DNA of 44,977 nucleotides from a virus: IMG/VR virus record IMGVR_UViG_3300006175_000008, positions 1-44,977 of that record; one strand, written 5' to 3'. The position numbers were made by a program, and so were the translations under genes. The notes under the pieces were generated by a model, which worked only from the letters and a program-made list of their open reading frames with translations, was not told the DNA's origin and searched no databases. Shown here one piece after another: positions 1 to 44,977 of the stretch (within the stretch, counting starts at the first letter, position 1; each line of letters starts with the position of its first letter).

Positions 1-120
1 GGCGGACGCTCCCGAGTGCTGCATCTGCACCTGCGAGTGCCACAAGGAGAAGTGATGGCCATCAAGAAGACCTACACCTGCGGTCGATGCGGGATGGAGG
101 TGGAGCCTGAGCGCGCCCGC
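1..120. repeat. Left copy of 120-bp exact terminal repeat
   Basis: These 120 bases are identical to 44858-44977. The repeat starts inside one small gene and ends inside the next, so the two window ends join into uninterrupted genes. This fits a circularly permuted (headful-packaged) genome or an assembler overlap better than a dedicated direct terminal repeat, but sequence alone cannot separate these. Confidence 0.95.
2..55 (+). CDS. Partial Cys-rich mini protein (C-terminal 17 codons)
   Basis: This is the C-terminal end of the 36-residue gene that is complete at 44802-44912. The visible part contains the CCICTCECH cluster. Its TGA overlaps the ATG of the next gene (TGATG). It is cut by the window edge, not broken. 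Confidence 0.8.
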   Translation, partial: ADAPECCICTCECHKEK

Positions 121-216
121 AAGATGGGCGGGCGCTACTTCCACTTCGAGTGCCCCGAACAGAGGTTCGAGAGGGTCCTCAAGGCAGTCCTGGGCGAGAT
201 GGAGGACGAGTCGTGA
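55..216 (+). CDS. Small zinc-finger-like protein, 53 aa
   Basis: The product begins MAIKKTYTCGRCGMEV, with a CxxC knuckle at residues 9-12 followed by FHFEC, so a Cys/His metal site (C9, C12, H and C near residue 30) is likely. The ATG at 55 overlaps the previous stop. The first 66 bases of the gene are repeated at 44912-44977. No function is recognised. It belongs to a string of tiny Cys-rich proteins at this end of the genome. Confidence 0.75.
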   Translation: MAIKKTYTCGRCGMEVEPERARKMGGRYFHFECPEQRFERVLKAVLGEMEDES

Positions 217-539
217 GCGTTGATGGGTACGTCTTCATCGACTGTCGGGATGGAGCGCACGTGGACTGCATAGTGCGGTACACGCGTGGCAAATGCTCAT
301 GTACATGCCACAACAGCGATGAGGAAGCTACAATCCCCGAGGGCAACAACTTCGAAGTCAAGGTCAAGACCGAGACCAAGGTAACGGGGGTGACTGTCAC
401 TCTCACCCCGAAGATGCTGACGTGGACGTGGAACAACATCCGCAACAACACTGACCGCACCTCCGCCTCTCACCTCTTCTGGAGGGGCGTCTACGCGGAG
501 GTGCGGAAGGCGGTCGAGGCGGAGGTCAGGGGTGAGTAG
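213..539 (+). CDS. Cys/His mini-domain protein with unknown C-terminal half, 108 aa
   Basis: I chose the GTG at 213 because it overlaps the previous TGA (GTGA). The N-terminal 35 residues (YVFIDC, DGAHVDC, CSCTCH) match the layout of the small proteins at 44516 and 44802: an aromatic/Cys start, G-x-H-x-x-C, and a C-x-C-x-C/H cluster. The remaining ~70 residues are polar and unrecognised. It looks like a paralogue of those mini proteins with an added domain. Confidence 0.7.
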   Translation: MSVDGYVFIDCRDGAHVDCIVRYTRGKCSCTCHNSDEEATIPEGNNFEVKVKTETKVTGVTVTLTPKMLTWTWNNIRNNTDRTSASHLFWRGVYAEVRKAVEAEVRGE

Positions 540-741
540 CCGACTGGACTACCGCCTCGTGTCGGGCTGCCGCTTCTGCGGCAGCTACGACCGCTGGCAT
601 GGCCGAGTGTTCGACCACCCTGGCTACACCCCGCCAGCCGACGACCACCTACTGATCCGGATGCGCTACAGGGCCATCAGGAGGGAGCTGAGGCAGCTCA
701 TGGACCAACTGCCCAAGGGGGCTGCACGAGGCCGTCTATGA
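532..741 (+). CDS. Hypothetical protein with CxxC motif, 69 aa
   Basis: The GTG start overlaps the previous stop (GTGAGTAG). The product has a CRFC knuckle near residue 13 and a basic, helical C-terminal half rich in Arg. Family unknown. It is the last gene before a 436-bp non-coding gap and is followed at once by a hairpin. Confidence 0.65.
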   Translation: MSSRLDYRLVSGCRFCGSYDRWHGRVFDHPGYTPPADDHLLIRMRYRAIRRELRQLMDQLPKGAARGRL

Positions 742-747
742 CCCCCT

Positions 748-769
748 GGAGCCCCTTCTCGGGGGCTCC
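748..769 (+). terminator. Hairpin terminator candidate
   Basis: An 8-bp GC stem (GGAGCCCC and GGGGCTCC) with a 6-nt loop begins 7 bases after the stop codon at 741. There is no T tract, which is common for actinobacterial hairpin terminators. It closes the small-gene operon that crosses the genome junction. Confidence 0.6.
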
Positions 770-811
770 CATAGGCGGGGTCCAGCTCGGCACAACGCAC
801 CGGCATCCGGG

Positions 812-840
812 TTGCATGGCTTGACAGTACCTGCTACGCT
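812..840 (+). promoter_or_regulatory. Candidate sigma70-type promoter for the WhiB/DNA-metabolism operon
   Basis: TTGCAT (812-817) lies exactly 17 bp from TACGCT (835-840). A better -35 match, TTGACA at 821, also sits here, but no -10 is at the right distance from it. Transcription would run through the paired hairpins at 889-994 into the gene at 1179. Confidence 0.4.
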
Positions 841-880
841 GGGTCAAGCGAGCTGGGTAACGGGGGAAAGCCTGAATGCC

Positions 881-1052
881 TAAGTGTACTTGAGGGGTGC
901 GGACCCCTAGGGGAGCACCCCTCAAGGATCACAAGAATGCTAAGTGCACCTAGGTGTGCTTGACTGCCTGGCCTTTGAGGGCCAGGCAGTCAAGGATCCT
1001 TAGGATCACAGAGACGGGCGAGGATCTGGGGTGGCAAGCTCCTTCAGATCCT
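881..1052 (+). repeat. Structured repeat element, copies A and B, plus flanking inverted repeat
   Basis: Copy A has a 12-bp stem CTTGAGGGGTGC/GCACCCCTCAAG (889-900 and 915-926). Copy B has a perfect 15-bp stem (959-973 and 980-994, CTTGACTG... and ...CAGTCAAG). Each begins CTTGA, ends TCAAG and is followed by GGATC. AAGTGTAC and AAGTGCAC precede them. An 8-bp inverted repeat AGGATCTG/CAGATCCT follows (1021-1028 and 1045-1052). A third copy of the design lies at 35893-35957. Confidence 0.6.
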
Positions 1053-1086
1053 CGCTACCAAGAGGTTCCTCCTTCCCTGGGAACAC

Positions 1087-1118
1087 AGAGAGACCGGCTC
1101 CTTCGGGCCGGTCTCTCT
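1087..1118 (+). terminator. Strong 12-bp hairpin, terminator or attenuator
   Basis: A perfect 12-bp stem (AGAGAGACCGGC at 1087-1098 and its complement at 1107-1118) with an 8-nt loop. It lies inside the leader about 60 bp before the WhiB-like gene, so it would act as an attenuator if transcription starts at the promoter near 812-840. Confidence 0.5.
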
Positions 1119-1178
1119 GCTCTTGTACAGATGTCCAAGTTCACGGGTTGGTAGTTCCCCCCGTCACAGAAGGAGTTG

Positions 1179-1790
1179 ATGATCTTGAAGAGTGGGACGA
1201 TCTGGGCGCTCACTACGATGGGTAAGCACAGCGAGCGGGAGCAGAGTGCGGTTGAGTTCTCCCCGTCACCCGACGACTGGCGCCTTAGGGGCGCCTGCGT
1301 CGGCATGGATCCGGATCTCTTCATCGCTGGTCCTACCGAACACTTCCCCGCCATGCTTGAGGCACGCAAGGCATGCCTCTGGTGCCCCGTCTTCAAGGAG
1401 TGCGGTCGGAGCGCGACAGCTGGCGACGACGAGTACGCACTTCGAGCAGGGCGGATCCCTGACGAGCAGTCCGATCGCCTGAGGGGCCGTCCGGCCCGGC
1501 GAGTGACAATGCTGGACCGGGGGCAGTGCGGGGAGGGGCACGTGCTCAGAAGTAGCGACGACCTCTCCGGCGATGGGCGGTGCCTCACCTGCCGTCGCGA
1601 GAAGGACCGGGAGCGCAAGCGCGGAGCGGGCAAGAGGACCACGTGCTCCAAGGGGCACCGGTTCACCCCGGAGAACACGTATGCCTATGTGAGGCAGCTC
1701 CGCCGGGCCAACGGCGAGCTGTATGAGCGCGAGGTTCGCGAGTGCGTGACGTGCAAGCTGGGCCATTCGCCCACTAAGATACCTGCATGA
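1179..1790 (+). CDS. WhiB-family Fe-S regulator fused to two zinc-ribbon-like units, 203 aa
   Basis: Residues ~34-90 form a WhiB domain: the four cluster cysteines are C40, C66, C69 and C75 in the order C...CxxC(5)C, within DPDLF and CPVFKEC. WhiB proteins bind a 4Fe-4S cluster and act with the host sigma factor region 4. The C-terminal half is unusual, with two C-x2-G-H...C-x2-C units (C117/H121/C135/C138 and C156/H160/C189/C192). The second resembles the C-terminal ribbon of the HNH protein at 2560. Start: ATG 1179 follows AGAAGGAG (1168-1175); ATG 1218 is an alternative with a poor ribosome site. First gene of the DNA-metabolism run; its stop overlaps the next ATG. Confidence 0.85.
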   Translation: MILKSGTIWALTTMGKHSEREQSAVEFSPSPDDWRLRGACVGMDPDLFIAGPTEHFPAMLEARKACLWCPVFKECGRSATAGDDEYALRAGRIPDEQSDRLRGRPARRVTMLDRGQCGEGHVLRSSDDLSGDGRCLTCRREKDRERKRGAGKRTTCSKGHRFTPENTYAYVRQLRRANGELYEREVRECVTCKLGHSPTKIPA

Positions 1791-2563
1791 CACTGCCCGA
1801 TCACCTGAGCTACTCCGCACTCGATGCGTACCGGAAGTGCCCGCGACAGTTCGAGCTGTCGCGGGTCGACAAGATGACTCCCCGCCAGGCGTGGTACTTT
1901 GCTACTGGCACCGCCGTGCACAACGTGGTGGAGGGGTATCTCAAGGACTTCCTTGACAAGGACGTGAACGTTAGGGATTATGCCGAAGAGCTGTTCATCG
2001 CCGAGGTCGAACGCCTCATGAAGATCGAACCAGACACCCATGCGTGGGCTCACGCTGGATCCGACAAGGACCCAGTCGTCGAGGAGAAGGCACTCATCCT
2101 CGCGCAGGACTGCGCCGAGGAAGCCATCGCTCAACTGGAACAGATCGACGCATGGGAGTGCGAGCTTGACGTGAGCGGCAACCTGGATCCCTGCCCCGTC
2201 CCGATCAAGGGATATGCCGACATCGTCGGCGAGCACAAGAAGCATGGTCCGATCATCGGGGACTGGAAGACGGGCAAGAGCAAGCCGAAGGACAACCTTC
2301 AGCTTGAGACCTACAATGCGCTCATGAAGTCCGGGATCTACAGGGATCTGGAGTTCAAGGGCCTTTGGCTGATGGTCAATCCGCAGGCATCCAAGGCTCG
2401 GCCCGTCGAGCTGAAGGAGTCCCCGAAGTCCATGGGTCTGATGTACGCGGACGCATGGCGGAAGATCGAGCGGGGCGTCTTCCCCGCTCGGGTTCAGTAC
2501 TCCTGCAAGTTCTGCCTGCAGGAGTCCAACTGCAAGACCCAACCAGGGAGGGATGGGAAGTGA
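1787..2563 (+). CDS. Cas4/RecB-like PD-(D/E)XK exonuclease, 258 aa
   Basis: The product has the RecB-nuclease core: H45 in GTAVHNVVEG, D145 in GYADIVG, D159-x-K161 in GDWKTGK, and Q172 in LQLETY. Four cysteines (C18 and C240/C243/C249) match the Fe-S clasp of Cas4/AddB-type nucleases. Such phage proteins process DNA ends for recombination or replication. It starts at ATG 1787, overlapping the WhiB stop, and its own stop overlaps the HNH start. No CRISPR array or Cas1/Cas2 is present, so this is a stand-alone phage nuclease. Confidence 0.85.
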   Translation: MTLPDHLSYSALDAYRKCPRQFELSRVDKMTPRQAWYFATGTAVHNVVEGYLKDFLDKDVNVRDYAEELFIAEVERLMKIEPDTHAWAHAGSDKDPVVEEKALILAQDCAEEAIAQLEQIDAWECELDVSGNLDPCPVPIKGYADIVGEHKKHGPIIGDWKTGKSKPKDNLQLETYNALMKSGIYRDLEFKGLWLMVNPQASKARPVELKESPKSMGLMYADAWRKIERGVFPARVQYSCKFCLQESNCKTQPGRDGK

Positions 2564-2970
2564 GTATCGAAGCCGAGAGGCGCAATCGCTGGACTGGAAC
2601 CAGTGTCGCTGATCGCTTCTGGCCCAAGGTGAAGCAGCGCGGCGAGTGCTGGCGATGGACCGGACGCCTGATGTCGAACGGCTACGGCAGGTACGGAGCG
2701 AAGCTTGCTCATCGCATGTCGTACGAGATGATGGTGACGGAGATTCCGGAAGGCCTGCACCTCGATCATCTCTGCCGCAACCGCTGGTGCGTCAATCCAG
2801 GCCACCTGGATCCAGTCACTCAGAAGGTGAACAACCAGCGAGAGAAGGACACTCGGACTCACTGCCCCCATGGGCATGAGTACTCCGAGAAGAACACGCA
2901 CTTCAGCCCGAAGGGCTGGCGAGCCTGCCGGACCTGCGCACGAGAGAGGCAGAGGATCAGTGTCGATTAG
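2560..2970 (+). CDS. HNH endonuclease with C-terminal zinc ribbon, 136 aa
   Basis: GTG 2560 overlaps the upstream stop (GTGA). The core LDHLCRNRWCVNPGHL (residues 68-83) is a typical HNH_3 motif with metal/catalytic H70 and H82. The C-terminal ribbon uses C102, H106, C123 and C126. Free-standing HNH proteins of this type are often homing or nicking enzymes. It sits between recombination genes with translational-coupling overlaps on both sides, so it is either a well-integrated homing gene or part of the DNA-processing operon. Confidence 0.85.
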   Translation: MSIEAERRNRWTGTSVADRFWPKVKQRGECWRWTGRLMSNGYGRYGAKLAHRMSYEMMVTEIPEGLHLDHLCRNRWCVNPGHLDPVTQKVNNQREKDTRTHCPHGHEYSEKNTHFSPKGWRACRTCARERQRISVD

Positions 2971-3460
2971 CGCGGAATTCATCGTCAACCTCGGGCCGTA
3001 TGAGCACGTCAAGATCTCCGTGTCCGCCGAGAGTTTCGGCGGACTGGCGGACCAGATGGATCACCTGACCAAGGGTGAGGTCGCCGAGAACTTCGGCGAC
3101 TGGCACGCATGCCTCAAGGCGGCCGTCCTCTACGGCCGCGACCAGGCGTTCACCGGGGCGAAGGCTCCGGAGCGGGAGCTGACCATCCTTGAGCAGGCCG
3201 AGGAGCAGCACCGGATTGCCACCATGCATGACGATCCCGAGGAGGGCCCCGAGACGGCCCACGAAGGGGCCGTAGAGGCCCTGAAGGAGGAGCTTGGGGC
3301 AACCGTCCTGACCGAGGAGGAGAAGCCCTCAGAGGTGCCCTCCAGCCCTTCGGCGGTGGACGCCAAGCCGAAGCGTCCGTGGGACAAGAAGCCCGCCAAG
3401 AAGGCTGTGGCCCCGAAGCCACAGCCGAAGACCGAGAGCACGTCCGACTGGGATTTCTAG
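2960..3460 (+). CDS. Unknown acidic protein with Lys/Pro-rich tail, 166 aa
   Basis: GTG 2960 is chosen because AGAGGA precedes it at proper spacing; it overlaps the HNH gene by 11 bp. The N-terminal ~75 residues look like a compact beta/alpha domain. The middle is Glu-rich, and residues ~130-160 are a Lys/Ala/Pro linker ending in SDWDF. A basic linker with a short acidic/aromatic tip resembles SSB-type tails in style only. It lies directly before an OB-fold-like gene, so a replication/recombination role is an inference. Confidence 0.75.
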   Translation: MSISAEFIVNLGPYEHVKISVSAESFGGLADQMDHLTKGEVAENFGDWHACLKAAVLYGRDQAFTGAKAPERELTILEQAEEQHRIATMHDDPEEGPETAHEGAVEALKEELGATVLTEEEKPSEVPSSPSAVDAKPKRPWDKKPAKKAVAPKPQPKTESTSDWDF

Positions 3461-3510
3461 TGCCCACCAAGTGGGCCAGGCGAGTACTGCAAGAACGACG
3501 AGAGGGAACC

Positions 3511-3954
3511 ATGCCGATCAACCCGAAGTACGCCGAGGTCATCGAGCGCAACAAGAAGTCGCAGGGCGGGGAGCACGAGAAGCTTCCGGCCATCTGGCTG
3601 AACCACGTCGGCGAGGCCTTCAAGGGCACCGTGACCCGCGTGTCGGAGATCATGCAGATCGACGACAAGTTCAACGAGGGCAAGAAGAAGGACGCTCAGT
3701 TCGTCGACCTGAAGGACATCACGCTCCGCAAGCTGGACCTGGACTCCGAGGAGGTGGGCTTCAAGTCCGAGGAGATGGCGGCTGGCACCTTTATGATCAC
3801 CAAGGGTGGCCACTTTGACGCGGTGATCGCCGCCCTGATGGAGTCCGAGCAGTCGGACATCCCGGTGGGCTGGACCTTCGGCATGCGCCGGGGCAAGGAC
3901 GATGACAAGCGCCACACCTTCAGCGCCAAGCTGGACAACAACGCTCCGTTCTAG
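3511..3954 (+). CDS. Putative ssDNA-binding (OB-fold-like) protein, 147 aa
   Basis: The stretch GEAFKGTVTRVSEI...AQFVDLKDI... (residues ~30-75) has the strand pattern of an OB fold, and the protein ends NNAPF. ATG 3511 follows GAGAGGGAACC. It lies between the Cas4-like nuclease and the RecA-like ATPase, a common place for a phage SSB. No diagnostic motif is present, so SSB remains an inference. A strong terminator follows at once. Confidence 0.6.
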   Translation: MPINPKYAEVIERNKKSQGGEHEKLPAIWLNHVGEAFKGTVTRVSEIMQIDDKFNEGKKKDAQFVDLKDITLRKLDLDSEEVGFKSEEMAAGTFMITKGGHFDAVIAALMESEQSDIPVGWTFGMRRGKDDDKRHTFSAKLDNNAPF

Positions 3955-3963
3955 TCTGACTTT

Positions 3964-3991
3964 AGGGGCGGGGCCCTAAAGCCCCGCCCCT
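3964..3991 (+). terminator. Hairpin terminator after ssDNA-binding candidate
   Basis: A perfect 11-bp stem (AGGGGCGGGGC and its complement) with a 6-nt loop starts 10 bases after the stop at 3954. The next gene starts 16 bases later with its own AAGGAGG, so partial readthrough is likely. Confidence 0.75.
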
Positions 3992-4006
3992 GCCCAAGGA
4001 GGAATC

Positions 4007-4156
4007 ATGAAGGTCGACACCGAGTGCAAGATCACCATAGAACTGGACCTGAAGGAGGCTCAAGCCCTTTACAAGCTACTCTCCGCCGAGGCGGACAACG
4101 AGAGGTATCCGGGATCCTGGGAGCTTTATCAGCTCCTCAGTGGAGTGATCAAGTGA
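4007..4156 (+). CDS. Hypothetical protein, 49 aa
   Basis: ATG 4007 is preceded by AAGGAGGAATC. The product starts MKVDTECKITIELDL and contains an Ala/Leu-rich helix. Its stop overlaps the next GTG. No family recognised. Confidence 0.65.
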   Translation: MKVDTECKITIELDLKEAQALYKLLSAEADNERYPGSWELYQLLSGVIK

Positions 4157-4326
4157 TCGGAAGCTGGGAGGATGGTGAGGTGATCCTTCACATGAGCGTG
4201 TCGGAGGCGAAGTGCCTGGTCGAGGAGCTGTTTTACACCATCGACTACAGGCCTGAGGAGTACCCCGACTACGACGCCCTTCAGCGGGCTCTGCACCAGG
4301 GGCTGCGGAGGCGGGAGGGTGCGTAA
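4153..4326 (+). CDS. Hypothetical protein, 57 aa
   Basis: GTG 4153 overlaps the previous stop (GTGA). The product is acidic with an amphipathic helix (SEAKCLVEELFYTI). It overlaps the next gene by 8 bp. No family recognised. Confidence 0.65.
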   Translation: MIGSWEDGEVILHMSVSEAKCLVEELFYTIDYRPEEYPDYDALQRALHQGLRRREGA

Positions 4327-4453
4327 CCTCTGGCTGAGGGATGACGATGGGCATCTCGTTGCGGCGTGGAGCGAGGAGGACGTTCTCAGCATCGCCTCCA
4401 AGTGCTACAACGTCGACCTTGAAGACTGGTTGGAAGAGGGTGAGGATGCGTAG
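4319..4453 (+). CDS. Hypothetical acidic protein, 44 aa
   Basis: GTG 4319 overlaps the preceding gene, and the stop overlaps the ATG of the RecA-like gene. The product starts VRNLWLRDDDG and ends in a run of Glu/Asp. Support comes from the unbroken overlap chain only. Confidence 0.55.
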   Translation: MRNLWLRDDDGHLVAAWSEEDVLSIASKCYNVDLEDWLEEGEDA

Positions 4454-5252
4454 TCTCGCACGTGCGGCCATGGAGGGCATGGGGGACTTGGTCCCCCTGC
4501 CCCACCCCTTCCGCGCCTTCCAGGATGCGGGAGCGAGGATCTACCGTGGTGAGGTGACCGAGTTCGCCGGTCCCTCAGGGTCCATGAAGACCATCCTGGC
4601 GCTCAACTGTGCTCGGGTGTTCGACGTGCCCTCGCTGTACTTCAGCAACGACAGCACCATGTACACCATCGTGGCCAGGTCTCTGGCCATGCTCACCGGC
4701 TTCGACTTCGACCGGTGTGAGCGCATCGTCAAGGACCACCCGGAGCAGGCGTACAAGGTGCTCCGGGGGTGGGACAACATCCGCTTCGACTTCCACTCCT
4801 CGCCGAACATCGAGCGCCTGTGCCAGTTCGGCGAGGGCTTCCGTGAGATGTACGGGGAGTATCCTCAGGCCACATTCGTGGACATCGCCATGAACATGGA
4901 CCATGACGGGGTGGAAGCACAGCAGTACTGGGATCTCTTCAAGGAGTTGAAGAAGATCGCGAAGGAGTGGAGCACGGCGGTCATCGTCATGCACCATACG
5001 CGAGAGGGCGGGGAGAACAAGTACAACCCCTGCCCGCCCAAGTCGGCCGTCTTCGGGAAGGCCGACCAGGTTCCCGCCACCATCTTTACGCAGGTGGGAC
5101 AGGGCGATCAGATCCTCTTCGCCTGCGTCAAGAACCGCAACGGCAGGCAGGACCCCAGCGGCCAGACGTACTACCGTCTGGCCGTAGACCCCGCCAAGTG
5201 CAAGGTCTGGGATGAACTCAGGCCCATCGGACAGGAGAAGGCCAGTGTCTGA
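4446..5252 (+). CDS. RecA/DnaB-like P-loop ATPase, 268 aa
   Basis: Walker A GPSGSMKT is at residues 42-49, and the Walker B strand ATFVDIA has D146. HH at ~186 and the C-terminal strands fit a RecA-fold core of the RepA/DnaB/RadA type. Such single-domain phage proteins serve as replicative helicase, loader or recombinase. ATG 4446 overlaps the previous gene by 8 bp; longer in-frame starts lie inside that gene. The primase genes lie 1.1 kb downstream, which favours a replication role. Confidence 0.85.
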   Translation: MRSLARAAMEGMGDLVPLPHPFRAFQDAGARIYRGEVTEFAGPSGSMKTILALNCARVFDVPSLYFSNDSTMYTIVARSLAMLTGFDFDRCERIVKDHPEQAYKVLRGWDNIRFDFHSSPNIERLCQFGEGFREMYGEYPQATFVDIAMNMDHDGVEAQQYWDLFKELKKIAKEWSTAVIVMHHTREGGENKYNPCPPKSAVFGKADQVPATIFTQVGQGDQILFACVKNRNGRQDPSGQTYYRLAVDPAKCKVWDELRPIGQEKASV

Positions 5253-5394
5253 AGTCGACAACATCAAGCGCATGCTGAAGGCCTGGGAGACGGACTACAA
5301 GAACGGACGCCTTGAAGCGTCCGTCTACCTCCGCATGAAGAACAGCTACGAGACCGCCCTCAAGCAGGCCCAGGACAAGGCGGACGGCAAGTGA
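5245..5394 (+). CDS. Hypothetical helical protein, 49 aa
   Basis: GTG 5245 overlaps the ATPase stop. The product is mostly one or two charged helices (SEVDNIKRMLKAWETDY...ETALKQAQDKADGK). It could be a small partner of the ATPase; this is inferred from position only. Confidence 0.65.
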   Translation: MSEVDNIKRMLKAWETDYKNGRLEASVYLRMKNSYETALKQAQDKADGK

Positions 5395-5495
5395 CAGACG
5401 GACCTTGCCTCGGCTCAGCGGACGGGAAGCACGTGTGGATGGAACTCCTGGGCGGCTGGGCGTGCATCATCTGTGGAAGGACGTGGAGTAAGTGA
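5391..5495 (+). CDS. Mini zinc-ribbon protein, 34 aa
   Basis: Begins at GTG overlapping the preceding stop. Motif order is PCLGSADGKHVW...WACIICGRTW: one Cys, then G-x-H-x-W, then CxxCG. This is the first of three tandem proteins of the same layout, each with GTG-type overlaps. Confidence 0.7.
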   Translation: MTDGPCLGSADGKHVWMELLGGWACIICGRTWSK

Positions 5496-5596
5496 GCAAC
5501 CAGCTTGGTAAGTGGGGCCCCTGCCCGCAGGGCGGGGAGCACGTGTGGGTCAGGGACGGGAAGGGGCTCCGCTGTGGCAAGTGCTACGCCCGGTAA
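5492..5596 (+). CDS. Mini zinc-ribbon protein, 34 aa
   Basis: GTG 5492 overlaps the preceding TGA. GPCPQGGEHVWV...LRCGKCYAR has the same C...G-x-H-x-W...CxxC arrangement as its upstream neighbour, so the pair looks like a tandem duplication. Function unknown. Confidence 0.7.
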   Translation: MSNQLGKWGPCPQGGEHVWVRDGKGLRCGKCYAR

Positions 5597-5717
5597 CAGC
5601 CCGTGCCCCCGCAACGAGCAGGGGCACATCTACAAGCACACGCTGGCAGGGGTGTACACCTGCCAGTACTGTGGCTACCAGCGCACGTTCGACGTGCAGA
5701 GTAAGGAGTGGCAGTGA
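5574..5717 (+). CDS. Mini zinc-ribbon protein, 47 aa
   Basis: SPCPRNEQGHIYKH...YTCQYCGYQ repeats the C...GH...CxxCG layout. The start is set at GTG 5574, seven bases after GGAAGGGG inside the preceding gene, because no later in-frame start precedes the first Cys. The 23-bp overlap is unusual for this genome. Confidence 0.55.
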   Translation: MASATPGNSPCPRNEQGHIYKHTLAGVYTCQYCGYQRTFDVQSKEWQ

Positions 5718-6052
5718 GTGTCGTAAGCAATGCCCTGGTCTCCTTCTCCATCATGGAGAATTCTCGTGTTCGCATGAGTGAGGTGAACGCCAAGCTGGCC
5801 AAGCTTGACGAGTACAGGGGTCAGGCGTTCCAGTGCGGCGACGATGGGGATTGGTACGGCGGAAACAAGGTCATGGAGTCATCCCTGTGGGGTGCCGCCT
5901 TCAATCACGTTGGACTCGGCTGGGTGGCAAGGTCCCTGCTGGCGGCATCTTGGGACCGCCCGGAGTCGGTCCAGCTCTTCTGGGAAGATCAGGACGATGA
6001 CACCTGGACCCTCTACACCCTGGAGGACCTTAAGGAGTACCTCGGTGACTGA
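5714..6052 (+). CDS. Hypothetical protein, 112 aa
   Basis: GTG 5714 overlaps the previous stop. The product has an N-terminal helix and a Trp/aromatic-rich C-terminal half (SLWGAAFNHVGLGWVARSLL; VQLFWEDQDDDTWTLY). No family recognised. Confidence 0.7.
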   Translation: MSVVSNALVSFSIMENSRVRMSEVNAKLAKLDEYRGQAFQCGDDGDWYGGNKVMESSLWGAAFNHVGLGWVARSLLAASWDRPESVQLFWEDQDDDTWTLYTLEDLKEYLGD

Positions 6053-6467
6053 CAGTCGCGTCTCTCGTGGACGCAAGACGCAGGTGTTCGCGGCCGAGTA
6101 CCTCAAGCCGGTGTTCCCCGAGGCGGAGTCCCTGGCTGCCTCGCTCCCCGGCAAGGACATCAAGAACACCGAGGGCTGGGCGTGCGAGGTTAAGGCGCGT
6201 CGCGAGTTCAAGCCTACCGAGTGGGCCAAGCAGATGGCCGAGCGTGACCGCGACGACGAGTGGTCCATCTGCATCATGCGACCCGACGGCTACGGGCCGG
6301 AGCGGGTCGCCAAGTGGCTGACGTTTATGCTGTTCGAGGACATGCGGGCACTGATCGGCTACGTGCAGCGACTGGAATCCCAGGTCAAGGAGTGGGAGGC
6401 ATATGCGCAGCAGGTTCGACACGACCTCCCTTCCCTTCCCTTCCTTCCCGATCGCCCCAGTTCTTGA
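6045..6467 (+). CDS. Resolvase-like PD-(D/E)XK nuclease candidate, 140 aa
   Basis: GTG 6045 overlaps the previous stop. The motif WACEVKARREFKPTEW followed by SICIMRPDGYGPERVAKW matches my recollection of small actinophage proteins annotated as Holliday-junction resolvase or VRR-type nucleases, where ExK lies on the second core strand. The leading Asp is not obvious (PGKD at ~50 is a candidate). Such enzymes debranch replication or recombination intermediates. Placement just before the primase genes fits. Confidence 0.55.
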   Translation: MTDSRVSRGRKTQVFAAEYLKPVFPEAESLAASLPGKDIKNTEGWACEVKARREFKPTEWAKQMAERDRDDEWSICIMRPDGYGPERVAKWLTFMLFEDMRALIGYVQRLESQVKEWEAYAQQVRHDLPSLPFLPDRPSS

Positions 6468-6810
6468 GGCGCTTGGGTTTGACCCGATCGAGGAGGACCG
6501 TGGTTGGCACGGCATAAGGTGCGCCTTCCACGGGGATCGCCACGCCTCAGGGCGTGTGCGGACCGATGAGTCCGAGGAGCAGGTGTTCACGTGCCAGGCA
6601 TACGACACCTGCCCTCGGGGCAACGCAGTGCAGATCATCATGAAGCATGAGGGATTGGACTACTGGGATGCTGTCAAGCGAGCAGAGGAGATCACTGACC
6701 GAAGCGGCGGAACGGTACGCCCTCAACGTGGAGGGCGCTCTTCCGCATCTCGGAAGGCGAGGCCTGAATCCCCAGTCGATCTCTTCCGCCGCACTTGGCT
6801 TGGTGAGTAG
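6403..6810 (+). CDS. DNA primase zinc-binding (CHC2-like) protein, 135 aa
   Basis: Residues C40, H43, C64 and C70 (RCAFHGDRHASG...FTCQAYDTCPRGNAVQII) form the zinc-finger module of DnaG-type primases, followed by the usual helix with EGLDYWDAV. In most primases this module precedes a Toprim core in one chain; here the core is the next gene in another frame. It overlaps the resolvase-like gene by 65 bp and the Toprim gene by 143 bp. The last ~40 residues, within that overlap, are Arg/Ser-rich. Confidence 0.8.
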   Translation: MRSRFDTTSLPFPSFPIAPVLEALGFDPIEEDRGWHGIRCAFHGDRHASGRVRTDESEEQVFTCQAYDTCPRGNAVQIIMKHEGLDYWDAVKRAEEITDRSGGTVRPQRGGRSSASRKARPESPVDLFRRTWLGE

Positions 6811-7327
6811 GCCAGCGGAGGATGAGCCTCCGCTGTATCCCGGACATGAGAGGTACGTCGGGCGCCTGTCCATCCCGTACCTTACGAGGGCGGGGGTGAT
6901 CGGCTTCAAGTTCCGGTGTATCCGGCATGAGGGACCGTGTGTTGGGCACGCCAAGTACCTGTGCCCCGAGGGGCAGGGCACCAGCTTCTACAATGTGGAA
7001 GCCCTGTTCACCGAGAGCCTTGACATCTACGTGTCGGAGGGGGAGATTGACGCACTGACGCTGACTCAGTGCGGCCTCTCGGCCGTGGGCATCCCGGGCG
7101 CTACCAACTGGAAGCCCTGGTGGAAGGACATCCTGTCCGACTTCCGCTTCATCTACGTCTTCTGTGATGGTGACAGCGCGGGCAGTGGACTGGGGCGCAA
7201 GCTCCAGAAGGAGCTTGGCCGCAAGGTGATCCTTGTCGAGATGGACAAGGATCAGGACGTGAACAGCATGTACGTGAAGTATGGCGCGGACCACATCCGC
7301 GCCATGATCCCAGGGGAGAGCAAGTGA
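6668..7327 (+). CDS. DNA primase, Toprim core, 219 aa
   Basis: Toprim signatures are clear: YVSEGEIDAL (E124, E126), GIPGATNW (142-149) and FCDGD (D167, D169), then DVNS. Upstream, YVGRLSIPYLT is the usual primase/helicase lead-in strand. I chose ATG 6668 (MLSSEQRR) over ATG 6647 because the alignment with typical phage primases starts there. It would act with the separate zinc-finger gene in a different frame as a two-piece primase. Confidence 0.85.
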   Translation: MLSSEQRRSLTEAAERYALNVEGALPHLGRRGLNPQSISSAALGLVSRPAEDEPPLYPGHERYVGRLSIPYLTRAGVIGFKFRCIRHEGPCVGHAKYLCPEGQGTSFYNVEALFTESLDIYVSEGEIDALTLTQCGLSAVGIPGATNWKPWWKDILSDFRFIYVFCDGDSAGSGLGRKLQKELGRKVILVEMDKDQDVNSMYVKYGADHIRAMIPGESK

Positions 7328-7479
7328 GCACGATCTATGTTTTGTGGTGGGAGACCGAGGATGACTGGGACTTCATCTCCGCCCACACCACCTACGAATC
7401 CGCCGAAGAAGCGAAGGGGCACGCCTCCCGCTACTGCGAGTACTACATCACCCCGCTGCCCCTGAAGGATGTCAAGTGA
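7324..7479 (+). CDS. Hypothetical protein, 51 aa
   Basis: GTG 7324 overlaps the primase stop. The product is short and acidic-aromatic (VLWWETEDDWDF) with SAEEAK helix. The SAEEAKxHA pattern is seen in many tiny phage alpha/beta proteins of unknown role. Confidence 0.65.
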   Translation: MSTIYVLWWETEDDWDFISAHTTYESAEEAKGHASRYCEYYITPLPLKDVK

Positions 7480-7634
7480 AGATCTGGGTGGTGAATGCCT
7501 ATGAGTACCGAGACCACATCGGAACCCTGGCGGCCTTCTCGGCTCCAGGGGATGCCGAGAAGTTCAAGGACGCCCAGCCTGACGGCAACTTCTTCCAGAA
7601 GAGCTACGACATCAAGGAGCTTGAGGTTCAGTGA
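7476..7634 (+). CDS. Hypothetical protein, 52 aa
   Basis: GTG 7476 overlaps the previous stop, and its own stop overlaps the next GTG. Beta-alpha-beta layout (VKIWVVNAYEYRDH; DAEKFK; YDIKELEV) similar in shape to the preceding protein, so the two may be distant paralogues. Confidence 0.65.
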   Translation: MKIWVVNAYEYRDHIGTLAAFSAPGDAEKFKDAQPDGNFFQKSYDIKELEVQ

Positions 7635-7900
7635 GCGGTAGCGAAAAGCAATGGGCCGTCTACCTGGACTACGGCCAGGAGGGCGACAAGCTCGGGATCG
7701 TCTACTCGATGGTTCTGGGCGGGTCGATCGGGTCGAGCTTCGACGGCGCAGGTGACTACCTGCGCCGAATGGCCGACCGGAGCAGGGGATACGACGAGCT
7801 CCGCGACATGTGGGAGGTTGACGAAGACGACCTGCCCTACGGCTACACCTTCCAGACGTACTACGCGGCGGGCTACTACGGCAAGGACGTGGCGAAGTGA
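7631..7900 (+). CDS. Hypothetical protein, 89 aa
   Basis: GTG 7631 overlaps the previous stop. Tyr/Asp/Gly-rich soluble protein (LDYGQEGDKLGIVYSMVLGGSIGSS). No family recognised. Confidence 0.65.
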   Translation: MSGSEKQWAVYLDYGQEGDKLGIVYSMVLGGSIGSSFDGAGDYLRRMADRSRGYDELRDMWEVDEDDLPYGYTFQTYYAAGYYGKDVAK

Positions 7901-8100
7901 GGGTCCACATCGAGTTCTACGCGCCGGATGACCTGGACATCAAGCTGACGCCCGAGCAGGCCACGCTGTACCGGCGCTGGGTGGATGCTGGCGGCATCAC
8001 CTGGTCGTCCGAGTGGCATGAGTTCTACTACTCCATCCAGGATGAGGTCAGGGATCACATGTTCGACCATCGCAACATCGACAGCGTGGTGGAGATGTGA
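7897..8100 (+). CDS. Hypothetical protein, 67 aa
   Basis: GTG 7897 overlaps the previous stop and the TGA overlaps the deaminase start. Predicted soluble alpha/beta protein (VHIEFYAPDDLDIKLTPEQ). No family recognised. Confidence 0.65.
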   Translation: MRVHIEFYAPDDLDIKLTPEQATLYRRWVDAGGITWSSEWHEFYYSIQDEVRDHMFDHRNIDSVVEM

Positions 8101-8516
8101 CCAGGCCTTCATGGCACGGGACGTGGCTGGCCATCGCTGAGGTGATGGCGGCTCGCTCGCTGTGTACACGGCGCCAGGTGGGCGCCGTGCTGGTCAAGGA
8201 CAATCGAGTGATCAGCACTGGGTACAATGGCACAGCGCCCAAGCAGCCCGAGTGCTTCAGTGGTGGGTGCCCCAGAGGAGGGCTCACAGGGGCCCTTCCT
8301 GAGGATTACCACGCCTTCCCCTGCTCCGGCATCCACGCCGAGGCGAACGCCCTCCTGAGGGCCGGTTCTGTGGCCTCTGGGGCGGTGCTCTACTGCACCC
8401 ACAAGCCGTGCCCTCAGTGCCAGAACCTGATCATGGGTGCACAGGTTGAGCTGGTGGGCTGGAAGGTGAGCGCCGAATACTTCTGGTGGTGGCCTGAGCG
8501 CGGGAGGATGGACTGA
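8097..8516 (+). CDS. Deoxycytidylate (dCMP) deaminase, 139 aa
   Basis: Catalytic zinc motif H80-A-E82 and PCPQC (C105, C108) are intact. The extra GYNG...CPR...GI segment is the allosteric/zinc region of dCMP deaminases. It converts dCMP to dUMP, raising dTTP precursor supply during phage replication. GTG 8097 overlaps the preceding stop. No thymidylate synthase is seen in the window, so the host enzyme must use the product. Confidence 0.92.
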   Translation: MTRPSWHGTWLAIAEVMAARSLCTRRQVGAVLVKDNRVISTGYNGTAPKQPECFSGGCPRGGLTGALPEDYHAFPCSGIHAEANALLRAGSVASGAVLYCTHKPCPQCQNLIMGAQVELVGWKVSAEYFWWWPERGRMD

Positions 8517-8587
8517 TGTGTCAGGACTGTGAGCTCGGCATCGACGAGGACTGGGACGACGAGTTCGAGGAGGAGGAAGACGAGTGA
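8516..8587 (+). CDS. Acidic micro-protein, 23 aa
   Basis: ATG 8516 overlaps the deaminase stop (TGATG) and its stop overlaps the next GTG. The product MCQDCELGIDEDWDDE... is nearly half Asp/Glu with an N-terminal CxxC. Such acidity could mimic nucleic acid, but this is speculation. Reality rests on the perfect double overlap. Confidence 0.5.
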   Translation: MCQDCELGIDEDWDDEFEEEEDE

Positions 8588-8760
8588 AGAAGATCTTCGA
8601 GCGTGAACTTCTCCCCTATGTTGGGGCGGATGGCGTGAAGCACCTGGACTCTCGCGGGTACAGTGACGAGATCCTGGTGGACATCTGCGCAGCGGTGAGT
8701 GTTGCGGTTCGCAAGGGCTACGACATCGGATACGAGCAGCGCGAACGAGAGAGCAAGTAG
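8584..8760 (+). CDS. Hypothetical protein, 58 aa
   Basis: GTG 8584 overlaps the previous stop. Helical charged product (VKKIFERELLPYVG...EQRERESK). It ends 4 bases before a strong terminator. Confidence 0.65.
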   Translation: MKKIFERELLPYVGADGVKHLDSRGYSDEILVDICAAVSVAVRKGYDIGYEQRERESK

Positions 8761-8764
8761 GGAA

Positions 8765-8790
8765 GCGGCGGGGCTTCAGGGCCCCGCCGC
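8765..8790 (+). terminator. Hairpin terminator before tRNA
   Basis: Perfect 10-bp stem GCGGCGGGGC/GCCCCGCCGC with a 6-nt loop, four bases after the stop at 8760 and three bases before the tRNA. It may end the operon or mark the 5' processing boundary of the tRNA. Confidence 0.7.
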
Positions 8791-8793
8791 CAA

Positions 8794-8864
8794 GGGCTGG
8801 TAGCTCAGCGGACAGAGCCCGCCGTTACGGGCGGAAGTCGGGGGTTCGAGTCCCCTCCAGTCCA
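8794..8864 (+). tRNA. tRNA with atypical anticodon arm (identity undetermined)
   Basis: The acceptor stem GGGCTGG/CCAGTCC (one G-T pair), D arm GCTC-8 nt-GAGC, T arm GGGGG-TTCGAGT-CCCCT and discriminator A are all good; CCA is not encoded. The best anticodon stem (CCGCC/GGCGG) leaves a loop of six bases, GTTACG, and no residue 26. With U33 rules, TAC (Val) or ACG (Arg) are candidates. The 71-nt length is one or two short of a standard molecule. Confidence 0.85.
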
Positions 8865-8891
8865 CGCGGGGTACAGTTAACGGGAGGTAGC

Positions 8892-9029
8892 ATGACGGTC
8901 AAGAAGGTTCCCATCAACTCCTCGTGCGCCAAGAGCCCGAACGGGCGGCACGAGTGGAAGAACTGGCCTCACCCGGAGACGGGTAAGATCATCACCTGGT
9001 GCAACCACTGCAACAACATGCCGAAGTAG
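8892..9029 (+). CDS. Mini zinc-ribbon-like protein, 45 aa
   Basis: ATG 8892 has GGGAGG at good spacing. The layout SCAKSPNGRHEWKNW...TWCNHCNN is again C...G-x-H-x-W...CxxC, as at 5391-5717. First gene after the tRNA. Confidence 0.7.
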   Translation: MTVKKVPINSSCAKSPNGRHEWKNWPHPETGKIITWCNHCNNMPK

Positions 9030-9037
9030 GAGGAATC

Positions 9038-9196
9038 ATGGAGAAGCGATCCAAGGCTGACTACCGCTCGGTTGATCGGGACAGCATCTGTCCATCGACC
9101 GGCAAGGGTCACATCCCCAGCACTCTGGAGAGGATCGTTGACGGGGTCCACGTCCGGTTCCACGCCTGCAAGAACTGCGGAGACGTGATCAAGTGA
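9038..9196 (+). CDS. Mini zinc-ribbon-like protein, 52 aa
   Basis: ATG 9038 has AGGAGG. ICPSTGKGHIPS...FHACKNCGDVIK repeats the C...GH...CxxCG layout of its neighbour, indicating a family expanded across the genome. Its stop overlaps the next GTG. Confidence 0.7.
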   Translation: MEKRSKADYRSVDRDSICPSTGKGHIPSTLERIVDGVHVRFHACKNCGDVIK

Positions 9197-9399
9197 GCAT
9201 CATGCCGGAGGAGCCGTACAACCACCCGCTGGGTGGCTACGACATCAAGCTCATGGCGGAGCAGCTGGCTGCCGTGATGGATCAGGTGTCCGCTCAGGCC
9301 CTGGAGATTCAGAGTCTCAAGGGGCAGATCGAAGGGCTGGGCGTTGTGGCGCCCAGCCCTCTGGGTGTGTGGCAGCCCAAGAACTGGAGGAACACGTGA
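9193..9399 (+). CDS. Hypothetical helical protein, 68 aa
   Basis: GTG 9193 overlaps the previous stop. A central amphipathic helix (LMAEQLAAVMDQVSAQALEIQSLKGQ) suggests a short coiled coil. The coding sequence contains a perfect 11-bp inverted repeat at 9333-9360 near its end. Confidence 0.65.
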   Translation: MSIMPEEPYNHPLGGYDIKLMAEQLAAVMDQVSAQALEIQSLKGQIEGLGVVAPSPLGVWQPKNWRNT

Positions 9400-9602
9400 G
9401 CTTCTACAAGCACATGAAGTACTCGGACGGCAGTGGGGACCTGAAGATGGGTCCGTTCTCATCCCGCAAGGATGCTGTCGACTCGGTGCTCAACTCCATC
9501 GTGAGTCAGCAGCGCATCACCAACCGCACCTTCATGGAGCACGGCGAATCCGTGTGGACCGCCACGGACGGCAGTGTCGAGATCTGGATCGAGGAGCACT
9601 GA
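9396..9602 (+). CDS. Hypothetical protein, 68 aa
   Basis: GTG 9396 overlaps the previous stop (GTGA). Alpha/beta product (KMGPFSSRKDAVDSVLNSIV; SVEIWIEEH). The TGA overlaps the next ATG. No family recognised. Confidence 0.65.
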   Translation: MSFYKHMKYSDGSGDLKMGPFSSRKDAVDSVLNSIVSQQRITNRTFMEHGESVWTATDGSVEIWIEEH

Positions 9603-9856
9603 TGGCACGATCGACGGGGGACACGACCGAGATCTACCGGGCGGTCATCAGGCACGCGTACGCGTTCGAAGAGTTCACTTCCATCTACGGGCCGTATGAC
9701 GGGCCGGTCGGGAAGAGTCAGGCCAAGCGTCGCATCAAGGATCAGCATGGTAACGCCACAATCGAGGGCAAGGTGCAGAAGCTTGAGGCCGTGATCGATG
9801 CGATAGGCATCGGCATCGCCTCACTCGAATGGGTGGATGTCGATGACTCTCGATGA
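9602..9856 (+). CDS. Hypothetical protein, 84 aa
   Basis: ATG 9602 overlaps the previous stop. Basic N-terminal half (AKRRIKDQHG) then a hydrophobic helix (LEAVIDAIGIGIASLEW). No family recognised. It overlaps the next gene by 14 bp. Confidence 0.65.
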   Translation: MARSTGDTTEIYRAVIRHAYAFEEFTSIYGPYDGPVGKSQAKRRIKDQHGNATIEGKVQKLEAVIDAIGIGIASLEWVDVDDSR

Positions 9857-10010
9857 GCTCCTCAAGGAACTGAAGAAGCTTCGACAAGGCGATGCCAAAG
9901 CCGGGAAGCTGAAGGTGTGGCAGGAAGGGTGTGACTGCTCGGGGGAAACCTCCGGAGTGGTCATTCGGAACGGTGGAGTTGTACTGCTGAGGGGAGACGT
10001 CGATGGCTGA
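9843..10010 (+). CDS. Hypothetical protein, 55 aa
   Basis: ATG 9843 overlaps the preceding gene. Lys/Leu-rich N-terminal helix (MTLDELLKELKKLRQG), then CDCSG and a beta hairpin (SGVVIRNGGVVLL). Phage proteins of this shape are frequent, but their role is unknown. Confidence 0.6.
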   Translation: MTLDELLKELKKLRQGDAKAGKLKVWQEGCDCSGETSGVVIRNGGVVLLRGDVDG

Positions 10011-10092
10011 ACCCATCAGTAAGGGTGTTATCTGTCCCGAATGCAAGCGTCGCCTCTGGCACGCCAGCAACTGTCGAAAGGCGCAGCAGTGA
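10003..10092 (+). CDS. Micro zinc-ribbon-like protein, 29 aa
   Basis: ATG 10003 overlaps the previous stop region by 8 bp. ICPECKRRLWHASNC provides CxxC, His and a further Cys, a complete potential zinc site in 29 residues. Confidence 0.55.
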   Translation: MAEPISKGVICPECKRRLWHASNCRKAQQ

Positions 10093-10187
10093 GCTTCTTC
10101 CCCATCATCCTTGAGCGGCGCTGCGAGAGCTGCGGTCAGCCGTTCCCCATCCACACGCTGGGCTGCCCGAACGGAGGCCTGACATGA
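10089..10187 (+). CDS. Micro zinc-ribbon-like protein, 32 aa
   Basis: GTG 10089 overlaps the preceding TGA. RRCESCGQPFPIHTLGC holds CxxCG, His and Cys. The stop overlaps the next ATG. Confidence 0.55.
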   Translation: MSFFPIILERRCESCGQPFPIHTLGCPNGGLT

Positions 10188-10312
10188 GCGACGAGGAGAT
10201 CATGAACCGCCTGGACTCCTTCCTGGAGGAGCTGGGCATCAAGATCGTGACTGACATCGGAAGAGATGTCATCATTCTCCGCAAGGACGGGAAGTGGGTT
10301 GGGATGCTGTGA
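10184..10312 (+). CDS. Hypothetical protein, 42 aa
   Basis: ATG 10184 overlaps the previous stop (ATGA). One acidic helix followed by a beta hairpin (DVIILRKDGKWVGML). No family recognised. Confidence 0.6.
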   Translation: MSDEEIMNRLDSFLEELGIKIVTDIGRDVIILRKDGKWVGML

Positions 10313-10395
10313 ACATCATCGACAGGCTGATCTGCCGGGAGTGCCGGAGGCTGCTCCCGGACCACGACGCACTGTGTTCGAGGTGGACAGGGTGA
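10309..10395 (+). CDS. Micro Cys protein, 28 aa
   Basis: GTG 10309 overlaps the previous stop. LICRECRRLLPDHDALC supplies CxxC, His and Cys, the same minimal arrangement as at 10003 and 10089. Confidence 0.5.
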   Translation: MNIIDRLICRECRRLLPDHDALCSRWTG

Positions 10396-10397
10396 TA

Positions 10398-10553
10398 ATG
10401 AGCTACAGGCGCCTGACAATCGAGGCGTACCCCAAGAGTGAGTCCGACATTGCGGGGTGGGAAGAGCTTGCCCGTGCACTCAGGGCCACTCTGCAGGGGA
10501 AGGATCACCTGGTGGAGAGTCCGAGGATCGAGGAAGAGGTGAGGGACTGGTGA
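10398..10553 (+). CDS. Hypothetical protein, 51 aa
   Basis: ATG 10398 is 2 bases after the previous stop; the stop overlaps the next GTG. Charged helical product (SYRRLTIEAYPKSE...EEEVRDW). No family recognised. Confidence 0.6.
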   Translation: MSYRRLTIEAYPKSESDIAGWEELARALRATLQGKDHLVESPRIEEEVRDW

Positions 10554-10807
10554 CACTCGAGGAGTCTTGGGCTGAGCGGCAGAGGCATCGAGTCAGGTTC
10601 GAGCGCCTTGCGCTCGAGTTCTGGAAGGAATACTGCGATGCCGTGAAGCCCATCGAGGAACGGTATGGCATGACTCGCACGGTAGGTGGCTATGACGTTG
10701 CGGATGACGTGGAAGGCCTCAAGCCCCAATGGCTCGACTGCTTCTTCCGCTCCGTCTACTCGATCGATGAGGAGATCTACAACAAGGAGCACGCCCGTGA
10801 GTCCTGA
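10550..10807 (+). CDS. Hypothetical protein, 85 aa
   Basis: GTG 10550 overlaps the previous stop. Mostly helical and charged with aromatic residues (LALEFWKEYCDAVKPIEERYG; WLDCFFRSVYSIDEE). No family recognised. Confidence 0.65.
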   Translation: MTLEESWAERQRHRVRFERLALEFWKEYCDAVKPIEERYGMTRTVGGYDVADDVEGLKPQWLDCFFRSVYSIDEEIYNKEHARES

Positions 10808-10958
10808 GGAGTGGGCCTTCAAGATCAGCGAGCTGATCAAGGAGTGCGAGAGGGATGGTTACGATGTTGGAATGACCATCACTGGCAACCTGGCCATCTG
10901 GCTAGATGAGAGTCGCGATCCTGCGCAGTGCGCACCGCACACGCGAGTGGAGTGGTAG
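10797..10958 (+). CDS. Hypothetical protein, 53 aa
   Basis: GTG 10797 overlaps the previous gene by 11 bp. Product: a helix (EEWAFKISELIKECERDG) and a short strand region. Last plus-strand gene of the left arm; the shared terminator follows. Confidence 0.6.
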   Translation: MSPEEWAFKISELIKECERDGYDVGMTITGNLAIWLDESRDPAQCAPHTRVEW

Positions 10959-10965
10959 AACGCAA

Positions 10966-10995
10966 AGAAGGCCCCCTCCAAAGAGGGGGCCTTCT
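10966..10995. terminator. Bidirectional terminator between converging arms
   Basis: Perfect 13-bp stem (AGAAGGCCCCCTC and complement) with a CAAA loop, 7 bases past the plus-strand stop at 10958 and 40 bases from the end of the minus-strand gene at 11036. Placed to stop transcription from both sides. Confidence 0.85.
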
Positions 10996-11035
10996 GGAGA
11001 CTCAGGAACGCTATCGCGTACCTGGCCGTGTACGG

Positions 11036-11350
11036 TCAGTAGCCATCGATCGGATACCACACGCTGACGCCATCGGACATCAGCGTGGTGCTGTGCTTGG
11101 CGCCAGACGCCAGGGTGAGGGCGCCACCGTTGATGGTGTCGGAGCCGGATGCGGTGAGGGTGATGGTCTGCGCGGCTGCGTCCTTGTAGACCTGGTAGCA
11201 GCGACCCGGCTGGACCGCAGCCGCAAGCGGCAGGGTGACAGTCACGGCGCCAGTAGCGCCGAGGATCAGTAGGACGTAGTCGTTCTGGTTCAGGGTGGTG
11301 CTACCGGCGGAGATCCGGAAGGTCTCCGAGGTGTTGTCCATTCCGGACAT
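11036..11350 (-). CDS. Beta-rich virion decoration-like protein, 104 aa
   Basis: The N-terminus MSGMDNTSETFR matches MSGLDNTSLTFR of the 102-residue protein at 18721-19029, and both continue with the same pattern (NQNDYVLLI / GQNDAVLIY, then alternating small residues and VxLP/AYLP), so they are paralogues. The beta-repeat style (TITLTASGSDTINGG) is typical of head fibres, decorations and tail-fibre domains. Function on the virion surface is inferred. Last gene of the late operon. Confidence 0.75.
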   Translation of the reverse strand: MSGMDNTSETFRISAGSTTLNQNDYVLLILGATGAVTVTLPLAAAVQPGRCYQVYKDAAAQTITLTASGSDTINGGALTLASGAKHSTTLMSDGVSVWYPIDGY

Positions 11351-11562
11351 TAGTTCTCCTTGCGAAGGGCGGCAGAGTCGCTGTCGCCCACGAAGCGAGC
11401 AGCGATGGTCTTCACCACGGTCAGAAGCGTGGTGAGTACGGGGGCCCAGACCCAGTCGAGTCCGGACGTGTAGGTGATCCCGGCGGCGGCTGCCGCACAG
11501 ACGCCAGTGGCGACGACGCGCTCACCGGCATCCTTGAACCACCTGCTTGAGGGGTTAGGCAT
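11350..11562 (-). CDS. Holin, r1t-like, 70 aa
   Basis: Start chosen at MPNPSSRWFKDAGERVV, the usual N-terminus of actinophage r1t-type holins. A hydrophobic span (GVCAAAAAGITYTSG) and a second (WVWAPVLTTLLTVVKTIAA) form two membrane helices, followed by a charged FVGDSDSAALRKEN tail. It would open the inner membrane to let endolysin act. It overlaps the peptidoglycan-binding gene; the stop overlaps the next start. Confidence 0.85.
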   Translation of the reverse strand: MPNPSSRWFKDAGERVVATGVCAAAAAGITYTSGLDWVWAPVLTTLLTVVKTIAARFVGDSDSAALRKEN

Positions 11563-11797
11563 GGTGTGATCGGATCCCTTCCAGGACGGTGGCAGTAGCA
11601 CGGTCGAGCACTCCCGTCTGAGGTAGCCTGAAAAGGCCCTGGAAGCCCCTTAGACGGGCCTTTGTGGGCCCGTCCAGGCAACCAGTCTCAGGGATACCCA
11701 TGATGCGCTGAGAGGCCCTTACAGCCTCTCTGTCGGCATCGGTGATCGGGGCGATGATGTCCCGATGATACCAAGAGGGTATCATTGCATCACTCAC
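11555..11797 (-). CDS. Orphan peptidoglycan-binding domain protein, 80 aa
   Basis: Two half-repeats (MGIPETGCLDGPTKARLRGFQ and LFRLPQTGVLDRATATVLEG) make the PG_binding_1 three-helix pattern. No catalytic domain is present. The phage amidase at 32729-33472 in turn shows no wall-binding domain. It lies beside the holin, so it may anchor lysis at the wall or be a tail component; the first is an inference. Confidence 0.75.
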   Translation of the reverse strand: MSDAMIPSWYHRDIIAPITDADREAVRASQRIMGIPETGCLDGPTKARLRGFQGLFRLPQTGVLDRATATVLEGIRSHHA

Positions 11798-12054
11798 TGA
11801 AGCTTCTCCTTGATCTCCGTGACGATCTCCAGGACCTCTTCGACCTTGGCCCGCTGGGTGACCATCTCCTCAAGGATGGCGATGCGTTCGTGGAGTGAGG
11901 GGATCTGTCCGCACTGAGTGCGAAGCTCCTCCACCTGGGCTTGCAGTAAGGTGACGGTCTGAGCGGCGATCTCTCCGTTCCTCTTCCCGCCAAGGAATCC
12001 GGCTATGGCCCCACTGAGGGCCATAGCCACAGCGAGTATTGCCGACTGGTCCAT
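11794..12054 (-). CDS. Membrane-anchored coiled-coil protein, 86 aa
   Basis: Start at MDQSAILAVAMALSGAIAG, whose ATG overlaps the tail-gene stop. One N-terminal membrane helix (residues ~5-22), KR charge, then a ~60-residue coiled coil (VTLLQAQVEELRTQCG...EEMVTQRAKVEEVLEIV). This is the shape of an antiholin or spanin-like lysis accessory, and it is next to the holin. No specific family recognised. Confidence 0.75.
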   Translation of the reverse strand: MDQSAILAVAMALSGAIAGFLGGKRNGEIAAQTVTLLQAQVEELRTQCGQIPSLHERIAILEEMVTQRAKVEEVLEIVTEIKEKLQ

Positions 12055-14135
12055 CAGTCCGTCTCCGGAACCTGAGTGGGGAGGGTGGACACCGCGTCGG
12101 CAACGGTCCTCATGGTGACCGTGAGGATGCCTCCGAAGTTCTCCTTGTTCGGGCCGGGAGGAGTCCTCATGGCGAACTGGTAGTCGTCGATGATGACCTG
12201 AGTGGAGATGTCCTGAGAGAGATCCTGAAGAGTGACCGTGTCTCCACGCTGACACATCTGCCTGATGGCGGTCAGCGTGTCGATGGCGAGGGTGTCACCC
12301 TGGATCCTGTTGCCTCCCTTGTCCTGCATGTTGTTGAAGCACAGGAACTGGCGCACGATCATGCGCTGCTTGAGGACTCCGGGAAGCGCCTTGATCTGCC
12401 AGGAGTCCAGTTTGGCACCCACGGTCACGTCAGTGTTGGAGCGGCGCAGCGTGAAGCGCAGCGCCTGCCAGTTGCGGGGTCCACCGGGGATCGGGGTGGC
12501 GATGTCCCCCGTGCCTGGATCTAAGGTCGAACCGTAGGTGATGTAGTTCGTGATGCCGTTGGTGTCATCAAGCAGGGTGACTGTCAGGTCACCCTGCAGC
12601 GGGGTGGGAGTGCGGATCGAGAAGTACTTGAACAGCTTCGGTTCGACAGTGTTGAAGCGGCAGCGACCCGTGTCCAGGTATCCGGACGCAATGAGGGTTG
12701 TCGCATGCTCCACGTACGCCTTGGAGTTCGTGCCGAAGTCCGCCGTGAAGCAGACCCTTCCGGTCTGCGTAACGGCCACGTCGTACACGGGCTGGTTGTT
12801 GTTCGGGAAGTACGTCCACGTGCAGTACGGGTTGAAGCTCGCCCCAGTGTTGGCATCCTGAATGATAGTCGCCAGGTCTACCGCCATGATTCCCTTCATG
12901 CCGTCGTGCTGGGCCTGGCCCAGGGTTGCCACGTAAGCATGCGTACCGTAGAAGGCGACCTTCCCGAACCCGCTGTCCAGCGCGGTGACGGGGACGGTGA
13001 GGATCTGAGGCCCGTACTGGATGTTGGAGATACCGGCCGAGGTGGTGAACTGTCCCACTCGGATGCCGGAGTTCGACGTGACCACCAGATACGTGTTCAC
13101 GTACGCCTGGCAGTCATTGATCAGCTCACCCTGAGGCATGACCGCAGTGAGGGTCAGGCCGTTGACCAGGCCAGTGGCGCCGAACGTGGTCTTGTAGATG
13201 TAGCCACGGTTGTCATCGTTCGCCCCCACATAGACGGCATCGGGTCCGTCGGTAATGGAGACAATCGTCTGGTCGATCGGAACCGAGGCGTTCGGCGAGG
13301 CAGGGAGTGCGGTGTTCGGAGCGGCGTACGGGTCCAGCATATACAGGGCGCTCCTGGCCCCGAAGGCCAGGAGTCCTCGGGCCTTGGCTACCGTCGGGAA
13401 GTTCAGGTCCGCAGGCGGCTGGTAGACCCTGGTCGACGTGACAGCTCCGGCGTCGGTGCGCCAGATGCCGGAGTTCGCCGCAGACGAGAAGTCCTGCATG
13501 AACACCATGGAGAAGTAGGTGTCCACGGACCCGGAGACCGCCTTGAACGTGGCGATGTCGCCACGGATCTGCTGGGTCGGGCCAGAGGTGGTGAGTGTGC
13601 TGGTGGACTGGATAGTCAGATCACTGGCAGTCACCTTGCGCATCTCGATCGTGGAGCCACGGGCAACCCAGACGCAGTCACCGAAGGTGTTGATCTGGCT
13701 GGCCATGTACGGGTAGCCGGTGTTGCTCCCGCCAATGGCTGTTGCCTGCTCGGTCTCCCTGAGGAGACCGAGCAGATCGGGATTGGTGAAGGGGTCCACG
13801 CCAAGGCTGTGGTGGTAGCGGATGTTCTTGGCCGCACCCTGAGTGTCGGGATCCTGGTAGATGACCCCCTCGCCACCAATGAAGGATCCCTGAGACCTCA
13901 GCCACCACTGATTCAGTGAGTACTCGCCTGGATCCTTGAAGGCGTCGAACTGGTCCTTGCGCTGCTGAACCGGCTTCTCGATGTCGGGGGTCTGGTCTCC
14001 GGCTGCCGACAGGAGAGGGACTCCGCCGATGGCGTAGTCGTACTGAAGGTCGGAGGGGACGTACAGGCCGGAGCTGCTGACAGCCCGGCCTGAGACCTTG
14101 AAGGTGATCCTCTGGACCAGGGAGTGGAAGCCCAC
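12054..14135 (-). CDS. Large beta-rich tail protein (nozzle/hub-like), 693 aa
   Basis: Almost entirely beta, with repeated blade-like segments between residues ~130 and 450 (VSITDGPDAVYVGAND; VAFYGTHAYVATLG; VYDVAVTQTGRVCFTA), a pattern typical of beta-propeller tail nozzle or hub proteins in short-tailed phages. The C-terminal ~230 residues look like a jelly-roll/distal-tail domain (WQALRFTLRRSNTDV). It follows the tail gene at 14145 and precedes the lysis genes. Tail assignment is by composition and order, not by a recognised motif. Confidence 0.65.
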   Translation of the reverse strand: MGFHSLVQRITFKVSGRAVSSSGLYVPSDLQYDYAIGGVPLLSAAGDQTPDIEKPVQQRKDQFDAFKDPGEYSLNQWWLRSQGSFIGGEGVIYQDPDTQGAAKNIRYHHSLGVDPFTNPDLLGLLRETEQATAIGGSNTGYPYMASQINTFGDCVWVARGSTIEMRKVTASDLTIQSTSTLTTSGPTQQIRGDIATFKAVSGSVDTYFSMVFMQDFSSAANSGIWRTDAGAVTSTRVYQPPADLNFPTVAKARGLLAFGARSALYMLDPYAAPNTALPASPNASVPIDQTIVSITDGPDAVYVGANDDNRGYIYKTTFGATGLVNGLTLTAVMPQGELINDCQAYVNTYLVVTSNSGIRVGQFTTSAGISNIQYGPQILTVPVTALDSGFGKVAFYGTHAYVATLGQAQHDGMKGIMAVDLATIIQDANTGASFNPYCTWTYFPNNNQPVYDVAVTQTGRVCFTADFGTNSKAYVEHATTLIASGYLDTGRCRFNTVEPKLFKYFSIRTPTPLQGDLTVTLLDDTNGITNYITYGSTLDPGTGDIATPIPGGPRNWQALRFTLRRSNTDVTVGAKLDSWQIKALPGVLKQRMIVRQFLCFNNMQDKGGNRIQGDTLAIDTLTAIRQMCQRGDTVTLQDLSQDISTQVIIDDYQFAMRTPPGPNKENFGGILTVTMRTVADAVSTLPTQVPETD

Positions 14136-14144
14136 GAGGATCTC

Positions 14145-15288
14145 CTAACCGAGAAGGGGAATGGCGTTCAGCGTCCGAGAGCCGTACTCAGCGGCACCAC
14201 CGGTGACCCGGTGCTGCCACTTGATGGTCAGCGTCTCGCCAGGGTTGGCCGAGGTGGTGATGAACGACTGGTGTCCGGGGACGATGTTGTTGTCGCCCGT
14301 GTTGAATGCCACGGTCTTGATGGCGTTGGCATCGATGGAGTCCCGGATAAGACCGCTCGTGCTGCCGGTGACCATGATGACCGCGTAGGAGGTCTCACCG
14401 GAGGTGGCGTTGTACATGTACGTGTCACCACAGATGAACACCTTGCCGGACGGGGGAACGACCACCGTCGTGGACAGCAGGATGGTTGAGTCCACATACG
14501 TAGTGCTGCTGGTGGTGGCCGCGTTGAAGTTCCCCGCGAAGGCCGAAGTCATCGTGCTACTGGAGATCTTGCCGCTGGCGTCAACGGCCAGCTGTCCAGT
14601 GGATCCCGCCTTCAGGCCCTGCTTGAAGTTGCCGACACCAGCGCTGTCCACGTTGGCCAGCTCCGTGCCGGTGTCATTGCGCCACGAAGTGAGCACTCCG
14701 GTCTGAGTAGCGCTGCGCTTCTTGGCGATCGCTGAGGGGTTCGCGTCGATGTCAGCCTGGAAGGTGGGCTTCAGGTAGATGGCCTCACCGTCCACCGTCC
14801 CCGTAAGGGACGGTGACGTGTAGCTCGCACCACCGGTAACCGTGCCAGTGATGTTCGGGTTGATGATGTTCACCGACCCGTTGATGGTCGGTGAGGTGAG
14901 GGTCTTGTTCGTGAGGGTCTGAGTGTCCAGCGTACCCACGACGAAGGACAGTGCCTGGATTCCGTGGACACCCTGCGAGCTGCCCTCATGGAAGCGGCTG
15001 TCGTTGCCGTCCATGGCCGTCCACGTGTGACGGATGGGAGCACCCACGTTGTGGGAGGTGGCGGAGGTTCCGTCGTACCCACGGGTGACCGTGAATGCCA
15101 GGCCCGCCACAGCGGTGACCAGGCAGACTTCCTCGCTCGGAGTGCCGTAGTCCACGGCGATGATGAACGGGGTGGAAGCGGGGAAGCCAGTGGCTGAAGC
15201 CACGTTGATGACCACGTTGGCCGAAGTGATGTTGCCGGTGAGCGCCGTCGGAACGGCGGTACTAGAGTAGAAAGCGGGACTGTGCCAT
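14145..15288 (-). CDS. Minor tail protein, 5' end in another frame (+1 frameshift or indel)
   Basis: The in-frame open region has its first start at GTG 15215, but coding-like sequence continues upstream in frame (YSSTAVPTALTGNITSANVV) without a start. An ATG at 15288 with GGAAGG 10 bases before it reads MAQSRF then hits TAG at 15264-15262. Skipping the C after TTT (15273-15271) joins MAQSRF to YSSTAV, which matches the usual start of this actinophage family as I recall it (M-x-R-F/Y-YSST). The rest has ATGFP, TSEEV-like and VTRGYDGTSATSHNVGA motifs, then beta-rich repeats. Conservative CDS: 14145-15215, 356 aa. Confidence 0.75.
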
Positions 15289-15314
15289 CCCCAATCACCT
15301 TCCTCTCTCGCGCA

Positions 15315-16232
15315 TTACGCGAGGAACACCTGATATGCGGGAAAGAGTTCCTTGAGGCGGTCGCGCTCCTGGTCGAAGCGCTCCTGGAACCTGCGCTGGA
15401 ACATCATGGTCGCCTGGTTGGCAGCACCTGTGGGGACGAGCGGTGCGCGCTCGGTGGACTCCACGCTCTTCTGCTGCAGGCGAGCGGGCTCAAGGCCCAG
15501 GAGGAGCCGGGAGACGGCTCCGAACTGGATCATGTCCACGTAGCGCTCAGGGAATCCGGTGGTCGCCTCGAAGGGATCCGAGTTCAGGGAGAGCGTGCCA
15601 GGCTTCTTGATGTACATGACGCGGATCGTCCTTCCAGGGACGATCTGGTCCATGACTTCGATGGTCTTCCCCGTGGTCAGGCCAGACGCCGCGTCGTTCT
15701 GGGCCTGAGGGTTGAAGCGCCACCGCTGAGCCTGGAACTTCACCTTGGACGGGCCGATAGTGTCGGCCGTCACCTTGTACACCATCTCGGCATCGATGGG
15801 CATCGAGTACTCATACCGTGCGGCGGTCTTAGGGAACTCGAAGGACGACATCACGTACAGGTCCGGGTAGACCGCGTTGATGGTGTCGTTGATCGCCTCA
15901 GTGATCCGCTGCCTGGGGTAGTCGGGGTCCATGGTGATGATGGCGTTGAGGTCATGGAAGGCGGGCGTGGTGTTCTCTACACCACGCCCATTCTGTCCAG
16001 CCGCTACAGTGGCCGTGCCCGCCAGGGCGTTGAAGGTGCTGATCGTGAGTAGCTCATCGTCGATCTCCACCAAACCCCGGGACATGGCACTGGCCGTCCC
16101 GGGGTCGATGAAGAACATGGTGTCCACGGCGGTCATTGCCTGGGACAGCCAGGTGATCTGCTCCTGGTTGCGGCTGTAGCCCTGGAGGAGCTGCTTGATG
16201 CGCCCCTTCATGTCGCCTAGGGTGACTGCCAT
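15315..16232 (-). CDS. Head-tail connector/adaptor protein, 305 aa
   Basis: The N-terminal helix MAVTLGDMKGRIKQLLQGYSRNQ and the segment YPRQRITEAINDTINAVYPDLY match phage adaptor proteins that sit below the portal in short-tailed phages. The C-terminal half is helical (RFQERFDQERDRLKELFPAYQ). It lies between beta-rich virion genes and the minor tail gene. The call rests on these helix patterns and gene order. Confidence 0.65.
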   Translation of the reverse strand: MAVTLGDMKGRIKQLLQGYSRNQEQITWLSQAMTAVDTMFFIDPGTASAMSRGLVEIDDELLTISTFNALAGTATVAAGQNGRGVENTTPAFHDLNAIITMDPDYPRQRITEAINDTINAVYPDLYVMSSFEFPKTAARYEYSMPIDAEMVYKVTADTIGPSKVKFQAQRWRFNPQAQNDAASGLTTGKTIEVMDQIVPGRTIRVMYIKKPGTLSLNSDPFEATTGFPERYVDMIQFGAVSRLLLGLEPARLQQKSVESTERAPLVPTGAANQATMMFQRRFQERFDQERDRLKELFPAYQVFLA

Positions 16233-16241
16233 GGATGCTCC

Positions 16242-16610
16242 TTAGAGTAGGAAACCGTTGATGGCGCAGGTTCCCGAGCCGCTGGACGGGGCGGTGTAGC
16301 CGATCGTTCCGCTCGCTCCAGTGTCACCGCCGTACAGGAGCGCGGTGATGTACGAACTGTTGTCAGCACCTGCGGTGGCAAGGCCGGTGGCCGTGCACCT
16401 TGCGATGGTCTTGTTGGTGGCGGGTCCGGTCCCCGTGCCCGATGGAGTCCAGGTGACGCTGGCACTTGCGGTGCCAGCGAGAGCGGCGGTCACCGTCAGG
16501 GAAATGTCGATGGTTGCCCACCGCCCGGCCGGAACTGTGACGAGACTGGCGTTCGTGGCGGTCGCCGACTCGCAGATGATGTCGGATGCCACTGGGCCTG
16601 CCTGAATCAT
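16242..16610 (-). CDS. Beta-rich virion protein, 122 aa
   Basis: Start at MIQAGPVASDIICES, whose ATG overlaps the previous stop; an earlier start would overlap that gene. Thr/Ala/Gly-rich beta product (WATIDISLTVTAALAGTASA) typical of surface-exposed virion proteins. Three neighbours upstream have the same composition. Role unknown. Confidence 0.65.
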   Translation of the reverse strand: MIQAGPVASDIICESATATNASLVTVPAGRWATIDISLTVTAALAGTASASVTWTPSGTGTGPATNKTIARCTATGLATAGADNSSYITALLYGGDTGASGTIGYTAPSSGSGTCAINGFLL

Positions 16611-17188
16611 TAGAATTCCCCCCAAGCTACGCTGACATTCCACCGCTGAGCGGTGGTACCTGTTGCGGTCTGAAGCAGGACACCCTCACCTGGCACCAGA
16701 AGGAATGCCGTACCCGGAGGGTTGATGATCTGGTGGACCACGCCGGTCCCCTGCGCCCCGGAGTTGAGTGCCGGGGAGTTGAAGAACGGCGTGAGGGCGG
16801 TAGCGGTTGGATTGGCAATCCGGATGTCCGCGATGGTTGCAGCCGTGGAACTGACCGACTTGGTCACGGTGGAGGCTGCCTGGACAGTGCCGCCCGTAGG
16901 AGCGGCACTGATCCTGAATCCACGCATGGGGTCGGTGGCGTTGGACGGGCCAGTGGTGGAGCAGCTGATGAAAACACCACCGAGGGTGATGGTCTTGCCG
17001 CTGCCGACAGGGTTGTAGAGAGTGAGGAAGTTGTTGGCCGCCACGACACCGGCCGTGTTGGCGAAGCTGTAGACGTACGCGGCGATGCCGGGAGCCGGGA
17101 CCTCCGACGTGCTGACCACACCCGTCATGGAGACAGGGAGGGGGTTGGTGAAGTTCTCGACGGTGATTAACTGCTGGGTGTTGCCCAT
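16610..17188 (-). CDS. Beta-rich virion protein, 192 aa
   Basis: The product starts MGNTQQLITVENFTNPLPVSM and is rich in Thr, Val and Gly, with TLYNPVGSGKTITLGGVFIS in the middle. This resembles phage decoration or head-fibre proteins. Adjacent to 17190-17681, of similar style, which may share ancestry. Confidence 0.65.
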   Translation of the reverse strand: MGNTQQLITVENFTNPLPVSMTGVVSTSEVPAPGIAAYVYSFANTAGVVAANNFLTLYNPVGSGKTITLGGVFISCSTTGPSNATDPMRGFRISAAPTGGTVQAASTVTKSVSSTAATIADIRIANPTATALTPFFNSPALNSGAQGTGVVHQIINPPGTAFLLVPGEGVLLQTATGTTAQRWNVSVAWGEF

Positions 17189-17189
17189 G

Positions 17190-17681
17190 CTAGGCCGCCA
17201 TCATCCTGATCGTGATAGTCCCCGTGCCCGAGGATCCAGTGAGGTTGACCCGGGCGTAGCGTGCCGCACGCCCGGTGGAGAACATGCCGAGATTGGTGGC
17301 CACCGTGAAGCCGGTGACTGTGGTGCCGGACGGGACCCAGTTGCCACCGTCGTCGGAGAACTCCATGGACAGGTTGCCCGTGAGTGTTCCGGTCGGGAAG
17401 CAGAAGGCGGTCCAGTTGGCCCGGGCGCTGCCGCCATCAACGGCAGCGCCATTGATGTTGGATGACGCACCCGCGATGGTGGTGCCACCAAGGACGAAAC
17501 CGCTGGCGACCTCCAGGCTATTGCCCGCCAGCGCGTTGGAGATGATCCCTGCGGTGTTGGTGCCGTCCGTGATCTTCACGTTGGAAGCGGTGGACGGAGT
17601 ATTGGTGCTTGACACCAGGATGGGTGTCGTGGGGCTTGAGAGGCCCGTTACGGGGTCTTTCCCGTAGGCGATGACTTCCAT
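17190..17681 (-). CDS. Beta-rich virion protein, 163 aa
   Basis: ATG 17681 overlaps the preceding TAA (TAATG); GTG 17690 is an alternative start. The sequence MEVIAYGKDPVTG, then FSDDGGNWVPSGTTVTG and RYARVNLTGSSGTGTITIRM, is a carbohydrate-binding-like beta sandwich pattern of the kind used on phage surfaces. Function inferred only. Confidence 0.65.
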   Translation of the reverse strand: MEVIAYGKDPVTGLSSPTTPILVSSTNTPSTASNVKITDGTNTAGIISNALAGNSLEVASGFVLGGTTIAGASSNINGAAVDGGSARANWTAFCFPTGTLTGNLSMEFSDDGGNWVPSGTTVTGFTVATNLGMFSTGRAARYARVNLTGSSGTGTITIRMMAA

Positions 17682-17926
17682 TACTGCCACGGCTTCTCCG
17701 CGTTGTAGGCGACGCCTGTAGCGTCGCTGGTGCGTACTGCCTTCTCGACCTCGGCCATGGAGGTTCCGGCGGGCTGGATGCCAGCCGCTACGGCGTCATC
17801 GTAGGCGTCAAGTTCCTTGTCCCAGGAGCGGTCACGGGTGTAGACGTCGCCCGTATTGATGCTCAGATTGCGGGCGCACTCGGCGTAGGAGCGGTGGTTG
17901 CGAGTGCGGCATCCAGTGCGGCACAT
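17681..17926 (-). CDS. Hypothetical protein, 81 aa
   Basis: ATG overlaps the stop of the upstream gene at 17926. N-terminal Cys/Arg-rich (MCRTGCRTRNHRSYAECAR), then acidic helical. The CxxxC...H...C set could bind metal. It lies among virion genes; role unknown. Confidence 0.65.
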   Translation of the reverse strand: MCRTGCRTRNHRSYAECARNLSINTGDVYTRDRSWDKELDAYDDAVAAGIQPAGTSMAEVEKAVRTSDATGVAYNAEKPWQ

Positions 17927-18207
17927 CAGTCCTTCATCCCCGCAGTGCTGGCGAAGTCGTGCGTGGCGTAGATGCCCTGCGCGTAGCGGTCGTGGTCGCT
18001 CGGAAGCTCGCTACCCACGATGGCCTGAGCAGTGTGCAGCACGAAGGAGTCGAGCATCGCCTTCTCGTCGTGCTCAATGAGCGTGGTCTTACCACCCGGT
18101 CCAGCCGGGTGGTAGCGGCCGGAGATCTCAGTGGCTTCGTGCGGGAACTCCGGGCCACGAACGAAGGGAGCGTGCTCCCTGCTCGGGTCGATGTTGGTCT
18201 TGTGCAC
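17926..18207 (-). CDS. Hypothetical protein, 93 aa
   Basis: ATG 18207 overlaps the previous stop, and the stop overlaps the next ATG. Polar, His-rich product (REHAPFVRGPEFPHEATEIS; ATHDFASTAGMKD). No family recognised. Confidence 0.65.
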   Translation of the reverse strand: MHKTNIDPSREHAPFVRGPEFPHEATEISGRYHPAGPGGKTTLIEHDEKAMLDSFVLHTAQAIVGSELPSDHDRYAQGIYATHDFASTAGMKD

Positions 18208-18392
18208 TACTTGCCCCCGCCCTTCTTCTTGCGGCCAGCGGCAGCCATCTTCGCCATCTTGGCGTTGCCGTACTTGGCACGCCCAGCAGCGGCAGCGATA
18301 GCCGCACCCTTCTCGCCGCCGCCAGCCGCCTTGGCGACTGCGGCGAAACGCCCACCCTGACCGAGCTTTGCCTTGGGATTGGGCTTAGCCAT
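18207..18392 (-). CDS. Histone H1-like Lys/Ala/Gly-rich protein, 61 aa
   Basis: The sequence consists almost only of Lys, Ala, Gly, Pro and Arg (MAKPNPKAKLGQGG...AAGRKKKGGGK), with about a quarter basic residues and two AKAA-type tracts. It looks like a compact nucleic-acid-binding tail of the histone H1/HU-extension type. In the capsid operon it may be a packaged DNA-condensing protein; that is inference. Confidence 0.7.
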   Translation of the reverse strand: MAKPNPKAKLGQGGRFAAVAKAAGGGEKGAAIAAAAGRAKYGNAKMAKMAAAGRKKKGGGK

Positions 18393-18400
18393 GGTTTCTC

Positions 18401-18724
18401 CTATGCCAGTACGAAGTTGGCATTGGTGATTCCAATGCCGGAGTTGATGAGGTCCGCCTTTGTGGAGTCGTCCACGATCCAGGCGTAGCCACCACGGAAG
18501 GTGTTCAGTCCGGTGGGCTGGATGCTCGGCTGCGATGGCTGGGCCGGTAGGTTCTTGGATCCCAGCTCATCTGTGTAGCTCGCGTAGCGCTCAAGCACGT
18601 AGTTCGGACCGGGAGCCGTCTGCTTGACAGTGACTCCACGGTCCATGCGATAGCGCTCCATGAGGTCGTTCCACGCGAACGGAGCCTCGGTCGTGACGGG
18701 GGTGGTGAATACCCAGAGGCTCAT
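18401..18724 (-). CDS. Hypothetical virion-operon protein, 107 aa
   Basis: Start at MSLWVFTTPVTTEAPFAWND, whose ATG overlaps the preceding stop (ATGA). Mixed alpha/beta; residues ~25-45 (RYRMDRGVTVKQTAPGPNY) suggest a small structural domain. No family recognised. Possibly a head-completion protein by position. Confidence 0.6.
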   Translation of the reverse strand: MSLWVFTTPVTTEAPFAWNDLMERYRMDRGVTVKQTAPGPNYVLERYASYTDELGSKNLPAQPSQPSIQPTGLNTFRGGYAWIVDDSTKADLINSGIGITNANFVLA

Positions 18725-19029
18725 TGGACGCCCATCGTGAACCAGTTGGACCCGTTGCTGAAGAAGGTGGCGTACTTGGCTGGCGCCACGCTGCCACCCG
18801 GGACTCCGTCCAGCTGATTCACGCACAGAATCGTGAGCGTGCTGCTGCTGGCGTTGACGTACGTCATCTGCTTCCCGATGGTGATGGTGGCAGCATCAGG
18901 AAGGTACGCCGTCTGCGAGTTGTTGGCGTTGTAGATGAGAACAGCGTCGTTCTGCCCGGGAGTCCTGTCGATCACGAACGGGGTGCTGTTCTTCCTGAAG
19001 GTGAGGGAAGTGTTGTCCAGTCCGGACAC
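18721..19029 (-). CDS. Beta-rich decoration-like protein, 102 aa, paralogue of 11036-11350
   Basis: MSGLDNTSLTFR opens both proteins, and the spacing of later motifs is similar (DAVLIY; TITIGKQMTYVN; TLTILCVNQLDGVPGG). Directly downstream of the major capsid gene behind a hairpin, the normal place for a capsid decoration protein. Duplication to the far end of the operon is clear from the N-terminal match. Confidence 0.75.
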   Translation of the reverse strand: MSGLDNTSLTFRKNSTPFVIDRTPGQNDAVLIYNANNSQTAYLPDAATITIGKQMTYVNASSSTLTILCVNQLDGVPGGSVAPAKYATFFSNGSNWFTMGVQ

Positions 19030-19049
19030 GATTACTCCTGCACGTGAAA

Positions 19050-19075
19050 GAGCCCGCCCCCGAAAGGGCGGGCTC
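19050..19075 (-). terminator. Hairpin after major capsid gene
   Basis: Perfect 10-bp stem GAGCCCGCCC/GGGCGGGCTC with a 6-nt loop, followed on the minus strand by TTTC. It lies 34 bases past the capsid stop and 21 bases before the next start, so it would lower expression of genes downstream of the capsid gene. Confidence 0.75.
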
Positions 19076-19108
19076 AGTCGTCGTCCATGCCTCTGGCCAG
19101 TGAGGCGA

Positions 19109-20104
19109 TTAGGCGTTCGGTCGGGCAGTGGCCGAGTTCTGCGCCAGGATCAGCGCCTCGGGACGGTAGATCGACCAACCCGCCACGCCGTACCAGCCGA
19201 GCGGCTGGAAGCGGGTGAGCTTGTCGACCACCGGACCACGGATGGTGTGGAACTCCTCCGCCACAGCCTCGGCAAGAGCCTGCTGGCCGGTGAAGTAGGT
19301 GTTGTACACACGGGTCTGGGTCGCACCGGCACCGGCACCAACCTGCGCGTTGATCGCACGCGGGGTCTCGATGTAGACGGCACCCTCGTACTCACCGATG
19401 TTGCCCGCCCAGATGTTGCCAGCGGCGGAGAACTCGTGAGGCTGACGCCACGAACCGGCACCGGTCTCACGACGCAGGTCACGAGAGACCTGCGGGTGAA
19501 TGTACGCGGTGTAGTAGGTGCCCTTGTTCGGGTGCACCTTGTTGGTCCGCAGCTGGGTGACGCAGAAGTTCGCCTCATCGGAGTTGAACGTGTTGTTCAC
19601 GCCGTTGGCGATCGCGGTCAGAGCGGTCGGCTGGGTCGGGGTGGAACCGAAACCGTAGGTGACGGCACCGGTGCCCGGGTCGCGCCGGACAGTCTGAGTA
19701 CTGGTGGCCAGGACGTTCTGAACGACCAGGTCGATCGAGTCGGCGAGGTTCCATGCCACCTGGTTGACGAGACCGGCGGTCACGTCAGTGAAGCTCATCA
19801 GGTCGAGCTTGTTCGAGACCAGGATCGAGTTACCGTACTCGAGCAGGGTGACGGACACGGTGGTCGGGTTGCCAGCGGCAACAGCGTCCGGGTCGACCAG
19901 CTCGTTCAGCGGGGTGATCTGCTGAGCAAGGTCCTGGTAGATCTCGAAGACGACCGAAGAGCCAGGCATGGCCTGCTGGACCGGTCGCTTGTCGGCGACC
20001 GTACGGTAGAGCGGCTGGGCACGAAGGGCGAACTCCAGGGCGCGGTCATACGCGGTCTGGACAAGGTTCGCCATGGCCGAAGTGCCAGTAAAGGCGTTAG
20101 CCAC
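19109..20104 (-). CDS. Major capsid protein, N4-gp56-like HK97 fold, 331 aa
   Basis: The segment GTYYTAYIHPQVSRDLR, then GNIGEYEGAVYIETPRA, matches the N4-gp56 capsid family (an HK97-fold group common in podoviruses) as I know it. Start GTG 20104 follows GAAAGGATG. It is preceded by the scaffold gene and followed by a decoration-like gene, the standard order. Length fits the family. A strong hairpin after it sets its expression above its downstream neighbours. Confidence 0.85.
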   Translation of the reverse strand: MANAFTGTSAMANLVQTAYDRALEFALRAQPLYRTVADKRPVQQAMPGSSVVFEIYQDLAQQITPLNELVDPDAVAAGNPTTVSVTLLEYGNSILVSNKLDLMSFTDVTAGLVNQVAWNLADSIDLVVQNVLATSTQTVRRDPGTGAVTYGFGSTPTQPTALTAIANGVNNTFNSDEANFCVTQLRTNKVHPNKGTYYTAYIHPQVSRDLRRETGAGSWRQPHEFSAAGNIWAGNIGEYEGAVYIETPRAINAQVGAGAGATQTRVYNTYFTGQQALAEAVAEEFHTIRGPVVDKLTRFQPLGWYGVAGWSIYRPEALILAQNSATARPNA

Positions 20105-20145
20105 GGTTCACATCCTTTCAAGGGACGCGACCATGAGTGGGGAGG

Positions 20146-20610
20146 CTAGCTCCCCTGAAGCTTCTGCATGGCCGCGAGAAGAGAGTTGAGGTCGTTGGCA
20201 CTCGACAGATCGCCAGCGGCGGCCTGGAGGTTGCCGGAAGGTTCGCCGGTGTTGCCAGCCTGGTTCATCCGCTCGAACTGCGCCTGGGTTTCCACGGGCA
20301 GGGCGGGATCCGGGGTGGTGTTCACGGCGTTCGGGACGCCGAAGGCGTCCTTGAAGTCACTGAGCCACGCGTTGATGGACTCGGGATCGGCGGCGCCGTT
20401 GTAATGCTTGGCGATGCCACGCTTGGCGCCCGCAGCCTCGATCAGGTCGGCTGCGGTGTTGCGGGCATTCGTTGCTTCGAGCTTCTCAAGACGCGCCTGA
20501 AGCTCCTTGTTCAGGTCCCGCTGCGCCTTGTAGGCGTCGCGGAGGGGCTTCGGACCGTCGGAGACGTTAGCCTCGATGTCGTCACCGGTCAGGTCCCACT
20601 CGTTGCTCAT
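20146..20610 (-). CDS. Scaffolding protein, 154 aa
   Basis: Acidic N-terminus, central coiled coil (YKAQRDLNKELQARLEKLEA, residues ~27-46) and a low-complexity C-terminal half ending in a basic-hydrophobic helix (LNSLLAAMQKLQGS). This is the layout of phage scaffolds, and it lies directly before the capsid gene. AAGGGGAG precedes the ATG at 20610. Confidence 0.8.
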   Translation of the reverse strand: MSNEWDLTGDDIEANVSDGPKPLRDAYKAQRDLNKELQARLEKLEATNARNTAADLIEAAGAKRGIAKHYNGAADPESINAWLSDFKDAFGVPNAVNTTPDPALPVETQAQFERMNQAGNTGEPSGNLQAAAGDLSSANDLNSLLAAMQKLQGS

Positions 20611-20649
20611 GTGCTTCTCCCCTTGAAGGATGTGTGTGACGAACGCTAG

Positions 20650-20673
20650 AGGCCGACCCGGGGAGGTCGGCCT
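20650..20673 (-). terminator. Hairpin in scaffold leader
   Basis: Perfect 9-bp stem AGGCCGACC/GGTCGGCCT with a 6-nt loop, 40 bases before the scaffold ATG on the minus strand. It may stabilise the 5' end of the scaffold-capsid message or attenuate it. Confidence 0.5.
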
Positions 20674-20726
20674 AACTCGCTCTACCGGACTTCTACTACA
20701 CTCGGGGCCGGTTGATCCAAGTGAGA

Positions 20727-20815
20727 GTGCACCTGAGGGAATCGAACCCTCAACACTGTGCGCACAGTGCCATCCATTGCGATGCTGTGGAGCATCGGGC
20801 CCGAAGGCCCGATGC
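20727..20815 (-). other. tRNA-like T arm with mutually exclusive hairpins, scaffold-capsid leader
   Basis: On the minus strand, order 5' to 3': hairpin GCATCGGGCC/GGCCCGATGC (20815-20792), hairpin GATGCT/AGCATC (20796-20781), a 16-bp palindrome CACTGTGC/GCACAGTG (20769-20754), and a perfect T arm GAGGG-TTCGATT-CCCTC (20751-20735) followed by AGGTGCA. The first two hairpins share GCATC (20792-20796) and cannot both form. No upstream strand pairs with AGGTGCA, so a full cloverleaf is not supported. It may be a tRNA remnant, an attP-like tRNA 3' end or a regulatory fold. Confidence 0.5.
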
Positions 20816-20838
20816 CACGATAGAGGGCAACCTGTGCC

Positions 20839-20852
20839 CTCAGTACAATTGT
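20839..20852. promoter_or_regulatory. 14-bp palindrome after the 288-aa gene
   Basis: AGTACAATTGTACT is a perfect palindrome immediately past the stop codon at 20854. It heads the 240-bp leader of the scaffold-capsid genes and is AT-rich against the local background, so it may be an operator. A 7-bp GAGGGCA/TGCCCTC hairpin follows. Confidence 0.4.
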
Positions 20853-20853
20853 A

Positions 20854-21720
20854 CTACACCTGTCCTGCGGTAACGCGGGCGAGACCCGCACCTGCCGCAC
20901 CGGACTGACCACCCGCCCTGGCTCGCTGCCAGGACTGGAGGCGTGCGAACTTGGCCGAGGGGTTCTCCGCGTAGTACGTGGGGAGACCGGTCGTGCCGGT
21001 CTCCAGGATCGCGTGTTCCATCTCTGACTGGTCCGTGCTCTCGCCGTACTGCTTGGCGATTGTCTGGTACTCGGGGAGTTCCTGCGCGATCTGGGTGTAA
21101 GCCTGGGACGCCTGCTGTGCGCTGATGCCAGCCTCGGCGTAGTTCTCCAGGTTCTGGCTCAGTTGGAGGTTGCGCTTCAGGGCCTCCGCCCCGATGGCGG
21201 CGGCGGCAGCCTGTTTCTGGAGGATCGGCAGGGACTTCTCCTCATTGAGGAAGTAGGCGGTGACGTGCCCCTCGTCCACCCCGTACATGCGCTGAAGGGC
21301 TTCCTTGTAGGCGGGGTTCGCAAGGTTGCTAGCCTGACTCGCCAGATCCACCCGGCCCTTCAGTTCCGTGGGGCTGAGGTCGTTGCCGATGAAGGTGTTG
21401 AAGTCCGCTGGGGAGTCATAGAAGCCGGACGGCAGTCCGGCTGTCTTCATGAGCTGCCGGTAGCTGGACTCCACGCTGAGGTATTCGTTCGGCGAGAGGA
21501 CCGGCAGGCCCTTCTGTCGACGGATCTCGTTGCCAGCGAAGCGCTGCTTGAACTCGTCCGTGTCCTGAAGGAGGATGGCGATGGTGTCCGCCGAGTACCC
21601 CTTCTGGATGAAGTCATAGATCTTCGGGCCGAGAGTTCCCAGCCCATAGGATCCGAACAGGTTGTTCAGCGCCTCGTAGGCGTTCCTCTGATCGCCCGAG
21701 AGGGCGTCCTGAAGCGCCAT
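20854..21720 (-). CDS. Internal virion/ejection-like protein, 288 aa
   Basis: Helix-rich. KGYSADTIAILLQDTDEFKQRFAG resembles the xxWTADKFQAKLxxTxFxxN units of the two upstream proteins, and long Ala/Gln-rich helices follow (residues ~160-220). The ATG overlaps the upstream gene. Likely an ejected inner-core component; inferred from kinship and position. Confidence 0.6.
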   Translation of the reverse strand: MALQDALSGDQRNAYEALNNLFGSYGLGTLGPKIYDFIQKGYSADTIAILLQDTDEFKQRFAGNEIRRQKGLPVLSPNEYLSVESSYRQLMKTAGLPSGFYDSPADFNTFIGNDLSPTELKGRVDLASQASNLANPAYKEALQRMYGVDEGHVTAYFLNEEKSLPILQKQAAAAAIGAEALKRNLQLSQNLENYAEAGISAQQASQAYTQIAQELPEYQTIAKQYGESTDQSEMEHAILETGTTGLPTYYAENPSAKFARLQSWQRARAGGQSGAAGAGLARVTAGQV

Positions 21721-22787
21721 CAGCTCACCATCCCGAAGTCTTGGAGCACCTTGTGGGCAGTGCCCATGGCTGCGTCCTGTGCGTTCTGCGTCTTAGTCCA
21801 CCGAGGATCCTGCCTGAGCGTGTTCTGGAACTGCCAGAGGGGCTGCGTATTGGTAGCCCCTCCAGGATCCTTGAAGCTCAGGGCATTGCGGATGGTGGGG
21901 TCGAACATGTTGATGTTACCGACGGGGATCTCAAGGATCTGGGCCATGCTCTGCGTGTACGGCTGGGCCACGTCGGCGAGCGTCTGTCCGGCTCGAAGCT
22001 GCTGCTCAAGTCCGGGGAACGCGGCGATGGACTGCTTGAGGATCTCGTTCTTGAAGTCCTGTGAAGTCTTCTGCCCCGTCATGATCTGACGGATGGCGGA
22101 CTGCTGCCACCAGTCCGCGTTCTGCACACCCATCGAGTACGCGTAGGAGTTCAGCTCCTGCTGTGTGGCACCGGCCTTGCCTGAAGCAAGGCCGCCCTCT
22201 CCGAACACGATGAACTGGCCCAGAAAGTCCCGGGTGCGGTTGTCATCGAAGCCATCCCAGATGATCTTAGAGGCGGCAGCGTTGATCTGATCCCAGTTGT
22301 TGGGGTCGGCGCCCATGTCTCCCATGAGGTCACGCACGTGACTCTGGGTCGTGTTCCACAGCTGACCCCAGGTGGCGGGATCCTGGTAGGACATGATCGC
22401 AGCCTTGCGCTGCGTGTCCGTGCGGGACTGATACCAGTTGGTGTTGCGGAACTTGGCCTGGAACTTGTCGGCGGTCCAGCCTTCGCGGACTGCCTGATCG
22501 AACAGGGTCTTCAGTTCGGGGAAGGCATTGATCAGTCCGGAGGTCAGCGCGTACTGCTGTGCCAGCTCATCAGGACTGAGACCCGCCTGCTTGGCGGCCG
22601 GAGCCGCACCGGCAGAGCCGCCTGAGGAACCCCCCGAGGAGGCTCTAGAAGGGGTGCTGGTAGACGTGGAAACACGACTAGGACTGGAGGGTGCCCTAGG
22701 TGTCATCTGTGGCGTGGTGGCCTGCTGTGCCGCCTGATTGGCGGCAGTGTCCTTCTCCTCCGCTGTCGGCCCGTAGACGCTACCCAC
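21720..22787 (-). CDS. Internal virion protein, paralogue of NlpC/P60 protein's C-terminal part, 355 aa
   Basis: After a Ser/Thr/Pro-rich N-terminus (~60 residues) it matches the C-terminal 300 residues of the protein at 22780-24081 throughout: GWTADKFQAKFRNTNWY, DPATWGQ, KAGATQQELNSYA, AGQTLADVAQPYTQSMAQ, QFQNTLRQDPRW. It lacks the peptidase domain. A gene duplication followed by loss, or gain, of the catalytic domain explains the pair. Confidence 0.75.
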   Translation of the reverse strand: MGSVYGPTAEEKDTAANQAAQQATTPQMTPRAPSSPSRVSTSTSTPSRASSGGSSGGSAGAAPAAKQAGLSPDELAQQYALTSGLINAFPELKTLFDQAVREGWTADKFQAKFRNTNWYQSRTDTQRKAAIMSYQDPATWGQLWNTTQSHVRDLMGDMGADPNNWDQINAAASKIIWDGFDDNRTRDFLGQFIVFGEGGLASGKAGATQQELNSYAYSMGVQNADWWQQSAIRQIMTGQKTSQDFKNEILKQSIAAFPGLEQQLRAGQTLADVAQPYTQSMAQILEIPVGNINMFDPTIRNALSFKDPGGATNTQPLWQFQNTLRQDPRWTKTQNAQDAAMGTAHKVLQDFGMVS

Positions 22788-24081
22788 TGATCAGCCCCCA
22801 AGACTGCAGGACACTGCGTCCGATGTTCATTGTCTTGTCCTGCGCCTGCTTCGTGGTTCGCCACCGTGGATCCCCACGGAGAGTGTCCTGAAACTGAGTG
22901 ATGGTCTTGCCGATGGGCTGGCCCTGCTGGTCCAGCCCATTCAGTCCGGCCATGATCGTGGGATCCTTGAGGCTGATGTCAGCCGGGTTCATCTCCAGGG
23001 ACTGGGCCATGGTCTGAATGTACGGGTTGGCGATCTGCTTCAGCGTCTGACCGGCCATGATCTGCTGACTGAACGCGGGGAACGCGGACGTCGCCTGCTG
23101 GTTCACGAAGTTCTTGAAGTCCTGTTGCGTGCTCATGCCCTTGAGCATGAGCTGTGCGTAGTTCTTGATGGACTGCTGTCCGAGATCTACACCCATGTCA
23201 TCCGCATAGCTGCGCATGCCAGCCTCGTACATGCCCGCCTTGCCGGAGAGCGTGTTGTCATGGAAGTCGACGTAGTCGGCAAGCACCTTCTGCAGCTGAG
23301 TGTCATCCATGGCGGTCATGGCCATGCGCTCCGACAGCTGGGGCAGGAGAGAGTCAGGGATGTAGGCCCCGATCTGGGCGGCCATGTCCTTGATCTTCTC
23401 GGAGTTCGCCTCCATGGTGAACGACCAGGTAGCGGGGTCGGAGTTCTTCATCTCCAGGGCCTTGCGTGCCGTGTCGGAGTTGTTCTTCCAGAAGTCCGTC
23501 TCCTTCAGCTTCGCCTGGAACTTGTCCGCCGTCCAGCTTCCGCTGACGGCGTCCCCGAACAGGGCCTTGAGACTGGGGTCACTGTTCATGAAGCTGTAGG
23601 CCAGGCCGTACTGGGAGGACAGCTCATAGGGGTCAAGCTTCTTGTCCGTGTTGGACTGGGATCCCCAGTTGGCGTTGGCGTCACCGCCACCCTCCACACC
23701 ACTGAACCTCCTCCCGCCCATAAAGCGGGAGGAGTAGTAGCTGTCAGTGATACTGGACACCTTGACCACGTCGCCGGTCTTGGGCGCGTGGAGAAACTTG
23801 CCTCCACCGATGTAGATGCCGACGTGATCCGGGCCGGAGGTGGACTTGTCCGTGTCGAAGAACACGGCATCCCCAACCTGCAGCTCGTTCATGCCGACGC
23901 CCTTACCCTGGGCAATCTGGTCGTAGGTGGTGCGAGCGATGTTCACGCCGAAGTGACTGAACCCCTGCTGAAGCAGTCCCGAACAGTCGATGCCACTGGA
24001 CAGGTTGTTGCCACCCCAGGCGTAGGGAGTGCCACGAAACTGCATGAGGTAGTTGACGACATCCTGTCCACTGACAGCCAC
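22780..24081 (-). CDS. NlpC/P60 virion peptidase with helical C-terminal half, 433 aa
   Basis: Residues 1-~125 are an NlpC/P60 domain: C33 in IDCSGLLQQ, H86 in DHVGIY and H98 form the catalytic set. It should cut peptidoglycan stem peptides during entry. Residues ~140-433 are the SWTADKFQAKLKET... domain shared with the 355-aa neighbour. Placed in the inner-virion gene block, so a cell-wall-degrading ejection protein is likely, not the lysis enzyme. Confidence 0.85.
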   Translation of the reverse strand: MAVSGQDVVNYLMQFRGTPYAWGGNNLSSGIDCSGLLQQGFSHFGVNIARTTYDQIAQGKGVGMNELQVGDAVFFDTDKSTSGPDHVGIYIGGGKFLHAPKTGDVVKVSSITDSYYSSRFMGGRRFSGVEGGGDANANWGSQSNTDKKLDPYELSSQYGLAYSFMNSDPSLKALFGDAVSGSWTADKFQAKLKETDFWKNNSDTARKALEMKNSDPATWSFTMEANSEKIKDMAAQIGAYIPDSLLPQLSERMAMTAMDDTQLQKVLADYVDFHDNTLSGKAGMYEAGMRSYADDMGVDLGQQSIKNYAQLMLKGMSTQQDFKNFVNQQATSAFPAFSQQIMAGQTLKQIANPYIQTMAQSLEMNPADISLKDPTIMAGLNGLDQQGQPIGKTITQFQDTLRGDPRWRTTKQAQDKTMNIGRSVLQSWGLISG

Positions 24082-24912
24082 TTAGTATCCCCTTCCAAGA
24101 ACCTGCATCATGGCCTGGTAGTACGTGGTGGCAGCCTGGTAGGCGCCGTACTCCGGACCCTGCTTCGCCTGATCCTGAGCGATCATGGCCCTGGCGTCGG
24201 CGGAGACGCCGCCGGTCGTGGTGCTGGTCTGACTTCCCCCGCCACCGGGCTGCTGAATGGATTCCGTAGTAGTGACTCGCGGGTTATTCCGCTCGTACTG
24301 GTTCAGGGATCCGAGTAGCTTGGTGATCTCAGCCTGCGTGGGGTCCCGGCCCAGCAGGCTCTTAGCGGCCTGCTGGGCAACAGCTTGGGCATCCTGGCGA
24401 GTGGAGAGGTCCAGGGCGGTGGATGTGCTCGTGGTCTTGGTCGGCCCCTGAGTCTCACGGTTCGTGCGGTCCATCGCAAGGATGTCCCACGGGGTCAGGC
24501 CTCGACCGTTGCCGTTCTGCCAGTACGCGCCTGACTGGGCGACGTACGACTCCCACGCCTTGGCCAGCTGCCCATCGGACATCTGGTCGGTGTTGGCGCC
24601 AGCCAGCGCCAGTTCGGCACGGAACCTCTGCTTGGTGGTGTCGTCCCATGTGTAGAACTGGTTGACGGCATCCTGGTAGCTCTTGACGTCAGGAGTCTGG
24701 GGCGTTGGTCCAGGCGTGTAGCGCCTGGACTCCTGATCGGATCCACCCAGGGATGACTTGCGACCCATGAATACGGGAGGGTTCTGAGGATCATAGGTCT
24801 GCGCATTGGCCTGGACGGCGGCCTGCTTATCCCGCAGGGCCTTGATGTCGGATGAGCTAGTGGGAACCGCCTGGCCCGACGGTGTAGCCGTCGGGCTGTT
24901 GGTGCTGGGCAT
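24082..24912 (-). CDS. Internal virion-like protein, 276 aa
   Basis: N-terminus Ser/Thr/Pro/Gln-rich, then WDDTTKQRFRAELALAGANTDQMSDGQLAKAWESYVAQ (in pieces: a helical unit at ~85-120), SLLGRDPTQAEITKLLGSLN and a Gly/Ser/Thr linker. These helical units are common in actinophage inner-virion or tail-tip proteins. It lies between the giant protein and the NlpC/P60 protein. Specific role unknown. Confidence 0.6.
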   Translation of the reverse strand: MPSTNSPTATPSGQAVPTSSSDIKALRDKQAAVQANAQTYDPQNPPVFMGRKSSLGGSDQESRRYTPGPTPQTPDVKSYQDAVNQFYTWDDTTKQRFRAELALAGANTDQMSDGQLAKAWESYVAQSGAYWQNGNGRGLTPWDILAMDRTNRETQGPTKTTSTSTALDLSTRQDAQAVAQQAAKSLLGRDPTQAEITKLLGSLNQYERNNPRVTTTESIQQPGGGGSQTSTTTGGVSADARAMIAQDQAKQGPEYGAYQAATTYYQAMMQVLGRGY

Positions 24913-24915
24913 TCC

Positions 24916-27900
24916 TTACCTCCCGTATCCCATGTCAGTCGCGAACCACCTGCTGTGCAGGTACGCGAAGCGTGTGTCCTGTTCGATCAGGTCGTTCGTG
25001 AACAGGGTGAACATGTTCTTGAGGTCCTTGTTGGACTTGGCGTTGATGTCTGCCGAGCCGCCCTTCGATCCCGCATTCCGGCGGGCAAGCTCGTCCTGGA
25101 CCTTGGTGCGTGCCTCCAGGTAGTCCCCGAGGCGGGCGATCTCGGAGCGGGTGCCACCAGGATTCCCCTGGGAGTCGAAGGCCCTGGCCCTGAGGCCAGG
25201 GTCGTCCGCTATGAGCTGGAAGTTCCTGGCCCGAGTGTCATACACACCCTTGTCCGTCTTCTGGAACTCGTCGTACCAGGCCTGCGAGTAGTACGGGTTC
25301 GCCTCTCCATTGAGTTCCGGACTCGCCAGGATCTGAATGTTCGCCTGCTGCTTGGCCTTGAGATCCTTGGCGCCCTTGTCGTCGAAGGACTTCAGGCCAC
25401 GTGCGATGAGCTGAGACTGAACGTCGGCCTGTAGCGCCGTGTAGCGCTGCCAGCCGAGAGCCACCTGACCCTTGGTCCAAGCCTCCCTGGCGTCCATCTT
25501 CTCCCGCTGCATGACACGCCCGCCTGTCTGGGCGGGCGTCTGACCCTCCAGGTAGTAGGCACCCTGGGAGTAGTTGCCCTCACCCTCGTTGCCGACGATG
25601 ACAGAGGCGTAGGCTGGATCATCCATCTTGTCGATGAGGTCCTGGTAGTACTTGCTCATGCGCCAGCCCTCGGTCGTGGGCTGGATCCCAGTGTTGTTCT
25701 TGCTGTTGGACTGGGCGAACATGTACAGGCTGTCGCCGTACTTCTGGTAGAAAGCGTCTCCCGCGTCCTTGCCGTAGGCGGCCTGCATGTTCTTGTACTC
25801 GTCCCGGAAGAACTGGTACGGATCCTTCTGGCTGAACGAGAACGGGGCGACGAATCCTGCCCACTTCTTGAACGAGTAGAACTTGTCGGCCCGATCCTTC
25901 AGTTCCGCCCAGGTGGGGGCGTCGCTACGCATGCCGTTCTTGTACTTGTAGTCCTCAGCCTGCATCATCTTGAACAGGGTGGTCTGGTAGTTGTCCTGTT
26001 CGGGGTCGCTGCCACGCTTGAGCGTGGCGGGAACCAGATAGTTCGCCCAGTCCCCAAGGGACTCGGGCTTACCCTGCGGACCGAACGGGAGGATGCCAAG
26101 GGTCTTCAGCATGTCAGCTGACTCCGGAGCCTGGAGGGCGTAGGAGTTGGCAGCCATCTGCACCAGAGGGCCAGCAGAAGGAAGCCAGACAGGGTTGCCC
26201 TGTAGGACCAGGTTCAGCGAGTCCATGGGGACGTTCCACTTAGTTGCCTCATCCACCCCCGCGAACCTGTTCAGGGCCTTCCCGCCAAGGTAGTCAGGGA
26301 TCTGGACACCGATGTTCATCTCGGACTTCGGCACCAGTCGCTTGACGCCCGTCACCGGGTCGGTGACGTAGCCCTCGGAGTCGATGACATTGCCATCCTG
26401 ATCCGTGGTCATGCCAAGGCGGATCGGGGAGCCATAGACCTGGGTGCCGTGGGCGATGGTCTGAGGCTTGTCCATGACGATGCGAGCCCATCGGTTCCAG
26501 GACTCCTGCTGTGCGCCGAAGAACGCGGAGAAGTACTTGAGACTGTAGGCAAGCTTGGTCTCATGGTCCATGTTGAAGGTGAACCGCTTGACATTCGTCA
26601 GCGCGTACCGGCGCGCTGACGACTCCATGGCGTTGCGGATCTCGTCAGTGATTCGCTCAACACCCTGCTCCTGGAGAACCTTGACCTGCCGTTCGATCTG
26701 CCCACGGTAGAGCTGGGCGAACAGCGGGTGTCGGAGAAGGTACTCACTGGGCAGCTGGTTCATGATCTTGTAGAACCCGCCAATGACGGAGTCCGCCATC
26801 TTGGAGACATCGCCACCACCAAGGCCGTAGCGAAGCTGCTCGGCATTGACATCCGGACGCTGGACCAGGGGGAATACATCCTCCAGGTCCTTCCTCTTGA
26901 GCGGCCCGTTCAGCAGGGCCGCTCGGAGCGCGTCGGCACCAGGGGCTTCGGGGTCGAGAAGGTGATCCACGTGCGCCTTGACGCGCCCGGCAAGCTCATC
27001 CTCGGGCATGTAGCTCAGGTTGAGGGACTTCATGTGCTGCTGCCCGTCACGGCCGCGAAGCCACGCGGTGAGCTGCTGCTCATCCATGCCAGCCAGGACC
27101 TGGCGAGCCAGGGGGTCGTTGGCCACCTGGTCATTCAGGGACCGCAGCCACGCCTGCATGTGCCGATCCTCGGTGGCCGAGGTTGCGGACAGCGTGGTCC
27201 AGTCACCGGAGCGCATGGTCCGGAGGTGCCAGTCCGCAGTGCGCCCGAAGATCTGTGAGGCGTTGCGCTCACCGGCCGCAAGGTCCCGGAAGATGGCGCC
27301 CTCAGTTCCCTCATACGGACCCTGGAACGCCCGACCCAGGCCGGTCGGGCGGTAGAGGCCACTGGAGGCCCTGCGGTTGTGAATGTCCGCGATCTCCTGC
27401 TCATACTGGCCGTACATGTCGGAGGCGTCATCGTGAGCATTCTGCAGGCGTGCGCGAGCTTCGGGGTCAGACTCGCGCTCCAGTCGCTTGGCCAGAGCGT
27501 CAATGCGGGCGCCAGCCTGGTCCATCCCGTTCTGAGCGGCGATGAGGCGCATACTGTCAGCATCCCTGGAGCTGTAGCGCCATGCGCCACGCACGAAGCG
27601 GGCAGCACCTTCGGCGGTACGAGCCATCATGGAGACCCCGCCGAAACGGGCAACCTGACCCATCAGGTCATCGGCCGCTGCGCGTGGGCCATAACCCACG
27701 CGCATGAGCTGGGCGAACTTCCAGTAATGATCAAGGAGGTCCGCAACCGCCTTGGTCTTGGTGGCAGCGTCGCCACCGGCCTTGAAGATGTCTCCCCAGA
27801 CTGTGCGGTCGTTGTTCTTGAGGGCCTTGTCCATGAGATTGAAGTCCATGAGGACGTGACTGTTGGCCATCTGGGACGCGAGGATCGGGTGGGCATAGAC

Positions 27901-29589
27901 CACCGATCCGTCGGATGCGATCTCTGCCGCGTTCATGGTGTTGCCAGCCTGGTCCGTGTACTGCGCTCCAGAGTAGGAACTGACGCCCGCCTGGGTCTTG
28001 CCCCGCCGATCCGCGTACTCGTTGTAGAGCTGCTTCGCCGCATCCGGGTCCACGCCGTACTTGTCGGCCATGCTCTTCAGGACGTTCTGTTCCATGAGCT
28101 GAAGGTAGGCGCCACGCTCGTCAGGCGTGGCGTTGATGTAGCCGGACACGATGTTCCGGCGACCTGCCGTATCCAGGGATGAGACCTGACGCAGAGAAGC
28201 GTCCAGTTCCCGATAGGAGTTGGAGTCGTGGACGTCAAGGTAGTTGGACGGCCGGATGTCCGAGTAGGCCCGAAGGAGCCTGATCGGACGGTTGTAGGTG
28301 TCATTGAACAGCACCTTGGCGGTAAGCGCCTTGGCCGTGGTCACCGCATTGTAGTTCAGGTTCTGGACTGTGCCGAAGGCATTCATCGCGTTGTCGATGA
28401 ACCCATCCTGCTGGTTGATGCGGTTGATGTTCTCGGTGACCTGGTCGATGTAGCCCTTGAGGAGCTGGCCCGGAAGGCCAGCCTGCTGGTCCACGCTGAG
28501 GGCTGCCATGTTGGAGTTGAGTCCGGTCAGCTGAGCCTTGGCCGCCTGGAGCTGACCGGCCGCTCGGGGGTTCGCCTTCTGCAGTCGGTCAACTGCGCTC
28601 ATGTCACCGACCGAGATGCGCAGGACATCGGCGACATCGTTCTGAGTCTTGGCCTGGTTGAGTGCGCGAGCCAGGGCGTCACCGTCCGCAGACTGACGGA
28701 CGGTGGGAAAGAACTGCCGGATGATCGAAGCAGACTGGTCGCCGTACTTCTGCTTGATGGACCAGACGTCGTCGGCCATCTTGTCGAAGACGTTCGCCTC
28801 TTCATACTTCCCAAAGAGGGACTTGCCCACCTTGGCCTGAGCGAAGGTGTCAGCCTTGCCCGTTACGAGACGGGCAAGGGCTGTGGGAGTGGAGACCTCA
28901 GTGGTCAGTGGCTTCGTGAAGGCGGCGGCGCGGGTGGCACCGAGCGCCTTGCCCGCTAGGACGGCGGGGTCGGCATACCAGGACACGGCGAAGTCGGCAG
29001 CACCAGTGGCATACTTGGCCGCACCCGAACCGAAGTACGTCTCCTTCGCCGACTTACCCTGAGCGGTGCCGATCTGGCTGAGGTTCAGGCCTCGATCCTC
29101 AAGCTCCTGGTTGTTCAGGCCGAGCATCCAGATGGCCTGCCCAGGAGAGACGTGGTGCGCCTCACTCCAGATGTCACCCATGTCGTCCTGCTCCCCGTAG
29201 CCTGTGCCGTAGATGGCACGTCGAGCGGCCAGGATGCCGCTCGAAAGAACGGGGGAGACCGTGTGGGAGTACACCCAGTACATCTTGGAGCCGATGACCT
29301 CGAGCGGGGTGAGAGCCCACGAGATCGGACCGCCAGGCGCGTTCTTCTGCATGGCGGCCTGACGCTTGGCGTTCAGGGCGTCAAGCTGCTCCTGGCTGAC
29401 GCTCGGGTTGAGAGCGTCAGGGTTCTTCTGCCAGTAGTTCTGGACGTTCGCCTTGACGCCAGCAGGGAGTGAATCGAAGTCCAGCTTGCCCTGAAGCAGT
29501 GCGTCACTGTACTGGATCTGCTGGGACTCGGGCATGGGCCCGTATCCAGAGGACGAACCGTATGCAACGTCGCCGGACGTGTCGGTCAT
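24916..29589 (-). CDS. Giant internal virion protein, 1557 aa
   Basis: By far the largest gene. The N-terminal third contains a hydrophobic stretch (VSPVLSSGILAARRAIYGTG) and the middle is helical. Arg-rich helices with DRRGKT, and a C-terminal Tyr/Trp/Gln-rich part (YKYKNGMRSDAP; WQRYTALQADVQSQL) follow. No catalytic motif was recognised. Size and position upstream of ejection-like genes fit an inner-core protein that is ejected into the host, as in large N4-like virion proteins; this is inference. Start ATG 29589 overlaps the previous gene. Confidence 0.7.
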   Translation of the reverse strand: MTDTSGDVAYGSSSGYGPMPESQQIQYSDALLQGKLDFDSLPAGVKANVQNYWQKNPDALNPSVSQEQLDALNAKRQAAMQKNAPGGPISWALTPLEVIGSKMYWVYSHTVSPVLSSGILAARRAIYGTGYGEQDDMGDIWSEAHHVSPGQAIWMLGLNNQELEDRGLNLSQIGTAQGKSAKETYFGSGAAKYATGAADFAVSWYADPAVLAGKALGATRAAAFTKPLTTEVSTPTALARLVTGKADTFAQAKVGKSLFGKYEEANVFDKMADDVWSIKQKYGDQSASIIRQFFPTVRQSADGDALARALNQAKTQNDVADVLRISVGDMSAVDRLQKANPRAAGQLQAAKAQLTGLNSNMAALSVDQQAGLPGQLLKGYIDQVTENINRINQQDGFIDNAMNAFGTVQNLNYNAVTTAKALTAKVLFNDTYNRPIRLLRAYSDIRPSNYLDVHDSNSYRELDASLRQVSSLDTAGRRNIVSGYINATPDERGAYLQLMEQNVLKSMADKYGVDPDAAKQLYNEYADRRGKTQAGVSSYSGAQYTDQAGNTMNAAEIASDGSVVYAHPILASQMANSHVLMDFNLMDKALKNNDRTVWGDIFKAGGDAATKTKAVADLLDHYWKFAQLMRVGYGPRAAADDLMGQVARFGGVSMMARTAEGAARFVRGAWRYSSRDADSMRLIAAQNGMDQAGARIDALAKRLERESDPEARARLQNAHDDASDMYGQYEQEIADIHNRRASSGLYRPTGLGRAFQGPYEGTEGAIFRDLAAGERNASQIFGRTADWHLRTMRSGDWTTLSATSATEDRHMQAWLRSLNDQVANDPLARQVLAGMDEQQLTAWLRGRDGQQHMKSLNLSYMPEDELAGRVKAHVDHLLDPEAPGADALRAALLNGPLKRKDLEDVFPLVQRPDVNAEQLRYGLGGGDVSKMADSVIGGFYKIMNQLPSEYLLRHPLFAQLYRGQIERQVKVLQEQGVERITDEIRNAMESSARRYALTNVKRFTFNMDHETKLAYSLKYFSAFFGAQQESWNRWARIVMDKPQTIAHGTQVYGSPIRLGMTTDQDGNVIDSEGYVTDPVTGVKRLVPKSEMNIGVQIPDYLGGKALNRFAGVDEATKWNVPMDSLNLVLQGNPVWLPSAGPLVQMAANSYALQAPESADMLKTLGILPFGPQGKPESLGDWANYLVPATLKRGSDPEQDNYQTTLFKMMQAEDYKYKNGMRSDAPTWAELKDRADKFYSFKKWAGFVAPFSFSQKDPYQFFRDEYKNMQAAYGKDAGDAFYQKYGDSLYMFAQSNSKNNTGIQPTTEGWRMSKYYQDLIDKMDDPAYASVIVGNEGEGNYSQGAYYLEGQTPAQTGGRVMQREKMDAREAWTKGQVALGWQRYTALQADVQSQLIARGLKSFDDKGAKDLKAKQQANIQILASPELNGEANPYYSQAWYDEFQKTDKGVYDTRARNFQLIADDPGLRARAFDSQGNPGGTRSEIARLGDYLEARTKVQDELARRNAGSKGGSADINAKSNKDLKNMFTLFTNDLIEQDTRFAYLHSRWFATDMGYGR

Positions 29590-29774
29590 TACTCCCCGCT
29601 GTATGGGTCAAGCGCAGACCCCTGAAGGGTCTGCGTCAGTAGCTTGATATCGGACCTCTTGAGACCCGGGGCAGTGTTGATATCCACGCCCATGGAGGGC
29701 ATCGAGCCCAGCGAGAACACGCTGTAACCCATGTCATCGAACCACTGCCCCGGGTATGTGTAGTCGGGGACCAT
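29589..29774 (-). CDS. Hypothetical protein, 61 aa
   Basis: ATG overlaps the previous stop, and the stop overlaps the giant gene's ATG. The product starts MVPDYTYPGQWFDDMGYSVF and is Gly/Pro/Asp-rich. Possibly a small partner of the giant protein. Confidence 0.65.
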   Translation of the reverse strand: MVPDYTYPGQWFDDMGYSVFSLGSMPSMGVDINTAPGLKRSDIKLLTQTLQGSALDPYSGE

Positions 29775-30211
29775 CAGATCATCGCCTTGACTTGCCGGAC
29801 CATGTTGCGCATGGCCCAGCTCGCGCCAGTCTGGTTGGCCATGAACTCCAGTACAGGCATGTATCCCTTGAGTCTCGCCAGATCTTCCTGCTTGAGGTTC
29901 TGACTGATACCAAGGGCGTTGATGCCCGCACCGGGGCCCGCTGCCGCCCCGTCTGTTACCGGGACTCCAGGCTGGCTAGAGGGCGCGTCAAGTGGGACAA
30001 CCTTGCTCGCCGCCTGAGCGGCGAGCTGCTGCATGTCGGGGCCAGCACCCTGGGTGGGGTCCTGCGCCCTGGCCATGGGGGCGTCCTGCTGAAGCTGCTT
30101 GTATGCCTTCTGCTCCCCGTAGTCCGCATTGGACAGCTGAGCCAGGGGCTGCCTGTCCGTGCGCTGCGAGAACTTGCCCGGTCCGCTGACCGGCATCCCG
30201 GGGGTACTCAC
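29774..30211 (-). CDS. Hypothetical virion-operon protein, 145 aa
   Basis: I start it at GTG 30211, which overlaps the previous stop (GTGA); an upstream ATG would read through the neighbour. Product: VSTPGMPVSGPGKFSQ, then Gln/Ala-rich low complexity and a C-terminal helix (WAMRNMVRQVKAMI). No family recognised. Confidence 0.65.
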   Translation of the reverse strand: MSTPGMPVSGPGKFSQRTDRQPLAQLSNADYGEQKAYKQLQQDAPMARAQDPTQGAGPDMQQLAAQAASKVVPLDAPSSQPGVPVTDGAAAGPGAGINALGISQNLKQEDLARLKGYMPVLEFMANQTGASWAMRNMVRQVKAMI

Positions 30212-30411
30212 TTGATGATCTCCTTGAACTGTCGGTCGTAGTCGACCTGCATGCCGTGCTGGGTGGCGAAGACGCTCCACTGCCTGAAGGCCATCTCGAT
30301 GTCACCAGCGATGTTGGCCGCCAGGTCGAGCAGAGGGCAGATGGCCGCCCAGCGGTTGTGCCGCTTGGGGTACAGGCGGATGATCTCGTATTCGGTCTCT
30401 TCGTCACCCAT
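30208..30411 (-). CDS. Hypothetical protein, 67 aa
   Basis: ATG 30411 follows a GAAGAGG-type site and ends in the GTGA overlap with the next gene. Arg/Trp-containing helix (RHNRWAAICPLLDLAANIAGDIEMAF). No family recognised. Confidence 0.65.
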   Translation of the reverse strand: MGDEETEYEIIRLYPKRHNRWAAICPLLDLAANIAGDIEMAFRQWSVFATQHGMQVDYDRQFKEIIK

Positions 30412-30423
30412 GACGGCCTCTTC

Positions 30424-30774
30424 TCAGTGGTTGGGCAGTTCGGAGTCGTACATCGGAGTGGCCGGGGAGCCGTTGTCACCCCGAGTGATGCCGGTGTGGA
30501 CGATCGTGGTCGACTCCCAAGCGGGAGACTGAGTGGCGTCGATGTGGCGAGTGTCACCCGTGGAGGTGGACTCCATGTGCGGCAGCTCCCAGCAGTCCTC
30601 AGTCTGACCCACGCTGGCCCACATGCCCTGGCGGTTGTGGTCGCTGAAGGAGCCGGAGAGGTTGCCTTCGTACTGGTAGCCGCTAGAGGGGCCGTTGCCC
30701 TCAGCCTGCCAGGTGGTGGAGCTATGGCTGTCGCCCGCTCCACCAGTGCTGGCGTCGGGGTACATTCCGGTCAT
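30424..30774 (-). CDS. Hypothetical protein, 116 aa
   Basis: Start at MTGMYPDASTGGAG, ATG 30774 overlapping the previous stop (ATGA). Ser/Thr/Gly/His-rich, low hydrophobicity, likely disordered or surface-exposed. No family recognised. Confidence 0.6.
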   Translation of the reverse strand: MTGMYPDASTGGAGDSHSSTTWQAEGNGPSSGYQYEGNLSGSFSDHNRQGMWASVGQTEDCWELPHMESTSTGDTRHIDATQSPAWESTTIVHTGITRGDNGSPATPMYDSELPNH

Positions 30775-30911
30775 CAGTTCTCCTTGGTGGTCTTGGCGAC
30801 GACCTTCGGGGGAGTCGCCCTCTTCGGCGTGTGGCAGAAGCTGCACACGTCACCGTCCAGCCAGGTCGGCTCCTTGCCGATCAGCTTGGCGTACTGGCAG
30901 TCATGGATCAT
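30774..30911 (-). CDS. Small zinc-knuckle protein, 45 aa
   Basis: Overlap at both ends (TGATG with the portal stop; ATGA with the next gene). The product MIHDCQYAKLIGKEPTWLDG... holds CSFCHTP at residues 23-29 plus an early H3/C5, so a zinc site is possible; the C-terminus is Lys-rich. It is the only Cys-knuckle protein in the late operon. Confidence 0.65.
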   Translation of the reverse strand: MIHDCQYAKLIGKEPTWLDGDVCSFCHTPKRATPPKVVAKTTKEN

Positions 30912-32725
30912 CAGATCGCTACGTTCCTTCGGGTTCGGACGTTCATCTGTGCCTGGCCTCCGGAGCGCAGCGAGGTGAGAAGCTGCATCATGTCGGGCGG
31001 TGCTCCGCCCGCTCCGGGAGGCATGCCTCCTCCAGGGCCTGGAGGGGCCCCAGGAGGGCCTTGGGGGGCGCCCTGGGGTGGTTGCCCAGGGGCAGGCTGT
31101 CCGGCCCCCTGAGGGGCCTCCGGAGGCTTGAATGCGGCAAGCACCGCTTCATGGACCGGACGGCCCTTCTCGCGAAGATCCATCACCTTCGCAAGCTTGG
31201 CAAGCAGCTCCTGGGGATCCTGGCCCTGGAGGGCCAGGGCCCCTACCGACTGCATCATCTGCTGGACGCCAGCCTTCATCGCGTCTTCGAACTCTTCGTT
31301 GTCCACCTGCTGTTGCATCTGGACAACGTCGATCTCCATGGGCAGGTTGCGCATCACGAAGTCGCGGGAGATCAGCTTGTCGCTGCGGAGTTGAAGCATG
31401 CCGACGATGGCGCGGGCCGGATCTTGACCGGCCGCGAATCCGTAGGTGACATCGACCGTGTCATTCCCGTCGATGTCCTTGGACGGGATGTAGGTCTCCT
31501 CAAAGGGAGTGCCCTGCACTACGCCACGGATGGTCTTCTTGGTGTTGCCCCACAGCTTCTCGTCCATGCAGAAGGCGAACTCGATGGCCCGCTTCAGCGC
31601 CTGGCCAATGACCTGCTGTCCGGCGGTGATCTGAGAGTCGAAGCCCCCCATGAGGGCTTCGACACCCTTGCCGGTGATGATGGATGCCTGGAGGTTTCCA
31701 GTGCGCGCCTGAGGCTGGCGGGTGGCCAGCCTCAGCTCCTGCTCCAGGATCTGGGACTCCTGCATGGCGAACTGGGGCAGGTCCACACCGACTCGCTTGA
31801 TCTTCTCCGGACTGTCGGTCCGGAGAATGGCATCCGATCCGAACACCATGTTCTGTACGTCGCGGGGAATGGCGAGCGGGGCACGAACCGACTTCTCGGC
31901 CGCTTCGAGGCCGAGCATCGCCATGCGGCTCTTGGCCAGGTAGACCCAGATGGCGTCATCGAAAGCGCCACGGACCTGCCGGTCGAACGACGGGCGGCAG
32001 GCGATGGAGATCATGAGCTTGCCCATGGGGTTGGGCATCTCGTCCACCCAGGTGTTCGAGTGGTCCGGCAGGTACATGTAGATGCGGTCGGCATCGATGT
32101 ACTTGGCGATCTCGATCTCACGCTCGGCCCAGGACTGGTCGATCATCTCGCCGTACTGGTTGGTGCGCTTGAGGTGGGCCAGCAAGTGGGGGTACTTGGC
32201 CACCAGATGGATGGCCTCTTCCCGCCAGATCTTCGTAAAGCTGCGAAGCTCCCCGAACATGCCCATCTCCGGGTAGCAACCCTGTGGATGCTCCACCCGA
32301 ATGATGGGGGTCTGAGTGGTGAAGTCCGGCTCCACCGAGTAGATGGCCATGCCGAACGTGTGGTAGTGATCGCAGAACTTGACCTGCTCTCCGGCCGCTA
32401 GGCGACTGGAGAGGACGTAGTGCGCTGCGATCTTCGTGCGACGGGAGGAGAACTTCTTGCTTCGCTCCGAGACCTGAAGGCTGTTCGAGCAGTTGATGGC
32501 GGGCATCTGGCCCATGACCTCGGACACGTCGCGAGCGACGGCGTCGATCATGTTGGCTACCACCGGGCGGGGCCATGCTTCAGGCATGGCCCCGGGGATC
32601 ACGGTGTCGACCTGGCCGGTGCGAATGTCGTGGACGTCCCGATGTCGCTGGTCCCGCTCACGCGCTGCATCCCGCAGCGCGTCAACCTTTCTGTGGATCC
32701 GGTCGTATTCGAGGTCCACGGCCAC
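30911..32725 (-). CDS. Portal protein, 604 aa
   Basis: Directly follows terminase and lysis genes. The body carries the portal-like wing/stem layout: WPRPVVANMIDAVARDVSEVMGQMP near the N-terminus, the long stem helix region with SQITAGQQVIGQALKRAIEFAF (~400-420), and a C-terminal Pro/Gly/Gln low-complexity tail (QGAPQGPPGAPPGPGGGMPP). Size suits the portals of short-tailed phages. It forms the dodecameric ring at the packaging vertex. Confidence 0.85.
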   Translation of the reverse strand: MAVDLEYDRIHRKVDALRDAARERDQRHRDVHDIRTGQVDTVIPGAMPEAWPRPVVANMIDAVARDVSEVMGQMPAINCSNSLQVSERSKKFSSRRTKIAAHYVLSSRLAAGEQVKFCDHYHTFGMAIYSVEPDFTTQTPIIRVEHPQGCYPEMGMFGELRSFTKIWREEAIHLVAKYPHLLAHLKRTNQYGEMIDQSWAEREIEIAKYIDADRIYMYLPDHSNTWVDEMPNPMGKLMISIACRPSFDRQVRGAFDDAIWVYLAKSRMAMLGLEAAEKSVRAPLAIPRDVQNMVFGSDAILRTDSPEKIKRVGVDLPQFAMQESQILEQELRLATRQPQARTGNLQASIITGKGVEALMGGFDSQITAGQQVIGQALKRAIEFAFCMDEKLWGNTKKTIRGVVQGTPFEETYIPSKDIDGNDTVDVTYGFAAGQDPARAIVGMLQLRSDKLISRDFVMRNLPMEIDVVQMQQQVDNEEFEDAMKAGVQQMMQSVGALALQGQDPQELLAKLAKVMDLREKGRPVHEAVLAAFKPPEAPQGAGQPAPGQPPQGAPQGPPGAPPGPGGGMPPGAGGAPPDMMQLLTSLRSGGQAQMNVRTRRNVAI

Positions 32726-32728
32726 TCC

Positions 32729-33472
32729 TTACTTGCCGAAGAAGGACTTCAGGAGACCTCGAGTCTGGGCCACCTGGTACTGAACGTCAGCGTCACCGGG
32801 GGCGTCGCCAGAGTCGAGGAGAACGCCGAGCCAGAACATCTGATCCTTGATGAGGGTCAGCCGCTCCTCTTCGACGGCCTGCTTGACGATGGCCTTCAGT
32901 TCGTCGGGAGTCATGTCGAGTACATCCTTCTGGGAAGGCGCGCCACCCTGGGCGCGCCGTACGATCTCGGGGAAGACGGTGTCGTGGAACTGTGCGCGTC
33001 GCGCGTCACCAGGGCAGGCGGTTCCGCCGCCTGACCACTCGGGGAACATGGAGTGGAAGCCGTAGCCAGGGTCGGTCCAGGACTGGCAGACCCGAAGCGG
33101 GATGCCGTGGGTCTTGTTGAGCCAGACCCCGAGGTTGATGATCGCTTCGATCTGCTGCGGGGTCCACGGGTCGGTGTGGTCCAGGTTGGACGCCGATTCC
33201 AGTGAAATTGCACCGGTGCCATCGGCTCGCCGGTTGGCGCTGTAGTTGGCGTCTGCTCGGGTCTGCGTGCCGATGAACTGACCAAGGTCCCCGTCGTACG
33301 CCACGCCAAAGTGGGACTCAAGGTTGGTGCTGTCTCGCCAGTACTCGTAGATCCGCTGCACCGTCCACGGTGCGGCGATGGAGTGCAGGATGAACTGAGT
33401 GGGGACGATGGCGGGCTGAGAGTCACTCTCCGGCTGTAGTTCCATCTTCCGTGCGCCCGGATACCAGGCCAT
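32729..33472 (-). CDS. Endolysin, N-acetylmuramoyl-L-alanine amidase (Amidase_2), 247 aa
   Basis: Zinc ligands H30 (FILHS), H140 (GYGFHSMF) and C153 (ACPGDARRA), with E92 (LESAS), match the T7-lysozyme-type amidase domain. It cleaves between muramic acid and L-Ala. The start MAWYPGARKMEL is the usual beginning of this actinophage family. The C-terminal 70 residues are helical (ELKAIVKQAVEEERLTLIKDQ) without a recognised wall-binding domain. The gene overlaps the DUF1003 gene by 50 bp. Confidence 0.88.
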   Translation of the reverse strand: MAWYPGARKMELQPESDSQPAIVPTQFILHSIAAPWTVQRIYEYWRDSTNLESHFGVAYDGDLGQFIGTQTRADANYSANRRADGTGAISLESASNLDHTDPWTPQQIEAIINLGVWLNKTHGIPLRVCQSWTDPGYGFHSMFPEWSGGGTACPGDARRAQFHDTVFPEIVRRAQGGAPSQKDVLDMTPDELKAIVKQAVEEERLTLIKDQMFWLGVLLDSGDAPGDADVQYQVAQTRGLLKSFFGK

Positions 33473-33788
33473 CTATCTTCTCCTTCATCTGGACCAGAAG
33501 GTTGTAGGAGTCCTGGTCGAGCTTGAGGTCTGCGTGTAGCGTGCTGCGGTCTTGGGCCGCAGCACGGTTCTGGGACATCATGATGATCGGGGCCGTGAAG
33601 GCCGCCTGGGCGCTCATGACCAGATTGGCCAGGATGAACGGGTAGGGATCCCAGCGCCAGGACCACGAGAGGATCAGGTTCGCCGAGAACCACACGATCA
33701 GGAAGAGCGCCTGGAGTAGCACGAACTTCCAGGAACCCATGATCCGAGCGAGCCCGTCGGATGCCCGCTCGCTCAGTGAGACCACCAT
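33423..33788 (-). CDS. DUF1003 two-helix membrane protein, 121 aa
   Basis: Two membrane helices (FVLLQALFLIVWFSANLIL and ILANLVMSAQAAFTAPIIMM) followed by SQNRAAAQDR and a short coiled coil are the DUF1003 signature. Host DUF1003 proteins are of unknown function. Between terminase and the amidase, it could be a second holin or membrane-remodelling lysis factor; this is inferred from position. It overlaps both neighbours. Confidence 0.8.
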   Translation of the reverse strand: MVVSLSERASDGLARIMGSWKFVLLQALFLIVWFSANLILSWSWRWDPYPFILANLVMSAQAAFTAPIIMMSQNRAAAQDRSTLHADLKLDQDSYNLLVQMKEKIDGLVSGRTEDGTTAGE

Positions 33789-35701
33789 GTCTGCACCCCC
33801 TCGTTGATCGCGTTCTGGCTGTAGTGGTCCAGGTCGATGACGACCTGCTTGTTCAGGTCCCGCTCACTGGCGAACGGGTTGTGTATGTGCCACTCCATCG
33901 AGGAGGTCTCCTCGTTCAGCTCACGACAGCGGATCTCCGCGAACCACAGGGCCATCACGCAGTCAGTCTTGCGCTTGGTCTTACGGCCGGGCTCGTCAGG
34001 CTCCCAGGTGGTCAGCTGCTCAATGAGCGCACGAACACCCTCCGCCGACTTGTTGGGGAGGCGGACCAGGTTCCGCTTCTCCTTCCAGCCATCGAACAGC
34101 ATGGACATGGAGGCGACACCGAAGTCGGTGTCCCACTTGTTCGCCCCCGTGAAGTGCTCCTTGAGGATGCACCCGCGAGTGGCGAGGAACTGGCGGATCT
34201 CCCGGTTCTGGGTGACCATGAGGTTCATGGCGTTCTTCTCGATGCGCCACTCATTCATGCGGTACTTGACCGTCCACTCCTTGATCTTGTCGAAGATCTC
34301 GTCAGGCTTGGTCGGTGCGGTCCACACGTCCAGAACCCAGCGGATGCCGGTCCTGCGGTCCATGGCGATGACAACGGCAGCGGAGTGCCCTGTGACGGCG
34401 GGGTCGAAGCCGCCGACGATGTAGCACCCCTGCGTGCCGTTCTCACGCCCCTGGACGGTTCCACCGCCCATGGGGCCTGGCTGCCTGGCATTGTCCACAC
34501 AGCCCATCACAGCCTCTTGCGGGAAGATCGAGTCTTCGACCACCTGGGCCTGTTGGTACACCAGAGCCCAGTTCCTGGGAGACATCTGGCTGCGCCGCTT
34601 TCTAAGAGCGGCGCCATTCCACATGGGGTAGAACCCGTCCTCATCCTGCTCGACCATGTTTCGACCAGCGACAGAAACAGGGGGACGGTTGGTGCGGGGC
34701 CACAGGGTGACCCAGTCCTTGGGGTCGTCCGCGTACTCCAGTACGGCGGGCTGCGTCAGGTACGTCCAGGGGGACTCTTCGTCGTTGTAGTACTCCGGCT
34801 TGATGATCTCGCCGTAGAGGTCGACGGGGGCGAGCCTGGTGCCAATCAGCAGCATCTTGGAGCCGAACTGCGAGTTGCGGTTGTAGACCTCTCGCTGCAT
34901 CCAGTCCATCTGCTTGGCGTACTCGTGGGCGTTCTTTCCCGTGACCGTGTCGTCGAAGATCATGAGGTCACAGCGGGATCCGTAGATGTGGCCACCGATG
35001 CCGAGTGCCTGGACCGTTGGGGAGGCTTCACCGGAGTCTCGAAGCTCCGGGTTCACGTAGATGCTGTCCGCCGTCCAAGCGGCGGAGTTGGCATTGAAGC
35101 CACCATCGGGAGCGAAGTCCGTCTGAAGCCTGCGGTAGTTCGGGTTCGGGGATGCGAGGCGATCCTTGATCGCCCGCAGGAACCGCTTGGCCATCTCCTG
35201 CGTCTGGGACACGATGATCACTCGGATGTTCGGATCCTGGCAGATCCGGTACGTCACGTAGTTCACGGTGATCGTGGTGCTCTTGGCGTGCTCAGGAGGA
35301 GTGTTGATCAGGATGAAGTCGGGGTTGCCCTCGATGAACGTCTGAGCGGGATGAAGGTCCCTGGGGGGTCGACCCTCCAGGAGGTCGACCCACTGAAGGT
35401 GGTGGGTGAACAGCTCCGTATCCAGGTAGTCCTTGCAGAAGTCCTCGAACTCTGGCATCTCATCACGGGACGCAGGCATGACCTCGGACCGTGCCAGCTT
35501 GATCCTGCGGTAGGACTCCCGGAACTCCTCGTCACTTCGACGCCAGTAGCCCACCCCCTGGATGGTGACACCCAGCTCCTCGCATGCCTGCATGGTGGGC
35601 ACTCCGCTTTGGCGGAGTGCCAGGAATGCTCGCTTCTTCTGGGGAGTACTCATGTCGCTGGCGTTCTTCGCCAACGGGGTCCAGGGGTTCTTGTTAGCCA
35701 T
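33773..35701 (-). CDS. terL: Large terminase subunit (ATPase/nuclease), 642 aa
   Basis: Walker A-like TPPEHAKST (134-142) and Walker B DLMIFDD (245-251) make the packaging ATPase; GGFDPAVTGHSAAVVI (D433) starts the RNase H-like nuclease and KTDCVMAL near 585 supplies a later acidic residue. The N-terminal ~75 residues hold an HTH-like segment (TMQACEELGVTIQGVGYWRRSDEEF) followed by a basic helix, as found in small terminases. No separate small terminase gene was recognised. First gene of the late operon, reading away from the 1.1-kb non-coding region. Confidence 0.92.
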   Translation of the reverse strand: MANKNPWTPLAKNASDMSTPQKKRAFLALRQSGVPTMQACEELGVTIQGVGYWRRSDEEFRESYRRIKLARSEVMPASRDEMPEFEDFCKDYLDTELFTHHLQWVDLLEGRPPRDLHPAQTFIEGNPDFILINTPPEHAKSTTITVNYVTYRICQDPNIRVIIVSQTQEMAKRFLRAIKDRLASPNPNYRRLQTDFAPDGGFNANSAAWTADSIYVNPELRDSGEASPTVQALGIGGHIYGSRCDLMIFDDTVTGKNAHEYAKQMDWMQREVYNRNSQFGSKMLLIGTRLAPVDLYGEIIKPEYYNDEESPWTYLTQPAVLEYADDPKDWVTLWPRTNRPPVSVAGRNMVEQDEDGFYPMWNGAALRKRRSQMSPRNWALVYQQAQVVEDSIFPQEAVMGCVDNARQPGPMGGGTVQGRENGTQGCYIVGGFDPAVTGHSAAVVIAMDRRTGIRWVLDVWTAPTKPDEIFDKIKEWTVKYRMNEWRIEKNAMNLMVTQNREIRQFLATRGCILKEHFTGANKWDTDFGVASMSMLFDGWKEKRNLVRLPNKSAEGVRALIEQLTTWEPDEPGRKTKRKTDCVMALWFAEIRCRELNEETSSMEWHIHNPFASERDLNKQVVIDLDHYSQNAINEGVQTWWSH

Positions 35702-35772
35702 CGAATGCCTAAGGGTCGAGTCCTCACGAGCGTCAGCGAGTGAGGACGAGAAGAGTCCGATCTCTCGGACCT

Positions 35773-35798
35773 CAGACTAGAGCGATCGCTCTAGTCTG
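35773..35798. promoter_or_regulatory. Perfect 26-bp palindrome upstream of terminase
   Basis: CAGACTAGAGCGA and its exact complement meet at the centre of a 26-bp palindrome, 72 bp upstream of the terminase ATG. Two smaller inverted repeats (TCCTCAC/GTGAGGA and GTCCGA/TCGGAC) lie between it and the gene. It could be an operator, a terminator of divergent transcription or a packaging-recognition site. Confidence 0.5.
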
Positions 35799-35853
35799 GA
35801 TGACGGGGAAGGGATTCCCCGAAGGGGACCCGCTTCACCAGGATTCACTAGGA

Positions 35854-35879
35854 AGGGCAGCCCCCTGAAGGGCTGCCCT
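35854..35879. terminator. Hairpin upstream of terminase
   Basis: Perfect 10-bp stem AGGGCAGCCC/GGGCTGCCCT with a 6-nt loop. It lies in non-coding DNA between the divergent arms. Confidence 0.5.
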
Positions 35880-35892
35880 GTCTTCCGTACTC

Positions 35893-35957
35893 TCAAGGAT
35901 CTTAGTGTGCACTTGAGGATGCCCTTCAGGGGCATCCTCAAGGATCCTTAGTGCACT
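35893..35957. repeat. Structured repeat element, copy C
   Basis: A 13-bp stem CTTGAGGATGCCC/GGGCATCCTCAAG (35912-35924 and 35930-35942) is flanked by TCAAGGATCTTAGTG on one side and GATCCTTAGTGCACTTGG on the other. CTTGA...TCAAG-GATC and the TTAGTGCAC words are shared with copies A and B at 881-1007. The stem interior differs, so structure and flanks are conserved, not the arms. Confidence 0.6.
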
Positions 35958-36147
35958 TGGTGTACTTGGAGTGCTGTAGTTACTCTCTCCCGTCGGACCC
36001 CTTCAGGGGGTCCTAGGGAGTTGCATCCTGGTCTCCGCTCGCTCAGCGATCTCACTCGTCGGTCGCCAAGCTCCCTCCTCGTTCGCTCGCTTCGCTCGCT
36101 CACTTAAGTAACGCAGCAAACAGGGCCTGTTTGTTCCCGTTTCGCAG

Positions 36148-36163
36148 TGTGATCTGCGTCACA
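36148..36163. promoter_or_regulatory. Crp/FNR-family binding site candidate
   Basis: TGTGA-TCTGCG-TCACA matches TGTGA-N6-TCACA exactly, the consensus of Crp in enteric bacteria and close to the Crp site of actinobacteria. It sits in the divergent non-coding region and could tie phage late or right-arm transcription to host cAMP status. A chance match is possible. Confidence 0.45.
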
Positions 36164-36385
36164 TTATTTACAGCCCAGTAACCCCAAGGGTTGTTGGTAC
36201 CCAGTCCTACCAAGAAACTACTGTGTGTGCATCTCCTGTTACGCTACTCAGAGTGACCACTAGTTACAGAGTTAGTATGCAACATATTTGGTGGGACTCA
36301 CCCCACCCCACGGAGGCGGAGTTTAAATGCCCCGGGTTCGGTGACCAGACCGAGCAGGTCAGGACCGTGACAGGCACACATCAGC

Positions 36386-36512
36386 TGAACGTGTTCAACA
36401 CCCGACCATGATCCATCTGAACGCGTTCAGGGCAGGCTGGCCAGCGAGGTGATGTGCATACCCATGCATGCGCACGCATGTACATACATGTGGCGATAGT
36501 TCAACGTTGAAC
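36386..36512. promoter_or_regulatory. Three GAAC/GTTC palindromes, operator-like cluster
   Basis: TGAACGTGTTCA (36386-36397), CTGAACGCGTTCAG (36417-36430, perfect) and GTTCAACGTTGAAC (36499-36512, perfect). The first two centres are 32 bp apart, about three helical turns. A dimeric repressor binding on one face would fit. The two-base spacer differs from the LexA box. Confidence 0.5.
36463..36492. repeat. 30-bp perfect pyrimidine-purine alternation
   Basis: From 36463 to 36492 every dinucleotide step alternates pyrimidine then purine (CATGCATGCGCACGCATG followed by TACATACATGTG). Such tracts can adopt Z-DNA under negative supercoiling. It also contains nested CATG palindromes. Confidence 0.8.
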
Positions 36513-36638
36513 AGTTGAGTGTGTCAACCATCTCGAAGCAGATGGTTGCATGTGCAAGGAAGTGGGCGATAGTCCACCCACTACACCCGTAGTGGTTCTC
36601 ACCGGCATACTCAGTCCACCGGCATATCCCTGCACGCT

Positions 36639-36658
36639 CACACACGTACACGCGCGTG
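36639..36658. repeat. 20-bp pyrimidine-purine alternation
   Basis: CACACACGTACACGCGCGTG alternates pyrimidine and purine throughout, the second such tract in this region. Confidence 0.75.
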
Positions 36659-36810
36659 AGCCATACCCACAGGGCATTCCTTAATGGAAATGATTGCCAA
36701 TAGACGCCACTCTATAACGCTTCGATAACGGGAGGAGACCAGGGCTTGACGGCCCTGGTCTCTACGGGCAGAGTCGAACCCGTCAGCAAGCACCGACCGA
36801 GGGAGACACC

Positions 36811-37320
36811 GTGAAGCACTGCACCAAGCACACGCACAGCGACCAGAGGTTCGAGGGGCTGAGCGAGGACCACTTGGAGGCCATCTGCCTGCACTGCGAC
36901 CACTGCGAGCTGTGCGACGGAGAGAGCGACCCCGCCAGCCACGCGCACGGCAAGTGCGTCAGCGTCAAGATCCGCATCACCCACGAGGCACCCAAGGCCA
37001 AGACCTGCGCCAACCCTTCGTGTGACAGCGTGGCCCTCGGCTGGAACGCCCTGGTGAACGACGCTGGCGAGACCATCACCGTCGAGGTGTGCGAGAGCTG
37101 CTCATACCGCTGGACCGCCTGCCTCGGCGTGTGGCCGGTCGGCGATGAGGAGTGCGACTGTGACACTGAGGTGGACGAGCGCCCCGAGACCGGTGCCTTC
37201 AGGGTCGCCCAGCTCTCTGGCTGGGCGATGATCCACAAGGGTGACTACTACGGTCAGTACATGGGTGGCTCCGAGGCTGGCGCCCGTGCCCACATGAGGA
37301 ACCTGCGTCAGCATGGCTGA
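36811..37320 (+). CDS. Cys/His-rich multi-zinc-knuckle protein, 169 aa
   Basis: GTG 36811 follows GAGGGAGACACC. Fourteen or so cysteines are arranged in pairs: HCDHCELC at ~27-34, CANPSC ~66-71, CESCSY ~93-96, and CDCDTE ~119. At least two zinc sites are likely. The last 45 residues form a soluble domain (FRVAQLSGWAMIHKGDYYGQYMGG). First gene of the right arm, so an early regulator is possible, but no family is recognised. Confidence 0.75.
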   Translation: MKHCTKHTHSDQRFEGLSEDHLEAICLHCDHCELCDGESDPASHAHGKCVSVKIRITHEAPKAKTCANPSCDSVALGWNALVNDAGETITVEVCESCSYRWTACLGVWPVGDEECDCDTEVDERPETGAFRVAQLSGWAMIHKGDYYGQYMGGSEAGARAHMRNLRQHG

Positions 37321-37597
37321 GCGTGACTGGCGGCCGATGACGGCCGCCCACTGGATGGGCGACCACTGGGTACTCATCTGGGAGGGTGACTACCTGGGAA
37401 CCTCCAAGGTCACCGCCAGGGCTAGCGCCCACGCCACCCTGAACACCAGGGCCAGACGTGCGGGCCTGAGGCAGGCTGTCGCCCGTGGTGAGATGACTCC
37501 GGCACGCCAGGACCGCAATGAGGTCCTGAAAGGTCACTGGGATCGCGCCGACAGGGCCTTCGCCGCACACGAGAGAGTCCTGAAGGAGGGTCGCTAA
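37313..37597 (+). CDS. Hypothetical basic protein, 94 aa
   Basis: ATG 37313 overlaps the preceding gene by 8 bp. N-terminal WRPMTAAHWMGDHWVLIWEGDYLG resembles the C-terminal WAMIHKGDYYGQYMGGSEAGARAH part of its neighbour, suggesting a shared small domain; the C-terminal half is Arg/Ala-rich and helical. Followed by a strong terminator. Confidence 0.7.
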   Translation: MAERDWRPMTAAHWMGDHWVLIWEGDYLGTSKVTARASAHATLNTRARRAGLRQAVARGEMTPARQDRNEVLKGHWDRADRAFAAHERVLKEGR

Positions 37598-37598
37598 G

Positions 37599-37626
37599 AG
37601 AAGCCACCGCTACGGCGGTGGCTTCT
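37599..37626 (+). terminator. Terminator after first right-arm operon
   Basis: Perfect 12-bp stem AGAAGCCACCGC-TACG-GCGGTGGCTTCT followed by TCATT, three bases past the stop at 37597. A strong rho-independent terminator by structure. Confidence 0.85.
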
Positions 37627-38009
37627 TCATTCCCTGATGGTTGCAAAGTACAACCAGATAGAGTGAAGCCCTACAGAGCCCCTGGGGCAGCCTCCCAGTA
37701 CTCCCCCGGACCAATCCCCCAGGGATGGGGGTGCAAGCCCTTCTAGGCCCCTTGCAGGCCCGGGAAGAGGCATCCTCCCCATACGCGTACACGTGAGGGT
37801 CGGCCCCAGGGCGGGCCGACGACCGTTATCACCCCGTTACCCTGGCGTGCTGGTTACGTGACCCACTCGGCTGTAGTGTTCTGGTTGTCGGAAGCGAGAG
37901 ACACACCGACGAGAACGGCAAGACACCTGATCATTCGACTAGGTGAGTGGGAGCTGGACCGCACTCTGTGCCTAAAACAGGCGCTCACTCACTCAAGTCA
38001 CAAGGGGTC
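37627..38009. other. Non-coding stretch between right-arm operons
   Basis: No supported gene. It holds a TGGTTG/CAACCA hairpin (~37636-37654), C/G-rich low-complexity runs around 37670-37745 and no clear coding signal. It ends at the strong promoter at 38010. Earlier weak promoter-like words near 37850-37880 do not have both boxes at proper spacing. Confidence 0.5.
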
Positions 38010-38038
38010 TTGACAGACTCGAAGACAGTCTCTAGATT
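38010..38038 (+). promoter_or_regulatory. Strong sigma70-type promoter
   Basis: TTGACA (38010-38015), a 17-bp spacer and TAGATT (38033-38038), a near-consensus host housekeeping promoter. Transcription would start near 38045, giving a ~305-nt leader before the gene at 38352. Confidence 0.75.
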
Positions 38039-38103
38039 CGACACCAGAACAGCCCGGAGGAAGCGTCCCTCGAAAGGGGAGCAGCCCGAAGGAAGCGCTC
38101 GGC

Positions 38104-38125
38104 CCTTGAGAACTTCATAGTGTGC
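38104..38125 (+). promoter_or_regulatory. rRNA-leader-like element (antitermination candidate)
   Basis: CTTGAGAACTTCATAGTGTGC closely resembles the GAGAACTCAAxAGTGTG block that I know from pre-16S leaders of actinobacterial rRNA operons (boxA neighbourhood). It lies ~60 nt downstream of the predicted start of the 38010 promoter, the position expected in an rRNA operon leader. Function as a nut-like antitermination site for the hairpins at 38216-38294 is inference. Confidence 0.5.
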
Positions 38126-38215
38126 AGCTACGGATGCACGGAGCACGCCCACATGGGTGCTTGGACGCACACCGCCACTCGTTGAGAGTGGAGAGCATTC
38201 GTAGCGTTCTCTCTT

Positions 38216-38294
38216 CCGTAGGGGTTCGCCCCTACGGACTAGGACCTAGAGTCCTAGTCTTCCCTAGAGCAGGTGCCTTTCGGGGCACCTGCTC
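38216..38294 (+). terminator. Three adjacent strong hairpins in right-arm leader
   Basis: CCGTAGGGG-TTCG-CCCCTACGG (38216-38237), ACTAGGAC/GTCCTAGT (38238-38258) and GAGCAGGTGCC/GGCACCTGCTC (38267-38294) follow without a gap of more than 8 nt. A GTGCAGTCC/GGACTGTG hairpin follows to ~38325. The last is directly before the ATG at 38352. Together they are strong barriers to transcription unless antitermination acts. Confidence 0.6.
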
Positions 38295-38351
38295 GGCCAT
38301 GGGGGTGCAGTCCACGGACTGTGTCCCCTTTGGTCAACCAGGGAGGAAGAC

Positions 38352-38603
38352 ATGGCGAGAGTCATCGTGTACGCCAAGGCTACGAATGACCTGAGCGGCA
38401 ACCCGCGAAGGGGGTGGATCATCCCCGGAGCTGGGGTCGACCGTGCCGACATCTTCGTCGATGAGGGGTTCTCGGGCCGACAGGCCCTGTACGACTACTT
38501 CGACATCGGCTGGCGCGACTACGACCGGAAGTGGGACTTCGAACGCGAGACGACCGAGGTCACCCTTGAGATCACGGCCAAGCAGTACAAGAAGTTGAAA
38601 TGA
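38352..38603 (+). CDS. Hypothetical protein, 83 aa
   Basis: ATG 38352 follows CAGGGAGGAAGAC. Soluble, Asp/Tyr/Phe-rich (DEGFSGRQALYDYFDIGWRDYD). No family recognised. It is the first gene behind the long leader and the first of several single-gene units with hairpin leaders. Confidence 0.7.
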   Translation: MARVIVYAKATNDLSGNPRRGWIIPGAGVDRADIFVDEGFSGRQALYDYFDIGWRDYDRKWDFERETTEVTLEITAKQYKKLK

Positions 38604-38611
38604 TCTGAGAG

Positions 38612-38683
38612 GGTGCTCGGACGCACAGCTAAGGCTGTGCGTCCCCTGAACCAGTCAGGTTCAACCAGGGAAGGGAGAACAGC
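38612..38683 (+). repeat. Hairpin leader unit 1 of the right arm
   Basis: GGTGCTCGG, an 11-bp stem GGACGCACAGC-TAAG-GCTGTGCGTCC (38619-38644), a second stem TGAACC/GGTTCA (38647-38663), then CCAGGGAAGGGAGAAC before the ATG. The same design precedes three other genes. Confidence 0.65.
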
Positions 38684-38869
38684 ATGTGGAACCACGTGTG
38701 CACATCGTGTGACGAGGTGAGCACCACGGCAACGCAGTGCTTCTGGTACGCCGGTGAGAAGTTCGACCGCGCTACGTGGGTCGAGACGTGCGACAAGCAC
38801 GCCGAAGACTGCCGGATGATTGTGTCCATCATGGACATCACCTGTTTCACGAAGGCGGTTCGGGCATGA
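38684..38869 (+). CDS. Hypothetical Cys-containing protein, 61 aa
   Basis: MWNHVCTSCDEVSTT... has CTSC near the N-terminus and ETCDKHAEDC in the middle, a potential zinc site. ATG 38684 follows the leader unit; its stop overlaps the next ATG. Confidence 0.7.
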   Translation: MWNHVCTSCDEVSTTATQCFWYAGEKFDRATWVETCDKHAEDCRMIVSIMDITCFTKAVRA

Positions 38870-39219
38870 TCTTCGGTGTCTGGAACAGCAAGAGCGCGGT
38901 CAGCTTGGACTTCAGGGACAGCATGGAGGCGTTCTCAAGTGAGGGCAGCGCCAAGCAGTCGCTGAAGGGCCGACAGAACGGCCTGGACAGGGTCTCCCGC
39001 GTCGAGTTCGACCGGGAGGGCTATGCCACCATCCTCGAGGCCGATCTCTACTCCTTCCTGGGCGAAGAGGACGACTACATCGACCTCTTCTACGGGGTCA
39101 AGGTCAAGCACGTCGAGTCCTCATCCGGTCGCGAGTGGTTCAACTGGATCATCGACGACTCCCCCTACGCACGGCTGTACTTCGGCCCGCGTGGTGGAGT
39201 CCGCAAGGGGTCCTTCTAA
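38866..39219 (+). CDS. Hypothetical protein, 117 aa
   Basis: ATG 38866 overlaps the previous TGA (ATGA). Acidic alpha/beta protein (AKQSLKGRQNGLDRVSRVEF; FLGEEDDYIDLFYGVKV). Its stop overlaps the next ATG (TAATG). No family recognised. Confidence 0.65.
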   Translation: MIFGVWNSKSAVSLDFRDSMEAFSSEGSAKQSLKGRQNGLDRVSRVEFDREGYATILEADLYSFLGEEDDYIDLFYGVKVKHVESSSGREWFNWIIDDSPYARLYFGPRGGVRKGSF

Positions 39220-39494
39220 TGGAACGCATCGAGACTGGATGCACCGTGTGGTACGACAAGAGCGAGGAGTCCATTCGAACTGAGTGGCACTTCGACCCCG
39301 TCTACCAGGGCGTCCTGCAGGCTCGCTTGAGCCTCATCGAGAGGTTCGGTGAGGTGCCGGAGGCTGACTACATCATCCTTCTCCAGGATGATGAGCCCTT
39401 CATCCACGAGCTTGTGTGGAATCCGGCGAAGTACAGGCTGTGCCCCGAGTGCTTGGAGCGCAGCGATTGGACCTGCATGTGTGAGGACGACTGA
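39219..39494 (+). CDS. Hypothetical protein with C-terminal Cys cluster, 91 aa
   Basis: ATG overlaps the previous stop. The C-terminal CPECLERSDWTCMCEDD gives CxxC and CxC, a likely zinc site. The N-terminal part is acidic with a helix (LQARLSLIERFGEVPE). No family recognised. Confidence 0.65.
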   Translation: MERIETGCTVWYDKSEESIRTEWHFDPVYQGVLQARLSLIERFGEVPEADYIILLQDDEPFIHELVWNPAKYRLCPECLERSDWTCMCEDD

Positions 39495-39715
39495 TGGCGA
39501 GAAGCAAGCGCTTGAAGCTCACTCCACACAGCGCGGGAAGCAGTCAAGGGGTCTGGCGGGTTGTCGACCGCCAGACCAAGCAGGCGTACGCCATCTTGTA
39601 CCTGCAGAACAGCGGCGGGTACCGCTTCAGGCTTGACAACTACAGTCACCGCCTGTCCAAGGAGTACACCAGCGAGAGCCTGGCTTTGTCGGCGATCGAG
39701 AGTGAGGTCTTCTGA
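39494..39715 (+). CDS. Hypothetical basic protein, 73 aa
   Basis: ATG overlaps the previous stop. Lys/Arg-rich N-terminus (MARSKRLKLTPHS) then a beta-hairpin (GVWRVVDRQTKQAYAILYLQ), reminiscent of small nucleic-acid-binding folds. No family recognised. Confidence 0.65.
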   Translation: MARSKRLKLTPHSAGSSQGVWRVVDRQTKQAYAILYLQNSGGYRFRLDNYSHRLSKEYTSESLALSAIESEVF

Positions 39716-39939
39716 TGTCCATGATTGTGCGCATCGAGCGCAAGGGATCCACGGAGGCTCCGGCCGGATGGCTGGTCATGGAGTACGGAGAGGCCAACTT
39801 CTTCGTGCTTGACGACGGGACCATGGGCGAGAAGGACGTCAACCGCAAGTTCTGCGGTCGAGTCAAGGCCACGATCCGCGTAGACGGATCGGAGTGGAAG
39901 AGGTTCCTCTCCAAGGTGATCGAAGGACGATCTGAGTAG
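39715..39939 (+). CDS. Hypothetical protein, 74 aa
   Basis: ATG overlaps the previous stop. Beta-rich (MSMIVRIERKGSTEAPAGWLV; FFVLDDGT) with a C-terminal basic helix (WKRFLSKVIEGR). Last gene before the next hairpin leader. Confidence 0.65.
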   Translation: MSMIVRIERKGSTEAPAGWLVMEYGEANFFVLDDGTMGEKDVNRKFCGRVKATIRVDGSEWKRFLSKVIEGRSE

Positions 39940-40014
39940 TGCTCGGTACGCACAGGCCTTCGGGCCTGTGCGGCCTTTGAACCACTCAGGTTCGCGCAAA
40001 GGGAGGAGAGAACC
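39940..40014 (+). repeat. Hairpin leader unit 2
   Basis: GCTCGGTA, a 10-bp stem CGCACAGGCC-TTCG-GGCCTGTGCG (39949-39972), a second stem GAACC/GGTTC (39979-39993) and AAAGGGAGGAGAGAACC before the ATG. Compared with unit 1, the stem sequence differs but the order and both flanks are shared. Confidence 0.65.
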
Positions 40015-40242
40015 ATGATCGAGGACTACGCGGTCGAGGCTAAGCTTGTGATGGAGGGGGACATCCTCCCTCTGTGCGTCGAGGGGTACCCCGGCATTCA
40101 CGACGATCTGTTCTGCGTCACAGGATACTCCTGGGGCGTCTCGGGTCTCGTGTTCAGCGGGTACAGCCTCCTGTCGGGGGAGAGCACTTCGCTTCCCCCC
40201 GTCCGCCCCAGCCAACCCATCGTCATCTTCGAGAGGGTCTGA
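40015..40242 (+). CDS. Hypothetical protein, 75 aa
   Basis: MIEDYAVEAKLVMEGDILPLC... is beta-rich with Gly/Ser loops (YSWGVSGLVFSGYSLLSG). ATG 40015 follows the leader unit. No family recognised. Confidence 0.65.
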   Translation: MIEDYAVEAKLVMEGDILPLCVEGYPGIHDDLFCVTGYSWGVSGLVFSGYSLLSGESTSLPPVRPSQPIVIFERV

Positions 40243-40244
40243 TC

Positions 40245-40412
40245 ATGTTCGGAAAGAAGAGCAAGCCGTTCGAGGCTCAGGCCGACTACCGGGCCGCAGC
40301 TGACAACTACCACGGTGAGTGGCTCAGCAACGAGATCACCGGCACCGAGCCCACCATGCAGGACGAGATCCAGACGGCGCTTCCGCGCCGCTGGGAGGTG
40401 GAGGAGTCATGA
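40245..40412 (+). CDS. Hypothetical protein, 55 aa
   Basis: ATG 40245 is 2 bases after the previous stop. MFGKKSKPFEAQADYRAAADNYHGEW, polar and helical. Its stop overlaps the next ATG. Confidence 0.6.
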   Translation: MFGKKSKPFEAQADYRAAADNYHGEWLSNEITGTEPTMQDEIQTALPRRWEVEES

Positions 40413-40621
40413 GCCTGTACGTGGTGGAGTACGCCGTCAAGGGCGACCACAACATCAGGGAGGCTCGCGTTGAGTCGAACACTGGGGGGCAGGAGTACTT
40501 CAAGTACCACCTGTCCAGGGAGCTGAGCGTCCCCGCCAGTGACATCAGCATCGTGCAGGTGCTCCTGCTGAACGAACCCAGGGAGCGCATGAGCCACTGG
40601 GGAAGCTTCTTCAAGAACTAG
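40409..40621 (+). CDS. Hypothetical protein, 70 aa
   Basis: ATG 40409 follows GGAGGAGTC and overlaps the previous stop (ATGA). Beta strand-helix-strand pattern (LYVVEYAVKGDHN; VPASDISIVQVLLLN). No family recognised. Confidence 0.65.
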   Translation: MSLYVVEYAVKGDHNIREARVESNTGGQEYFKYHLSRELSVPASDISIVQVLLLNEPRERMSHWGSFFKN

Positions 40622-40701
40622 TGCGACCACTCTTGGTACACAGCCTGAGGCTGTGTACCTTGACGGCATCACACTGGTGTCGAACCCAGGGAAGAGGGAA
40701 C
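40622..40701 (+). repeat. Hairpin leader unit 3
   Basis: TGCGACCACTCTT, an 11-bp stem GGTACACAGCC-TGA-GGCTGTGTACC (40635-40659), a CACAC/GTGTC-type second inverted repeat and CCAGGGAAGAGGGAAC before the ATG at 40702. Confidence 0.6.
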
Positions 40702-41205
40702 ATGAGCGAGAACGAGACTGAGATCGTCATCAACGGCGTTTCGGTAGCGTCCATTGCGGACTACGCCAAGCGTCGCCACCTTGACGTGTCGTTCGTCCGC
40801 AAGCACATCATCAAGGGTGACGACCAGAGTGCGCCCATCGAGCCGGTGTACAAGCTTCAGACCACGCCCATGTACTCCATTGCGGAGATGGATGAGGCGT
40901 ACCTGACGCGCGGCTCCAAGGGCATCACGCTGGCCTCCATGGGCTACCTCCACCCCGCCAAGAAGGCGGAACTGGAGTCCCGGATCCTTGAGCTTGCCAG
41001 CGAGAAGTTCGAGGCCGAGGCAAACCTTCAGGACTCCGGAGAGGAGCTTGAGGACGTCAAGTCCCGCCTGATCCGTGCACAGCGCGACCTGGACGAAGGC
41101 AAGAAGCAGTACGCCGAACTCCTGGCGGACTACCAGGCCATCTCCAAGGACCGCGACGAGATGGCGGAGCAGCTGGACAAGATCGAGAGCGGCCACCACA
41201 ACTAG
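40702..41205 (+). CDS. HTH plus coiled-coil protein, 167 aa
   Basis: Residues ~8-75 look like a winged HTH (VSVASIADYAKRRHLDVSFVRKHI; TPMYSIAEMDEAYLT) and residues ~92-163 form an unbroken coiled coil (ELESRILELASEKFEAEANLQ...DEMAEQLDKIE). KfrA-type plasmid proteins have this order. A DNA-binding structural or regulatory role is inferred. Confidence 0.7.
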   Translation: MSENETEIVINGVSVASIADYAKRRHLDVSFVRKHIIKGDDQSAPIEPVYKLQTTPMYSIAEMDEAYLTRGSKGITLASMGYLHPAKKAELESRILELASEKFEAEANLQDSGEELEDVKSRLIRAQRDLDEGKKQYAELLADYQAISKDRDEMAEQLDKIESGHHN

Positions 41206-41283
41206 CAGTGTGCAGGTTCTTTCCACCAGCGCTTCGGCGCTGGTGGTTGGTGTCAGCGCAGTGTTGACTGGGAAGGGAGAACC
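41206..41283 (+). repeat. Hairpin leader unit 4
   Basis: TGTGCAGGTTCTTT, a 10-bp stem CCACCAGCGC-TTCG-GCGCTGGTGG (41223-41246) and TGGGAAGGGAGAACC before GTG 41284. The second small stem of units 1-3 is only weakly kept. Confidence 0.6.
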
Positions 41284-41976
41284 GTGGCCACAAGCAAGCG
41301 GGTGCAGTCGATCATGACTGTGCTCAGAAAGGGATGGCCAGAGGGAACCAGCACGGAAGACGTGGCACTGGACATCCTCAAGGCTCACGACAAGACCCTG
41401 GACACGCTATTCCGCCCCATCGGCCCGCCCCTCCGGGCGGGCCTTGCCTTCAAGTCCATCCTAACCACGAAGACTCATTACGTGGCGTGGGTGGGGCTTG
41501 ACGGGGAGGGGCGGGAGGTTGCCTGGGTCGTGACGGAAGACAGTGACTACGGCTGGGTCGGCTCATCCCACTCTCTCATATGGCGGTGGATCACCGTCGT
41601 CAGCGAGAAGGAGACTCGGCGGCGCATCAAGTGCCAGACCATCAAGAAGAACGATGATGGCTCCGAGGAGACGATTGCTGGCTGGGAGAAGGGCAAGGAA
41701 GCCCTGAAGAAGTTCCAGGCCAGCGGTGGCACCTACACCATGGACGACGAAGGCTTCATCTGGAAAATCTACCCTACGGGCGTCAGCCGGATTCTCGGCA
41801 AGAACGATGCGGGCGTGATCACCGGCGAGAGGATCACCTTTCGTCAGGACGACCAGTACACCATAGAGGCAGTCTTCTGCGGCGGTGCGCTTCTGAGGCA
41901 CCGCCGCACAGGCCAGATCCTGGCCGAAGAAAACTCCAGTCTCAAGAAGTTCTACAGGGATGGATGGAAGTCGTGA
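41284..41976 (+). CDS. Hypothetical protein, 230 aa
   Basis: GTG 41284 directly follows GGGAAGGGAGAACC. N-terminal HTH-like helices (VQSIMTVLRKGWPEGTSTEDVALDIL), a beta-rich centre (HYVAWVGLDGEGREVAWVV; WRWITVVSEKETRRRI) and a Gly/Asp-rich C-terminal half. No family recognised. Largest right-arm gene. Confidence 0.7.
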   Translation: MATSKRVQSIMTVLRKGWPEGTSTEDVALDILKAHDKTLDTLFRPIGPPLRAGLAFKSILTTKTHYVAWVGLDGEGREVAWVVTEDSDYGWVGSSHSLIWRWITVVSEKETRRRIKCQTIKKNDDGSEETIAGWEKGKEALKKFQASGGTYTMDDEGFIWKIYPTGVSRILGKNDAGVITGERITFRQDDQYTIEAVFCGGALLRHRRTGQILAEENSSLKKFYRDGWKS

Positions 41977-42161
41977 CTGTGGAAAAGAAGTATGCCGTCT
42001 CGTGGACGGCACCGGATGGCAAGGTCGAGGTCTTTGCCGGTAACGGCGATCTCTCGGTCGCCGAGTGCTGGGCAGAGAGAAACCTGCCGACCGGGACCCA
42101 CTACACCATGAGTGTCATCGTCTACGGGATGGCGGCTGGCGAGCCGATCGCCAGCAAGTGA
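41973..42161 (+). CDS. Hypothetical protein, 62 aa
   Basis: GTG 41973 overlaps the previous stop. VTVEKKYAVSWTAPDGKVEVFAG...AGEPIASK is beta-rich and lacks Cys motifs. Its stop overlaps the next GTG. Confidence 0.6.
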   Translation: MTVEKKYAVSWTAPDGKVEVFAGNGDLSVAECWAERNLPTGTHYTMSVIVYGMAAGEPIASK

Positions 42162-42280
42162 TCCTGCACGCCATCAACTGGGACCCGCTGTTCTGGCGGG
42201 TCCTGGCCATAGACTCAGCAGGGCTGCTCATCACGGCAGCCCTGCTCATCATCGATCGAACCAAGGGAGAAGACGAATGA
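42158..42280 (+). CDS. Single-pass membrane micro-protein, 40 aa
   Basis: GTG 42158 overlaps the previous stop. One membrane helix (VLAIDSAGLLITAALLII) ends in DRTKGEDE, so the C-terminus is probably cytoplasmic. Paired with the membrane protein that overlaps it. Confidence 0.6.
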   Translation: MILHAINWDPLFWRVLAIDSAGLLITAALLIIDRTKGEDE

Positions 42281-42450
42281 ACTGGCTGACGTTCACCAGC
42301 TTCATCGCCATCAGCTGCATCGGCGTGGCTCAGATCCTGTACGCCATCAACTTCGGCCGCTACTCCAACATGGTGTGGGAGCTGGATGCCGCACTGGCCG
42401 ACCTCGAGGGGCGCGTAAGCGCCATCGATGGCGGGACCGTCAAGAAGTGA
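42277..42450 (+). CDS. Single-pass membrane protein, 57 aa
   Basis: ATG 42277 overlaps the previous stop. Membrane helix FTSFIAISCIGVAQILYAI, then a short coiled coil (WELDAALADLEGRVSAI). Two small overlapping membrane genes at the end of an early arm could act on the host envelope or superinfection; this is speculation. Confidence 0.65.
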   Translation: MNWLTFTSFIAISCIGVAQILYAINFGRYSNMVWELDAALADLEGRVSAIDGGTVKK

Positions 42451-42464
42451 CTGAGGTGTGAATA

Positions 42465-42494
42465 GAGCACCGGGGCCCTTCGGCCCCGGTGCTC
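42465..42494. terminator. Bidirectional terminator between converging arms
   Basis: Perfect 13-bp stem GAGCACCGGGGCC/GGCCCCGGTGCTC with a 4-nt loop, midway between the stops at 42450 (plus) and 42505 (minus). Confidence 0.85.
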
Positions 42495-42504
42495 GGTTGG
42501 TACC

Positions 42505-42864
42505 TCAGTACCAGAGGCGGGGGGAGACTGCGCGAGGCTCACCGATCTTGGTGATCTGCATATATACGGTCACCTGGTTGTTGATCTTGTTGGTCTCAGA
42601 CTTCCAGCTTGTGACCTTCAGGCCGTAGATGCTCTGGACCTTCTCCACGTCTTCGATGAAGGCCTTGATTTGGTCGCCCGCCTTGACAGCGGCGGCCTTG
42701 TCCTCTCGAGCCTTGGTGTCGGCGGCGGCCTTGGTCCTGGCTTCCAGCCGCTCGCGGTCGGCGGCCTCCTTCTTGATCCTGAGAAGCCCCTCCTGGGCTT
42801 CGGTCGCCTGCTTCTTGTAGAAGATCCGAGAGGCCTCTTCGGTGCTCGTGTACTTTGGATCCAT
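42505..42864 (-). CDS. Coiled-coil protein, 119 aa
   Basis: The ATG overlaps the sigma-like stop (TGATG). Residues ~20-70 are a charged Ala/Lys/Glu coiled coil (QEGLLRIKKEAADRERLEAR); the C-terminal half is beta-rich (VTVYMQITKIGEP). It may partner the sigma-like protein. No family recognised. Confidence 0.7.
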   Translation of the reverse strand: MDPKYTSTEEASRIFYKKQATEAQEGLLRIKKEAADRERLEARTKAAADTKAREDKAAAVKAGDQIKAFIEDVEKVQSIYGLKVTSWKSETNKINNQVTVYMQITKIGEPRAVSPRLWY

Positions 42865-43541
42865 CAGTAGTTCCCTTCGGTTGCACGCCGTGCGGCGCTG
42901 TTGGAGATGGCCCTACGGCCCTTGGAGCGGGTGTCGAACTGCCCGTTGGTAGCTTCGTACGGATCGCTTGGGCGAGGCCCCCCAAGGGCCTCCCTGACGG
43001 CGTACACGGCCCTTGTGATGCGACTGTTGCATGCTGCCACCGAGATCCCTCGAGCCTCAGACATGGCGTCCACCGGCCAGGAGAGGTGGTAGTACTCGTG
43101 GAGCAGGTCACGCTGGTCGGGGAGGATCTTGTCCAGCGCCGCCTTCACGTCGATGATGGCGGCGAGCCGGTCACCAGTGGCGTTGATGATGGCGGTGGGC
43201 TTGCGCTCACTGTCGGACTGGCCGAAGAGCTGCCAGTTGGTGTACTCGTAAACGTCGGGCAGGATGCTGCGGATGGCCTTGGGCGTGTACCAGGCCTGGT
43301 CTTCGAAAGAGATCCCGGTCACGGCCTCTCGCTCCCTTATCGCGTACTTGCGGGCCTCCTGATTGAGTGCCGCTCGGATGATGCGCTCGCCTTCCTCTCC
43401 CCGCTGCATGTAGTCGAAGAATCGGGGAAGGTTCGCCTGGCAGTGAGCCCACAGCTCCTGCTTGGTGTCAGCGAAGGTGATCTGCGGGTAGGCCCTGGAG
43501 GCCTGACCCGCAGCCCAGTTAATCAGCCGGTCGAGATTCAT
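42864..43541 (-). CDS. Sigma-like protein with region-4-type HTH, 225 aa
   Basis: Residues ~131-188 (DVKAALDKILPDQRDLL...LSWPVDAMSEARGISVAACNSRITRAVYAVRE) match sigma region 4: a PxxQR-type start, then an HTH with AExxGIS-like turn. The N-terminal half is helical with some aromatic residues, possibly a diverged region 2 (ALNQEARKYAIREREAV). It could redirect host RNA polymerase, possibly to the late promoter. The C-terminal tail is Arg/Ala-rich. Confidence 0.7.
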   Translation of the reverse strand: MNLDRLINWAAGQASRAYPQITFADTKQELWAHCQANLPRFFDYMQRGEEGERIIRAALNQEARKYAIREREAVTGISFEDQAWYTPKAIRSILPDVYEYTNWQLFGQSDSERKPTAIINATGDRLAAIIDVKAALDKILPDQRDLLHEYYHLSWPVDAMSEARGISVAACNSRITRAVYAVREALGGPRPSDPYEATNGQFDTRSKGRRAISNSAARRATEGNY

Positions 43542-43704
43542 GCCCCTCCTCTTCGTGGAACTTGGCCCACACCTTCAGCGCGGCGGTCTTGACATCGCAT
43601 CCAGTCGTGAGATGGACCATCCAAGCTTCCTGCTGGACCTTCACCATGTCCGGGTTGTCCGTGTAGAAAGCGATGATCTTGTCGCGCTTCTCTTCGGGTG
43701 TCAC
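43519..43704 (-). CDS. Hypothetical protein, 61 aa
   Basis: GTG 43704 overlaps the phosphoesterase stop (GTGA); GTG 43707 is an alternative. It overlaps the sigma-like gene by 23 bp. Helical and charged (PEEKRDKIIAFYTDNPDMVK). No family recognised. Confidence 0.6.
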   Translation of the reverse strand: MTPEEKRDKIIAFYTDNPDMVKVQQEAWMVHLTTGCDVKTAALKVWAKFHEEEGHESRPAD

Positions 43705-44456
43705 CACAGCTCCCCGTCATCCAGGTAGAACCGCCCCTTCTGGGCGGTTACCAGCTGCGGATGGGTGTGCTCACCATCCCAGGTGAGGATGCCGAAGGCC
43801 TGGCACCACGTGGCGTAGTCCTCGGTGAGGTAGTCAGCCTTGGTGATGTCCATCCCATGGCCCACGTTCATGGTCCACAGGGACTGCAGGCTGTCGCCCG
43901 CACCCTTGGCTGTGAAGTTCAGGAGCGGGGTGTGAGTGTGGCCGTAGACGAAGTTCTTCCCGTACTTCAGGACTCGATCGAGTCCGTACTTCCCGGGAAC
44001 CTGGGAGTACCGTCCTTCGTGGCCATGCCCGGAAAGAGTGTCCTCGAGGAGGTGGTGCACTCCCGACACCACCTCCACTCCGGATGCCCGAAGTCCGGCC
44101 AGAGCGGCAAAGTCGAGGCTCCGCAGCGAGGACAGGGCGGGAGCGTACTCGTCGATGTACTTGCGGGTTCGCTCGTCATGGTTGCTGTCCTGAAGTGTGA
44201 TTTCGATATCGCCCACTGCCTTGCGGAACTGGGCAACGATGCTTGCCGTCTCATCGAAGGCGGCCTGAAGCTGGCCGGAGTACTCTCCTGCCCGCCCCTT
44301 GACCCACCGACCCACCTCGGTGGAGTCGGTGAGGTCACCAATGAAATGGAGCTTGTCTGGCTTGAGGTAGCCAGCTACCTTGATGAGCTTCTGGGTGAAC
44401 TCCCGATCATGCAGAGGTACCTGCATGTCGCTGATCACCAGAACCGTGGTGCTCAT
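43701..44456 (-). CDS. Calcineurin-like metallophosphoesterase, 251 aa
   Basis: Metal-site motifs are in order: D10 and H16 in ISDMQVPLHD, GDLTDS (D41), SNHDE (N92, H93) and YGHTHTP (H173, H175). The usual GNH is SNH here, and the DxH spacing is longer than the standard DxH. Phage enzymes of this class hydrolyse phosphoesters in nucleotides or DNA ends; substrate unknown. First gene of the minus-strand block; GCCAGGAGGACGCT precedes its ATG. Confidence 0.85.
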   Translation of the reverse strand: MSTTVLVISDMQVPLHDREFTQKLIKVAGYLKPDKLHFIGDLTDSTEVGRWVKGRAGEYSGQLQAAFDETASIVAQFRKAVGDIEITLQDSNHDERTRKYIDEYAPALSSLRSLDFAALAGLRASGVEVVSGVHHLLEDTLSGHGHEGRYSQVPGKYGLDRVLKYGKNFVYGHTHTPLLNFTAKGAGDSLQSLWTMNVGHGMDITKADYLTEDYATWCQAFGILTWDGEHTHPQLVTAQKGRFYLDDGELW

Positions 44457-44515
44457 AGCGTCCTCCTGGCGTCTGTGTCAAGAGGATCTTACACAATCGG
44501 AAGGAGTCCACGCAA

Positions 44516-44644
44516 ATGGACACGTCGCACTACCAGTTCTTCGCCTGCTACCTCAACGAACACAATCGATGCGTCGAGAAGGTCACCACACTCGTGGACG
44601 GAAGGATGGAGTCCTTCGTCTGCACCTGCGAATGCCACGACTGA
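44516..44644 (+). CDS. Cys-rich mini protein, 42 aa
   Basis: ATG 44516 follows GGAAGGAGTCC. MDTSHYQFFACYLNEHNRC... ends VCTCECHD. The CTCECH block is nearly the same as in the 36-residue protein two genes later and similar to CSCTCH at 213-539, so these are paralogues. Stop overlaps the next ATG. Confidence 0.7.
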   Translation: MDTSHYQFFACYLNEHNRCVEKVTTLVDGRMESFVCTCECHD

Positions 44645-44802
44645 TGGCCGTCCGGCTTGACGTCCACTGTAGCCGTGGCGAGCTGATCGACACGTTCTAT
44701 GACTCGATCTGCGTGAAGTACCCGTTCGAATGCCCCGAGTGCGGCGACACGCGCATGCTCAAGTGGCCGTGGACGATCGCGGCCACGACGGAGGAGGACT
44801 GA
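44644..44802 (+). CDS. Small zinc-ribbon-like protein, 52 aa
   Basis: TGATG overlaps at both ends. FECPECGDTRMLKWP carries CxxCG, with an earlier VHCSRGE and ICVKY Cys. A zinc ribbon is likely. No family recognised. Confidence 0.7.
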   Translation: MAVRLDVHCSRGELIDTFYDSICVKYPFECPECGDTRMLKWPWTIAATTEED

Positions 44803-44912
44803 TGGGGTACGTCCTGTTCATCTCATGCGAGAAGGGGGAGCACTCCAAGTGCGTCGTGGCGGACGCTCCCGAGTGCTGCATCTGCACCTGCGAGTGCCAC
44901 AAGGAGAAGTGA
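44802..44912 (+). CDS. Cys-rich mini protein, 36 aa
   Basis: MGYVLFISCEKGEHSKC...ECCICTCECHKEK has nine residues (eight Cys, and H) packed into one third of its length. It shares layout with the proteins at 213 and 44516: aromatic strand, C-x2-G-x-H-x2-C, and C-x-C-x-C-H. Its C-terminal half reappears at window position 2 because of the terminal repeat. Confidence 0.75.
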   Translation: MGYVLFISCEKGEHSKCVVADAPECCICTCECHKEK

Positions 44913-44977
44913 TGGCCATCAAGAAGACCTACACCTGCGGTCGATGCGGGATGGAGGTGGAGCCTGAGCGCGCCCGC
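44858..44977. repeat. Right copy of 120-bp exact terminal repeat
   Basis: Identical to 1-120. It ends inside the gene that starts at 44912. Confidence 0.95.
44912..44977 (+). CDS. Partial small zinc-finger-like protein (N-terminal 22 codons)
   Basis: Same as the first 22 codons of the gene at 55-216, cut by the window end. It is not a separate gene copy if the genome is circular. Confidence 0.8.
   Translation, partial: MAIKKTYTCGRCGMEVEPERAR

Follow-up and report, generated by a model that had tools for sequence, protein, structure and literature searches.

The DNA analysed here, referred to as the window, is the whole 44,977-nt stretch of the IMG/VR virus record IMGVR_UViG_3300006175_000008. 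Its first 120 bp are repeated exactly and in direct orientation at its end (1-120 and 44858-44977), and the record most likely represents a circularly permuted or redundant (closed) genome. Behind a structured leader at 38 kb, + strand genes extend to 44.98 kb; given the terminal repeat, this right arm continues over the end of the record, from position 1 to about 8.9 kb. The + strand carries replication genes (Table 1) and the - strand the structural set (terminase, endolysin, portal, capsid, and tail genes); thus, the leader heads the early, or replication, arm. The first gene of this arm encodes an 83-aa product with a distant match in the Streptomyces phages Ankus and Byblos. A 1557-aa protein from the tail region is about 42% identical to its counterparts in Streptomyces phages of the Beephvirinae (Stella, Immanuel3, and Manuel), and no named phage shows DNA similarity to window positions 37000-39500. 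The record contains no 16S gene, and it is protein genes that come after the leader. A single tRNA-like gene with a 2-base anticodon is predicted by ARAGORN at 8794-8865, and relatives such as Immanuel3 have 22 tRNAs.

On the + strand the order of features is promoter, block resembling the leader of rRNA (rrn) operons, a branched RNA domain with P1 as its closing helix, the tract GTTCTCTC, four hairpins, ribosome-binding site, and 83-aa gene. A sequence-only reading had anticipated much of this layout. Its near-consensus promoter is present, its rrn-like block, placed about 60 nt downstream, has its core 67 nt past the -10 element, and its gene at 38352 is an open reading frame preceded by AGGGAGGAAG. 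The leader is structured and lies at the head of the right-arm genes, which it had been claimed to drive; the reading missed the P1 domain between boxC and the hairpins as well as the continuation of the arm past the end of the record, and it counted three strong hairpins where there are four. The promoter is the sole site of its kind between 36.5 and 40 kb, with 0.4 expected. Similar spacing is seen in Camvirus/Likavirus and Adzzy leaders, where the -10 element ends 56-89 nt upstream of boxA, and the same promoter layout was found in 9 of 68 leaders, against 0.95 in shuffles.

Table 1. Features of the leader and of the early arm in the window.
Feature	Position	Strand	Detail
sigma70/HrdB-type promoter, TTGACA-17-TAGATT	38010-38038	+	10/12 consensus matches
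rrn-leader-like block (host nut-type region)	38047-38125	+	nhmmer, Streptomycetaceae 16S leader profile, E=1.4e-8
Hairpin at boxB position	38063-38082	+	fold; stem GC.UCCCU/AGGGG.GC, loop CGAA
boxA/boxC-like core, CTTGAGAACTTCATAGTGTG	38105-38124	+	motif and profile searches
GAACTTCATAG, counterpart of the boxC-like stretch to which the KH domains of M. tuberculosis NusA bind	38110-38120	+	position by alignment
Branched RNA domain closed by 11-bp helix P1	38127-38205	+	-37.5 kcal/mol; P1 pairs 38127-38137 with 38195-38205; inner hairpin 38175-38191
GTTCTCTC tract, directly 3' of P1	38206-38213	+	can pair with boxA GAGAAC, as in MFE fold
Hairpin T1	38215-38238	+	10 bp, loop TTCG; -18.6 kcal/mol
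Hairpin T2	38237-38259	+	9 bp; -13.3 kcal/mol
Hairpin T3	38267-38294	+	12 bp; -23.1 kcal/mol
Hairpin T4 (absent from the earlier reading)	38301-38328	+	-18.6 kcal/mol
First early-arm gene, behind AGGGAGGAAG	38352-38603	+	83 aa; no family match
PD-(D/E)XK nuclease	1787-2563	+	early arm
DnaB-type helicase	4341-5252	+	early arm
Toprim protein	6647-7327	+	early arm

How close is the block to the leaders of host rRNA operons? Host 16S genes were retrieved by their own 5' sequence, without use of boxA. Nearly all actinobacterial loci that extend far enough upstream have the motif TTGAGAACTCAA[C/T]AG[C/T]GTG 70-410 nt ahead of 16S, and the leader consensus that the sequence-only reading had given proved correct; the 16S upstream regions of Selenomonadaceae and Clostridia lack the motif. 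In Streptomyces, rrn leaders have the form CCCGGAGG-hairpin-GAAGGAAGCGTCCGTTCCTTGAGAACTCAACAGCGTGCCAAAAGTCAACGCC. A profile built solely from 32 Streptomycetaceae 16S leaders gave one match in the window (E=1.4e-8; next best E=1.1), and the reversed profile gave nothing significant (best E=1.1). A significant match to host rRNA leaders, the test set beforehand, was thus obtained, and a profile from all host actinobacteria hit the same place (E=4.3e-5). The resemblance begins 60 nt further upstream, at 38047, than the earlier reading had placed it. No Rfam covariance model scored above its gathering cut-off; the only two matches, both below threshold, are attributable to chance and lie outside the element.

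The match covers, in order, CCCGGAGG, a small hairpin, CGAAGGAAGCG, and the boxA/boxC core. By profile alignment and folding, this order agrees with that of rrn, including the upstream hairpin and the GAAGGAAGCG spacer, and a hairpin at the boxB position is also present in host leaders (L097 and L098) and in the relatives L200 and L201. The core matches TTGAGAACTYNANAGYGTG exactly, fits the host motif given above, and is unique in the window even at 3 mismatches (0.22 expected by chance). Its boxC departs from the strict Streptomyces consensus at four positions (CTTCATAGTG versus CTCAACAGCG). The likeness to the host leader ends at boxC, and the host sequence that lies downstream, CCAAAAGTCAACGCC, is not kept, which indicates that just the nut part was selected. 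In phage Lannister the match extends over 109 model positions, from the -10 element through boxC (E=9.7e-20). The block is almost certainly an rrn-type nut region under selection, of the kind with which the rRNA operons of a Streptomyces-type host begin.

The earlier reading had invoked host NusB and NusE. Besides the boxA for these factors, the element contains a boxC-like candidate NusA site. NusA is encoded by Streptomyces scabiei, and NusB-domain proteins were found in all three hosts tried. The host NusA matches M. tuberculosis NusA of known structure (1k0r and 2asb/2atw; E=2e-93 for 2asb/2atw). The boxC-like RNA of the NusA structures 2asb/2atw would be the counterpart of GAACTTCATAG in the window. 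A boxC-like element of rrn RNA is a binding site for M. tuberculosis NusA (PMC6614801), and, judged by alignment, GAACTTCATAG occupies the place of that element.

The block is not peculiar to this virus. A 19-base motif retrieved 52 stretches from IMG/VR, compared with 6 for its reverse. A 30-base rrn query matched 159 of 50,697 phage records (by host, Streptomyces 131, Mycobacterium 12, Gordonia 3, Rhodococcus 3, Nocardia 1, and others 9), 150 of them from actinobacteriophages, a count in which records of the same phage and of close phages are entered separately, so that the 159 are not independent events. The reversed query matched 6 records, none of them actinobacterial. These numbers do not rest on the mycobacterial 30-mer, which is less specific because it also matches coding DNA of Escherichia phages. 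Among the records listed, nearly all matches are intergenic and carry no annotated gene. The sites concentrate at a distance of 0.6-1.3 kb from the right genome end, upstream of the first leftward early gene, and head the early operon there in Beephvirinae, Likavirus, Camvirus, Mclasvirinae, Bantamvirus, and cluster A phages; these groups, and Myrnavirus, which also carries the site, are far apart. In the open-access literature searched, no report of an rrn-type boxA in actinobacteriophages was found. From the sequence comparisons, the sites are an unannotated signal that appears common to many actinobacteriophages.

A second setting for the motif is the tRNA arrays of large phages, in which it was found at nine loci (L002, L007, L010, L015, L018, L024, L029, L040, and L049), although L018 and L024 seem to be the same sequence and L015, L029, and L049 hardly differ in the vicinity of the site. 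In all nine, the motif lies behind the first tRNA, a tRNA-Trp whose start is 119-129 nt upstream, and the next tRNAs follow 108-254 nt downstream. In Mycobacterium phage ScoobyDoobyDoo, the motif is placed between the third and fourth tRNA genes. The known task of the rrn signal is the transcription of untranslated stable RNA, and its presence in tRNA arrays is therefore to be expected; it is in such untranslated RNA that antitermination of the rRNA type would be most useful. Two papers covering mycobacterial tRNA arrays make no mention of boxA. The large actinophage arrays with an rrn-type boxA close behind their first tRNA genes include L197 as well as the nine loci.

Downstream of boxC, the leader is highly structured: positions 38100-38351 fold at -135.6 kcal/mol, against -95.7 kcal/mol in shuffles (z=-7.85). 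Helix P1 starts exactly two bases 3' of the core, and a helix in the same register, mostly of different sequence, is found in seven other leaders (L003, L050, L026, L019, L034, L046, and L047). Among 61 leaders, the 25 that score best include 8 with this register, where about 2 are expected. In an alignment of nine sequences, 7 of 8 pairs have changed in both strands and pairing is kept in all 72 cells, but this covariation overstates the significance because the helices were picked for pairing; sliding the partner strand abolishes the covarying pairing. Shuffles are a fairer test than the covariation count. None to a few percent of shuffles equalled P1 in the window, L003, L050, and L026, the helix of the window being better than all of its shuffles, and about 7-25% did so in L019, L034, L046, and L047. 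P1 was rejected as a universal feature, being significant in only a minority of leaders.

The sequence flanking the helix on its 3' side also recurs. TTCTCTC was present in 6 of 62 leaders, compared with 0.5 in shuffles, and AGTCCAA recurs in three leaders with AGTCCAAC (0.0 expected). When boxA was searched for with TTCTCTC 70-100 nt behind it, the combination turned up only in L003 and L050. GTTCTC, which is complementary to boxA, was discarded as a general partner since it is not enriched (2 of 62 leaders, 2.9 expected). In the nearest relatives, L200 and L201, whose terminases are 84-85% identical, the rrn-like block is kept, and P1 and everything behind it have changed in sequence. The view for E. 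coli rRNA is that boxC remains anchored close to the RNA exit channel and pairs with the trailer once this has emerged; the RNase III site of the resulting leader-trailer helix overlaps boxC (PMC10250234). By analogy, P1 could be a miniature of this helix.

The four hairpins ahead of the first gene have GC-rich stems, and none in 38215-38328 is followed by a U-tract, so that they lack the U-run of an intrinsic terminator. Nor is there an excess of strong intergenic hairpins in the early arm (7 in 2924 nt; late arm, 4 in 1996 nt) that would support antitermination. For both reasons they count as no more than putative terminators. Streptomyces terminators without U-runs are known. Another strong hairpin, of 11 bp, lies between the first and second early genes (38619-38644), and GGACGCACA in its 5' arm recurs at 38163-38171 in the leader domain.

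Taken together, positions 38010-38330 would be the promoter and leader of the early operon, with the first half, 38047-38125, acting as a host-type rrn antitermination site composed of a boxB-position hairpin, boxA, and boxC. During transcription of the leader, NusB/NusE (S10) of the host would load on boxA and NusA on the boxC-like GAACUUCAUAG, and an elongation complex of the rRNA type could assemble without any phage protein. It would carry polymerase through Rho-dependent and/or hairpin terminators over an early arm of about 16 kb, from 38.35 kb to about 8.9 kb. In E. coli, it is chiefly Rho-dependent termination that rrn antitermination counters, and the passage of polymerase through strong hairpins would therefore exceed the known rrn activity. 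P1, plausibly in the role of the rRNA leader-trailer helix, might close a small domain behind the anchored boxC, fold boxA and boxC away after polymerase has passed, or mark a processing site. Host-Nus-dependent, N-independent antitermination on the early arm is probably the main task of the block.

Could the likeness to rrn have another origin or another use? Short motif words arise randomly, and the match of the mycobacterial 30-mer to Escherichia phage coding DNA is a case in point. Chance resemblance of a GC-rich leader is nonetheless discarded, with a probability close to nil, by the 79-nt profile match with its empty reversed controls, the conservation of the block in relatives, and the actinophage specificity of the 30-base rrn query. 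An unlikely alternative is that phages took over the rRNA promoter and leader for strong, growth-rate-dependent initiation, with boxA and boxC as baggage that has no role in antitermination. The -10 element TAGAGT and the initially transcribed region of Lannister and Gilson are rrn-like too, and the promoter of the window is near consensus. Yet boxA/boxC is the part best kept while the adjoining downstream host sequence is lost, just 9 of 68 leaders have a recognisable promoter nearby, and the element of tRNA arrays is internal to the transcript, past the first tRNA.

Leader-bound Nus factors could instead lower expression of the first gene, as in E. coli, where suhB is repressed by a boxA in its mRNA leader; putative boxA elements close to start codons occur widely among gamma-proteobacteria (PMC5725501). 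Many phages, however, have boxA 230-950 nt upstream of the first gene and not within about 50 nt, and tRNA arrays offer no start codon to mask, which makes repression very improbable. Hardly more probable is a main role in the folding and processing of the early transcript, with an RNase III cut at P1, a stable 5' end, and RNA chaperoning by the Nus complex, as happens in 16S maturation. The fixed register and covariation of P1, the overlap of the E. coli RNase III site with boxC, and the presence of the element in tRNA arrays, which require processing, fit such a role; many leaders, for example those of Zemlya and Lannister, are short after boxA and lack a significant P1.

Antitermination thus being the preferred reading, the element belongs to a kind already known from lambda nut, HK022 put, and rrn nut, of which the rrn-type copy in actinobacteriophages is a new variant. 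It shares with actinobacterial rrn leaders the 79-nt match, the order of parts, and a similar distance from the -10 element, but has no 16S behind it: sequence unrelated to rrn follows boxC, first a small branched domain and hairpins, then protein or tRNA genes. With lambda nut and its N protein it has in common a boxA and a hairpin early in the early transcript and the expected loading of NusA, NusB, and NusE; in contrast to lambda nut, it is closest to host rrn, its hairpin lies upstream of boxA as in rrn, and boxC is present. The likeness to HK022 put lies in the presumed phage-protein-free RNA antitermination at the start of the early transcript and in the structured RNA behind. Put RNA binds RNA polymerase directly and is not known to contain an rrn boxA. 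Sites of both phage systems lie early in an early-operon transcript, ahead of terminators; the block has this early position, and the hairpins downstream of it, putative terminators, have no U-tracts. The suhB type is likewise an rrn boxA outside rRNA operons, but it is repressive, near start codons, and gamma-proteobacterial (PMC5725501).

Antitermination is well known in coliphages; to our knowledge it has hardly been described in actinobacterial phages, whose early gene control is largely unexplained. If the proposal is right, one host pathway (NusA/NusB/S10 on boxA-boxC) would serve the expression of phage tRNA arrays and also early transcription, the latter at least in phages that infect Streptomyces, Mycobacterium, and Gordonia; Nocardia, Arthrobacter, and Rhodococcus phages have candidate sites. 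In that case, phage transcripts would be made by an elongation complex of the ribosomal-RNA type. The chances are about even that these sites form a widespread, unannotated class of antiterminator copied directly from the host rRNA system, which would work without a phage protein in early operons and tRNA arrays and in some cases would carry a miniature leader-trailer helix. The site offers a simple annotation marker for the starts of early operons. Such sites are also small natural substrates for studying actinobacterial rRNA antitermination, and make it possible to ask directly whether the rrn complex passes hairpin terminators.

Several phage leaders carry additional features around the site. 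In Manuel, RosePharie, Zeigle, and Abafar (L041, L179, L180, and L181), a second rrn-like site lies about 370-420 nt downstream in the same long leader. At one IMG/VR contig end (L038, 153-188), the sequence resembles a genuine rrn leader of the Micrococcaceae type, and this may be a prophage boundary or an assembly running into an rRNA operon. Camvirus and cluster A leaders (L183, at about 738; L186, L187, L193, and L194) contain tRNA-like sequences, with a T-arm-like GGTTCGANTCC, shortly past boxA, and in Saftant ARAGORN predicts a tRNA-Arg 57 nt downstream of boxA.
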